Below, piece after piece: positions 1 to 64,000 of a stretch of 64,000 nt of DNA (its first letter is position 1; each line of letters begins with the position of its first letter). The stretch spans positions 3,663,001 through 3,727,000 of the forward strand of contig NC_092674.1 in assembly GCF_964355755.1 (NCBI RefSeq). The letters are read 5' to 3'. The stretch is from Antedon mediterranea (lineage: Eukaryota; Echinodermata; Crinoidea; Comatulida; Antedonidae). The position numbers were made by a program, and so were the translations under genes. The notes beneath the pieces were generated by a model. That model ran no database searches. It saw only the letters and a program-made list of their open reading frames with translations, and was not told the DNA's origin.

Positions 1-469
1 TTTAACAATCTGGGCACGCGCTACCAAAACCAGTAAACCGTTAAATGATTAATGAATATTCATTAATTTGTTATGAGATCAAGACGCGATAGACGACAGT
101 GATTAATGATAATGAATTCGGTCGGCCAACAAGTGACCGGTTGGTCTGTAAGTCCGTTAGTCACTTTCGGTTACTCTCATTTGTTTGATGGAAATCCTGA
201 GATGATCTGATACTGGTGTTTTTTTTTTGTGTCTGCATCTTTTATTTATGCAATTGATTTTGAAACTATGAACGTCCGTTTCCGAAATAAAAAAGTAAAA
301 TGTAATGTATAGTAGAGCTAGTCAATCGATATATAAATATTGGTTCCCATATCACCAGGACGGTAAATATCCGTGCCACAACCAAACACCCGGTAGGTTC
401 GTTACGGTGGTCAGTAGGCCTGCAATTGTTATATTAATGTGACATTAGAAACGTGTAATAACTCTTCGA

Positions 470-473
<4 letters not shown>

Positions 474-557
<84 letters not shown>
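474..557. repeat. (TA)n microsatellite
   Basis: An almost pure TA dinucleotide run of about 84 bp with one C interruption at 541. It ends 23 bp before a possible splice acceptor (TTTATTTCAG, ending at 580) and 37 bp before the start codon of the chordin-like gene, so it lies in the 5' flank or in a 5'-UTR intron. Codons read through it are not a real protein. Confidence 0.95.
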
Positions 558-594
558 CACAATAATATTATTTATTTCAGTGTGTAAACTAAAG

Positions 595-3500
595 ATGGAT
601 ATCTTATCGACATACGTACAGTTGCTAATATGCATCGTCATCAATGGCAAGGTACTGTCACATAACCACGCAAAAGGTAAGCACTATATTCAGTGTGCTG
701 TTATAGGTACGGCCGTCGGAAGAACACGTTTGGTCGACGATTGTCAGTCTGAATTAACTTTACGGTATGACCCCTATTAAGGAGATACCTTAAGAGAATC
801 CAGTGTTCCTTTAAGCTTGGTTCCCACCAGGGCGCAAAGCAAGGACGTAAGCCAGCGCAAGCGAGTTGACTAATGACAAGCGACATTGCGAATAATCCAT
901 CGCTTGTGATTGGTCAACTCACTTCCTTGTGTTGCGTCTCTATATATTATGGGCACATCACATTTTCTTGTCATATCAATTTTGATAGTGTGGACAGAGC
1001 TTTAAACCACGAAATAGACGGGAATAACTCATTCTCTACCAGAAGTAGTCGGTGACCATAATAAGATGACGTCATAGACAAATGTCATATTTACATCATC
1101 AAACGCTGAGCACTCTTGATCTAACGAAACACCATTGTTTCTCCTGGGAAGATATTTATCAAAATTTACAATTACTTATCTACGATTCATTATCTCGACA
1201 TTTTAGTAAAATAAACCTTTCATTGTTTAAATTGTAAGCACATTTTGATCCCAAATATCAAAAGTCGATTGAACTTAAATGAGAAAAATCAACTTTGATC
1301 CGTAATATATTAAAAGATTGAATCGGCACGTTTTAATCGGTTTCTTAAAAACATAAACCGATCGATTTATAAAGATTTTTCAGTTGAGTCGTCTGACAGA
1401 CTAAAAGTTGTCCGACTAGATGTTTTTTTCTCTCTCACGTGTGACAAAATGCATTGGTTGGACTTGCCCCAAGAGCTGAAGTATTATACGCATGAAACGC
1501 CATATGTGCCAAAATATTTGTCTTTTACTATATTAAGTCGAAACACAGTCTAGTACTCGAGAGCCTATACTATATATCATTGGAATAATAGAACCTATTC
1601 ATTGGTATGCAAAGTTATGATAATATAATTTATATTCTATGAATGGTCACTTATTTTAGGAGTGTGTAGTATGGGTCGGGATACGTATTCTGTGGGATCC
1701 AGTTGGCATCCGTACTTTGTACAAAGTGGTTTAGATTACTGTACGTTATGCACGTGTTTGCATCAAGATGACGTCAGCTGTCAGCGTATACAATGCCCCG
1801 ATGTGACGTTATGTGAGAGCGTAAAAAGTATCGCCGGTCAATGTTGCAAGCAGTGCACAGGTGGGGTAACGGACTGCTGCCTCTTGCAAGCTGAATATCA
1901 CATTGATTCCTCCTCACCCTCGTACCCTCTCACACCAATCCTTCCCCTATACGCATTGTATATTTCGATGTTCTGTAAATGTACTGTAGTCGCCACCAAT
2001 GCATGTTGCTTAAAACCTTGGCTAATGATAGTTATAAAGAAGGCAAATGCACGTTGAAGAATGTTCACCCACTTAGAGCATAGCATCATAGATAACTCAA
2101 CTCTAGCATGAAAACCCCGTGTCACAAAAGTATGTAGGGCGAACCAACATATATTTATTTATATTTATTCAACTTCTCAATAAAATGCATACATAAAAAA
2201 TAGATAAAACATACATTAGTGAATTGAAAGATAGGACCATGCAACAGGTGGTCCAGTTCCAAACGTATTATATAAAATTATAATATCAGTCTGTCGTAGA
2301 CTTGATAAACCCAGCCTAGTCTACCAAACTATACCATACTACTGTTTGTAAACTCGAATCTTGCTCGAGTTTGCAAACTTACGTTTTTTAGGGTAGACTT
2401 TCTGTAGTTTGCCTGTAGTTTGGCATGGTCTACCCTAGCAAAATTGAAGAAAACCTTCTTGCTCGAATTCGCAAATTAGTCAGTGTAGAGACCAGACGGT
2501 GACGTAGGCTAATATACGATCTTCCAAATTACAGATTCTGAAGAAAATTCAACGTTGGGCAGTAGCCATTCGTCGATAGAAACAGCAGAAGAGTCGGAGT
2601 GTCGCCACGGCGAAAGTACATATCGTCAGGGCGAATCTTTCACATTGGAAGAATACAGCAGCGTACGACCCAACCAATGTACCCAGTGCACATGCGTGGT
2701 AATTATTAGTTATTATCAAACTTTCATTTTAATAACTTACACAGATCTGAATGCTTCTTCGATTACAAAATTTAACAAACCCAAACACTGATCGTCTTCA
2801 GGCTGTACAACATACACACAATCAAGTATATTACAGTGAAGCCATCTTGTGAATTCGTCTGAAAATTCAATGTGAACCAACCATTGATTTTACTTTTTTG
2901 TACAGGATGGACATATTGAATGCGCACTACGTAGATGTATCCCCGTCCCTTGTAAGCAGCCGTTGTACTTGCCAAATTCATGTTGTCCAATATGCCGAAT
3001 CAAAGGTGAGTTTATAAAGCTCTGAGCTGTCTACACTATCAAACTTTATGTGACAAAACAAATTGGATGTGCCCATATATGGACATGATGATGTCTATTT
3101 TAGACATAATCACTACCATCGCCACTTTTTTTGTCAAACTAGTTTGATAGTGTAGACAGAGCTTTAAGTTTATCGCAAATAACATTATTTCACGAAAAAC
3201 GTCATTTTACAGTACAGTAGTACATACTTATGCAAACGTCACGACGCGTACGTACAAACAACAAATCATGTACGTACGCGTCGTGACGTCTGCTCCCAAG
3301 CTATTTGCGATAAACCTTATTGCTTTGTTTCAGCAGTTAAAGAGGAATATAAAATGATCCTAATATAGATCTATTGTTTTCGATTCCATGCGTGCGCTGA
3401 ATGACGTTTCGAATCGACAGGCTCGTCTAAAGCCGATTTTCCACTAGGCGAATTTGTTCGAGCGAATCGAATGCGTCAGGTTATACGCATGCGTAGATAG

Positions 3501-6500
3501 GGATTTGGAAGATGGAAACATGAATACGCATGCGTATAAGCTAACGCTTTCGATTCGCGCTAACAAATTCGCCTAGTGGAAAATCAGCTTTAGGCCTCAT
3601 AATTTATTTAAGCTTGGTTCCCACTAGAGACGCAACGTAACAACGTAGATGCAATGCATCCGAGTTGACCGATGAAAAGCGACAGTTCGAATATTATGAT
3701 TGGTCAAATCACTTACGTTGCGTTACTTACTTGCGTTGCGTCTCTATTGGGAACCAAGCTTTATCCGGTACGTTACATAGAACACACAATCAATTAAACA
3801 TTGTTGAATGTACGTACATTGTAAAGTTAGGTTTTTTTTTTGTCTAATCCGAATACATTTTAAAATGGCTCTGATAATGCATCATTGATGTCTAATGTTC
3901 AATTTGAGTTTATACGAATGTGCACAACATTCAAGATGATCGCTTAAGGCAATCAAATAATGCATAATATGCAGGAGATACATTCATCACTATTTGACAT
4001 CTTACATTTCAATGTTCACACATTAATGACAGGTCAAAATGGATGTCATGTCTTAAAACAGACTTTCAAAATTACCGTTTAGGTATTCTCAATTGATTAG
4101 TCTAGCAGCAGACAATACCCTTTCACATGAGAACGATTTAATTTAAAGTAGATGTAGGCTGATAATGGAATGTGGATCCCTTGGATTAAACATCTATCAT
4201 GGGACCAAGAAAGAAAACAAATAAGGTTAACATTATAGCAAGGGTTCTAGGCTTTCTCACTCCATGGTTTTCGTGGTAGAATGAGTCTTCTCGGATAAGG
4301 ATTATAAACCGTAGTGTACACATCCAGCTCATGTGCACTTTAAAGAACCTAGTACATCCTTCGAGACGAGTAGGGCGTTACCCCGGTGTACACACATACT
4401 AAGCACTGTGGGAGAACAGTAGCTTCCCAGTAGGCCTATAAATAATACATAATTAATACATAATCTTATAAAGGATACAACCTCTGGTGTTCATTTTCAC
4501 AGGTTAAAATGGTTCCCACCACTAGGACGCGGCGCAAGGACGTACAGCGCAAACGCAAACGAGTTGACCAATGACAAGCGACAATTCGAATTAATCCGTC
4601 GCTTTTGTCAAACAGTAAAGCTTGGTTCCCACTATGACGCAACTCAAAAAAGTTAACCAATGACAGGCGACAGTTCGATGATCCATCGCGTTGTGATTGG
4701 AAAACCCGCTTGTGTTGCGTCCTAGTGGGAACCAAGCTTAAATCATTACAGTATATGTGATTTTAATTGATCATTAATAAAATGCAGGTTTATTACGTAC
4801 GGTACCTAATTGCTAAATGCAAATTTTGCTTCGCTTTTGAAGTAAAGCTATACGTGCCTATATTTATCGTCATAAGTCTACATAACATATTGAATATCAT
4901 TTTCTCGCTATTATTAGAAATAAAATAAGTATATGTTACTCTTCATTCATTTAAATGTATGCTATATTGCAGACAGAAAGCTCTTCGTGCGCGTGATAAA
5001 ACACAACGTTCCGAAATATACACTCCACCGCGCGGGGGTGTCTATAATTAGTCAACACCTGATCACCGACCAGGGCGGTATAATTAACGGAGAACTGATT
5101 ACTCGATGGAATGGTCAACACTTTATATTTTTTTATGTGAGGAAAAGTTGGTTGTTCAGCAATCACACGAGACGGGACTGCGGCAATGGTGGGTGCTTTC
5201 CGAAGATATTTTAAATAATTTCGCTCATCACATTTTGCATTAAGATTAAATCTCGCGTTGTCTCTTGCCATTCCTAAAACTATGTCTATACTACTATACA
5301 ATTGGCGTTCGTCGGGCCGAGGTAGCGATCTCTGTGGTTTTCCTCGTTTTGTGCGTTTCAATTGGTGTGCAAAATAAATTATATTTATTGTACGAAACAA
5401 GTTTACAATGACAGTATGTCCCGGTAATTAATTGAATATAAGACCGAGTAGATGCCTAATTTACTTCTTTAGGCTTGGTTCTCACTAGAACGCAAACGCA
5501 ACGCAGCGACGTATCGACGCAACCTGCTGTATTGTGTAATCACAAGTGGGAACCAACGACGCAACAATGCTGGAAACATTGCAGGTTTGATTTCAAGTAG
5601 GCGGGGGCAAACACAATTATTGGAAAGGCATTTTCTTACGTTGCGTAGGTTGCGTTACGTCATTAGTGGGAACCACGCTTTAATACCTTCACACACCTGG
5701 ATACCATTCATCTCATCATAATATTCTCTTTTTTTTGCTCCAGAAGTGGAAGAATCTCAACGAGGGAATAATAACTCGACTCAACGACTAGCTCACAATG
5801 CTGAGATACAAACTTCAGAATTAGAAACCCGTCCAACAATAATATTAGAAGATACTGAAGAAAAGGATCGACCAATGAACGTATCCGGTGGATGTGAGTA
5901 ATAAAGCACATACAATATACGATTTTATATAACACCTAAATAAATTTCTGTCATTTGATTGGACAATTGTGGTTCACATGGCGTGCAATAGTACGCACTA
6001 TTGAATGGTCGTTCAATAATAGGCCTACTTTTTTATTTTTCGCGTAAGAAAAAAAATTGTATAATTGTGTAAAATAAAAAATGTAACCTTTCATCATTCA
6101 CCGCATGCCATTATTTGTAACATTACACTGGTTGGATGTATGAACGGTTCAGTTTAGGAGACTGGCGTTCGTCTAACAAAACACCCTTAATACAAATAAG
6201 CGCATATCATAAGAAGGGTGTATAAACACAGCCTTAGTGTCTATCACAACTAGGAACCCCGGTCCCCGCAGGGATCTGGTTTATAATATAAAAGAAAACG
6301 GGAAAATCCATATGATTTCGTCATTTACCTTTCGATACAATATTCAAATTGTGTTGTTTTTACTGTATTAACATTGTAATCCATTATGAGAATAATTCGA
6401 TAAAATACAATATGTTTCTTAATTAAGATTCAAGAATACTAAATAGACAGGTGGTTAGTAGGATTACTTTAATAAGTTCATGACATTAAATAATTGTTTA

Positions 6501-9500
6501 AAACCAACTAGAACCCGATTAAGTACAAACATAATAATTACTACTTTCGTTTTTAAGTCCACTTATAACAACACTTTCATCGGGTCCGCACGTACTTAAC
6601 CGCGATACATTTACGTGATACGTACGTAATCAGCAAGTACCAAGAATAATTTAATATTATTTTTAAAATAATTAGCAATTATATACGTAGCACATGAGCT
6701 CTACCTTTAGAGGCCTAAGGGCAACCTAAAGATATTAGAAAAAAAAATAACCGTAACAAATATCAATAGGCCTAAGAGTAGAACTTTTTCGCTTGGACAC
6801 ACCTATTGTAGATTGGTTCCCACTAGGACGCAACACAGCGGCGTAGGCGCAACGCAAATAGGTTGACCAATCATAAGCGACACTTCGGATGATCTGTCTT
6901 GTCATGATTGGTCAAATATTACTTACGGCAAGCGTGTCGTCTTTGCGTTGCGTCCAAGTGGAAACCAACATTTTCGTGAAACGAAAGAGTCTTTAGAGGT
7001 TAATACTATGGTCAACCCTACTTAGTGGACACCCATATTAAGAAGATATTGTGTTGGGTCCCTACGATGTCTTCTTAGTAAGGGGTTTACTGTATATCTC
7101 AATCTGTTAAGCGTGGTTTTCACTAGAGACGCACAGCGCAAGGACGTAACGCAACGTAAGTGACTTGACCAATCACAAACGATGGATTGTTCGAACAGTC
7201 GTTGCATCTACATCTTTGCGTTGCGTCTCTAGTGGGAATCACGCTTAAAAGATTAAGATATTTTTTATTAACAACGCCTTAAAACAATGATTACGTGTTT
7301 CTGAAGCTATACAAGAACTCATGCTTTACATAATAGGCCTACCATTTCTAATTACATAATTATTGTCTTTCAATTAATTGTATTCCAGCTTGTAAAACAG
7401 ATAATGGCTTATACATACATGGTCAAAGGTGGCACCCGAATGTGTATCCATTTGGAGTAATGGACTGCGTCGTATGTCATTGTATAGTAAGTTGACAATC
7501 TAACATTTATTCTTCTTCTTCTTCTTCTTCTTCTTCTTTATTGCCGGCAGATAGTCTAATGATTTTCCCGCCTCGGCCGCTTTGCTTATATCTCGGATTG
7601 CTTTCCTCCAGTGTTTTCGGCTATTATCTGAATCGTTTCTATATCTTTTATGCTATTGATCCTAGGGGGTAGTGCAGTTGATGACTGTTTATGAAGAGTG
7701 ATCAGGTCGTTCGATAGAGTTACCGGTAGTGTGGATTGTGGTCGTTCTCAATACTTTTGTTGCTTACAGTTTTCAAAATAATATTTTATTGCTTTATTGG
7801 CTGGGACTTCCTTTTGCAATCTAACATTTACTGCGCAATATGTCGTGTACGTAATAACCATTTGATCAGTGTTGTTATTGTCTTTGATGATTGGCTACTA
7901 CTAGGACGTAGCGCGTAGGACGTAGACGCAACGCAGAAAAAAGCATAACAACCACCCTAGATAACTTTTCAATAATACCAATTCTTTAAATATACACAGT
8001 TTGTTTCAAAAAGGTAATCAATAGTCACTGTACATTAAAAATATGGCATCAAAGTTGCTACTGTTTTATTAAAAAGGTTCGAAGTTCATAAAGTTTGATA
8101 GTGTAGACAGAGCTTTAATCATTGTGCTATATATAATGAATGCCTTTCTTTAAAGAACGGTGAGATGAACTGCACTCCTGTGGTTTGCAAGAAGAATGAG
8201 GACTTACCGTGTAGCTTTCCGGTGGCGGTCACAGGTCACTGTTGTCCAACATGCCCAGGTAGGCCTATAGTGTCTAATCACCTTACTATTTTAAGTTTTG
8301 TTGTAAAGCGTGGTTCCCACTAAAACGTAACGCAGCGACGTATCGACGCAAAGTCATGAATTGCGTAATCACAAGTGGGAACCGAAGACGCAAAAATGCT
8401 GCAAATATCGCAGATTTGAATTAACGCAAGCGGGGGCAAACATAATTATCGGAAGGGCATTTTCTTACGTTGCGTAGATTGCGTTACGTTCCGTCGCTAG
8501 TGGGAACCACGCTTAAGTTTTGTTGTAAATAGTATTTGGCAATTTAAGTATATTCCTAATGCCTTGAAAGGCTAACCTGAATTAGGTCAATTAAATGCCA
8601 ATCCTGTTAAATGGTAAATCGAATTGTAATGCCTTTTTGACTAGCCGTTAGGGGGAATTATTTATAATTACATTTAGTAGCATTACCGAACAGTACAACT
8701 TTTGCGTTCAAGCCGTTGAGTTAAAGTTAAATTAAGCTTTGACATTTCAACTTTTCGTAGGCCTACATTCATCAATTACATGTGACTTTTGGGAACCGGT
8801 TGCACTGGGTTCTGTGTAGCATTGGTCTTGTTAGAAATATCGTTATTTAATTGCTGAATGTTTCGCGAAAAGGCTGTCACTGGAATTCCTAGTAACGGCA
8901 ATTATTTCTGTAGTAAAAACATCTGTTTAACATAAGCCTTGTTTTACATGACATCGACAAGGGGGCTTGAACGTCAGTTCTAACTGTATATTCACATATT
9001 ATATACAGACAATTAGCCTGTTCGGACTTAGTTACCTACCCGGGTTATTGGCCCCTGACCCGGGTAAGTAACTAAGACTAAATAGACTCAATGAATACGG
9101 CTTACATTATCTAATTTTATCTTCAATATTTCCAGCGCATTATTAACAACTTGTATTAAAGCTTGGTTCCCACTTGGATGCAACGTAACAACGTACGCGC
9201 AACACAAGTGAGTTGACCAATCACAAGCGACAGTTTGGATGATCCATCGCGTCGTGATTGGTCAAATTACTTGCGATGCGGTTATGTCCTTGCGTTGCGT
9301 CCAAGTGGGAACCAATCCTTATAGTAGCAGTACAGTAGTAAACTCGTCACCAAGACGAGTTGGGTGATCCGGGTATTTTTATAATGCTAACTTAACAGTA
9401 ATAATAATCAATATCTTTTTGTTATTGTAGATAGTAACAGGGTCCCGTTTTCTAACAGACCGTCCATTAAAGCAGAGCCGCCAATGTGCCTTCAACAACG

Positions 9501-12043
9501 GGAGAATGTTGTCGTGTACTCCACTACGCCGGATAAAGAAAAGAGGAGTTCGGGAAAAGGTCAGGAGGTCAGCTACGTCATAGAAAGGATAGACAAGAAG
9601 ACAGTGGGTTTGCACCAATGGATTTTGAATAATAATGGTAGGAACATAATTTTTACTCCAAAATATAGATGTCTAAGTAGAGAATTTGTTGATATTTAAA
9701 GGCCTAAGGCTTCCCCCACTAGCGACGCAACTTAACGCAATCTCACTTGTGATTCGCAATACATCACTTTGCGTCGATACGTCGCTGCGTTGCGTTCTAG
9801 TGGTAACCACGCTTTATGGATACTTTTGTGATTAATAGAGCATACAGCCAGTAAAGCTTGGTTCCCACTAGCGACGCAACGTAAAGTAACCTACGCAACG
9901 TAAGAAAATGTTCTTCCAATAATTGTGTTTTCCCCATCTGCGTGAACTCAAACTCGCGATTTTGCAACAATGTTGCGTCGTCGGTTCTCACTTGTGATTA
10001 CACAATACAGAAGTTGGCGTCGATACGTCGCTGTTTGCGTCAATACGTCGTTGAGTTGCGCGGTACGTTGCTTCGCCAGTGGGAATCATGCTTATTAGGA
10101 GTATGTCACGCGTTTAAATCCACGACTGTGCGTACTTTTGCGAATTTGTTAACAGCAGACATGTGATGTCAAATGAAGGTAAAGGGAACTGAGAAGTCAA
10201 GAGTATAATTAACGCGACTCAATTGAACTGTTTGATTGCCCCGAGAGGAAATACTGCAACGTAAATATCTCCCTGCTTAAACCGACAAGCTGGGCTAATT
10301 GCAATACGAGCAATAAAATGGAAACTTAATGTGTTTAAAGTTACGGTAACGGCCACAAGGCGTATTCACTAATCTTAAGTATCACCTCAACTCAGATAGT
10401 ACGTTCTTCGGATACATTTGTTTTATTTTATTATTTTCTTTACTTAAAATTGATAGTTTTATTATTTTATTATAACGTATATCATGTTCCTAAAAGAAGA
10501 ATCTCTACAACGGTATTAGATAGACAAAATTAATATACATTGCAATATATAGGCCTAACAAACATTTTTTTATAAACTAAATATTAAAGGGTTTCCAGAG
10601 TGCCGATCGGACGATCACATATATTTTCTATTTATCAATTTTACTTACACTATAATACTTTAATTTTTAAAATGTATAATGGTAGCCATTGCTCTTTTCC
10701 AAGTTTTCCCCTCCATTTTTGCTTTATTTTAAATATTACCTTATCAATTAATCTCATGCAATTTGGAAAAATAAATTGAAATCTTGTGTTTAAAAAAGCC
10801 ATTTTCATTTTTACCCATTTCACGAAAAGGTTAACTTCATAATATCGAAGATGGGTTTATTGTTAATACGATAATCAATTTCTTTTGTCTTTTGTTCTTT
10901 AGGATCTATCAGGAGTTTTCAGATAATCGATATCACAATGAGAGAGTTTGCGGACCTTTTAACGAAACATCCTGATAAATACACAATTGAAGGCGCTACA
11001 ACTAATCGTAAGTAAAGCCTAGTCTAACCTACAGACACATTTGTTGACAAACTCAAGCAAATTCCGAGTTTGTCAAGAAAACTTTCCAAAGTTTGCAGTG
11101 ACAAGTTGACAAACTTCGGCAAACTAGTTTGCAGAAGTCTACACTACCGAAGTTTAGCATTGCAAACTCGAGCAACCTGTAGGCTAAAAGACCAAAGTTA
11201 TTTGCAAACTCTTTGGAGAAGTCTGTGTTGCCTGTGTCAAAGACTACAGATAGTGCTGTTCGATTCGCTAAGTGCATAGACCTCACCAAACTAGTTTGCG
11301 GAAGTCTACACTACCAAAGTTTAGTATTTCAAACTCGAGCAACCTGTGGGCTAAAAGACCAAAGTTGTTTGCAAACTCTTTGGAGAAGTCTGTGTTGCCT
11401 GTCACAGACTACAGATAGTGCTGTTCGATTCGCTAAGTGTATAGACCTCACCAAACGAGTTTGTTTGTAAGTTCTGCAAACTTATTTTCTGCAGTTCGTC
11501 CAAGTTTGTTTGTTACACTAGCAAACTGTTGAAAACTGTTCGTTTTTTTATAGTTTGTAAACTTTATCAGTGTAGCGTAAGTTTTAACTTTTCGTTCGAA
11601 TAAACATTTTATTATTATTATTATTACCTGTATAATATTAGCAATAACATGGGATAAATGAATCAATAAAACAAGATATATATCTGCGCATTCTTCTTTT
11701 GGAACTCTTTACTAATACCAATTTGGTTGCAATCATGCGAAGTATACACTAGTCTTTGGTACAGACGACCATATCCAATTTCTGCAGCTTTTTTTTGGAT
11801 CAGAAAGAACGTCTATTTATATGAATAATAATACTAGATCATACGTTGTATATTGCAGATAAACTAAGAAATCTACTTAACAAAGAACAGAAGACTTTAA
11901 AAAACTGCGACGGGAATTGCAAGAAGCAGGTTCGAAAGATCACAAAAGTTTTAAGACTACGAAAGGTAACTAGACAAGAAAATTGTCCTTACAATAAAAC
12001 CAAAGCAAGACGAGTGAGGAAGTCTAAATCTAGGCGCGGCTGA
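595..12043 (+). CDS. CHRDL: Chordin-like protein (secreted BMP antagonist), 10 exons, complete
   Basis: Exons: 595-676, 1660-1860, 2535-2698, 2906-3005, 5744-5893, 7389-7486, 8156-8258, 9431-9637, 10903-11007, 11859-12043. All introns are GT-AG, phases agree, and the joined CDS is 1395 nt (464 aa; human CHRDL1 is similar in length). Residues 1-25 form a signal peptide with core YVQLLICIVI. Three VWC domains follow: VWC1 (about 30-95, one exon, with SSWHPYF and CC.QC), VWC2 (about 117-181, two exons) and VWC3 (about 234-298, two exons, with QRWHP and CCPTCP). Residues 183-232 are an acidic linker with N-glycosylation sites. The C-terminal region (369-464) has the family's paired cysteines (NCDGNC ... 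ENC) and a basic tail. Family members bind BMPs outside the cell and block receptor access. ATG 595 is chosen because it opens the signal peptide; a 5'-UTR intron ending at 580 is possible. Its introns hold more than 15 MITE copies. The orthologue group is sure; the choice between CHRDL1 and CHRDL2 is not, as invertebrates probably have one pro-orthologue. Confidence 0.92.
814..940 (+). mobile_element. MITE family B, left part, fused to a family A half
   Basis: Starts with AAGCTTGGTTCCCACCAG and runs through the B inner arms (GTTGACTAATGACAAGCG ... CGCTTGTGATTGGTCAAC). It breaks off at GTTGCGTCTC and passes directly into the right half of a family A element. The right B terminus is missing. 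Lies in intron 1 of the chordin-like gene. Confidence 0.8.
951..1002 (+). mobile_element. MITE family A, right half
   Basis: GGGCACATCACATTTT through TTTGATAGTGTGGACAGAG to the right terminus. No left TIR; abuts the truncated family B copy. Confidence 0.8.
2305..2490 (+). repeat. MITE-like family D copy (CTAGTCTACCAAAC)
   Basis: Begins AGCCTAGTCTACC and contains an internal inverted repeat around 2345-2379 (GTTTGTAAACTCGA ... CTCGAGTTTGCAAAC). It also has GTAGTTTGCCTGTAGTTTGG and ends near GTCAGTGTAGAG. It shares the CTAGTCTA and AAACTCGAGCAA wording with the copy at 11015-11577. No autonomous relative is visible. Confidence 0.5.
3017..3164 (+). mobile_element. MITE family A, full-length
   Basis: Both TIRs are present and flanked by TA, with a short internal insertion (AGCTG) in the left TIR. 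The typical core is visible (ATGTGCCCATATATGGACATG). Lies in intron 4 of the chordin-like gene, 12 bp after the exon 4 donor. Confidence 0.9.
3168..3316 (+). mobile_element. MITE family G with 20-bp perfect hairpin
   Basis: Outer inverted ends GTTTATCGCAAATA and TATTTGCGATAAAC enclose a perfect 20-bp stem at about 3238-3289 (ACGTCACGACGCGTACGTAC, 14-nt loop, reverse complement). Only one copy in the window. Directly follows a family A copy. Confidence 0.6.
3428..3592 (+). mobile_element. MITE family F, about 44-bp TIRs
   Basis: Left end TAAAGCCGATTTTCCACTAG mirrors right end CTAGTGGAAAATCAGCTTTA. The TIRs extend into GCGAATTTGTT.GAGCGAATCGAA and its mirror, with ACGCATGCGTA words inside. The TA at both outer edges fits a TA target. 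Single copy in the window. Confidence 0.75.
3610..3761 (+). mobile_element. MITE family B, full-length
   Basis: AAGCTTGGTTCCCACTAG at the left and TTGGGAACCAAGCTT at the right, with inner arms carrying ACGCAACG and GATTGGTCAA. In intron 4 of the chordin-like gene. Confidence 0.9.
4240..4450 (+). mobile_element. SINE fragment, 5'-truncated
   Basis: Shares its body with the SINE at 19200-19500 (opposite strand): GTTCTAGGCT, CCATGG, TAGAATGAGTCTTCTCGG, ATTATAAACCGTAG, CACTTTAAAGAACCTAGTAC, ACGAGTAGGG. The tRNA-like head is lost before box A. Confidence 0.65.
4509..4609 (+). mobile_element. MITE family B, left-half fragment
   Basis: GGTTCCCACCACTAGGACGC followed by inner-arm sequence to about CCGTCGCTTTTGTCA, then broken. 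A second B copy starts 9 bp later. Confidence 0.75.
4618..4739 (+). mobile_element. MITE family B, short full-length copy
   Basis: AAGCTTGGTTCCCACTATGA at the left and CCTAGTGGGAACCAAGCTT at the right; 122 bp, with a deletion in the left arm. In intron 4 of the chordin-like gene. Confidence 0.85.
5471..5681 (+). mobile_element. MITE family C, full-length
   Basis: The ends match family B (GGCTTGGTTCTCACTAGAAC ... GTGGGAACCACGCTTT). The interior differs: ATCACAAGTGGGAACC, GGCGGGGGCAAACACAATTA, TTCTTACGTTGCGTAG. In intron 4, upstream of the linker exon at 5744. Confidence 0.85.
6811..6972 (+). mobile_element. MITE family B, full-length, diverged ends
   Basis: ATTGGTTCCCACTAGGACGC at the left and GTCCAAGTGGAAACCAACAT at the right; inner arms with GTTGACCAATCATAAGCGAC. 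Chordin-like intron 5. Confidence 0.8.
7109..7246 (+). mobile_element. MITE family B, full-length
   Basis: AAGCGTGGTTTTCACTAGAG to TCTCTAGTGGGAATCACGCTT, flanked by TA. Chordin-like intron 5. Confidence 0.85.
7511..7640 (-). mobile_element. Possible LINE 3'-end fragment with (GAA)n tail
   Basis: On the minus strand a short open stretch reads DSDNSRKHWRKAIRDISK, then AAEAGKSLDYLPAIKK, running into a (GAA)n tail seen as (TTC)n at 7511-7539 on the plus strand. A reading frame ending in a simple-repeat tail is typical of non-LTR retrotransposon 3' ends. The fragment is too short to place in a clade; a simple microsatellite is the alternative. Confidence 0.4.
7895..7936 (+). mobile_element. MITE family B, terminal fragment
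   Basis: CTACTAGGACGTAGCGCGTA followed by GGACGTAGACGCAACGCAG matches the left arm of family B without the first bases or any right end. Confidence 0.5.
8087..8115 (+). mobile_element. MITE family A, right TIR only
   Basis: CATAAAGTTTGATAGTGTAG ACAGAGCTT with no left partner nearby. It lies 40 bp upstream of chordin-like exon 7 (8156). Confidence 0.7.
8306..8514 (+). mobile_element. MITE family C, full-length, flanked by 17-bp direct repeats
   Basis: AAGCGTGGTTCCCACTAAAA to CTAGTGGGAACCACGCTT. The same 17 bases, TTAAGTTTTGTTGTAAA, stand at 8291-8307 and 8513-8529 and overlap the element edges by 1-2 bp. That is much longer than the TA target of the other copies. Chordin-like intron 7. Confidence 0.85.
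9027..9076. repeat. 19-bp inverted repeat with GC core
   Basis: CTTAGTTACCTACCCGGGT (9027-9045) pairs with ACCCGGGTAAGTAACTAAG (9058-9076) with one mismatch across a 12-nt loop. It is an isolated hairpin in chordin-like intron 7 and its function is unknown. Confidence 0.7.
9159..9320 (+). mobile_element. MITE family B, full-length
   Basis: AAGCTTGGTTCCCACTTGGA to TCCAAGTGGGAACCAATCCTT. Chordin-like intron 7. Confidence 0.85.
9706..9814 (+). mobile_element. MITE family C, internally deleted
   Basis: AAGGCTTCCCCCACTAGCGA to CTAGTGGTAACCACGCTT; about half the usual family C length. Chordin-like intron 8. Confidence 0.7.
9854..10093 (+). mobile_element. MITE family C, full-length
   Basis: AAGCTTGGTTCCCACTAGCG to CCAGTGGGAATCATGCTT, with the family C interior (AATAATTGTGTTTTCCCC, GTTCTCACTTGTGATTAC). 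Chordin-like intron 8. Confidence 0.85.
11015..11577 (+). repeat. Family D element with a 167-bp internal duplication
   Basis: Starts AAAGCCTAGTCTAACC and ends near TTTATCAGTGTAGCG. Inside, CAAACTCGAGCAACCTGT recurs at 11163 and 11330; the intervening unit (CTAAAAGACCAAAGTT, AAACTCTTTGGAGAAG, GTGCTGTTCGATTCGC) is duplicated with few changes. Open frames across it are repeat artefacts. Chordin-like intron 9. Confidence 0.6.
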
Positions 12044-12576
12044 AAATCCTAACGAAAATACCAAAGACCACACCCAACTATGACGAAATACCGAAGAGCC
12101 AATACTGAGCGAAAGTTACCATTTCGGACTTTTAAAGTCAAACTCTTAATGTAGTCTTCTTATGTGCAGTAAATTCTATGTTAGAAAATAACTATGCTAT
12201 ATAATAAGGTATAATAATTAGCAGGCCTAATTTAAGAAGGCCCACTTGCTTGCTGCAATTTGTATGATTGTGATCATTGAGGGCGGCAAAACAATATTTA
12301 CAGTGTTCTGGCGTAAGCTTCAGGGTATACAAAAATCCCACTGAATCTAAATTATGTATTCAATATATGAATGGTTATATGCTTTATGTGATTGTCACGT
12401 CTTTCGCCGTAACGAATTATTTTGGAAAAAAAACAATTCGATGTCCGACCAACTAGCCAAGCTAGCTGCCGATATTTTGTGCGTAAATCATATCAGAACG
12501 TTTGTGTTTCTGGTTTGAAAAATGCGTAAACGTAAAAAACGATACGATGGCGTAATCGTCGTCACTATTCCAATTT

Positions 12577-12708
12577 GTTGCGTGACGTAACAAAATGACG
12601 TTACTCTGACGTAATTACGGTACGTCACCATTCCAATGCGTTGCTTGACGTAACAAATTGACGTTACTTTGGCGTAATTACGGTACGTCACCATTCCATT
12701 GCGTTGCT
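12577..12708. repeat. 63-bp tandem duplication with TGACGTAA words
   Basis: Two diverged copies of a 63-bp unit carrying TTGACGTAACAAA, TGACGTTACT, CGTAATTACGGTACGTCA. It lies about 530 bp downstream of the chordin-like stop codon. Confidence 0.6.
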
Positions 12709-13147
12709 TACATTCCTGGTTCTTTCGTCGCTTATATCTAATTTTCATTCCATGCAAATATTTTGTACGTAATTTTTGTATTGTTTCTTAATTGCTAAAT
12801 AGAGGAAATAGTAAATATATGTCATTATATTCCAAGGAATTAAAACACACTGTTAAGCTGCAAAATGCGGTGTTAAATTAAATGTACTTAAGATGTATGG
12901 GGACTCTAACGATAATAATGATAATAATATTGCACAATTGTACATAATGGCTTCTCATTGTTAGGTACCTGTATATTATCATTCCACGTTGTCTAAAACC
13001 CCTTTCACACGGTCGCCTAGCAAAACTCCGGAGGGTACATACACCATATACAACACGCCGATGTTAACGCCACGGAGTGTGTAAGCTTCAGTTTTGCAAG
13101 GCTAGGCTAGGCTAAAAAGTGGTATAACACTATCTTTCAGATTACCG

Positions 13148-13173
13148 CCCCCCACCCCCCCCCCCCCCCCCCC
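13148..13173. repeat. Poly-C tract
   Basis: Six C, one A, then 19 C. The exact length is likely unstable or uncertain in the assembly. Confidence 0.9.
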
Positions 13174-13480
13174 AATTTCCTATTTCTCACCTGGAGCATT
13201 GTGTAATTAGAAACTAATTAATGTTTACAAAGACTAAACTTATATTTGTTAGTATAATCCTACATAAATAACATTAATAAGGCATTATTTGTATGTAATT
13301 TGTGAATCATTCCATATTTGTAAAATATGATTCGTTGTAAATAAGCTAAATACATATATTAACTGAGAACAGATTCTAGCAATTTTTGTTGTTATTTCAC
13401 AGTATGTTCGATTCCTTTTCTAACTTTAGACTGAACGGTTGCATTCGATGGAATGTAACAAAAAGACATAAAGACAACTT

Positions 13481-13612
13481 AAGCTTGGTTCCCACTAGGA
13501 CGTACCGAAAGGACGTAACGCAATGCAATGCACTGTCGCTTGTCATTGGGACGTCAACACGCTTGCGTTGCATCTACGTCCTTGCGTTACGTCCTAGTGG
13601 GAACCAAGCGTT
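13481..13612 (+). mobile_element. MITE family B, full-length, short
   Basis: AAGCTTGGTTCCCACTAGGA to CCTAGTGGGAACCAAGCGTT; 132 bp with a nearly palindromic interior. Confidence 0.9.
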
Positions 13613-13854
13613 ATAATTAATGACGCACGACTGTAACCTCTCTGATTCGATCATTTATTCGAATGCGGAATAAGTTAAGTTTCAAACAAGAACATTAATT
13701 AATGCGGAACATAAGAATATATGCCTAGATATGTTGAACAGCGATACACCTAAACGGACACAAACCAATCTTTCTACCATAAAGTTTCAACACCAATTAT
13801 GATTTTTCTGTACATGCACACCGACACAAGTATATACAAGTTACGATACCAATT

Positions 13855-14115
13855 AGGCTTGGTTCCCACTGGCCACACAACGCGATTTGCCCAATCTTAA
13901 GCTCTGTCTACACTATCAAAATAGTTTGACCAAAAAAGTGTTTTGTCACATCATTGAGCAATAAGTTATTTCTTCATGGTCACATAAAGTTTGATAGTGT
14001 AGACAGAGCTTTAAGCGATGGGATATTCGAACTCGACTCTCGTGTCATTGGTCCAACTGACTTGCGTTGCGTCTACGTCTTTGCGTTGCGTCTCTATCTA
14101 GTGGGAACCAATATT
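13855..14115 (+). mobile_element. MITE family B split by a nested family A
   Basis: Left end GGCTTGGTTCCCACTGGCC, right end TCTAGTGGGAACCAATATTT. Removing the A copy and one TA restores CCAATCTTAAGCGATGG, which matches the B interior CCAATC(A)TAAGCGA elsewhere. Confidence 0.85.
13900..14011 (+). mobile_element. MITE family A nested in family B (TA duplication visible)
   Basis: AGCTCTGTCTACACTATCAA to GTGTAGACAGAGCTT, flanked by TA at 13898-13899 and 14012-14013. The interior is shortened and atypical (AGCAATAAGTTATTTC). Confidence 0.9.
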
Positions 14116-14140
14116 TATCTCCAAACTAATTTCCACTATA

Positions 14141-14255
14141 AAGCCTTGTCTACACTATCAAACTTTACGTGACAAAGAAATGCGATGTGCCCAATTATAT
14201 CGACACGATGATGTCATATCACTGCCATATTTGGGCACATCACACTTTTTTTGAG
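14141..14255 (+). mobile_element. MITE family A, right TIR missing
   Basis: AAGCCTTGTCTACACTATCA, then the full core with ATCACTGCCATATTTGGGCA, ending at CACACTTTTTTTGAGTAC without a right TIR. Confidence 0.8.
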
Positions 14256-14815
14256 TACAATAAGCATTTCATTAATTTTTATGATGGCAGTATAAAAGCG
14301 CGAAAAAGAATCTCGGAATGTCAGTCTGCCAAAACCACATTGGTATATTGAAATCTGGGCTTGAATTATAAGCACAAATGAGAGAATTAATTCTCAAGTT
14401 TAAACAAAATCCCGTCTAAAAACGCTAGAACTGTGTTCAAGACAGACAGATCTTTTTCTTAACGACATGCTAATGAGAGCGAGATTTATCCATCGGATTG
14501 GTGCCAATTATACTCAAAAGCACCGACATTTTTTGAGATTACCTAAAGTACCATTATACAGTGCGGTTATTTAATAACTAGGGGCTCTTAAAACGACGTT
14601 AGCTTTCTATCGCCAAGTTGTAGCGCTCCTCGAATGATAATTAAAACGGTTACTTATTATTAACATCCATCGTAATACGTTCCAACAGTTATTTTTAAAC
14701 AAATTATTATACGACCGCTTTTACTTTCATTCATTACCGTACATTTTTATAGGGCCTAGTACTAGAAAAGCTTGGTTCCCACTAGCGACGCAACGCAAGG
14801 ACGTAACGCAAGGTA

Positions 14816-14995
14816 AAGCTTGGTTCCCACTAGAACGTAACGCAAGGACGTAAACGCAACGCAAGCGTTTTAACCAATGACAAGCGAAGTTAAAGACAGT
14901 TAGCAATCACAAGCGAATAAGCCATCGCTTGTGATTGGTCAATTCACTTGCGTTGCGTTACGTCCTTGTGTTGCGTCGCTAGTGGGAACCACGCT
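14816..14995 (+). mobile_element. MITE family B, young 180-bp copy 1
   Basis: AAGCTTGGTTCCCACTAGAA to AGTGGGAACCACGCT. Differs by one base (AGTTAAAGAC against AGTTATAGAC) from the adjacent copy at 14998, and is nearly identical to the copy at 22838. Confidence 0.9.
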
Positions 14996-14997
14996 TA

Positions 14998-15177
14998 AGC
15001 TTGGTTCCCACTAGAACGTAACGCAAGGACGTAAACGCAACGCAAGCGTTTTAACCAATGACAAGCGAAGTTATAGACAGTTAGCAATCACAAGCGAATA
15101 AGCCATCGCTTGTGATTGGTCAATTCACTTGCGTTGCGTTACGTCCTTGTGTTGCGTCGCTAGTGGGAACCACGCTT
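14998..15177 (+). mobile_element. MITE family B, young 180-bp copy 2
   Basis: Head-to-tail with copy 1, sharing the TA at 14996-14997 and closed by TA at 15178-15179. Confidence 0.9.
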
Positions 15178-16479
15178 TAAGTGAGTTGACCGCTCACAAG
15201 CGATGGATTATTAAAAACTGTCGCTTGTCATTGGTCAACACGCTTGCGTTGCGCGTACGTCCTTGTGTTACGTCTCTAATGGGAACAACGATTTAGTTGG
15301 ACGTGTTAACGGTTCTGTATGCATCCGTACTAAATTAGCAGTCGGTTGGATAATACAGATTAATCCATTTTCGCATCTCACTCCATATGCACCAATTACT
15401 TAATACCAGATCAACAACAAAATCTCAAGCTAAATTTATTCACGAAATGTTGTATTTGTTTAGTTATCTGTCTGTTGCGTTATATAAATTATGTATAAGA
15501 TACACCAATTATTTATGTCAGAAATTTTATGTGTTATTTTTTAAGGTTGAAAGAACGTTCTTTCATACCCTGAAAAGGTTCGCCAAATAAATAAATTATA
15601 TTGTCATTATCATTGTTATTTTCACTCTCCTTCATCCAAGACTATTATATGGGTACCTCAAAATTCTATTACTGCAGTAACTATAGTATTGATAAAGCAA
15701 AAAAATGACGATTTGGAGTTGCACTAGGCTATAATTATAACACCATGACAATATTTGAATGGTTTGTAACAAAATGCTGAAAATAGGAACGACGGTCGAC
15801 CAAACTACGGCATGTTAGTTCATTGTGCGCATGCGGGAAAAAATGCGACATGTGTCCTCATCCCCGTCCCCCTCACTCTCGATTGACCTGAGGTTGGTCA
15901 CCGAAAAATCTCTAGGCTCTAATATCTTATGAGACTTGAGTCTATGAAAATCACTGGCTCAGGCAGAATTTGACAATGAAATAGAACTTGGGGCATACAG
16001 AGCATGTAGGGAGAGTAACTAGGACGCTGCGTGCCCCAAATGTTTGGATTATTTTGTAATTCATCACAGCTCAATTAAATGTCTATATATAGAATATATA
16101 CTAGAGGTGTATAATTGCGAACGCCCAAATGGTCGAATCTTAGTCACACATTGCAGACTTTACTATCCTTACTCCTACAACTTTCGCACGTTTATGATCT
16201 TTTAGTCCCTCCCACACAATACCTTTACACTACTGTGCGTTTCGCATGATATATTATGCATAAGCAAACCAAGGTAATCAAAATAATATTTACCATTAAT
16301 AATAGACACCACGCGCCGCGGAGAATATGTATACAATGTTACTACCCCAATGCATTCTGTTGGTATTTGTCGCAGCCAGACATAAGATCATAGGACTGTT
16401 ACGAGTTCCCATCTTGGTAAGGCGAGCTCAGTGTCCTGTTGTTAGATTGGTTTGTTTAGTTTTGTTCATTTCTTTTTAT

Positions 16480-18200
16480 TTAATGTATTTATTTAACAAC
16501 ATATTTATACAGGATAATACACAATCAAGTAGAAATAAACTTGTTTTGCATTGTGGTCCTGTCGACAAAAACGGATACAAATTTAAATCTTATACAATTA
16601 CAATTAATAATAATAGCAACAAAAAATAAAAACTGGAAGTTAAATGTTATGAAAAGAAATGAGATCTGTATCTAGCTTTAAAGAACATAATCGTGGGTGA
16701 ATGTTTTATATCTGCTGGCAAGTTATTCCATATTTTTCCGTCTGCAACTTTAAAAGACGAATCCATTTTGCTACGGGTATAATGAGGTATAACAACATTT
16801 AAGTTGTCTACTCCACGCGTTGAATGGGTGTGTACATTCCCAATTAGTTCAATTTCATTCGTCAATCTGGTTGGAGCAAGGCCGTGGATACATTTATACA
16901 TTAGACTAGCTAGATAAAAATCTCTTCTCTCTTCAAATGTTTTCCAGGAAAGATCCTGAATTATGTCATCACCCCTCACGTCAACAAAATCAAAATGTTG
17001 GGTAACAATGCGAGCCGCTCTTCTATGAAGACGCTTCAAGATATTCTTGTTTTGCTCAGAGGTATTTGTATGGTACTCAAAAACAACGTTTCTAATAATG
17101 ATTTATTTAGACAAACATTGAAATTTTATATCCAATATTTTTACTGATAGACTGGGTATTCTGTTTCCACGTTAACATTTCATCTATAATAACTCCCAGA
17201 TATCTTATGCTATCAACTTGTTCAATTTTGGTGGGCCCAATTTTAATATCCAGTTGGATATTATCTACTGAACGACTGTTTCTGAGTAACATGACCTTAG
17301 TTTTGTCTGTATTGATTGAGAGGTGGTTTTTAACATTATTCATGATTATTTGTAGAGAATCGTTTACAGACAATTACCAGTAGTATACACAACAACATCA
17401 TCAGCAAAAATGCTGCAAGTTCCACTTATAACAGACGGCGAAATATAATTAATAAAAAGAAGAAAAAGGATGGGCCCAAGGACACTTCCTTGCGGAACAC
17501 CAATGTTAATATCTCTCAGTTTAGATTTTCTATTGTTGCAGTATACAAACTGTTTTCTGTTTTTCAGAATAATTTACAAACCAATTTAAAACATTTTCAC
17601 TGAAACCGTATTTTTCAAGTTTATATACAAGAATTGAGTGATCGATCAAAACATTTAGATGTATCTAAGAAACAAGCGCCGATCAATTCAGAATCATTAA
17701 AACTTTCCAACCAATCATCAACCACTCTGTGTCAGCACGTTACAGTGGAATGGTTTTATAAAAACGCAAATTGGTCCACATTAATTAAATCATAAGACTC
17801 AAGAAAGGTAATTATTTGTTCCTGAACAACTCTCTCAATAATTTTTGCAATATGACCGACAACAGAAATTTGTCTGTAGTTGTTCATACTCTCTTTACTA
17901 CCCTTTCCCTTATAGATTGGGGTCGTCCTTGCAACTTTCCAGTCACCTGGGATACACCCAGACATAAGGGAAAGGTTTACAATGTGACATAATGGATATG
18001 AGATATATGGCGCCGCCAACATCAAAAGCTTACTATAAAACTCTAATACATCAAGGTTTTTTTCAGGTAATTTGTACAATCTCGTTTTGATAGTATTTGC
18101 ATCAATATTTGTAAAATTAAAAGAATATATACATGGTGGATTATTCCATCTAGATTTCTGTACATCTTCTGTCGAAACTACCTGAAAGTTCCGCGCCAAT
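16480..18200 (-). mobile_element. Degraded non-LTR retrotransposon (LINE), reverse transcriptase remnants
   Basis: Read on the minus strand, in order: fingers region (18199-17756: RTTPIYKGKGSKESMNNYR, then VGHIAKIIERVVQEQI), palm (about 17510-17380: IGVPQGSVLGPILFLLFIN and the catalytic IFADDVVVY), thumb (17373-17107: LSINTDKTKVMLLRN, IRYLGVIIDEMLTWK) and C-terminal region (17039-16647: HRRAARIVTQ, LYKCIHGLAP-like, IWNNLPADIK). An A/T-rich 3' UTR ends near 16480. The pieces lie in different frames with stops between them, and the endonuclease domain and 5' part are absent, so this is a 5'-truncated dead copy. RT motifs fit the jockey/CR1-type group; the exact clade is not resolved. Confidence 0.85.
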
Positions 18201-18643
18201 CAAAAACAGGACCAGAACACACACACAGTCCGCAGTATATAAAATATTTAATTTGTGAAATAAAATATATTGTCAAAATAAATAGTATTTAACAGCAGAA
18301 AGTATTTCAAGAAATATTTTTTTTTAATTGAAACTTTTGTTTTCAAGTTCGTGAAAATGCATCTTTAAAACTGAATGTGTCTGTCGGCTAAATAATTAAC
18401 ATGACGTCACAAACGTTGCCAGGTATGTCACCAGTAGCAATAACAATCACGTGATCATTGATTTATCTTTCTATGGGTTATTTTTATTGATATCTCCATG
18501 ATCTGGCATTTCCGCTGTCTAAGCTCATAAGATGCTAATTTGTCTTAAGGGATTGAACATTTTCGACTAATTAAAGTCTGCACAACAATACGCGAAATAA
18601 CCAGCATTGATAAAATGGAGTTTTCACAAATTTACTCTATCTA

Positions 18644-18850
18644 GCTCTATCTACACTATCAATCTTTGTTGTATTTTTTTGAATTTTTTTATTTGGTATT
18701 TCGCTTTAAGCGATAAAAATGTGATGTGCCCATACATTATGGACATGATGTCATATCACTACCATATTTGGGTATATCACTACCATATTTGGGTATATCA
18801 CTACCATATTTGGGCACATCTTTACTAGTTCGATAGTGTAGACAGAGCTT
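18644..18850 (+). mobile_element. MITE family A with triplicated internal 21-bp unit
   Basis: AGCTCTATCTACACTATCAA to GTGTAGACAGAGCTT, TA-flanked. Inside, ATCACTACCATATTTGGG plus TAT or CAC occurs three times in tandem. Confidence 0.9.
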
Positions 18851-19199
18851 TATAGGCCTATTCTTTTTACATCGCCTAGCAAATGTTTGGAGTTTATACA
18901 GATCAGAGTTTTGAATGCTGCGCCCCGGTACATGTGTGAAATAGTATTATATAGGAGCCTATCAATAATTAATTTCAAAATGAAATCCTCCAAAATGGAG
19001 AGAAGATTAGCAATAAATTCAGTATAAATACAATATAAAATACGCAATACAACAAAATACACTAGGCCTAATACCAAATGCAATATACACGTACACAAAA
19101 TACACTAGGCCTAATACCAAATGCAATATACACGTACACAAAATACAACATAAAATACAATATACAACATTACACTCTTGTCATGACGAATAATGGAAA

Positions 19200-19500
19200 T
19201 ATATATTTATACTGGGTAACCTCTTCAGTCAAAGACTAGTCTCCCAGAGGGCCCAGTTGGTGATCAGTGGCTGTGATGTACTAATACACCGGGGTAACCC
19301 CCTACTCGTCTCGAAAGATGTACTAGGTTCTTTAAAGTGCAAACGAGCTAGATGTGTACACTGGACCTACGGTTTATAGTCCTTATCCGAGAAGACTCGT
19401 TCTACCACCAGAACCATGGAGTGAGTGAGCCTCGAACCCCTGCCGATGTTATGGCTACGTAATTACGGTTCCACTATCTTAACCCCTCGGCCACTGATGA
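19200..19500 (-). mobile_element. tRNA-derived SINE, near full-length
   Basis: On the minus strand the head carries box A-like TGGCCGAGGGG (19483-19493) and box B-like GGGGTTCGAGG (19430-19440) about 42 bp apart, like a Ser/Leu-type tRNA. The body contains CCATGG, TAGAACGAGTCTTCTCGG, CACTTTAAAGAACCTAGTAC, CGAGACGAGTAGGG. The same body occurs at 4240-4450. Not a functional tRNA: the acceptor stem does not pair. Confidence 0.75.
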
Positions 19501-20368
19501 TTGAAATGAAATTGGTCTAAAAACACATTTTTCGTACAAATTTGCCGTTTTAATAGACTAATAGATAAAGGGGAATTAAAGGTGCCCCTAGCTCAAACGA
19601 ATGATATCAGACTTGCGGTTTAGGAGAAGATACATTTTGGCTTAGTGTTATTATAATAGAAGATGGTACCTCGTCGTCGGATACACCACTTTCAATGCTA
19701 ATAGGGAGTTAGTAATTACATCATACTCCAGCATGTGTCCGTGATTTCGTAACGTCTAATTACCAATTTTAAAATATAAAGTCTATAATAGTAGGCCTAC
19801 ATCTTGTTTGAACAACGTGTCGAGTTATAATATAAATCGTACACGTGGGTTAGAACACGTACTGTGTAAAGTCTGCTAATTAGTCGCTGTCAGGCTGCAG
19901 ACCTCGCTAAAGGTATTACAGACAGTCAAATCCGTGATTTTCGGATTATACATTATAAAAAACACCTAGGCCTAATGATATTAACATTTTAAGCTAGGGG
20001 TGGGCCATGTTTGTGGGCGTAAAAGATTATCTTAATTTTCATTGACGGAACTGGTAATCAGTTTTGTATCATAATGAAAATTGGGAGAGAAACGGAGATT
20101 TCGCAAACATTTCACCCGATACACGCGAGGTATTGTTAAAATCATAAACATCGCGTCTGACAGCAAACTTCACCCGTGATGCTGCAGGCCTATAGCCAAA
20201 TTTCTTGATACTAAACCGTACGAGACAGGGCTAAACATTTACTGTAAAAAGACGCGTATATAGCATATCATTTGTAGACATTTGCATTTTTGTTTAAGGA
20301 GCAGTAGTATATGCCCTAAATCAGAAAGCTTCTCGGGCGCAAGTTCGAATCATGGTATTGTCCTTTAG

Positions 20369-20578
20369 AGCAGGAGCATATTAAGACCATCTCATACAGC
20401 GTCGTACGAGGTCGTCTCGTAGGGAGAAAATTAAATTAAATTTAGTTATCGCGACGACTTAAAAACTACGCCCGACGGTCTCAAGACGACTCGTCTCGTC
20501 GAAATTCAACTCAGAGAGCACCGACGAGTCAAGACGTTACGTCGGGCCTCGTCGTACGACGCTGTCTCAGTTGGCCCT
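20369..20578 (+). mobile_element. MITE-like family E (CGTCGTACGA ends)
   Basis: The left arm has CAGCGTCGTACGAGGTCGTC and the right arm GGCCTCGTCGTACGACGCTG. Inner arms carry GACGACTCGTCTCGTCG and CGACGAGTCAAGACG. An imperfect inverted-repeat element immediately before a family C copy. Confidence 0.6.
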
Positions 20579-20579
20579 A

Positions 20580-20749
20580 AATCGTGGTTCCCACTAGTGA
20601 CGCAACGTAACGCAATCTACGCATCGTAAGAAAATGCTATTCTAATAATTGTGTTTGCCCCCGCCTGCGTGAAATCAAACCTGCGATGTTTGCAGCACTT
20701 TGCGTCAATACGTCGTCGCTGCGTTGCGTTCTAGTAGGAACCACGCTTT
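20580..20749 (+). mobile_element. MITE family C
   Basis: CGTGGTTCCCACTAGTGACG to CTAGTAGGAACCACGCTT, with TTGTGTTTGCCCCCGCCTGC inside and one internal segment deleted. Confidence 0.85.
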
Positions 20750-21570
20750 ATGCGTCCAGAAAACATTATTTAGTAGGCCAAAATATTGATTAATTAGATA
20801 CAAACTTCTATGCTGTTGAGAGGTTCATTTTCTTTTTAAATTGACACGCAATTACTGATGTATCTATTCAACAATTTTAACAAAGTAGGCCTAAATCAAT
20901 GCACAACATCAAGTTACATTTTCTCACTCGAATATAATATCGGTTCGGTTTAATATTAGATAAAAATATCGCATAGATTTCAAGACTAGATTGTCTAGCA
21001 GCAAAAAATCTCCGACGTTCGCCATTTTTTTTTGTAGGATGGTGACGATGTCGCCCCAGGCTACATCTCCAAATCGCTGTTTTTCTACATTAGTCGCATG
21101 TTTACATGCCAACACATTCTCGTAACATTGATGAATGTGCAATACACATTTAAGTAAATGTTGATAAAAAAAGCAATGATTTTAGTCTAGAACATTTCAA
21201 CGTGAAATACGGTTTTTAGTCGTGCAAAATGACTGCCACGCTTGGCGTATATTGGTCCAATACTGTTTAATAATCAAATGCACCTTAGTAGCACGACGTT
21301 GTTTTCGTCAATACACGTTTCTTTTTTTCTTACCCGGGCCTAGTTAAGTTAATTTGGTTGTTTCCGATCTGTATTTGATTTCTCGTTATAGCATGTTTTA
21401 GCAATTATTATAGACAATGTTTTAAGGAAGAAATTTGGGATAACTCGTTATACTAACGCACCACACGACGCACCACACGATTCGTTTTAGTGCATCGATC
21501 GACAGATCAAGCCTGCGGAGAGGTACACTGTAGTATCTACAAGGACTAAGAGGTGACGGACGATATACAG

Positions 21571-21792
21571 ATTGGTTCCCACTAGCGTAACGTAACGCAA
21601 TCTACGCAACGTAAGAAAATGCCCTTCCAATAATTTTGCTTTTTCCGGCCTGCGGGAAATCAAACATGTGATGTTTGCAGCACTATTGTGTCGTCGGTTC
21701 CCACTTGTGTCTTGTGATTACGCAATACAACACTTTGCAACAAAACGTCGCTGCGTTGCATTTCATTGCGTCGCTAGTGGGAACTAATCTTT
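21571..21792 (+). mobile_element. MITE family C
   Basis: ATTGGTTCCCACTAGCGTAA to CGCTAGTGGGAACTAATCTT, with the family C interior and a short local duplication (TTGTGTCTTGTGATTACG). Confidence 0.85.
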
Positions 21793-22570
21793 ACTACTAG
21801 ATACATGTTAACACATGTATGTTAATATTTCTATGATACTTCAGAAATAGATACAGTAGTACCGAGAATCGGCTGTTTATTGGTTTTAAGTTATAATTTT
21901 GTTTAATAATAAATCAAGTTAAAAGTACATACACCATACTATTTAGATTAATTACATTCTATTTCTAGTTTATTTGTCTAAAAATGTAAATATACAAGAA
22001 CACTATAGAAACAAAACGATTTAAAGAAGACATTATAATTAGTTGATTATATTTAGCGTTTACCTCCTCGTGAAATGAGGAACAAAGTTCGTTAAAATAG
22101 GCTATATCTTGCTTTTGGCGAATTAAATTGAAAATGGTTAAACTTGCGAAGAAATGTGGTAGTTTCTTAAAGATATAATTTACTCTGTAGACAGACACAT
22201 TGCTACTAAATATATTTAAAATTACACTCGCATGGAAATGTTCAGACGTACTTAAGCCTGGCGGCGTCATGGCAACAGACGCACATTTCGGCCTACATTA
22301 TATAATTTGGTTTGATTAATGTAAAATTTATAAAACTAATGCCAATGGCTGGGAGTGAAAAAGCTATTTTAATATTATATTTTATTGTATAATGGTTGCT
22401 GAAAGCCGTTTGTTGCAAACATTTAAATTTATTTAAATGTCAAGGAATTGGGAAGGGAATTGGCATATCCAACGGTGTCGATTAAGATAAATAAATCAAT
22501 ATAAAATAATACAAATAAAATGATTCAATGTTTTTTGGGATCAGATGCTTACGTACGTTTACTTTGATTG

Positions 22571-22779
22571 GAGCATGGTTCCCACTAGCGACCCAACGTA
22601 ACGCAACCTACGCATCGTGAGAAAATGCTCTTCCGATGACTGTGTTTTCCCTCTCCTACGTGAAATAAAATCTGCGATGTTTGCAGCACTGTTGAGTCGT
22701 CGGTTCCCACTTGTGATTACATAATACAGCACTTTGCGTTAAAACGTCACTGCGTTGCGTCGCTAGTGGGAACCACGTT
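22571..22779 (+). mobile_element. MITE family C
   Basis: GAGCATGGTTCCCACTAGCG to CGCTAGTGGGAACCACGTTT. A second C copy begins only 2 bp further on. Confidence 0.85.
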
Positions 22780-22781
22780 TA

Positions 22782-23166
22782 TGCTTAGTTCCCACTAGCG
22801 ACGCAATCTACGCAACGTAAGCAATGCCCTTCTAATAAAGCTTGGTTCCCACTAGAACGTAACGCAAGAACGTAAACGCAACGCAAGCGTTTTAACCAAT
22901 GACAAGCGAAGTTATAGACAGTTAGCAATCACAAGCGAATAAGCCATCGCTTGTGATTGGTCAATTCACTTGCGTTGCGTTACGTCCTTGTGTTGCGTCG
23001 CTAGTGTGAACCACGCTTAACTGTGTTTGCCCCCGCATGCGTGAAATCAAACCTGCGATGTTTGCAGCACTGTTGCGTCGTCGGTTCCCACTTGTGATTA
23101 CGCAATAGGCCTACAGCACTTTGTGTCAATGCGTCGCTGCGTTGCGTTCCAGTGGGAACCACGCTT
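22782..23166 (+). mobile_element. MITE family C interrupted by a young family B copy
   Basis: Left end TGCTTAGTTCCCACTAGCGA to ATGCCCTTCTAA; it resumes after the insert with CTGTGTTTGCCCCCGCATGC and ends CAGTGGGAACCACGCTT. The uninterrupted family C reads CCCTTCCAATAATTGTGTTT at this spot. Confidence 0.85.
22838..23017 (+). mobile_element. MITE family B, young 180-bp copy 3
   Basis: Nearly identical to 14816-14995 and 14998-15177, with only a few substitutions seen (GAACG for GGACG, AGTGTGAACC for AGTGGGAACC). Flanked by TA at 22836-22837 and 23018-23019. Confidence 0.9.
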
Positions 23167-24225
23167 TAACGGCTAAATCGCGTGCGCTGGAGGAAAATAC
23201 AATTCTTAACTGTTACTATTTGGTTAATTCCAATCACTTCATTGACAGTAAATCACGTGATGTAATTCATTTTGTGACTATGTTCTAAAGGCCAGAAGTC
23301 AATGGCCTGTAATTAGAGGATGGTTTACTTCAATGCAGTTTGCATTAGATGATTTTGGTTATTTAAGCTATTCACCTCATTTTGTGTTGCTGTAAACACT
23401 TATATTTTGTACTTGTTCTGTGTTTCATTTGTTTTCTATGCATTCTAATATGACAATACTGTAACGTACGGTGAGAGTCAATAAATTAAATGTTCAAATG
23501 TCCATTGGGAGGAGAGATACAAGTACTTTGAATTTATTTGCTACAATACTCATTCGTTGAGGGGGTATATCATGATACGATAACACACACAAACATTGTC
23601 TACATCTGTTTACTGTATACTATATTATTATATAGTTTAGTGGCTTAAAGATGTGAAAAAATATTTCTTAAAAATGTGTTTTTTTTAATATACCATTTTA
23701 ATGTCACATAATAGTCATCCACTTTGACCAAAAATTGGATCGAAAAATGTATTTATCTAAAAAAAACTGTAATTTAAAGCAAAAAATAGTCAAATGGGTT
23801 AACCATTTATATTTTTGTCATTTTATAGATGAAAACTTTAATTTTGTCTGGGTTTTTATCTACCGAAGTGAAAACTACAATATAATCTATTCAAAGTCTG
23901 ATTTTTTTAATCTTTATTTTTCATGTGTTTGGGGGACAATGCATCTTTAAATTAATGCAGGTCTAATCCCAGTTAAGGGTGTACACCAGTCTTCACTTTT
24001 TTAAAAAGCTTTTCTGCAATACTTTAAATGTTGAGGGGGTAAATCGATAGATAAATTATATTATTACAGGTCTAACCCCAGTTTAGGGATTACACCATCC
24101 TTTATTCCAAAAGTTAATCTACATCATACTGGCAGTATGAATTACACTAGTAGACACAGATTAACTGATTTTAACAAATTTAATTAGTTAATGCCAGCCA
24201 TACCTTAGTTTGTAGTAATATCATT

Positions 24226-24242
24226 TTATTTATTTATTTATT
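24226..24242 (-). terminator. Likely POLD3 polyadenylation signal
   Basis: The minus strand has overlapping AATAAATAAATAAA about 230 nt after the POLD3 stop codon. Position and sequence fit a cleavage/polyadenylation signal; not proven. Confidence 0.5.
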
Positions 24243-24467
24243 CAATTTCTGCCATATACAATACAAAGAAGACAAAACAAATAAAAAATGCAAGGAAAGA
24301 CCAAACAGGTGCTAAACAACTAGTTTCTGTATAAACAGTCATAATAGATCATTAGCTTTAGTTAATCTAGGTGTTTGTTTGCTACTAAACTACTCCTGAT
24401 AAGTACTGTAGCTTAACTCTCTTTGCATTGTAAAGTAAATGTACCATTCCTGACCTGTGTAGTAATT

Positions 24468-27400
24468 TTATGATTTCTTGAAAAAACTCATTATTGATTT
24501 TTGGGATGATTTGTCCTCTTTGGCCTTTTTTCCTTTTCCTGACTTGTCACCCGTGTCGTCAGCTTTCTTGGGTGCGGGCGCTTTGCTGACTGTTGGTTTT
24601 GGTTCATCGACAACTTTCACGGTTTCATATTCAAAATATTTTTCAGTTACTACAAAAATAATATTAAGAAACACTAGTTGATTTAATAGTAAAAAAGACT
24701 TACAAAACCAATTTACTGTACTGAACAATAACAACAATAATATACAGCAGAAACCCATATTAAGGGGACACCTTCAGGACCAATTAAAATGTCTCCTACA
24801 GCAATATATCCCCTTAATAAGGGTATCTCAAATGAGGGTTTTACTCAATACATAACATTTACATTGATTGATTTGGACAATAAATTAATTACCCATGAAT
24901 CCATCATCATCCAGAACTTGTCTTGTCTTCCAGACTTTGACCATTTTGACACGAGTGTCACCACCACCTTCTCCTTCAGTTGGTTCATCCAACTCCATTC
25001 CATCCTCCTCATTCTCCTCCTCATCATCATCTTTAAGAGGAATCGCAGGTGGTTGTTGAGGAGGAGATGGAGGTATAGGCTCATCATCACTCTCTGGAAA
25101 AGGTAATGAAGATATCCAAATGCAGTTAACATTCATATGGAATATAAAAAAAATCAATATATTAACTGTAATATATGAATATATAATAATATGGTTAGAT
25201 ATTCTTCCTCGGTCACCTTTGCCTCATTTGAATACACGGTCACAGTAGACTGAACAACCATGCCACCATAGTCAATTGACATGACTATCCAAACCGAAAT
25301 GTTTGGTCGAGTGGTAAAAGGTTTAGTCTGTGACTCTGGAACCCTGGGTTCGAGGTCTATCAATAGCGTGTATTTTTTTAATAGTTGAGAGAGATTATTT
25401 AGAGGGTTAGGTTAAGTACACTTAGGAAGGTAATCTCTCCCTCTTCTTCTGTCTAGGCAAATGTGACCGAGGAAGAAGAGATAACCATAATATGTACTTT
25501 ATTACTATTTATAACCTGTAACAACATAATGTATTTTTAAATTAATAAAATCTACCTTCTTCACTGCTGCTTTCTGCCATCATGATTCTTCGTCGTCTTT
25601 TCTTTTTTGGATTTTCTTCTATTAAAAAATAATAATTCAGTAATAATTAATCAAAAGTATTATAATAAATCAACAATCTAAAAATATTGTGTTGTTGCAA
25701 AATATAATCGTAGTTATGAATCATTAATTTATATAAAAATAGTTTGGAATATCAGTAATCATTAAATGTAAATGTGTAAACCTTCTTCATCGGAGTCGGA
25801 CACTGCATTTCTTTTGGACTTTTTCTGAATTTTCGTTTGTTTTGAAACTGGTTTTTGAGTTGTTGTCTTCTTATTTGACACTACATTTTCTTCTCTCTTT
25901 TCCTCTAATTCCTCCACATCTTTTTCAGGTTTTCTTTCTTCTGCAGTTTCTTGTTTTACTTCTTTTTTCTCAGACTCTTTGGTTTCTTCTTCTTTTGGTT
26001 TTTTTGACATAAACGCTAACATTCCCTTTGACGACTTATTTTCCTAAATTATAAAATAATAAAATTATGTTTTTAAACTGAAAAAGTTAAATTTTCAATG
26101 TGAAAACTCAAAAAACAGAAAAAAAAAAAATAAACAAACTTGTTTTGTCTTGTTTGTTGATGAACTTGAAATTTTGACCGCTTCTGTACTTTTCTCATCT
26201 TTTTTACTTTTCATGGATGTAAACATATCCATTGCTGACCTCTGACCTTTTTTCTGATGGACATTGCTCTTTGTAGCAGGTTTACTTGTCTCTGTTTTAA
26301 CCACATCTTTCTTTTCTAAACTTGCTGATGTAGATGGTTTGCCGTTTGTAAGGCTTGTTGTTGATTGGCTGGTAGGTTTGCTTTTTGATTGGTTGTTACC
26401 GACATCTTTCATTCTTGCTCTTTCGTCTAATTCTGCTAATTCTTTGTCAGACCTTCTTTTAGCTGCTGCACATTTAATCGAACTAAATCTGTCCAAAAAA
26501 AACAAAAAATGAGCACTAAAATTGTAATAACCAGTAGTACACAAAAGTTGCTTCATGAAGTCTTTCTTTCAATTATCAGAAATGTACTTTCTGTTATATA
26601 TTTTGATTAATCCACTCGGAATCGTGTCATTTTTAAAACTAAAAATAATTCAGTTGGCATTTTATATTTTCCTTATTCAAAACAATTTCAAACAATTGAT
26701 TTGTTTCAAAAGCCAAATGTATGCTTCTAGACGAGATCAAATAGTAAAAAATAGCACAATTTATCTATTTATGAATGTTAAGTTAAACTTGGTTGAATAA
26801 AAATTATAAAGTTAAGTTCTTAAGCTCTGTTTACACTATCAAACAAGTTTAAAAAAAAGTATGATGTGTCCAAACATGGTATTGATATTACATCTTTCTT
26901 TCCTAGGAGCATTGCCTAGGCCATTTATTATACATAGGCCATTGGCCCGAATACATAAATATAAATATAAACAATAAAATAAACATATGTGTGTGTAATT
27001 AAATAATGCTTTCTCTTTTTATAAGCAAAGTAAATGAACTTAGCAAGGTTAGAATAAACATTTTCTTTTTTACTTGACATTAAAATCATTAAAACTAAAT
27101 TTTTCAAAAGAAGGGAATTCGAAGTAAAAAGATGGAAGTAATTGTTTTCTTAAATTATTATATAAAGGACATTGTAATAAAAAATGAAACTTGTTTCCTA
27201 GGAAAGAAAGATATTACATCATCGTGTCCATATATTGGCACATAACGTTTTTTGTGACAACAAGTTTGATAGTGTAGACAGAGCTTAAAAAGTACCTGCC
27301 ACAAGCAGCCTGTTTGATTTGCTCTGTTGTGAGGTCATAGTCTGTGATATACAAAGAATTTCCATCTTTCAGTTGACTCTTTTGAACACTGTAAATGTGA

Positions 27401-30400
27401 ACTCCTGAAACTTCTTTTAATTTACTCTTATGCTCTATTTAAAAAAGAAATATTCAATTTCTATTATTTAACATTTATATTAATCATTACACAAAATTCA
27501 AAATAAAATATAAAACATACTGAAACCTGAAAATGAAAATATCATTACAAAAATTAAATTAAATTAAATAAGTTCGCTTAGTTAATATAATCAACAACTT
27601 ATTAAAAATGTTCATTATGATTTCTAATCAAATATTTTTAATACCATGTGATTGATTATACATACTTTCAAGATCACAACCATTTACAATGGAAAATTTG
27701 CGAATCTGAAAAAGAAAAAAAAAAGTAGTTTTATTTGTGACAATTATCAAAATTATTATTATCAAAAGTTCAAAAAGTTAAGCTCTGTCTACACTATTAA
27801 ACTTTATGTGACAAAAAAAAATGTGATGTGTCCATAATGATATACCACTACCATATTTAGACATATCACTACCAACCATATTTAGGCATATCACACTTTC
27901 TTTATCAAACTAGTTTGATAGTGTGGACAGAGATTTAGAATTCAATTTTACCAGTGAAAGAATAAATAAGAATTTGCAATGTTTTTTATATTATCTAGTT
28001 TTATTTGAGGTCAGGGACAGAAACACAAATATCAATGATTATTATAATTCTACTCGCCTTCTCTCCATTATCAGTCTCATTCACACCAGACACAAAATAA
28101 GTAACATTTAAAGAATTTGCTTCTTTAGTTATTTGTTGATTGAAGAAGGTATAAAGCATCCTGAAATGAAAAGCATAGTATGGAATTCAATGAAGAAACA
28201 GAAAAACAATTGTATTTTTAATTATTAATTAATTACAATTTATAACAATGTATAAAACAAATTTAATTAGAGAAATCATGATTTGTATGACACATACAGT
28301 AACATTGTCATGTATTTATTTTAAATAAATATGTAATGTTGTTTAAAGCTCTGTCTACACTATCACACTTTATGTGACAAAAAAATGTGATGTGCCCATA
28401 TATGGACAAGATGATGTCATACCACTACCATATTTGGGCACATCACTACCATATTTGGTTATCACCTTTTTTTGTGAAACTTGTTTGATAGTGTAGCCTA
28501 GACAGATTTTACATTAACTTATCACTTACTGTTTAGCTTGATTCACATGGACCTGTAATGTTTGGCTAAGCCATTTATAAGTAACCTGAAATAAAAATAC
28601 CACATATTGAACAAGCTTAGGCCTATCTAGTCATAACATACGGAAGCCTGTTCGGGCCACAAGTTAACTATATTTTAAAAGCTGTTATCTGGCGGCCGCC
28701 ACTTAATTATCTGGCGGCCGCCACTTAATTATCTGGCGGCCGCCACTTAATTATCTGGCTGCCGCCACTTAATAATTAGTACATGTCCCGTCACGTGACA
28801 TGTACAGGGAATAATTTCGCCAGTGTAGCATAGCAAAAAGATATACAAAACAACCATATTGCTACACATTTCGCAAATTGTGTAGCAAAAAATGCAATAC
28901 AAAACTATGTTTCTTGACTCAACAATCAGTTTGATTAGCAATTTTGATAAACAAAATTTTTAAATGAAATTTGTCCCTGATGTACGTGCATTGGATCAGA
29001 GGCGATGTTGCATATGGAACGCCATCGCTGCCTCCGGCAGCAAACTTTAATTCTATTCGGCTCTTTTACAACCATTACGTTCGGCTCTTTTAGCATTCGG
29101 CGCATTTCTATTCGGCCCATTTACCATATTTACGATTAAAGATGTGTTGAATAACCTAAAATTAATTCATCTTTTTACAAATTTTGAGAGAGAAAGGGTA
29201 AATTATTAAAATTGTTAAAAGTTAGGCTGACACTAGACTAGGTCTAGCTAGCCTAGGCCATAAATCAAACCTTTTCTCTTTCAAAATAGTCAATAAGGTG
29301 GGACAATTGCAAGTTCTCTAACACATTAATCATGTCAATAAAATGATTAGTCATATTGAAATAGCCTTCAAATTCATTTAATTCAACAAACCAAACACTC
29401 TACAGTACATGCTGCATCTATATGTTTTGTAAACTTTTCATAGACTCATTTCCAGCCGTTGATTTTCTTCCATTTGACCCCATGTAAAAGGTTAGAATTT
29501 AATTGCGGCGTATAAAAAAATAAAAAAGAGCCGAACGTAATGGTAAATGGGCCGAATAAAAAAGAGCCGAATGCTGAAAGAGCCAAACGTAATGGTAAAT
29601 GGACCGAATAGAAATGCGCCGAATGGTAAAAGAGCCGAATAGAATTAAAGTTTGCTGCCGGAGGCGGCGATGGCGTTCCATATGCAACATTGCCTCTGAT
29701 CCGATGCACGTACATGTCACGTGACGGGACATGTACTAATTATTAAGTGGCGGCCGCCAGATAATTAAGTGGCGGCCGCCAGATAATTAAGTGGCGGCCG
29801 CCAGATAATTAAGTGGCGGCCGCCAGATAATTAAGTGGCGGCCGCCAGATAATTAAGTGGCGGCCGCCAGATAATTAAGTGGCGGCCGCCAGATAATTAA
29901 GTGGCGGCCGCCAGATAATTAAGTGGCGGCCGCCAGATAATTAAGTGGCGGCCGCCAGATAATTAAGTGGCGGCCGCCAGATAATTAAGTGGCGGCCGCC
30001 AGATAATTAAGTGGCGGCCGCCAGATAATTAAGTGGCGGCCGCCAGATAATTAAGTGGCGGCCGCCAGATAATTAAGTGGCGGCCGCCAGATAATTAAGT
30101 GGCGGCCGCCAGATAATTAAGTGGCGGCCGCCAGATAATTAAGTGGCGGCCGCCAGATAATTAAGTGGCGGCCGCCAGATAATTAAGTGGCGGCCGCCAG
30201 ATAATTAAGTGGCGGCCGCCAGATAATTAAGTGGCGGCCGCCAGATAATTAAGTGGCGGCCGCCAGATAATTAAGTGGCGGCCGCCAGATAATTAAGTGG
30301 CGGCCGCCTGATAACAGCTTTTAAAATATAGTTAACTTGTGGCCCGAACGGGCTTCCGTAATAACATGCACATGCCAGTGAATGTCAATGAAGATGATGG

Positions 30401-30629
30401 CGCCCGTCACTTTTTTAGGTTAGCCTAGGCTACATTACAACTAGCCGCCTACAGCTAGCAATCTATCTAGGCCTAGCTAGTTTAAGCTTTAATAACAATA
30501 TTCATCTAAACTATGGTAGAAAGATACACAAATACATTTTACTGGATATAAATACTTAATATAACTTACTATTTTGTTTTCATCAAAAACAAACTCTTCT
30601 AAATTTTCGAGGTACATATCCCCCGCCAT
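24468..30629 (-). CDS. POLD3: DNA polymerase delta subunit 3 (p66/p68), 10 exons, complete
   Basis: Exons in transcript order: 30570-30629, 28530-28585, 28058-28160, 27666-27705, 27296-27434, 26140-26488, 25782-26043, 25556-25618, 24893-25093, 24468-24649. The joined CDS is 1455 nt (484 aa; human 466 aa). The N-terminal winged-helix region that binds POLD2 is clear: MAGDMYLENLEEFVFDENKI, VTYKWLS, LNVTYFVSG, VHIYSVQKSQLKD, IKCAAAK. A long, charged, disordered middle follows (SAMDMFTSMKSKK, KGMLAFMSKK, SDSDEEG, NPKKKRRRI as a likely nuclear signal), then VTEKYFEYE. The last residues QKSIMSFFKKS are a canonical PIP box (Q..I..FF) for PCNA binding. Family role: accessory subunit of Pol delta (and Pol zeta) in nuclear replication and repair. 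The exon 3 donor is GC (AAG|GCGAGT); all other introns are GT-AG. The start is fixed by homology and the short leader to the divergent FECH gene. Intron 1 carries the GC-palindrome foldback. Confidence 0.95.
25255..25370 (+). mobile_element. tRNA-like SINE head, fragment
   Basis: TTTGGTCGAGTGG (box A-like, from 25302) and CCCTGGGTTCGAGGTC (box B-like, near 25343) are spaced as in a Ser/Leu-type tRNA, but no acceptor stem pairs. A decayed SINE head is likelier than a tRNA gene. In POLD3 intron 8. Confidence 0.4.
26823..27285 (+). mobile_element. MITE family A interrupted by another MITE
   Basis: AGCTCTGTTTACACTATCAA to GTGTAGACAGAGCT, TA-flanked, split by a 317-bp insert plus 9-bp duplication (26894-27219). 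In POLD3 intron 5, ending 11 bp before exon 5. Confidence 0.85.
26894..27210 (+). mobile_element. MITE family H, 14-bp perfect TIRs, 9-bp target duplication
   Basis: CTTTCTTTCCTAGG at the left and CCTAGGAAAGAAAG at the right. ATATTACAT is duplicated at 26885-26893 and 27211-27219. The 317-bp interior is AT-rich and noncoding. A 9-bp duplication fits Mutator- or Merlin-type transposases; the superfamily is not settled. Confidence 0.8.
27781..27935 (+). mobile_element. MITE family A, full-length
   Basis: AGCTCTGTCTACACTATTAA to GATAGTGTGGACAGAGATT; contains CATATCACTACCA repeats. POLD3 intron 3. Confidence 0.9.
28346..28508 (+). mobile_element. MITE family A, full-length
   Basis: AAGCTCTGTCTACACTATCA to GTGTAGCCTAGACAGATTT; the right TIR has a small insertion (CCTA). 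POLD3 intron 2, ending 22 bp from exon 2. Confidence 0.85.
28691..28766 (-). repeat. 22-bp GC-palindrome array, left arm (4 copies)
   Basis: GGCGGCCGCC at 28691, 28713 and 28735, then GGCTGCCGCC at 28757, every 22 bp, in opposite orientation to the right array. Confidence 0.95.
29743..30308 (+). repeat. 22-bp GC-palindrome array, right arm (26 exact copies)
   Basis: GGCGGCCGCC occurs at 29749 and every 22 bp up to 30299, joined by AGATAATTAAGT. That is 26 copies with no visible change. Each unit contains the octamer GCGGCCGC (NotI site) and two CpGs in an otherwise AT-rich region. Confidence 0.97.
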
Positions 30630-30890
30630 TCTATCCAAAACATTGAAAAATCCGCGAAATAACCGGAAATGGCAAACATTGTTTTTCACTGCGGTTCGGC
30701 ACGATATTATTGTACGTTAGAGATTAACAAGGCAGTAACTTACCAATTACCAACTGTGTCACGCTTCATTTCACCTTAGGTAATGGAATGATTGTAGAAG
30801 GACCTTCAGGTGTTGTTGAAGATTGGAGTTGTATGACTTTGCATATTTATTAATTTCATGCCTGGATGAACTAAAAATTAATTTTTTAAT
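30630..30890. promoter_or_regulatory. Divergent POLD3/FECH promoter region
   Basis: Only 261 bp separate the two start codons on opposite strands, so both genes must be started from here (5'-UTR introns aside). No TATA box stands at a convincing distance from either gene. CCAATTACCAACTGTGTCAC is present near 30745. That it acts as one shared promoter is inference. Confidence 0.6.
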
Positions 30891-32135
30891 ATGTATTCTA
30901 ATTATGGATATCGGACATTGTCTACATTTGCAAGAAAGGCATGTTTATCTATGTCTAATGTTAGGCCTACGATATTTGCAAGATGCATTCAAAGTGGTGT
31001 AGAAAAGTCAGCACAGCAACAACAAACAGCTGCTGACGTACAGCTTAGCAAACCAAAGACCGGTATTATGTTATTCAATATGGGAGGGCCTGAAAATACC
31101 GATGAGGTCCATGATTTTCTGCTTCGCCTTTTTACTGATCGTGACATCATCAGACTGCCAGCGCAAAGTACTTTAGCTCCGTGGATTGCAAAGAGAAGAA
31201 CTCCAAAAATCCAAGAACAATATAGCAAGATAGGGGGTGGGTCTCCTATCAAAAAGTGGACAAATATCCAAGGCAAGAAACTTGTACAAATCTTGGATAA
31301 AATCAGTCCCGATTCAGCACCTCATAAATATTACATTGGTTTTCGTTACGCCAAACCGTATACTGAGGATACAATAGACGAAATGGAAAAGGACGGACTA
31401 GAACGAGCAATAGCGTTTAGTCAGTACCCGCAGTACAGCTGCTCAACAGCTGGCAGCAGTCTTAATTCAATGTTTCGTCATTACAACAAGCGACGAATCG
31501 CTGGACACGAGAACCGCATTCAATGGAGCATCATCGATCGATGGGCCACGCATCCGGGCCTCATAAAAGCATTCGCAGAACAAATTAAAGCCCAACTGAA
31601 AACATTCCCGCAGGATAAACAGGAAGAGGTTGTCCTTCTATTCTCAGCTCATTCTCTCCCTATGATGGCAGTCAATCGAGGTGATCCTTATCCGCAAGAG
31701 GTTGCTGCCACCGTTCACCGAGTCATGGAACATCTAAATTTCTCACATCAGTATCGTCTTGTCTGGCAGTCGAAGGTGGGACCGGCAGCGTGGCTTGGAC
31801 CACAGACCGATGAAGCTATAAAAGGATTGTGTCGCAATGGTCGCAAGAACATGATGTTGATTCCGATTGCGTTTGTCAATGATCATATTGAAACTCTGTA
31901 TGAACTAGATTTAGAATATGCCACAGAACTTGCCGAGGAATGTGGTGTAGAAAATATACGCCGTGCAGATAGTCTAAATGATAACGAAACATTTATTCAA
32001 GCAATGGCTGATATTGTGAAAAATCACTTAAAATCTGGCGAAATAAGCTCACGACAGCTAGGCCTACGATGCCCCATGTGTGACAATCCTGTTTGTGGAG
32101 AAACTAAACAATATTTTGCTAATCAAAAAATTTGA
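30891..32135 (+). CDS. FECH: Ferrochelatase, mitochondrial, single exon
   Basis: 414 aa. Catalyses insertion of Fe2+ into protoporphyrin IX, the last step of haem synthesis, at the matrix side of the inner mitochondrial membrane. Residues 1 to about 50 are an Arg/Lys/Ser-rich presequence without acidic residues up to about 37. The mature enzyme starts at [13 protein letters not shown]. Recognisable blocks: [45 protein letters not shown] (His254), [10 protein letters not shown] and [13 protein letters not shown] with the catalytic His332 and Glu334. Four cysteines for the animal [2Fe-2S] cluster are kept: Cys184 and [10 protein letters not shown] (394, 397, 402). The start is fixed by an in-frame TAA 12 nt upstream. 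There is no intron, unlike the multi-exon vertebrate gene. It is intact, so intron loss or a working retrocopy, not a pseudogene. Divergent from POLD3. Confidence 0.97.
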
Positions 32136-32378
32136 AATTAGAATTAGTTTACATTATAATGCATTAGGTTATTAGTACTGCACAAATTCAGGAATAAGCC
32201 CACCCTGTAGTTTAAGTTCACTCAAAATTTGCATATTCATTTTGATGCGTATTGTGTAACGAGGGCAAGCAACAATGTTTTGTACCGAAGTTGATAGTAA
32301 ATATTAGGCATGTACGAGTATAATCAGTACTGTAAAGTTAAAATCTTTCTTTCACCAAATAATTTTTTACACCTTAGT

Positions 32379-32384
32379 AATAAA
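32379..32384 (+). terminator. Candidate FECH polyadenylation signal
   Basis: AATAAA 244 nt after the FECH stop; another AATAAATAAA-like run follows near 32458. Either could be used. Confidence 0.4.
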
Positions 32385-33289
32385 GTAGTGTTGAATACTG
32401 TATTTGAAAAACCAAACACAAGTTTTGTTTTCTTGAAAAAACTTTTAAATATTAATATAATAAATAAACAAGACAAAATTATTTATACCAACCACGCACT
32501 ACACAAGTTACTGCATAATACAACCCTCAATAATGTCACTGTGACACCTGTATTTTAATTCTTGCCACCTGTATCATAACACAATGCTTGACACCTATAT
32601 AATGCTCGACACCTGTATGGTAAATTCTTGAAGGTTGACGATGGAAATTTCTCATCCTCGGAAATAAAAATTAAAATATAAATGCTAAAAATAAGACAAT
32701 GCAAAAAAACTGTCAGATAATCATCATTTTATTATTCAGATGCGTACACGACAAAATACAATAACCGATACATTTCACATAGATTTGGCGAATAAACGGG
32801 TGACACTGATACACCATTTCCAGTAAGTTTTAGGCGGGTTATAAGTAGCAATACTTGATATTATATTTGTCCTTTTAACTTGAACTATTACTGACCATGA
32901 TTCAATTATTACAAACAATGGCGTGACCAACAGGTTGTCAGTAATGTCTCACTATGTCACAAAAACACTCGCTTAACTGGACAATACTAACACCATTAGT
33001 ACAAGATCACAGTATGCCAACAAGAAAGTTGGTGGTGGCATCCAACCTAACTCTGAATCACTTAAGTACCATGATTGTCAAATCTTAAGTACAGTAAATT
33101 AGCCGTCGCATGTTTTGTGATCAGATGGTACACCTCGCAAGAAGGTTGTCCAGAAGACAGATATTAAGACAAGACAATAATCAGAGCCGTAGCCAGTATG
33201 AGGCAGACGAGGTGTCTGAAATTTTTGATTTTCACCACCCACCCTAATTCCCCAGCACAGATCATCATATTTTATATTAATAATTATAC

Positions 33290-33316
33290 CTATATATATA
33301 TATATATATATATATT
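33290..33316. repeat. Short (TA)n tract
   Basis: CTATATATATA run of about 26 bp between FECH and IQCJ-SCHIP1. Confidence 0.8.
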
Positions 33317-33805
33317 AATAATTATATTTAAAGCATCTTTGCCTCGTCTGTTTTTACCCTCTCGCTACTTCCTTGATAATATTTATCCCTTAGCATTTTC
33401 TTTTTGATTCAATCCATTAAAAAGAAGGATACAGTGACTTGTTCATTGAATGTTAGCAACCTCTAATGTCATTTATAAAAACCAGTTTCTACTTGGTAAA
33501 ATATCATGATTTATAATGATTATGCAAGATTTCAGCATTAGTGAAAATTCTGTTGAAAATAGTTTGATTTTTGATTTGCCAGACATCAACGCACACAGTC
33601 TCTAATGATAGCAGAACATTGACATTACAACATATTCTGCCTTCAGAAAGAATGAGAGACCCAGACCCTTTGTCTGACCCCTGACCTGACCCATTGTCTA
33701 ACCCGGGCATACAGGTCTGGATAGATTGCCAATACAATCATCATACTTGCAGATCATTATAATGTATTAATTTTTACAAATAACATTTTTCTGATATATA
33801 TGTTA

Positions 33806-33933
33806 AGCTCTGTCTACACTATCAAACTAGTTTGACAATAAAAGTAAATATGGTAGTGATATGACATCATCGTGTTGTTCATATATGGGCACATCATATT
33901 TTTTCATAAAGTTTGACAGTGTGGACAGAGCTT
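33806..33933 (+). mobile_element. MITE family A, full-length
   Basis: AGCTCTGTCTACACTATCAA to GACAGTGTGGACAGAGCTT, TA-flanked. Confidence 0.9.
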
Positions 33934-34262
33934 TAGATAACTTATTCCTCTCCAATCTCATCAAAATAAATAATCTCTGTACAGTACAAATCCTACTTAA
34001 GAAAACTGAATACTCTAAATAGGTCTAAAATATGCTATGTTCAAAACCAAAAATATATCTCTTAATAAAATCAAAATTGCATTTATTTTGGCAGGGGAAC
34101 ACAATGCATAGAAAAGTAAAGAAATAAATTCATCCTGATATTTAATCATTTTTCATCCTTTTTTTTTTTGCTATTCAGGATTTTTATCATCTTTTTATAG
34201 AAGATAATAAAAAAAAGGTTTGTAAAAAATATTGATATCAGCACAATGTCCTACCGGAGTTA

Positions 34263-34388
34263 AGCTCTGTCTACACTGTCTAAACTTTATGTGACAAAAT
34301 AAGTGTGATGTGCCCAGATATGTTAGTGATATGACATGGGCACATCACATTTTTTTGTCACATAAAGTTTGATAGTGTAGACAGAGCT
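34263..34388 (+). mobile_element. MITE family A, full-length
   Basis: AGCTCTGTCTACACTGTCTA to GTGTAGACAGAGCT, TA-flanked; long inner inverted repeat AAACTTTATGTGACAAAA. Confidence 0.9.
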
Positions 34389-35454
34389 TAAGACCAAATT
34401 CCTTAAATATAACCACCCAAAAATATGACCTGTGACATTATATAAAAATAACTTAAGGTAAAATAAAATATGCCATATTACTAATAATATAATACTGATC
34501 AAAATATGAAAAAAATATCAAAACTGGAATATGTTTTGAAAAATTGTGTACAGTATGTATTGATATATAAAAGTAAACAAAAGATTTTATGAAAACCTAA
34601 CCAATGTCTAGTAGTACTTTGAAGTAAGTAAAGAAAACAAATCTAAGTATATTAATTTAACTGTTATTAAGTAAACAATCGCTATATTATCCTATTATCA
34701 CTAACTTCATTTTAAAAAACACTTCAAATTATTTTTGTTATCTAAAAAAAATCAAACTATTGCTTGTTCACGACAAACCAAATTATTAAACAATAAAAAT
34801 AGAATTATTATTTTACAACAATGTGTTCACTATGATATATGTTATTAGTTATTTTGTACATATTATATAGCCTACCTCAACATTTAAACTAAGCACCTTG
34901 TTTCATAGTCTCGCCTCTTAAATTCGCTTGATATTTTTTATTTTAAGTTGATATGTACATAGCAGTTAACATTAACAAATTAAGTATATATACACATTTG
35001 TTATATCGCATAAAATCTTAAATACTCACATAATAACTAGCTAAAAATAGCAAATTATTATTTTTTTTAGTATATAGTGCCTATACTTGATTTTCAATTT
35101 TTTTTTAATGTAATCATTAAAACTAATCAGTGTGCTTGCCTACCAAAATCATAGGTTTGGGTTCTAATCCCAAATACTACTCAACTCATTTTGGTTCACA
35201 CCTACTGATTTGTTTTTCCATACTCTCAAAAACTTTAAATTTTTTTCTCCATTCTCCATTCAATAATTCCTAGTTATAATATTATATTGAAACCTTCTTA
35301 TTGAAACCTGTAAAGTACAGATATTATGATACAACATAGCAGCCACTATTGTTACAGTAAACATTTACTACTATAGACATTATACAATTATGCAGCGCTT
35401 ATGGTATTGTGGCTGCTAAAGTGGGTTTTGTAGCATGCCATCTCTTTAGTCTTA

Positions 35455-35598
35455 AGCTCTGTCTACACTATCAAACTAGTGTGATGTGCTTAAATATGGT
35501 AGTTATATGCTCAAATATGGTAGTGATGACATCACCATGCCTATATATGGGAACACATCACATTTTTCACATAAAGTTTGATAGGGTAGACAGAGCTT
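35455..35598 (+). mobile_element. MITE family A, full-length
   Basis: AGCTCTGTCTACACTATCAA to GATAGGGTAGACAGAGCTT. A second copy starts 48 bp downstream. Confidence 0.9.
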
Positions 35599-35645
35599 TA
35601 AAGCTAACACTGCCACAACGAAAAGTGTGATTGAGAATCTGCCTA

Positions 35646-35773
35646 AAGCTCTGTTTACACTATCAAACTAGTTTGTGATGTGCCCAAATATGGTAGTGAT
35701 ATGAGATCACCATGTACATATATGTGCACATCACTATTTTTGTCACATAAAGTTTGATAGTGTAGACAAAGCT
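35646..35773 (+). mobile_element. MITE family A, full-length
   Basis: AAGCTCTGTTTACACTATCA to GATAGTGTAGACAAAGCTT, TA-flanked. Confidence 0.9.
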
Positions 35774-36791
35774 TAAATAGTTGTTCAAGTTTCCCAGCAG
35801 GATATGTGAATATGAGGGCACATTCAGGCTTAGCAATTTATCCGGGTAAGTCCATTATCTACCCAGCATTTAGTAATAGCGATAATTAGTTCATGATCCA
35901 ACTTAGGCGGAAAATTAATTAATAAAGTCTGAACAGGCCCTAAAAGAGAAGGTTTTTATAAGGAATCCCTTGGAACTTGTATAGTAGAAACTCCTATCGT
36001 GGTACCCATTTATACACATGGGTGACATGACCAGAATCAAACTGATTCCACTGATTATGGGATGCCATGACACTAATTCCTTATACATTAGTATACGATA
36101 ATTTAAGGAGTACAAATATTCATTCTAACTATTAATGTCATATATAAACATCATGATTAATATTAAGAGCTGCAGCATAATTCACAGAGCACTTTTGGCA
36201 CAATTTGCTGCTCATACAAACATAATTCTTCAACTTAATATTTTCTATTATTGCTCGATCTTTAAAATGACATTATACTGGCATTTCAGAATATACTTTA
36301 TACATATATTGTAATATTCAATGTGGACAGCTTTCATAGGTTAAATCAATCATGAAAATAACTAGAAGTTTGTATTTGTGATCTAAAATACAGGTTTTCA
36401 AGTTTAACGATACATGCACTTTATTCCATTTCAGTGTCTTCCCAAAGCTTAGTTGATACAGGTGCATATCAGCAGAAGCCATGTATATAAGCTATACTCA
36501 GATAGTAACATCAGGGAAGAGTTACTCTTCCCTGATAACATACACAGTGGCATACAGTAGTTTAATAGCATATTGACGATTAACATATTTTAAAGATAAT
36601 TTATATATCTAATTATTATGTATTATTAATATTATGTATCTTATTTTTGCAATTACATAGCCATAGTGTTCAGTCCAGCTGATATACAAAAAACCCTTCA
36701 AGAAAATTCCATCCATATAAATAAAATATCATTATTAAATTATAAAATTCACGATAACCAAATAAGGTAACCAATTTGCATATTATATGAA

Positions 36792-39700
36792 TCACCTGTA
36801 CCAATAGCGAACACCAGCAGATTTGACCCATGACACTTCGGGACTAGGCATGACACTTTCCGTGTCAGTCATACTCCCCGTTGACTTAAAACTGCTTGGA
36901 CTTAGCGAACTCAAGGTCATCCTGGCCGTGCTCGGGCTCGTTGGAGACTGACTTGAATTCTGCGATGAACTTCGACTGACACGTGATGGATTAGATGCTA
37001 CTGATGACGACCGACTGAAACCGCACAGACATTTAGGTCCGGACGGTAGGGATCTTGTTAGAAGTTTGCGCAAGGAGTCGTAATGGCGTTTATGGCCATT
37101 TTCCAGACAACACTCTTCTAACAAGTTGTTGTTGCTCCTGCTGTTCGGCTGCATGTCTGTGAAACAAAATAAAAAGTATTTATTATAATCCATTTCCCAC
37201 ATATTTATTATAAAAATGGCGATATTTTTTCCATTTCCCACATATTTATTCAGTAATGTAACTTTGGCGCTCACTAGATGCATGACGTTGTCTCAAACAA
37301 AACAAAACTATACTTTACTATTCCAATAATGGTTAAATGAGGATGAAGGCAATATGACCATAATGATATGGTGATGATAGAGGAATCTATATGACAATAA
37401 CAATGAGATTATTGTGATGTTGATAAAAAAATGACAACCATCATGATTTTAATAATGATAATAATAATTAAACACAATTTTCAAACATACATATAGGGGC
37501 CAGATAACTACTCTAACATATTCAATTTATATAACTGAATATTGGGTTTAATGTATTTATATTAGACAATTACAGAACTTGACAACCAGCCACAGTTGGA
37601 GGATGCTTTGAAAGTCAGGTGATTTTGTCACATTTTCCGTACCATACTCCACACATCTCGTCAGAGGTATACCATAAATATTACCTCAACTCAGTAATAG
37701 TTATAGCCTCCAAGAAGGCCTCCCAAATGGACTGATCATCAACTTCTACAATCACCAGGAAAGGCAAGTACAGATTAAATACATCACGTCTAAATATGAT
37801 GGTGGTTTTACTATAAAGCTCTGTCTACACTATCAAACATGCCCAAATATGGTAGTGATATACCCAAATATGTTAGTGATATGACATCATCATGCCCATA
37901 TATTTTTTGTCACATAAAGTTTGATAGTGTATACAGAGCTTTACGTCATGCAAATACAAAAAATAGCTGTTACTACTTACAAAATAAACTGGATTTCGTA
38001 AAATTACAAGAAGCACTTTGGGTGGAAGAACGTAAATACAAAATACACTAATTCATGCAATAAATTATAATGTCATGTGACTAAAGTCATGTGACGAAAC
38101 CAAAATAAATCAAAATACTGCAAAGTCATTGTGAATCTGAAACTGAAAAGTGTAAAAAATAATCAAAATAAGATAAAATAATAATCTGATCTGAATTTTA
38201 CACAAAATACACAATAAAGCATATTTAACAGTTTATATTAAAAGCAGTATCAAATGCTACAGCATTAAATGTAAAAATATTAAGTGACAATCTATGTGGT
38301 GATCTTAATCATTAATAAATATATACATATTAATATTTTGAATGTAACATTATCATGTATGGAGTTACAATTTACATTAAAAAAAACAAAGGTTGTTTAC
38401 AGTAATATTGTGTTTGCACTACTTCTTGAACCAATTTACATAGATTTCTACAATGTATTTCCCAAATGCACACAAGAATATCGATGGCATTTGAGGCATC
38501 CCAGCTGACATAGGTTGGCTGAATATTGCAAGCCTCGATGTTGTTGTCCACGTTCAAATTCCATCATAATTATAATTTATTATATTACAATGCTGGCAAC
38601 ATTTATTAAAATAATTTACAATGAAAATCATCTATTTTTAATCACTTCTTCTAAATGAGTACTATAGAAGGCAATGGTTGTAATAAGACAATTAATAATA
38701 CAAAAATTATCCATTTTGTTTACTGACATAAGCACTCATTTGGTCCACACCAGCTATGTATATTACATAATTTCATTTAAAAAGTAAATAATGTAATAGA
38801 TTACAACAAAACTGAAAAAATATAAAGCAAGAAATAGCACATAATTAATGAAACAGTCGAAATTGATTTTAGTCAACTTTTAGGTAACGATTGATTATTA
38901 ATTTTCTTGTCATGCATGATTTTAAATTGAGCAGGAATAATTAAGTATTTGATGTATGAAATAAATACATTGAATCGACAGAAATCTCATTTCCAAAAAA
39001 AAAAAAAATTATTTGATTCAAATTGCATTTTACTATGGAATTAAGCCCTAGAAATTTTGTGATAAATATTTTTTTCCATGAAATTAAACCCAAATTGTTG
39101 TTTATAAATATTTTTTCCAGGTTGTTTGTTGTATTTCAACATGTATTCATAGTGCAGGTTAAAGACATTCTATTTTACAACAATAGCTGGTTCCTGTGAT
39201 TTTGGTGGAAGAAGAATTTTAAGAGACCCACCAAAACTCTGATAAAACGCTCCTGGTTTAGAAACCCTAAGTGGCCCTCCAATGCTGGACATATTTTTAT
39301 GCCTGTATTTTACTCTTGGCACTGCTCAGGGGCCCCATACACTCCGAGCCTCTGGGTTTAGCCAGTGATGAGCGCGCTCATAGCCGTTACACCAAAAATC
39401 TTTCAAAAATAAAATAAGCAAATTTTGAAGATGATAAATTTATCTAAAGAGCTGGGAGGTAAAAATAAAATGTGAAAAATTACGGTTAGATATAAAAAAA
39501 ATTGAAATGGTAAACAGGTTTTTGAAGAGCAGATTAAACAGGTTTCACAATGACAGCAATAGGGTTTGATTTATTTTGGTTCCGACTCACTCATGTGTAT
39601 CCACCTCGTTAAGTCCTCGATGTCAATCAACTTAGAGTCTTGCTCGTTTTTTAGTTCATCCCTCGCTATCAATAGTTCCACTAATTCTTCATTCCAGGCT

Positions 39701-42700
39701 ACAAAAATAAGAAAAAAAAATCATGTACTAATTTAAAAATCAATTAATTTTTTTTTTATAAATATAGTGGAACCCCTTTCAGGACCAAACAAAGTGTCCC
39801 TTTGATGGGGGGTGATGTCCCCTGATAAGGAATTGACTAGTTTTATGACAAAAAAATGTGATGTGCCCATGGACATGGTGATCATATCACTACCATATTT
39901 GGGCAAATAACACTGTTTGTTTGTCAAGCTAGTTTGATAGTGTGGACAGAGCTTTATGAAAAATGAGCTTTACAGAAAAGGTATACAAATGTAACAATAA
40001 TTGTTTTAATAGCAATATAATAGCAATCTTTTAAATAGGGGTGTTACTGTCCCCTTATATGGACGTCATCTATAGGAGTGTTCAACAAGGAGTTCTAATA
40101 TATTTATATAGAAAATAGTTTTTAAAATCATTTAGGCTCCTGGTGGTAACGATTGTTATGGAAACAGTGACGATATCAATTTTTATGCAGCTCAGTAGCC
40201 AGCATTACATCCCAGGGCTAGTATATCATTCATTAGCTTAATTCCTAACATGGGTAATTTGTAATTGGTTAAGTAGAAAATACAGATTATTGGATGTCAG
40301 TAAAGAATTAGCTAAGCAGTGCAGATTGGAACACCACTAATTTAATAGCCTCATTCTTAAGGATCACCTTAAGAGAACTTGACAAGTATTCTGAGATTGT
40401 CCCTTAAACATAAATAATAATTCCAAGTTAATAAGATATTAATCTGCAAAATCAGCAACTATTAGATAATCTTACAAATCACAACAATTGTGTTTTCTTT
40501 ATTGCTTACAAATATAATTAATAATGCATTTGAAAGGTCATTGGTCAAGGTCAAGGCAAAAAGAAATATAAATTTCATATGACATAGATCAAATATCGAA
40601 TATATGCAATAATATTAATATCTATTCGTGTATGAATGTAAAAATGAATGACTGAATAAAAGAAATGAATTAATAGATGGATGAGGGGATATATAAAGAA
40701 ATGAATGAATATATAAATGTACAAAAGATAATGAAATTATGTAAATTTAGGAGTAGAGCGAGTAGGATAATTTTTTTTTTAATTGAAAACAAATTTATAC
40801 AGGATAAAAAGATATCAGGTACTGTATATATAGCACCTGTTTTTACATATGGTCCCGTTTTTAGAAAATAAAAGGTTAAAACATTGCTAAAAACAGTAAA
40901 ATAAGATAATAAATAATAAGAAATAAATATGTACATTATACAATAAAAGGAGTGAAAAAACAAAAAGGAATGATAAAAAAAATATAATTGACCTAAGCAC
41001 GGACATTTACTTAAACAGTGACAATAAAATAGTTACAAAGACAATTTCTAAAATGAATCCCTAAATAAAATCATTATCAAATAAAATTATAAAGCATTAC
41101 CTTTGATTCTGCGATGTAAATCATTTATAAGTATTCTGATCTTACTGCATGACATTGTGTGTAGGGTCTTGGTGCTTAGAGGCCGCCCACTTAAGGCAGG
41201 AGACACATCTGATAAACCTTTTACTCCAGCCTACAATTAAAACAGTGAGAAAGTAACAAATAAGAGGCAGGGAGCTGTCTGAGGCATTGTTCCAAAATAA
41301 CGTTTCAAATTCATCATTAAGGCTATAGGAGAAACACTATAACATTTAGGAAACCTTCTATCTAAAGCTCTGTCTGCAATATCAAACTTTATGCGACAAA
41401 AAAATGTGATATGCACATATATGGACACGATGATGTCATATCACTACCATATTTGAGCATATCACTACCATATTTGGGCACATCACACTTTTTTTGTCGA
41501 ACAAGTTTGATAGTGTAGACAGAGGTTTAGGCATTGTTCCAATTGGCGTGAAATGTGATGTGCCCATATATGGACATGATGATGTCATATCACTACCAAA
41601 TTTGTGCATATCACTACCATATTTGTGCATATCACTACCATATTTGGGCACATCACATTTAGTTTGATAGTGTAGACAGAGCTTCACTCAGAGCTGTGAT
41701 TTACATATCAGTTGAAAGCTATTAATGAAATGAATAAATTACAGATTAGGTTCCCCATATCATTTGCAGGCTATTGACGATGTATAGGTTTTTGTATATA
41801 TTAAGAGTCTTTATGCAATAAATTAATCTGTGAGATATACTCCTGGTTCACATGGATCTATGTCAATTGGAAATGGATTATCTACCGAAAATCTACTTGG
41901 GTTGAATGTACAACTTTCCTATAATAATAATAATGGTTCACATGGACTTATGTAAACCTAAAACAGATAATTATGTGGAAAAAGAATAATTAGTATTTTC
42001 TTATAATTTTTGAATAAAAAGATTGAATACAACAAATTGCATTTGATCATCTTATTAGCAATCTTTCATTTTTACAACTACACAGCTGTCTAATCAAAAT
42101 GTAATTCTGTGCATCCTCAGAAATATATATGCATGCAAAAATTATTTTACATAGTTGTGTGATGCAGAATGACTTTTCGACTCAACAGATTGAGTTAATA
42201 ATAATAACAACCAGTATTAGACTGTTAAATAAAGCTTCCAAATAAATTAGCTCATGGGTCATATAGTATCAAGAATTATGAATTTTGTAGATTTAAGATG
42301 TTACGTTTAAACGTGATTTGATTTGTGTACTTTATAATTAATTATTACTATGTATTTTTGAAAATGTATTTTTCAGGTCATTGATGAAATTGCCTCACGC
42401 AGGATGAATAAAGAATTTAAAATTGAAATAACCACCATTATTCTTCAATACGACATGCAAGCCATGATAATTGCAAGCATTACACTTTGACTTGTACAAA
42501 AAGCTTACAAATTCAGTAACTGGAGAGAGCTTCTTTCCATGAACCTTCTCAATCTCCAGCTGCATCCTTGCCATTGGTTCTGCCTGTGCCAGTGCTATCT
42601 TAGCCTCATCCTGCAGACGAGCTTGCCTCGCTTCAAAGTCTTCATCAGCCTTTGTGACAGTGACATCAGGATTCTGTAAAATTAAACTTTATTTTTAAAA

Positions 42701-45700
42701 TATTGGCATCATCATTATCATCATCTTATTTGACTGGTCAAAACAAATTACCTACATTTTCTGTTAAACATGTTTCATTAGTATTTATCATGTTTAAGCT
42801 CTGTCCACACTATCAAACTGTATGTGACAACAAAATGTGATGTACTCATGGACATGATGATGATGTCATATCACTACCATATTTGGAACCATCCCATTTT
42901 TTGTCACATAAAGTTTGATAGTGTAGACAGAGCTTTAAACATTTTTCTGTAAAAAACAGAGCATTAAAGCTAAAATTATTCTCAAGTAGAAGTGTTCTAA
43001 AAACCTTTGCAAGTTGGTTTAATTGATAAGGTTTCTTAGAGCTTTGCGGCAAGCAACCGAAATGCCTGTTATATTTCTAGTTTTATAACAATACCTGAAG
43101 AGCACGCGTCATAGCCGCCTCATGCTGCGTGTCTTCATCGTCATCGCTCGATGGATCGTTCATGAAACATATCTGAAGATTCATTCCACTTTGAAGTCGT
43201 GCTGATAACTTGTCACGTCCTTTGCCGTAAATGTCGCCCTCTGCATCTTCTTCACTTAACCCGGCTCTTGCTAAACGTTTTAAAATCTCCTGCCGACAAC
43301 TGCGCTGTGCCTGTAGGGAAAAAAAATATTAAAATTAATTAATATTAAAGATAAAGTTCTGCCAAATTTAATATACAATGAGCGTTACTCAAACTGGAGT
43401 AAAACTATGTCATCAAATTGAGTATTTACTCAAACTGGAGTAAAACTATGTCATCAAATTGAGTATTTACTCAAACTGGAGTAAAACTATGTCATCAAAT
43501 TGAGTATTTACTCAAACTGGAGTAACACTATGTCTTCATATTGAGTGTTTACTCAAACTGGAGTAACACTATGTCATCAAATTGAGTATTTACTCAAACT
43601 GGAGTAAAACTATATCATCAAATTGAGTATTTACTTAAACTGGAGTAACACTATATCATCATAATTGAGTGTTTACTCAAACTGGAGTAACACTATATCA
43701 TCTAATTGAGTGTTTACTCAAACTGGAGTAACACTATATCATCTAATTGAGTGTTTACTCAAACTGGAGTAACACTATAGCATCAAATTGAATGTTTACT
43801 CAAACTGATTCAAACAATGAATCTAGTTCTCCTTAAAAACAAAATGTGCACATACATCTCTACACTAGCGTGTCTACAAACCCCTTGTACTGAAATGTAC
43901 ATTACCGTTTTTGGACTATTTGTTGCAGGTGACTGTTTATCTTGTTTTTCTAATTCCTTTGCTTTTTCACCTTCCTTTTTTCTTTCAATATTTGCAATTC
44001 GTTTTTCAAGAGTATCCCAATCCATGATTGGTAGTCCGGAAGAATCCATTTTATCATTAGGTAATTTCTTTAAGTGATCGCAAGAAGCATTGACAGTAGC
44101 AGCGGCCAAATGTTTACAAGTCGTTTCAAAATCTTTGGCAAATTCCGGATTATTCCTTGTCCTGTTTGGTTCTGTTTTTGATTTATTCTTACTACTATTT
44201 ATAGTCCTATCACCTTCCAAATGTATTTCACTTTGCACATCATTTGCATATGGTTCACCTGTATCAGAGTCATTTGCATTTGCATCTAGTTCCCCACCTG
44301 TACTTTCAGTAAGGTGCATTTTTAAGCCATTACAAACGATAGTATCACAAGCCTTTATATCAAGGTCCTCAGTAATAGTAACATTTTCGCTTTCGTCCGA
44401 TTTACTAAGCTCGTTCTGCGCTTCCCAGTCAGGGGTCGTCATGCTACTAGAGGTCGTCGCCCCATAATCACTCTCGCTCTCTGACTCGTAAACATTATCG
44501 GGTCCAAATATTTGTCCTTCCAACTCTGAAAATTCTTCAGCTAAACTGAGTCTATTTAAATTTGTAATATCCTTGTCGAGACTTTTAGGTCTGCGTTTGA
44601 TAATTGTTTCGTTTTCATTCTGCAAGTCAGGGCTATGATTGCTCAACCCACGTATTTTCTGCATGTCTTGACTCTGATTATTAAGGCCCTGGATAATATC
44701 TGGCTGATTATCAGCTGATAGTTTTGTAAGCATTGACATCGTATAGCCTGAAAAAAAAACCGTAAATTAAAATGATTTTATTTTAGTCACTGGTTGGAAG
44801 TACACACCTAATTGGTGACAGTAGTTTAGGCTGCTTTTGTGCTTTCCTGTCAGCTATTGACTATGATTTTATATTTTCCCTTTGCTTTGTGTTTATTTAA
44901 TTTGTTGATTTGTATTATATTTTCAATAATAATATTCAGGGGCTAGGGTTAGGGAAAATGATAAAATGATGATCAAGATATCAATAATTATAAATTTATC
45001 AATCTATTATAAACTAGTGAAATCAATTTTTTTGCTTAATTGCAAGAAACATATAATATAATATAATCCGAAATTAGGCTTTAATAATAATAATGATAAT
45101 AATAAAAATATTTATTTTCATAAAAGAAATAAAACTATTATATACATGAAATAAAGTGTTTTGTTGGAGCAACGTTACAGCCATCAATCAAACAACTTTC
45201 AAGAAATTACAAAGAACCCTTACCTTGATTTGTTTGTTGATGTTTTTGCTGTTCACTTTTATTATTATCCTCTACACTGTTTTCAACTTGTCTTGGATTA
45301 CCATTCCCATCTAATAGTTGAGTATCATTTTTACCATCTTCTTCTTTATCGTTATCATCATCATCATTTCTCCTGTTATTCTCCTTGAATTCTGCCTCTA
45401 CCTCTTCTTCTTCTTCCTTTGCTTGTTTGCTTTGTTGCTTCTTATATTTTCTCCAAGCTCTCTGAATACTGTAAAACAAAAAACAATGTTGGAATTTTAA
45501 GTATTTTATCATCATAACATTCCATGAATTCTACATACATTTTATAGCAGCTTGCTAGAAGTTTTTAGAAAAGCTACTTGCCAACATTTTAAGGGAACAT
45601 TTGTACAGTACAGTAGGGTATAGCATTATACTACACTGTAAGTGTAAATGGCATCAAGCGCCACTGTCCATACAGTCAACAATTTCCTGCAGTATTCTCG

Positions 45701-48700
45701 ATATTGTAATCATAATGGTAGTCTTATATAGGGCCTAGCGCCTAATAATGGACTTTATCAATGATGTAGCCACATGAAATAAAGTAGTGTGGTTTTCGCA
45801 AGAAAAGAGAACAATCTTTGTTCAAGCCACTGGGTTGTCAAAGACCTGTGAAAAAGTAGTCAGGGTTGAAACCTTACCAACCGTACTGGTGGCTACGGCC
45901 CTAATCTTATGGTTATACTTATTGTTGAATATGAGATGAAACCAAATATATTTTAAAATGTATTTTCAAATACATTTCACATTTAAGTGATAGTCAGCTA
46001 GATTGACTAGCTATATTAATAATACATGAATTTGGATGTATAAATAAAATATGAAAAAAGGAAATGATCGAAAACTGAAATAAAAATGAAATTTATCAAG
46101 GTAAAGTATATTATCTAGTCAACAGGAAATTACAAAGAAAAACCTATAATGGTGATATTGAACAAGCTATATACTCCCACTCTAAAGCTCTGTCTACACT
46201 AACAAACTAGTTTGACAAAAAAATGATGTGCCTAAATACGCCATGATTAAATAATGGTAGTGATTCAGTGTATATGTATAGTGTATGATACATAGTGTAC
46301 AGAGCTTAATGCAATTACAGCTCAATATTAATAATCATAGTATCCATATATATATACAGGTAAGCATGTGAATTTGTAAATGTTTACAAAATTAACCCAT
46401 TTCAATTGTGTTTTAATGACTAAAGAGTCATTAAATAAATCAGAAGATATGTTCAGTATTGCTTATAAACAAGATAAATAAATGTTGTTTTATTTCAATG
46501 TTTCATTTAATAAGATAACACCTATTCAGGGGACACCTCTATTATGGGAACACTTTAAAGGATCCTAAAGGTGTTGTATAACAGGGACTCTACTGTAGTA
46601 TAGGATGATGCATGAGATGTATACTTTAGACTGAAACCTAAATGGTTAGGGCAGCACCTATTCAGGAGACACCTCTATTTTTTATGGGAACACTTTAAAG
46701 GATCCTAAAGGTGTCCTAATAGGGACTCTACTGTAGTATATATGGATGATGCATTAGATGTATACTTTAGACTGAAACCTAAATGGTTAGGGCAGCACCT
46801 ATTCAGGAGACACCTCTATTATGGGGACACTTTAAAGGATCCTAAAGGTGTCCTATAACAGGGACTCTACTGTAGTATAGGATGATGCATTAGATGTATA
46901 CATTAGGCTGAAACTTAAATGGTTAAGACTGAACTGAAAGCCTAGAAAAAGATACAATGATCAATGTGTTTACACTTAGTAAATCCAATTATCTCAGTAG
47001 TATTTGCAAAAAGCGAAGAATTGCTGTCCACACTAGTAATTAAGTGCCTCTGATGTAGGATGTAGGAAACATGAAATTAGGACAACACATGGGGTTTGTT
47101 ATTCTACAAAAAGGAATGTCACAAAATGTGTTATTACGCATATTTTAAATATCATCACTTCCGCTGCTGGCTACAGGTTTGCAATAATAAATAATAATGG
47201 TTAAGTCTTTTATTGCGCCTAATACAATGTTTCTAAGCGCCTTACATGCAGAGTATAAAAAATACCAGTAGGCCTACAATAGCAGTTATTACAAAGGTGA
47301 AAGGTTATAACGAAAGATGAAACTAAAATGTTGACCATGACAGTTAACAGATGGGAGCACTGCACCCCCAAGTAATTGGCGTAATGCAGAGGCCTGAGGC
47401 CCCTGGTTTAGGAGTGTTTAAGTGGCCCTCCAACGCTGGAGACTTCAGGCATTTTTAGCCATATTTGAATGGCTGTTTTTTCCTCTGGGCACTGCTGGGT
47501 TTAGCCAGTGAGCGCTCATAGTCGTTACTCCACTGAACCAAGGATTAACCCACCAGGTATAGTAGGTACAGTAGCAAAAACAGCGCCAACTGACTTCTGA
47601 TATTGTGATTAGTTAAATTATTGATTTCTTTTATACACATTGTACATTTGTTGGCATCTGCAAGGGGCAGGTGATTCGGCTAAGATGTCAATATGTTGTA
47701 ATTAAAACACTACACAGATGATTTCTCATTTTGTTGTTGTTTAACCCATACAGGCTACATTAAGTCCTCTGTCTGTATTGGTTTACAAACAAGGAAAAAT
47801 GGAGCAGAGTGATAAAGAGAAGACTCTGATATCCCAGCGCAAAGAGCTCTATCCGAATCAATGAGAAAAGTCAAGAGACCCAAAGGATGACACAAAACCA
47901 CACGGATAAAAATTATAGAAAATGATATGAAAAGAAAAGTGACACTTTCGGCAATAATCGCACTAATTTGAGAAGTCTTGGTATACTACTGTGTGTTGCA
48001 AGATGTTCAGTGTTTGTGATGATTGGTTAATAGTGCCGGATCATAATCCCAGAAGGCCCGGCCGAAAAAAGAAAGTATCAAATGCTACACGTAATACCTA
48101 CTTCGCCTGCCCAACTGAACACATTTGGAATGCTGGCCCAAAATGGATACTATATAAAGCTCTGTCTACACTATCAAACTAGTATGACCAAAATCTGTGA
48201 TGTGCCCAAATATGGTAGTGATATGACTATGTCCATATATATTTGTTTGTACCTAACACCATAAAGTTTAGACAGGGCTTAAGACATTACAGTATATTCC
48301 CCACTGAAAATGTTTCAATTTTGTTGAGCCTCATATAGAAACATAAAACACAAAAGCTTTTAAATGATTGGAAATCTGAACAGGAAAAAACAGACGAAAG
48401 TGGAATAGGTATTAATTTTCACATTTCTACAAAGTCAGCTAAAGAATTTGTTCAATCAAAACAACATTAATGTTGAAACATAAGGAACATTAAAATGACA
48501 TGACGCACATAAAATGTTGACACGAAAATTGCAGCTGTCTAAATACGTTCTTCTAAAACAAGGTTATGATTTATGAATATTCAGGAGATGAAAACTAATG
48601 AGAAGAGAGAAATTTTGAAAACTTACGTAATAACACGAGATACAAGAAGTTGTGTTCTGTTGCGACGGATGCAGTGATTGTCTTCAAATTCAACTTGAAG

Positions 48701-51700
48701 CTTGTGACTGTAAGAAAATAAGAAGTTGTTCATAAAACATGTGACTCAAAAGGAAATTAAAGGCAGGGATCTTCTCAGAAAACTATTTAGGAAAAATTTA
48801 CATTGACAATTGGTAGGGATCAGCTTAACACTGTCAATTAATGCTCAATTAACACTCAATCAATCAAAATCAACATTTATTTCCAAAATGGTGGCGTCAC
48901 CAAAAAAGCAAAGCTTGTGTCAGGAACGCCCAAACAAAACAATCAAAAACAAACAAAACATATAAATAAGACACTACTGTAGTTGTACAGTTCGGCTAAA
49001 GGGGATTTTAAATATTGTGACCAAAGTCATTCTCTACTATTCTCTTTCCTCTTTCTCGAGAATAATAAATAACCTGAATATGTAATGTAAATAGCCATAA
49101 TGACTCATATTGACTATGAACAGGAATAATTATGTTGAATATGCAATATGCCTCCCCACAAACCACCTGAGGCCACAGTTCATGGACTATACCATTGTGG
49201 AGAGGAGTTATCATGTTACATCTAGCTCTTCGAGGAGAAAGGGCTATTGTTGGTTTATCCAGGTAAGCTAGGCACGAAATAGACACAAGTTGTTTACTAA
49301 GAGTCTACCTACTTTTCTATCAGTAATTCCCCTTCTTCTACCTGTTGTTGTATCTTCCTCATACGCATGACTTCCTCCTAAACAATAAATTTAAAGACAA
49401 CATCATGTATAATTTTCGATAACTTTTATATTAACTTTTTGGCTCTGTGTCAAAACTGAACCAACATTTGCTAAACCCAACCAGTAAAAGCATCCGGGAA
49501 ACCTAACACTCCGGGTAGTAGTCGTGTTAAGCTATCACGGCATAGATTGGCTTGTGAGCATGTGCAGTTTCTTCCTGGCCTTGGGGACCTCTCTTTGCGC
49601 ATTCAAACTCTCAAAATAATATTCAATTCTAGGAAACTTGGATTAGGCTTTTGAAAACCACACGTCAATAGTAAGTGGCTAGGACAAATTAGTTAATACA
49701 GTGTGTACACAAGCTGCACTATCGTGGATATGATAGATTAGCAGTCCATCTGCAATAATATACACTTAAGCTCTGTCTCCACTATCAAACTTTATGCGAC
49801 AACAAAATGTGATGTGTCCATATATGGACAGTTGAGTAGAAAGATATTTGTGACTGTGAGTTACAAACATGTCACTGGTCAGGATTGAACCCCGGACATT
49901 AGGGCTCTACTACAATTTTATTCAAACGAGGCTATTATTGAATAAGTATGGCATGTTTGAATTATTATGTAATTCAACCGCATAAATCGAACAACACCTA
50001 AATGACCATGATACCTCCACTGAAATCTGTATGTCACAGGGAAAGGCAAACCAAAAACTATGAATGCTGCACTAAAAAAACTGCATATTATCATCAGCTG
50101 ATGTTTATACTGCCAGAGATTGGAATGTACACTTTTTTAATTAGCGTTAAAATATTTTAATATTTAATAATACCGAAAAATTCTAAAACATATGCAAATG
50201 ATATTTAAAAGAAAAGTATTTTTAACTAAAATGATATTGATAGTGGTTTTCACACTTTTCATTAAAATCTTTTAAAAATTCATGAAATGTTTTATTACAT
50301 TTTTTATTTAAAACACATCGCTTGAGAAATGTATTGACGACTAAGAATTTGTTAGTAATTTTTGATGACTGTTACTTGCAGTTGTGTAGAGAGTTTTGTT
50401 ATTAGTTTTCCAAGAGCGTTATAGTGTATATTAGAGAATTTCATTGACTATACACATGTAATTAGATATTTGAACAGGGTGTCAGACATGTTGAAAATAT
50501 ACAGAATATAATCAATAACGATAGTAAGAATTTCACATGTACAAGGTTGAGATTTAATCTTATTGGACGCACGCTATTTGTATCTTTTACTCATAATAAT
50601 ATTTCTAGCAGTTATTACAAGTTTTCTGAATTGTTCCCTTAAAACATTGACAAATAGATATACATTTTGTAACAGCTAATTGAGCTAATTTGTATTAATA
50701 GATAAAACCCAAAATAGTGAATATTTAAACTTGTGGACTCCAAAAAAAAAATAAATAAGAATGTTTGATTATTATTCTGTTCCATAATTTGTGATAATTG
50801 AAAACCAAGAAAGACATCAAACAACTTAAATAACTAGCCAATGAAAGATCCGATTGGAAAAAACCGGTAAAAGAGATTTACGGAGCAGCCCAAGCTGAAA
50901 TGTCGGCAGACTTTTTCAGCGGAGAGGCAGTAGTCATAATCATCATCATAGTTTGTGATACAAATTTTGTTGGTTGTATGAATTGTCAAAAGAAAATTTT
51001 AGATTTTTACTTTTTGTATTAAAACCTAAAGCATCTTTAAAATTGATTGATTTTAGTGTGTGTTACACATTTGCAATTCAACATTAAGGATAAAGATTAA
51101 AATAAATTTATTCTTCCAATAATGAATATTGACATCATAATTTATTATCATTTTAAATTATTTTCCATTTAAGGTTAATAACATTTCCAATATTTGAAAA
51201 AATGTTTAGTTAGAAAAATAGGTATCACTTCCCACTGCAGTAACACACGCCCACCATTTTTTGGATCACAGCCAATATAATGCTATATATGGTCGTAACA
51301 ATCGTCACCATTCATAAATACTCTTTACATTAATTTTCATAATAGAAATAATGTCACGTTCGCTGTCTACAATATACAGTGTATAAATACACCTCAACAT
51401 TTACGTCAACATCATATCTAAATATTCTAAAATTATTCGATTCAATTGACATTGACATACTTTATAATGTATTGTATAATTTTATTTTATAAATTTTTTT
51501 ATTACTACTTTTTAATAGGATAATACTGTAATTCAATATTCTAGCCCACAAAATTAGAATTTCAATTAATAAAGATCAAGTTTAAAAAACAATATTGTAA
51601 CTTTGTCTTGGATGACATTCTAGCATATTTTAAAGATATGGTGGCCTTGTTGCATTGACTTTTTATATACATTTTCGTTTTTGTGATATGAGCTCTTAGA

Positions 51701-52430
51701 TTAAGATATTTTTTTTCTCTCTTTTGCTATGGATATATTATGTCACCATGGTATTCCTAAATAAAAAGATGAATGAATGATGTTAAACAATATTCGAAGG
51801 TACTCGTTCGTTCATTCGCCACCACTAATACGTTGTTCTTATTTATCGCTTAATGCTCAAAGCCTAAAACTTGTCACATTATTTACTCAGACACGTATAG
51901 AAACACTGCTGTAGTAATCAGCATAGTTTGTGCTATGCTTTGACCTTACCAGGTACCCATTGTATACCTGGGTGGAAAGAGGCAAATGTAAGTAAGTGTC
52001 GACTTGTCGAAGGATACAAGTAATGTGACAAGCATTCGACTCAAACTTCCGACCTCGTGATCAGAAGTCAAATGTCCCAATATACTGCACCACACGCTCT
52101 ATTAGGAAGATGTACTGTGCATGTTGTTAAAATAGTGATTGTGATAGCTTCTGCAACTACCCTAGATGGCCTATTCATGGAAGGTAACAGATGTGAGTCT
52201 TGTGCTGTATTCTATAGTGTATGTATATTAAATATTGCCAAAAGAAGGGATTCCTGGTGAAAAAAATACTGTATACTGTAGGTTATGAAAGAAGCTGCTA
52301 TCCTCACCTGATTAAACCTCTGTATGAGAGCCTGCACGTATTTCTTACGGCCTAAATACCCTCTGTAATGACATTGTATACAAATTGCTGCTAAAACCTC
52401 TCTACTAACATCATCATCCTCCTCAGCCTC
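36792..52430 (-). CDS. IQCJ-SCHIP1: IQCJ-SCHIP1 fusion-type protein, 10 exons seen, N-terminus missing
   Basis: Exons in transcript order: 52308-52430, 49313-49377, 48627-48707, 45224-45468, 43906-44747, 43095-43310, 42509-42673, 41101-41230, 39591-39698, 36792-37156. All are GT-AG, phases agree, 2340 nt, 779 aa. The first exon opens with an acceptor and no ATG, so upstream exons are missing. Numbering from its first residue: IQ motif 1 (18-28, [11 protein letters not shown]), [12 protein letters not shown] (IQCJ-like), weaker IQ motif 2 (91-100, [10 protein letters not shown]), an acidic low-complexity stretch, then a long disordered exon ending in [19 protein letters not shown]. The SCHIP1 core follows: [40 protein letters not shown] and the coiled coil [20 protein letters not shown] plus DIEDL. 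A Ser-rich 121-residue tail is absent from the mammalian protein as I know it. Vertebrate relatives bind calmodulin, ankyrin-G and merlin/NF2; fly Schip1 acts in Hippo signalling. Convergent with FECH. Confidence 0.9.
37816..37941 (+). mobile_element. MITE family A
   Basis: AAGCTCTGTCTACACTATCA to GATAGTGTATACAGAGCTT, TA-flanked; part of the left inner arm is deleted. IQCJ-SCHIP1 last intron. Confidence 0.9.
39230..39400 (+). repeat. Dispersed repeat, copy 1 (AAGTGGCCCTCCAA)
   Basis: Shares TGGTTTAG, AAGTGGCCCTCCAA(T/C)GCTGG, GGCACTGCT, GGGTTTAGCCAGTGA and GCTCATAG(C/T)CGTTAC in the same order with 47335-47530. Unclassified element. Confidence 0.6.
39768..39840 (+). repeat. Single unit related to the CCCCTATTAAGGGG repeat
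   Basis: GTGGAACCCCTTTCAGGACC followed by GTGTCCCTTTGATGGGGGG. Looks like a dispersed single copy of the sequence that is tandemly expanded at 56.1-57.9 kb; another lies near 24756-24840. Confidence 0.45.
39841..39954 (+). mobile_element. MITE family A, left TIR missing
   Basis: Starts inside the left arm (TTTTATGACAAAAAAATGTG) and has the full right arm and TIR (TTTGATAGTGTGGACAGAG). IQCJ-SCHIP1 last intron. Confidence 0.85.
41365..41527 (+). mobile_element. MITE family A, full-length
   Basis: AAGCTCTGTCTGCAATATCA to GATAGTGTAGACAGAGGTT; internal 21-bp unit present twice. IQCJ-SCHIP1 intron. Confidence 0.9.
41549..41684 (+). mobile_element. MITE family A, left TIR missing, internal unit x3
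   Basis: Starts at GAAATGTGATGTGCCCATAT; ATCACTACCA(T/A)ATTTG(T/G)G occurs three times; right TIR complete. It lies only 22 bp from the previous copy. Confidence 0.85.
42797..42935 (+). mobile_element. MITE family A, full-length
   Basis: AGCTCTGTCCACACTATCAA to GATAGTGTAGACAGAGCTT, TA-flanked. Between two SCHIP1-core exons. Confidence 0.9.
43386..43812. repeat. 41-bp minisatellite, about 10 copies
   Basis: The unit begins TACTCAAACTGGAGTAAAAC, continues TATGTCATCAAATTGAGTAT, and repeats about every 41 bp. ACTCAAACT...AGT and ATTGAGT give each unit partial inverted symmetry. It lies in the intron 94 bp downstream of the 842-nt exon of IQCJ-SCHIP1. Confidence 0.95.
46185..46306 (+). mobile_element. 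MITE family A, diverged
   Basis: AAGCTCTGTCTACACTAACA to CATAGTGTACAGAGCT; the right arm is eroded. IQCJ-SCHIP1 intron. Confidence 0.8.
46518..46922. repeat. Three tandem copies of a ~138-bp unit
   Basis: CACCTATTCAGG(G/A)GACACCTC recurs at about 46518, 46655 and 46796, each followed by CACTTTAAAGGATCCTAAAG, GGGACTCTACTGTAGTATA and AAATGGTTA. Related in wording to the CCCCTATTAAGGGGACAC repeat. IQCJ-SCHIP1 intron. Confidence 0.9.
47335..47530 (+). repeat. Dispersed repeat, copy 2 (AAGTGGCCCTCCAA)
   Basis: Homologous to 39230-39400, sharing blocks in the same order; this copy extends further at its 5' side (GGGAGCACTGCACCCCCAAG). Confidence 0.6.
48157..48279 (+). mobile_element. MITE family A
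   Basis: AAGCTCTGTCTACACTATCA to AAAGTTTAGACAGGGCTT; the right TIR has lost the GATAGTG segment. Family A also stands 350 bp from the next exon (48627). Confidence 0.85.
49769..49829 (+). mobile_element. MITE family A, left half
   Basis: AGCTCTGTCTCCACTATCAA to GTGTCCATATATGGACAG, then broken. Confidence 0.8.
49830..52307. other. Intron of IQCJ-SCHIP1, nothing coding seen
   Basis: AT-rich intron sequence. Near 51950-52090 there is a repeat-like block (GGTACCCATTGTATACCTGG ... CCGACCTCGTGATCAGAAGT) that may be a decayed SINE. No exon supported. Confidence 0.4.
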
Positions 52431-52712
52431 CTGAAAATGGTTTAAAATCAGAATAAATGTTATTTATAGATAATTAATCTTCAATATATTGTATTTTTTC
52501 CATGAAAAGTGAGAAATATTAATTCTAATCATATTTTGACAATTAATAAAATATACAGTAGATCTACCTCAATAAGGCTTGGACGAGTTGAGTCAATAAA
52601 ATAATTTTTAGAACATTTTTAAAAAGTCTACAAAACATATAATTTGGTTTATATTACAAAAATATTAACATACTGTACAACGTCAATAAGAATAAAATTA
52701 CACTGGTAACAT

Positions 52713-53710
52713 TAATATAGTGAATTATTAATTTTAACAAATCTCTCATAAAAATACATAAAAACAATTACCTAACAATATGATATTAATATAAAACAAA
52801 TAACCAGTAATAAATCAATACAATATTGAAACATAAATTCTGCTATTAACAAACGTATTATAAGAATAAAAATTCACTATATAGCAACATTAATATAGTG
52901 AATTACTCATTTTAAAAATCTCTCGTACAAATACATCAAAACAATTACCTAACAATATGATATTAATAAATAACCAGTTACTGTTTTTAATTTAAAACAC
53001 AAATCCAGTCAAACTGCTAAGGTGTTGTAGTTAACCGTACGCCTCAATTGGCCTAATAGCCAGCCGCTGTCAAAGCTTGCATATTGCTGCTGCAGTGGCC
53101 AAGCCTTCTGCTATAGCCTACTGTACTGCTAACTAGTTGAAGAGAGAGACGATATCTAATCAACTGCCTGCCTACTATTCGTCGTCTATGCATTTCAATA
53201 TTGATGCAAGCTAAAAACGTATCTTTGCGTCATCGTCTAATAATAATACATTACACAGTGAGATTCAATTTCATTATTGGTGGCTGAATACACAGGCAGG
53301 CAATCCTGATACTCTTGGCTGGTGTATTTCTTCACTATATCTAATCCAATGCAACAGTTACTTAAATATTTTTGTTTTAGAATTTTGTTTTTCAGTTTTC
53401 ATTTAGAATTTGAAATGTATTTTTTAATATGACATTACAAAAGAATATGTATTATTAAAATTATATCATCTATCTTTGACAAAATCTATATTATAAATTA
53501 ATCATAAATGTGTATACAATCTAACAGTAACAATACTTAATATTTTTGTTTTAGAATTTTGTTTTTCAGTTTTCATTTATAACTACAATGTGTTTTTAAT
53601 ATTAATCTTTTTTAATATGACATTATTGTACAACAGGACTGTATGTGTAATATTAAAAAATGTTATCTATCTATGACAAAATCTATATTATAAATTATAA
53701 TCATGAATTT
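52713..53710. repeat. Degenerate AT-rich repeats, about 180-bp spacing
   Basis: AACATTAATATAGTGAATTA recurs near 52708 and 52891, followed each time by AAATCTCTC, ACAATTACCTAACAATATGA. TTTTTGTTTTAGAATTTTGT recurs near 53370 and 53541, and GACAAAATCTATATTATAAA near 53478 and 53677. The spacing of roughly 180-200 bp suggests an old decayed tandem array just upstream of the first visible IQCJ-SCHIP1 exon. Confidence 0.55.
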
Positions 53711-56114
53711 TATGGATAGTACAAAACAGGTACGATTCATAATATTTAAATATTAAAATTTCTTAATTCTTATTTGTAGTATGACGGTACAACAAATATT
53801 AAGAGAAAACTGTATGTATTATCTATAAATCTATTATTATTATTATATTTCTTTAAAGAATTAATATCATTATTAGTTGATCATAAAATAATTTGGTTTA
53901 AATAATAATTAGGTTTTAATGATAATTCATGTTATATAATAATGTTAATGTTATTCCTTCATTTTTTTCTTAATACGACATACGGTACAAAAAACGATAT
54001 CAAAACACTGTATGTAATATGTAATAAAAGGTGGTGTGTATTCTAGTTATATCATAAATAAATATTAATCATAAGGTTCCAGTCTTCAATATGTAATTCA
54101 CATTAATCATAATCACTTATTATCATTATTAATATTATAATAATGGAGGTATACCAATCATAATCATATCAACATTTTTTAATACTATCATTATTTTAAA
54201 TAATGGAGGTACAGTTATCATAATCAAATACGGTACATATTTTGTTCAATTTAGCAAATTTATATACAAATATTTATAACTAAAAGTAACAATTATAATA
54301 ATTACAAATTAAGTATAAATAAAACATAATATATATGTTAATATATCCTAATTAAAATAATTTAATTTATCTAATTGACTGATATTAATATTAATATATA
54401 GAAGGCATACAACTACTGTATAGCACCAAAGCATTCAATCTGTTGATACTGTAGTATACCAGTGATAGCTAAATACTAAATGCTAGTACAGTATGTGGTA
54501 ATTATTATAAATTATTTCACCTAAATGTCACTTCATAGATTTACTGATACTAGACACATAAAACGGGCAAATCAAATATCAGAAAACATTTTATACTTCA
54601 TGACTAGTGTAATATAAATACAGTAATAAGAAACGTTGTCTACAATTACTGTATATCCTCTGATATAATCCCACCCCGCCCTCAACCCCTAGAACATACA
54701 ATTGTGACCATACCTGGGGAAACCCTGAGTTCAGGAAAAAATGATTAGTATAAAAAAGCATCTGAAATTGATAGGCCTACTGTACATTCAAAAGTCAATA
54801 CTGGTACCTAGGGATATGCCTGTTTGTGAAATCAGAAATAAAGTATGGGGTGGGATTATAGCCTAGGATATACAATAGTAATTGCCTTTTTTAAAAACTT
54901 TTTATGTATGTTAATTTTGACATGTTTTTACACGCAATTTGGCCATAAGATGTAAATTGAACAGTAATTTTTAATATACTGTAAATTGTAAGAGAATATA
55001 ATGAACAGGAATAAATCACCAAATATCTAGTTGGGATAATTTTCATGCAAAATTACCCATGTGGATAAAGGCCAACCCATTATTTTTGGGTTCCTGGGTT
55101 AAAGAGATACAGATACAGATCACCATGGCCCATATACAGGAAAACACACAAGTTTTTGGTTCCCAATCCCAGTTAATGATTCTATACCAATCTGGCAGCA
55201 TATTGCAGGCCTTGTCTTTTGAAAATCATAGGTGTGCTACAAATTGCACTCGTCAATACATTCAGGGGTGCTGTAGGTGTGCGGTTTGTATTTTCGTGTG
55301 TAGAAGTATACCAAATATAGGCGCGTTGTAAATCGCACTCCTCAAGGGCAGTTTAGGAGTGTGTTATGTGAGTGGTCGAACTCACTCGCCTTAAAAGGCA
55401 AGGCCTGATACTGTAACACATTTTTAAATTCAAATCTACTTCAACATTTTCAAATGAATTTTTTTTTCACATTTTTCAATGGTACTGTATCTGGTCAACA
55501 CTTGAAAGATAATATTGTCCCCAACCAATGTGACTATTTTTTATTTATTCTATTTTATTCTAAAATAATTTGTTTTTTCTCATCCAACTATTATGTGACA
55601 TTAAAATGGCATAATCAACAAAAATGTTAAAGAACTTTTTTTTTAAGCTGACATATCTTTACATGTACAGTAAATAAGTATATCATAATATTAATTACAT
55701 TTATCTCATAATATTACATAAAACGTGACACAACCTTTTAATGTAACCCAAGTTAATTTATTGAGTATGTGATAAAATGCAGGTGATACACCCGTTTCAC
55801 TTCCGAAGTTACTAAACATAAAATCATTCAAATTAAAGCTTGCAATTAAAGTAGTCATATAACGTAATTCTTGTTGGCACGCACACATTATCGTGTAACT
55901 GCATATTTTACAGGTCAAAATTAAAGCAGGAATTTATGCTTGAATTTAATATCGATAATACTACTGTATAAAGTGAATTTATAAAGATATAATTTCAGTA
56001 TAAAACACGTACAGACTACTTGGAGAGCCACAATTTCTAACTACTTAAATAAAACCTTCAAAAGATGGTTCATATTAATAATTAGCAATAGCATGTTCTT
56101 TAAATACAGATCTC
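53711..56114. other. AT-rich stretch, no gene recognised
   Basis: Likely upstream intron or 5' flank of IQCJ-SCHIP1. Only short open frames. A CCCCAG|GTATGG word on the minus strand near 54713 looks like a donor but defines no credible exon. Confidence 0.4.
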
Positions 56115-57912
56115 CAATAGAACCCCTATTAAGGGGACACATTCAGAACCCCTATTAAGGGGACCCAATGGAACCCCTATTAAGGGGACACATTCAAATC
56201 CTATTAAGGGGATACATTCAGAACCCCTATTAAAGGACAACTGTACCGAGGACCATATTTTAAAAACGTATTAGGGGTATACATATGATTTCAGAACCAT
56301 CGAGGATATCGCCGCACGCGCTCGCCGTACAGCCGTCGCCGTAAATTGCTGTGACGTCACAGGTGCATCGCATAATCTACTTAATGAGTTTTCGCTGTTG
56401 TTACCATACAATAGATAGGTACCGTCACTTCAATTGCTTATTTAACCTTTTAAATTACTTAAATTTGCCAAAATGTTTTCCTGGTATTTTGAAGAAACAC
56501 TTCAATATCCATATAGACAAAACAAACAATAAAACAATTCAACTTTTATATTTTTTACAATTTATTTAAAAAGTGTGTTTACTAGAAATGTTCGCGCTTT
56601 GCGAGACTTGTCTATGGGACCCGAAGAGTAGCTAGTAGAAACATGACGTATGACGTTCTGGAATCATTCAACCATATCGGACTCAAAACTTTTTCTCTGC
56701 TAGCTAGCGATTTTTGGGCCGTGCGAGCTTCCTCCTCCTCGTGTGTGTGACGGTGGTGTGATCAACATTGTGTAGAGTAGTATAGTAGAGAGAGGGAACT
56801 GAAAATGCCGGCGTGTTTTGAGTCCGATATGGTTGAATGATTCCAGAACGTCATACGTCATGTTTCTACTAGCTACTCTTCGGGTCCCATAGACAAGTCT
56901 CGCAAAGCGCGAACATTTCTAGTAAACACACTTTTTAAATAAATCGTAAAAAATATAAAAGTTGAATTGTTTTATTGTTTGTTTTGTCTATCTGGATATT
57001 GAAGTGTTTCTTCAAAATACCAGGAAAACATTTTGGCAAATTTAAGTAATTTAAAAGGTTAAATAAGCAATTGAAGTGACGGTACCTATCTATTGTATGG
57101 TAACAACAGCGAAAACTCATTAAGTAGATTATGCGATGCACCTGTGACGTCACAGCAATTTACGGCGATGGCTGTACGGCGAGCGCGTGCGGCGATATCC
57201 TCGATTTCGCGATGGTTCTGAAATCATGTATACCCCTAATACGTTTTTAAAATATGGTCCTCGGTACAGTTGTCCTTTAAGGGGACCCAATGGAACCCCT
57301 ATTAAGGGGACACATTCAGAACCCCTATTAGGGGACACATTCAGAACTCCTATTACGGGACACATCCAGAACCCCTATTAAGGGGACACATTCAGAACTC
57401 CTATTAAGGGGACACATCCAAAACCTCTATTAAGGGAATACATCCAGAACCCCTATTAAGGGGGCACATCCAGAACCCCTATTAGGGGACACATTCAGAA
57501 CTCCTATTAGGGAACACATTCAGAACCCCTATTAGGGGACACATTCAGAACTCCTATTAGGGGACACATTCAGAACCCCTATTAAAGGGACACATTCAGA
57601 ACCCCTATTAAAGGGACACATCCAGAACCCCTATTAGGGGACACATTCAGAACCCATATTAAGGGGACACATTCAGAACTTCTATTAAGGGGACACATCC
57701 AGAACCTCTATTAAGGGGATACATTTGGAACCCCTATTAAGGAGACACATTTGGAACCCTATTAAGGGGACACATCCAGAACCCCTATTAAGGGGACACA
57801 TCCAGAACCCCTATTAAGGGGACACATCCAGGACCCCTATTAAGGGGACACATCCAGAACCCCTATTAAGAGGACACATACAGGACCCCTATTAAGGGGA
57901 CACATCCAGGAC
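56115..57912. repeat. ~26-bp minisatellite (CCCCTATTAAGGGGACAC), split by a foldback
   Basis: The unit reads AACCCCTATTAAGGGGACAC plus ATTCAG or ATCCAG; each holds the interrupted palindrome CCCC-TATTAA-GGGG. A few units lie left of the foldback (56115-56230) and more than 20 right of it (57281-57912). It ends in GACTGATTAAAATGTCCCCT, the same wording as single dispersed copies near 24780. Confidence 0.95.
56231..57280. mobile_element. Foldback element, ~470-bp near-identical arms, TTAA target
   Basis: Arms 56231-56699 and 56813-57280 are inverted copies; open frames read from both arms differ in 2 of 72 residues. The spacer is about 113 bp (TCTCTGCTAGCTAGCG ... AAATGCCGGCGTG). Edges read TTAA|AGGACAACTGTACCG and CGGTACAGTTGTCCT|TTAA. 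The TTAA is part of the surrounding minisatellite unit, so insertion was into the array. TTAA targets are known for piggyBac and Kolobok groups; no transposase is present. Confidence 0.85.
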
Positions 57913-57977
57913 TGATTAAAATGTCCCCTTAACGGGCGGGGATGTTCTTAATTTGTCTACTACAGTACTAAGTAAAA

Positions 57978-60900
57978 CTAGACATGAAACTCGTCACTTT
58001 GACGAGTTAGTTATCCGCACGACAGATGCCACGTGCACGTCATACGTTAAAAACTATAATAAGAGGTGGTCCTGTATTTTCGCCTTGTATTATAATTATA
58101 CAGTACACTGTGTATAAAAGGAGACATTAATTTTACATGATACAGAGGGCGGCAAACAACAATTTGCTCACATCAGAGACTATGCTGGTGTACATTGTAC
58201 TACTGTATATTATATGACATATTAACTGAATTATGGGACCTGCCTTTAATTCAAATATTTAACATGATGACGTCATAAAAAAAACAACACAACGATAGCA
58301 ATTTCTGAAGAAAATTATCTTAGCAACAACATATTAACGTGTAGAAGAAATTTGAATACGTAAAATGTTGGTGCGCGCACATTTAAATGTGATGAACTAT
58401 TACGCAAAATATGAAAATACGACTTTTTTTATTCAACTGGCAATATGATGACGTCACAACATCCGATTGGCAAAATGTTTACATGAATTCGTATCTACAA
58501 TCCTATAGCTTCCAGAAAACGTTTTAATCGTGATTATCACATTTTATTCTTACGAGCTATTACAGATTAAAATTTACTGTAAAGATGAAATTAATGACCC
58601 ACGTAATTAAAATTTTTAGGCATGATGACGTTATAAAAATGTAAATATTTTTTTCTCATGCTAAAGAAAGTTGATTGACCTAGACAATATATAAATATAG
58701 GAGAAAAAGGAATACAGATAAGCGTGATGCGCTCCATTGAATGTGATGAGCAATAACGAAACAGACAAAAATCCTATATTTTACATTCGTGTGGCCATAC
58801 GATTACGTCACAATGTTTTTTTAGCCTTATCGATGCATGATCCGATATCTGCAACTCATCAACTTCTAGATTTTGTAATAAAAATAAACGGTTCACGGTT
58901 TACTTTAGAAACTATGACTGTTTAAAAAAAGACATTATTTTGATGATTTTTTAAGCTTTTTCATAAAAAACGCGCACAAATTGTCTAATTCAACGTGTTC
59001 GTATGGCGTTATTTAAACTGGAAAAGTTCTAAATTGTTTTCAAAATTACTAGGAAAGGCTTGAAAAATATAATTCAAGAGAAAAAAATATGTTTTTATCG
59101 CTACGTGCGCACCGCGTGCGTAAAAAATTGCGCGCCCGTGGGAATTAGAAATTAATTTTGCGCATTTTGAAATTTTAAATGCGCGTGCGCGCGTAACTTC
59201 TTGTGAAACATGCCATTTTTAATCCGTAGAAAGTTTGCCCCTGATATGACTTAAATTTTGTCAAAGTGTCAATACTAAATGACTTTTGGTTTTTAATCTA
59301 TGATCAATCATTGAAATTCATAAAATTGCGCGTAAGTCACGTTGCGCAACTATGACGTCATTCAAAAATAGGAGGTGCACAACTTCACGTAAATGCCCAT
59401 ATGTTGTCAAAGTTATGAAATGTTATGTTTACACATTTTAGAGAAACGCGACTCACAAAAAGGAAGGAAGGAAAGAAGAACTAGACATGTAACTCGTCAC
59501 TTTGACGAGTTAGTTATCCGCTCGACAAACGCCACGTGCACGTCATACGCTAGAATATTGCACACAGAAAAATATTAAGGCATTATGACCTGAACTGAAG
59601 AATATGATATGTTGTTATTTCTGAATTATGTTATTTTGTTGTCATATACATAGTATACACAGTACAATCTGTATACATATCACAAACAGTGTAAAATAGG
59701 TGAAATTACGGGACCCGTATTTTATTGTAATTTTTAACATCTTGACGGTTTCAAAATGAAATGCAAAAGTAGAAATTTCAGAATAAAATTTTTAAATGTA
59801 ATGAAATATAACGCAAAAGATGAAAATATGACTTTTTGTATTTAACTGGCCATATGATGACGTCACAACATTCGATTGGCACAATTTTCTTATGATTTTG
59901 TATCTACAATACAATAGCTTCCTGAAAACGTTTGAATCGTGATTATCACATTTTATTCTTACGAGCTATACCAGATTAAAATTTACTGTAAAGATGAAAT
60001 TAATGACCAACGTAATTTAAATTTTTAGGCATGATGACGTTAAAAAAATTAAAATATTTTTAATTCATGCAAAACATAATTGATAGACCTAGAATATATT
60101 AAAATCGGGGTGAAAATGAACAACGAATAAGTGGAGATGCGCTCTATTAAATGTGATGAGCTATGACGAAAGAGACAAAAATCCTATATTTTATATTCGC
60201 GTGGCCATACGATGACGTCACAATGTCCGGTTAGCCATATTAATGCATGATTCGATATCTACCACTCATCAACTTCCAGAATACGTAATTAAAAAAAAGT
60301 TCTCTATGTAGTTTAGAATCTATGACTGTTTAAAAATAGGCATAATTTTGACGAATTTTTGAACTTTTTCACCAGAAACGCGTGCAAATTATTTAATTCG
60401 ACGTGCTCGTATGACGTAATTTTAAGTCGAAATTGTTTAAAAGTTGGTAACATTACTATAAAAGGCTGAAAAAACATAAATCACGCGAAAAAAATATGTT
60501 TTTAACGCTACGTGTGCACCGCGTGCGTAAAAAGTTTCGCGCGCGTGGGAATTTTTGACATGCTCAAAATGACATGAAACGCATAGAAAGTTGATTAGAC
60601 GTTGATTTTTCGCACGTTAAAATTTTAAACGCGCGTGCGCGCGTAACTTTTTGTGAAACATGCTATTTTTAATCCATAGAAAGTTTGCGCTTGATATGAC
60701 TTAAATTTTCACAAAGTTTCAAAACAAAATTATGTTTGGTTTTTAGTCTATGATCAATCATTGAAATTCATAAAATCGCACGTAAGTCACGTTGCGCAAC
60801 TCTGACATCATTCAAAAATAGGAGGTGCACAAGTTCACGTAAATGCCAATATGTTGACAAAGTTACGATATGTTCTGTTTACACGTTTTAGAGAAACGCG

Positions 60901-62452
60901 ACGCACAAAAATGACAGAAAGAAAGAAGTACTAGACATGAAACTCGTCACTTTGACGAGTTAGTTATCCGCACCACGACAAACGCCACGTGCACGTCATA
61001 CGTTGGAATATTGCACACAGATAAAGATTATGGCATTATGACAAGAACTGAAGAATATGATATGCTGTTAGTGCTGAATTTTGTCAATTTTGTGTCATAT
61101 AGTATATACAGTGCAAACAGTATAATCTGTATACATATATACAGTGTAGAATAGGTGAAATTACTGGACCCGCCATTTATTCAAATTTTTAACATGGCGA
61201 CGGTATCAAAATGGAACACTTAGATAGCAATTTCGGAAAAAAATTATCTCAGGAACAACATATTAAAGTGTAGAAGAAATTTGAATACGTAAAATATAGA
61301 TGCGCGCCCTTTTAAATGTGATGAACTATTACGTAAAATATGAAAATACGACTTTTTTTATTCAACTGGCCATATGATGACGTCAGAACATCCGATTGGC
61401 AAAATGTTTACATGAATTCGTATCTACAATCTAATAGCTTCCAGAAAACGTTGTAATCATGATTATCACTTTTTATTCTGACGAGCTATAACAGATTGAA
61501 ATTTACTGTAAAGATGAAAATATGTGACCCACGTTATTTACATTTTTAGACATGATGACGTTAGAAAAATTAAAATATATTTAACTCATGCGAAAGATAG
61601 TTGATTGACGGAGACAATATTAAAATCTCGGGGGAAATGGAATACGTATAAGCGAGATGCGCTCTGTTGAATGTGATGAGCAATAACGAAAGAGACAAAA
61701 ATCCTATATTTTACATTCGTGTGGCCATACGATGACGTCACAATGTCCGGTTAGCCATATTGATTCATGATCCGATATCTACAACTCATCAACTTCCAGA
61801 ATATGTAATTAAAAAAAAGTTTACCTCGTAGTTTAGAATCTATGACTGTTTAAAAAAAGGCATAATTTTGACAAATTGTTGAACTTTTTCATTATAAAGG
61901 CGTGCAAATTGAACAATTCGACGTGCTCGTATGACGTAATTTTAAGTAGAAATTGTATAAAAATTGAGCAAATTACTATAAAAGGCTTATAAAACATAAT
62001 TCACGCAAAAAAAAGACGTTTTAGCGCTACGTTCGCCACCGCGCGCGTAAAAATTTGCGCGCACGTGGGAATTTTTTACATGCGCAAAATGTCATGAATT
62101 GCGTAAAAAGTTGATTAGAAATTAATTTTGCGCAATTTGAAATTTTAAATACGCGTGCGCGCGTAACTTCTTGTAAAACGTGCCATTTTTAATCCACAAA
62201 AAGTTTGCCCCTGATATGACTTAAATTTTCACAAAGTGTCAAAACAAAATTATGCTTGGTTTTTAGTCTATGATCAATCATAAAAAATCATAAAATCGCG
62301 CGTAAGTCATGTTGCGCAACTCCGACGTCATTCAAAAATAGGAGGTGCACAACTTCACGTAAATGCCCATATGTTGACAAAGTTAGGAAATGTTATGTTT
62401 ACAAGTTTTTGAGATACGTTCTGCACAAAAATGGGGGAGAAAGAAAGAAGCA
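57978..62452. repeat. Three tandem copies of a ~1.45-1.52-kb unit
   Basis: Copies start with CTAGACATG(A/T)AACTCGTCAC at 57978, 59481 and 60931. Each has the hairpin AACTCGTCA-CTT-TGACGAGTT followed by AGTTATCCGC, then GCCACGTGCACGTCATACG. All share ATGATGACGTCACAACAT(C)CGATTGGC, CATACGATGACGTCACAATG, TACGTGCGCACCGCGTGCGT-like and GGAGGTGCACAACTTCACGT blocks. No open frame of note in any copy. Unclassified; possibly multimeric non-autonomous Helitron-like DNA. Confidence 0.85.
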
Positions 62453-62478
62453 GAAAAAGATCCAGGACGATTACAAGG

Positions 62479-62577
62479 AGTTATCCGCTCAATGCGGATA
62501 ACTAATAATACAGAAAAAAAATGTTGATCTCGTACAATAACAAGGAGTTATCCGCTTGGTATACCAAGCGGATAACT
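62479..62577. repeat. Two hairpins at the array edge, one a perfect 32-bp palindrome
   Basis: AGTTATCCGC-TCAAT-GCGGATAACT at 62479-62503, and a perfect 32-bp palindrome at 62546-62577 built on AGTTATCCGCTTGGTA. Both are preceded by ACAAGG. The same AGTTATCCGC follows the hairpin in each 1.45-kb unit. Confidence 0.9.
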
Positions 62578-62971
62578 AATTAATTGACAGTAACACGAGA
62601 ACAACGCACAGAGTCACTTACAAAATGAATTTGGACGTGGGGGTACGCCAGTGTGCATAGCACTGCATAAAAATGAGCATTTAAGAAACAGCTGACCAAT
62701 GCTAACTGTTTACGGTGCTTACTAATTGTATTAGCAAAAAATTATATATACATTATCAGTAGCAAATTATCATTATTAGTAAACAAACTGTGTCAACAAT
62801 TGGTTTCCACGATAAATTAACAATGTTTACACTAGTAAAGTAAAAGACTTTGATAAGTAGGGCGCTACATTAGAGTTTACAAGCCAGCGTTGTCGTTGAT
62901 GATAATAAAGGTCTTGCCTTGGGTGGTGTGTTTCTGTTGAATAAATCATTATTTTTTTATATTTCAACCTC

Positions 62972-63095
62972 AAGCCTTGCCTACACTATCAAACTTTATG
63001 TGACAAAAAAATGTGATGTGCCCATATATGGACATCATGTCACTACTATATTTGAGCATATATCACTACCATATTTGGACACATTACACTTTTTT
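62972..63095 (+). mobile_element. MITE family A, right TIR missing
   Basis: AAGCCTTGCCTACACTATCA, core with ATATCACTACCATATTTGGA, ending at CATTACACTTTTTTTAGG. Confidence 0.85.
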
Positions 63096-64000
63096 TAGGT
63101 CCTTTGGGAAGAGGCAATTTAGATGCGTCACAATCAAAATATAACAATTATGCAATCGTGCAATTAATTACAGTCATACTAAATTACGATTTAAATAGCA
63201 TATTTATACTAGCACTTGTTACCCAAAAGAATTGGTGATAGTGTTTCTACATGTCATCATGCTTGGGGCAATAAAGGATTCATGAGGGAATCTCAGTACG
63301 TCACTGACAGTATCGTATTGAGATCCTCAATAGTAATCAGAATACATAGGTTTAATGATTGTCCACCCCTCAAGGCCTTCCACCACTGCCTCCCCTTGCC
63401 TAATTGTACCGCCACTCCTCGAGGCCATCCACCGCCGCCGCCACTCCTCAAGGCCTTTCTTCACCCTGTGGATGAGTTTGACCCTCATTTAATTGAAATC
63501 TTTTTCCTAATGATGCTTTTTTCCACCCATTAAGGTCTATCTTTACCCCGTGACATTTTTTTCTCCACCCCTTGATGAGTTCTTTCTCTATCCCATGTTT
63601 CTCCACCCATTGATTGAGTTTATTCTTCACCCTTTCATAATTTGATTGACCTCTTGAGGTCTCTCTACTAATTAAGGCTTTTCTGCTTTACACAAAACAA
63701 GTTAGTGAATTTATTTGATGGATATATTTAAATATATAATTTTTATCTTATAGTGAAATTATTTTCAATCTGCTGTAGCAGCCTACAACTAGACAGTTAT
63801 GCCATTCTAATCTTCCTATCTACGACAGAAAGGTAATTCAAAATGTAAAATAACCATGACAAATAAAAGGTATCTTACAATCTTACCTATAAATGATGTT
63901 ATTGTTAATTACAGCATGAAGGCTTGTCCGCAGTGTATAAACTGCATTCTAGACATCTGTCACACTGAGTTGATGTTATTCAGTGGAAAAATAAATGGTC
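63096..64000. other. End stretch, no gene recognised
   Basis: Contains a run of loosely repeated C-rich words (CTCAAGGCCTTCCACC, CTCGAGGCCATCCACC, CTCAAGGCCTTTCTTCACCC) at 63365-63560. An ATAG|GTAAGATT donor-like word on the minus strand near 63888 could belong to a noncoding first exon of an upstream gene; it is not supported enough to annotate. Confidence 0.35.

Follow-up and report, generated by a model that had tools for sequence, protein, structure and literature searches.

What kind of sequence lies in the first intron of POLD3 in the crinoid Antedon mediterranea, and what are the rows of palindromic units within it for? In the window, by which we mean the whole stretch of 64,000 nucleotides that was analysed, the first coding exon encodes 20 residues with a match to DNA polymerase delta subunit 3: the PDB matches listed at E ≤ 10 comprise three distinct sequences, all of this name (best E 0.0036), and Pfam gave no match for so short a query. 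Ferrochelatase (FECH) is encoded by the plus-strand frame 30882-32132 (E 8.6e-113). The distance to the last base of the POLD3 exon (30570) amounts to 209 bp from the end of the element described here and to 255 bp from the end of its array. The figure of 261 bp given for the array in an earlier note on this DNA is corrected accordingly.

The element, which lies at C5:3,691,639-3,693,360 of the genome, has a length of 1722 bp, starts with TACGGAAGCC and ends with its inverse, its terminal letters being TACGG..CCGTA, and ATAACA flanks it on both sides (Table 1). On the basis of these ends and of ATAACA the previously given span of 28640-30359 was corrected by one base on each side. A target duplication of 8 bp had also been proposed and was found to be wrong: in the copies of the family, left flanks always end in T and right flanks always start with A, so that these constant letters belong to the element and the duplication comprises 6 bp. 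The opposed ends are 97% alike across 138 bp, the arms continue past the arrays, where their inner parts have diverged (79% over 176 columns), and the loop is AT-rich. In the left arm, we observed an insertion of about 170 bp with a flanking repeat ATGTA (read by eye) that finds no match in any other fetched family copy and looks like a nested small element.

Table 1. Positions within the window of the foldback element, its parts and the neighbouring POLD3 exon.
Feature	Position	Strand	Remarks
Target duplication, left copy	28633-28638		ATAACA, 6 bp
Whole non-autonomous foldback element (family A)	28639-30360		TACGG..CCGTA
Left terminal inverted repeat	28639-28684	+	46 bp up to first unit
Left array	28685-28772	-	4 x 22-bp units, 3 exact; orientation opposed to right array
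Near-palindromic inner arm block	28779-28805	+	Adjoins left array; GTACATGTC..GACATGTAC; common to other copies
Small inserted element	28805-28978		CAGGGA..TCCCTG ends; absent from other copies; edges +/- few bases
Inner arms and loop	28981-29735		Degenerate ~52-bp ATTCGGC-type repeats in inverted arms
Diverged inverted copy of coding-like segment	29141-29200	+	20 residues, 60% identical to segment
Coding-like segment	29268-29354	-	29 residues
Right array	29743-30314	+	26 x 22-bp units, 25 exact
Right terminal inverted repeat	30315-30360	-	
Target duplication, right copy	30361-30366		ATAACA
POLD3 first coding exon	30570-30629	-	Host gene; ATG 30629, exon end 30570

The unit of the arrays is TTAAGTGGCGGCCGCCAGATAA, 22 bp long and centred on GGCGGCCGCC. 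The numbers of 26 and 4 units and their opposed orientation agree with what had been read before, but the units are not without visible change: 28 of the 30 are exact, the exceptions being the right unit nearest to the element end and the left unit farthest from it, each with a single changed base. In the array, the observed/expected ratio for CpG is 1.26. Among the 21 rows of tandem repeats with a period of 15-30 in the window (some of which overlap), a palindromic unit (at least 0.8) occurs only in the two rows of the element, and in 13 other loci (39,373 bases) two arrays with palindromic units were found, both of family A. Two consecutive units recur at 315 genomic places, and arrays of this kind can therefore not be put down to a local assembly error, the count of 26 units being taken as assembled. 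Other repeats of the window were observed as well. A 26-bp tandem array (AGAACCCCTATTAAGGGGACACATTC) at 56119-57909 holds another foldback (about 56229-57281) with TTAA at the edges, whose arms match at 99% over 391 bp and at 100% over a further 55 bp. Short arrays with a 21-23-bp unit and the motif ATATCACTACCATATTTG or its reverse complement lie at 18753, 37842, 41437, 41586 and 63022, and a similar motif is found near 28420.

In order to follow up the claim of a foldback mobile element in this intron, for which a search for other loci with the same terminal inverted repeat (TIR) had been suggested, the 354-Mb genome was searched with the 35-base end. This led to 86 places at up to 3 mismatches, compared to 0 with the reversed-pattern control, and together with the 6-bp duplications the claim was borne out. 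Fifty-one loci (L001-L051), together covering all 86 end places, were fetched. Duplications were counted for 33 usable pairs of opposed ends, excluding L010, L012 and the 16 single-ended loci L036-L051 and using the inner of two possible pairs in L034. Perfect duplications (6/6) were found for 24 of the 33 pairs, 4 more matched at 5/6, and 5 matched at no more than 3/6 positions; mispaired flanks gave 0/1056 at 6/6 and 15/1056 at 5/6. Family A is thus a dispersed mobile family with conserved ends and 6-bp duplications. Paired copies range in length from 69 bp to about 2.7 kb, the shortest being L006 (C2:9572469-9572537), which consists of two tips, has no array and shows a perfect duplication. 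The interior of the POLD3-intron copy is 95-97% identical to that of L007, L017, L022, L024, L026, L028, L032 and L033 and 88-92% identical to that of L027, L035 and L011. Altogether, 39 of the 50 other family-A loci share some interior with it, many of them only about 60 bp. A recent spread of the family, as supposed before, is supported.

With respect to the superfamily, passages of PMC10045372 describe IS3EU elements with TA..TA termini and usually 6-bp duplications, and passages of PMC12730594 give TAYGG..CCRTA ends, TIRs of over 30 bp and 6-bp duplications for fungal IS3EU families. Family A resembles IS3EU (with GingerRoot) in its TA..TA ends, which are TACGG..CCGTA (families B and C, see below, end in TACGA), in a TIR of over 30 bp, as the 138-bp match illustrates, and in duplications of 6 bp, perfect in most pairs and represented by ATAACA in the window copy. 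Since ends, long TIRs and duplications fit IS3EU, the genome was searched for the rva_4 integrase core (PF24764), which might be a suitable model for this type of transposase, and 77 matches were obtained. The likeness to IS3EU is a likeness to published descriptions, and the transposase gene found with the relatives in this genome has an IS3/IS481-like integrase core. Subterminal palindrome arrays and foldbacks with a transposase frame per arm are unmentioned in the portions of the IS3EU descriptions that were compared. Such arrays are likewise undescribed in the listed titles and abstract openings of the IS3EU literature (subscription papers and Repbase lying outside this scope) and unmentioned in passages of PMC10045372, PMC12730594, PMC8268682, PMC10853768 and PMC5844308. 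Passages of PMC8268682 report two oyster satellites with similarity to IS3EU, foldback being named there only in the references, so that a link between IS3EU and satellites had already been noted.

Nineteen stretches around rva_4 genes (L052-L064 and L079-L084) were fetched, five of which (L060-L064) had been chosen as group-B copies, L062 and L063 being neighbours. The end of family B, TACGAAAGCCTATTAGGGCCAA, with TACGA, has 17 of its first 21 bases in common with family A and, when no more than 3 mismatches are allowed, is found at 51 places versus 0 in the control; a few of these places are family-C or intermediate ends. Each arm of the family-B foldback L064 (C1:26564745-26570321, 5577 bp, duplication ATACTT/ATACTT) carries 21-bp palindromes (AATTCGAAATTTCGAATTATT) in an array as well as one rva_4 frame. 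These frames comprise 310 and 292 residues, the second one differing in a middle stretch, and match Pfam rva_4 with E values of 1.4e-28 and 4.8e-20, respectively; stretches of the arms are 93-95% identical. A second family-B copy has the flanks AAAATC/TAAATC, and the small family-B elements L069 and L070 have 6/6 duplications. In another small one, L071 (C5:3152464-3152535, 72 bp), two tips and a duplication matching at 4/6 were observed. At C1:5572635-5585349, C1:19508998-19521709, C3:19226669-19248705 and C8:19943194-19960402, two family-B ends are separated by 12 to 22 kb and have opposed rva_4 matches nearby. These pairs may be very large foldbacks that contain two genes, the pair of this type that was covered in full being L064 (5.6 kb).

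Family C has the end TACGAAAGCCCATTAATGCCAT, 21-bp palindromes and an rva_4 frame of 312 residues in L056, and its 293-bp element L067 shows a 6/6 duplication. At L073 (C10:6412500-6414700), a family-C end and family-C arrays lie between family-A arrays, which suggests that a family-C element is nested within a family-A one and that both have kept palindrome arrays of their own type. Family D (L054, L081 and, in part, L080) combines TACGGAAGCGTTAAAGTGCC with an array of about 53-54 bp that contains internal inverted repeats, and family E (L059) combines TACGGTGGCCTATAAGTGTC with a 24-bp non-palindromic array, its rva_4 match containing a stop. In family F (L079), the end is TACGGTGGCTGATTTCCGCC (read by eye), the array is made up of 21-bp palindromes (GGCGTTATAACGCC...), and the rva_4 frame comprises 327 residues. 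Near the genes of families C, D, E and F only a single end was observed, and these genes were assigned to the elements by position and reading direction; both ends around a transposase gene were found for family B alone, and a blind scan for TA..TA ends plus duplications around the rva_4 genes gave true ends in L064 only. An end plus an array with an rva_4 gene is present in nine stretches (L054, L056, L059, L060, L062, L063, L064, L079 and L081), and the layout is partial in L061 (array, no end) and in L080 and L083, where no end accompanies the short palindromic arrays. No clear end-plus-array layout was found in 7 of the 19 (L052, L053, L055, L057, L058, L082 and L084), where L053 and L055 have non-palindromic tandem arrays and L057 is a copy of the family-F gene whose match to L079 stops short of the array. 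At L052 (C5:18778700-18786700) we observed an rva_4 protein of 481 residues (best model match 5.7e-78) with no array or TACG end seen, which may be a transposase-derived host gene. The proteins of families B, C and F match NCBIfam IS481 with E values of 9.8e-7, 4.1e-3 and 5.6e-7 and NCBIfam IS3 with 1.5e-2, 4.1e-5 and 9.8e-9, respectively, all under the curated cut-off, and the family-B protein gave no PDB chain match by sequence at E ≤ 1.

When compared to shuffles, the units of families A (p 0.0035), B (p 0.0015), C (0/2000) and F (p 0.001) are palindromic, with a length of 21-22 bp and unlike sequences. The family-D unit is more weakly so (0.63-0.68 self-complementary, p 0.005 and 0/2000), and the arrays of family E (p 0.30) and of a further foldback, family H (p 0.96 and 0.99), are non-palindromic. 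In A-F, array type and end-family go together, and the layout of family A is like that of the end-families that lie with an rva_4 transposase gene. Tandem arrays as subterminal repeats of a foldback had been called rare; they are not so in this genome, where several end-families carry them.

As to an autonomous relative with the same TIR, related end-families beside an rva_4 gene were found, but not a transposase gene with exact family-A ends. No autonomous family-A copy was present in the 51 tip loci (single-ended ones covered for about 3 kb inward), in the tip loci L065, L066, L068 and L072-L078, in L085-L087, which contain the inner coding-like segment, or in the 19 rva_4 stretches, where exact GGCGGCCGCC was absent as well. 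A weaker tip search had given 130 tips (control 1), and loci were taken from the 100 listed among these 130, with 6 of those left out. Similarly, no remnant of the family-B transposase was detected in the 51 family-A loci (tblastn, E ≤ 1). L034 (C10:23833117-23839534), considered as an autonomous copy because of its 5.9 kb and a frame of 721 residues, was rejected, as this frame is Mab-21-like; it lies with a shorter, similar-looking frame between two family-A insertions. A piece of a reverse transcriptase in L025 and a duplication matching at 2/6 in the small element L066 were also observed.

These results suggest that the POLD3-intron element is probably a non-autonomous IS3EU-like cut-and-paste transposon whose arrays would act as multi-site docking platforms for the transposase. 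A transposase of the IS3/IS481-like group, encoded elsewhere, would recognise the 46-bp end together with the subterminal array. With about two helical turns per 22-bp unit and a palindromic core of 12 bp, the units would each bind a dimer of the transposase, all on one side of the helix, and the row of units would raise the specificity of end binding and help to pair the two ends. The length of the array might change freely through slippage or unequal exchange, the number of units not being fixed. For docking itself we see about even odds; it is proposed by analogy to Galileo, the tandem repeats of whose TIRs bind its THAP domain according to passages of PMC3688188.

Alternatively, the arrays might be passive in the same transposon, slippage-prone tandem repeats without a role in transposition, a possible reading that we nevertheless rather doubt. 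In agreement with it, the number of units per arm varies from 0 to 26 among the loci read, the arms are asymmetric, and 3 of the 51 loci (L006, L041 and L046; under a looser rule only L006 and L041) have no unit at 18/22 identity. The perfect duplication of array-less L006 indicates that elements may do without the array, unless it was lost after insertion. Also, conservation within family A is no higher in the palindromic core than in the spacer, with 84 changes over 10 sites versus 74 over 12 (p 0.053, the core being slightly more changed), and this, like the non-palindromic arrays of families E and H, speaks against docking too. However, each of the families A-F has its own array just inside the end, and in four of them this array consists of 21-22-bp palindromes that are unlike in sequence. 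Furthermore, 67 of 87 tips share one fixed distance, 46 bp, between the end of the element and the first unit (7 tips being without a unit within reach), and the step from unit to unit is nearly fixed, at exactly 22 bp in 410 of 416 cases.

A gene conversion or recent burst confined to the POLD3 locus is an improbable explanation for the homogeneity of the units. Besides its 25 exact units of 26, the right array is the longest among the 51 loci, and it may therefore have grown recently. However, 373 of the 501 units over the 51 loci are identical to the consensus, and in L036 all 23 of 23 are exact. Mean differences between units are 0.78 in the same array (60 arrays of at least 3), 0.82 between different copies and 0.88 between the two arms (20 elements). 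As units differ to about the same degree within arrays and between copies, the homogeneity reflects the youth of the family, and conversion at the POLD3 locus is not needed. Of the recent expansion or gene conversion that the earlier note had invoked, a recent lengthening remains likely, whereas local conversion was not supported, units of different copies being about as alike as those of one array.

That the element is a classical foldback of Mutator or P type (FB, Galileo, sea-urchin TU) is very unlikely. Mutator-like foldbacks such as FB and Tetris have long inverted arms with tandem repeats as found here, and this general build is shared by Galileo (passages of PMC3688188) and by Tetris (passages of PMC4079207, where a sea-urchin foldback also appears); however, duplications of 8-10 bp are described there for Tetris, and the 6 bp of family A largely refute this type. 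Galileo, of the P superfamily in Drosophila, has foldback arms with transposase-binding tandem repeats in a layout like that of family A, but its THAP P-type transposase and its ends differ from those of family A and its relatives. No THAP was found among the matches listed for the transposases of the relatives, which match rva_4, and ends and rva_4 relatives indicate an IS3/IS481-like integrase core instead. The sea-urchin TU is an animal foldback with short tandem repeats in its outer arm, as here, but its repeats of 15 bp and its duplications of 8 bp differ. Elements of hAT type have 8-bp duplications (5, 6 or 7 in subgroups) versus 6 bp here; a hAT6 subgroup with 6-bp duplications exists according to a passage of PMC12730594, and the rva_4 relatives speak against hAT.

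Transitions in the units are raised at CpG sites (28/1972) when compared to other C/G sites (21/3944), by 2.7x (Fisher p 0.0007), a hint that copies may get methylated. Though the array with its CpG observed/expected of 1.26 lies near the POLD3/FECH start region and CpG transitions are raised throughout the family, it is highly improbable that the CpG-dense cluster of GC palindromes serves the host by binding a host factor or drawing methylation and thereby setting POLD3/FECH expression, because the same arrays are found at many other places and thus were not made for POLD3.

Returning to the IS3EU-like transposon with its putative docking arrays, the interior of the element is not bound to one type of end. 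The 29-residue coding-like segment has 60 genome matches (E ≤ 10), of which 35 reach E ≤ 1.2e-8; matches also lie outside family-A loci, and Pfam gave none. To the N-terminal part of the rva_4 protein of L052 it shows a weak likeness (43%, E 0.12), and the superfamily assignment is therefore not based on this segment. One of five segment matches with equal score falls within another foldback (L085:415-2170, 1756 bp, duplication AATCTT on both sides), which represents family H. This foldback has TACGGTGGCCCACAACTGTCACG as its end, its 20- and 40-bp arrays are non-palindromic, and over 518 columns its interior shares 89.8% identity with that of the POLD3-intron element, so one interior occurs with two different end-plus-array modules.

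More tentatively, there might exist a group of IS3-like animal transposons with an exchangeable end cassette, made up of a TACG tip and a family-specific array of about 21-22-bp palindromes, which would be read by the N-terminal helix-turn-helix of the element's own transposase. Cassettes would be swapped between elements, and autonomous members would be foldbacks with a transposase gene per arm. If this were true, array sequences would evolve into a kind of address code, by which families living in the same genome stay separate. The finding links a conspicuous array of palindromes with a transposon superfamily that has received little study, and several natural families with different units and one layout in one genome make the role of foldback arrays testable. 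Such elements also supply a genome with ready-made short satellites that are homogeneous and widely dispersed.
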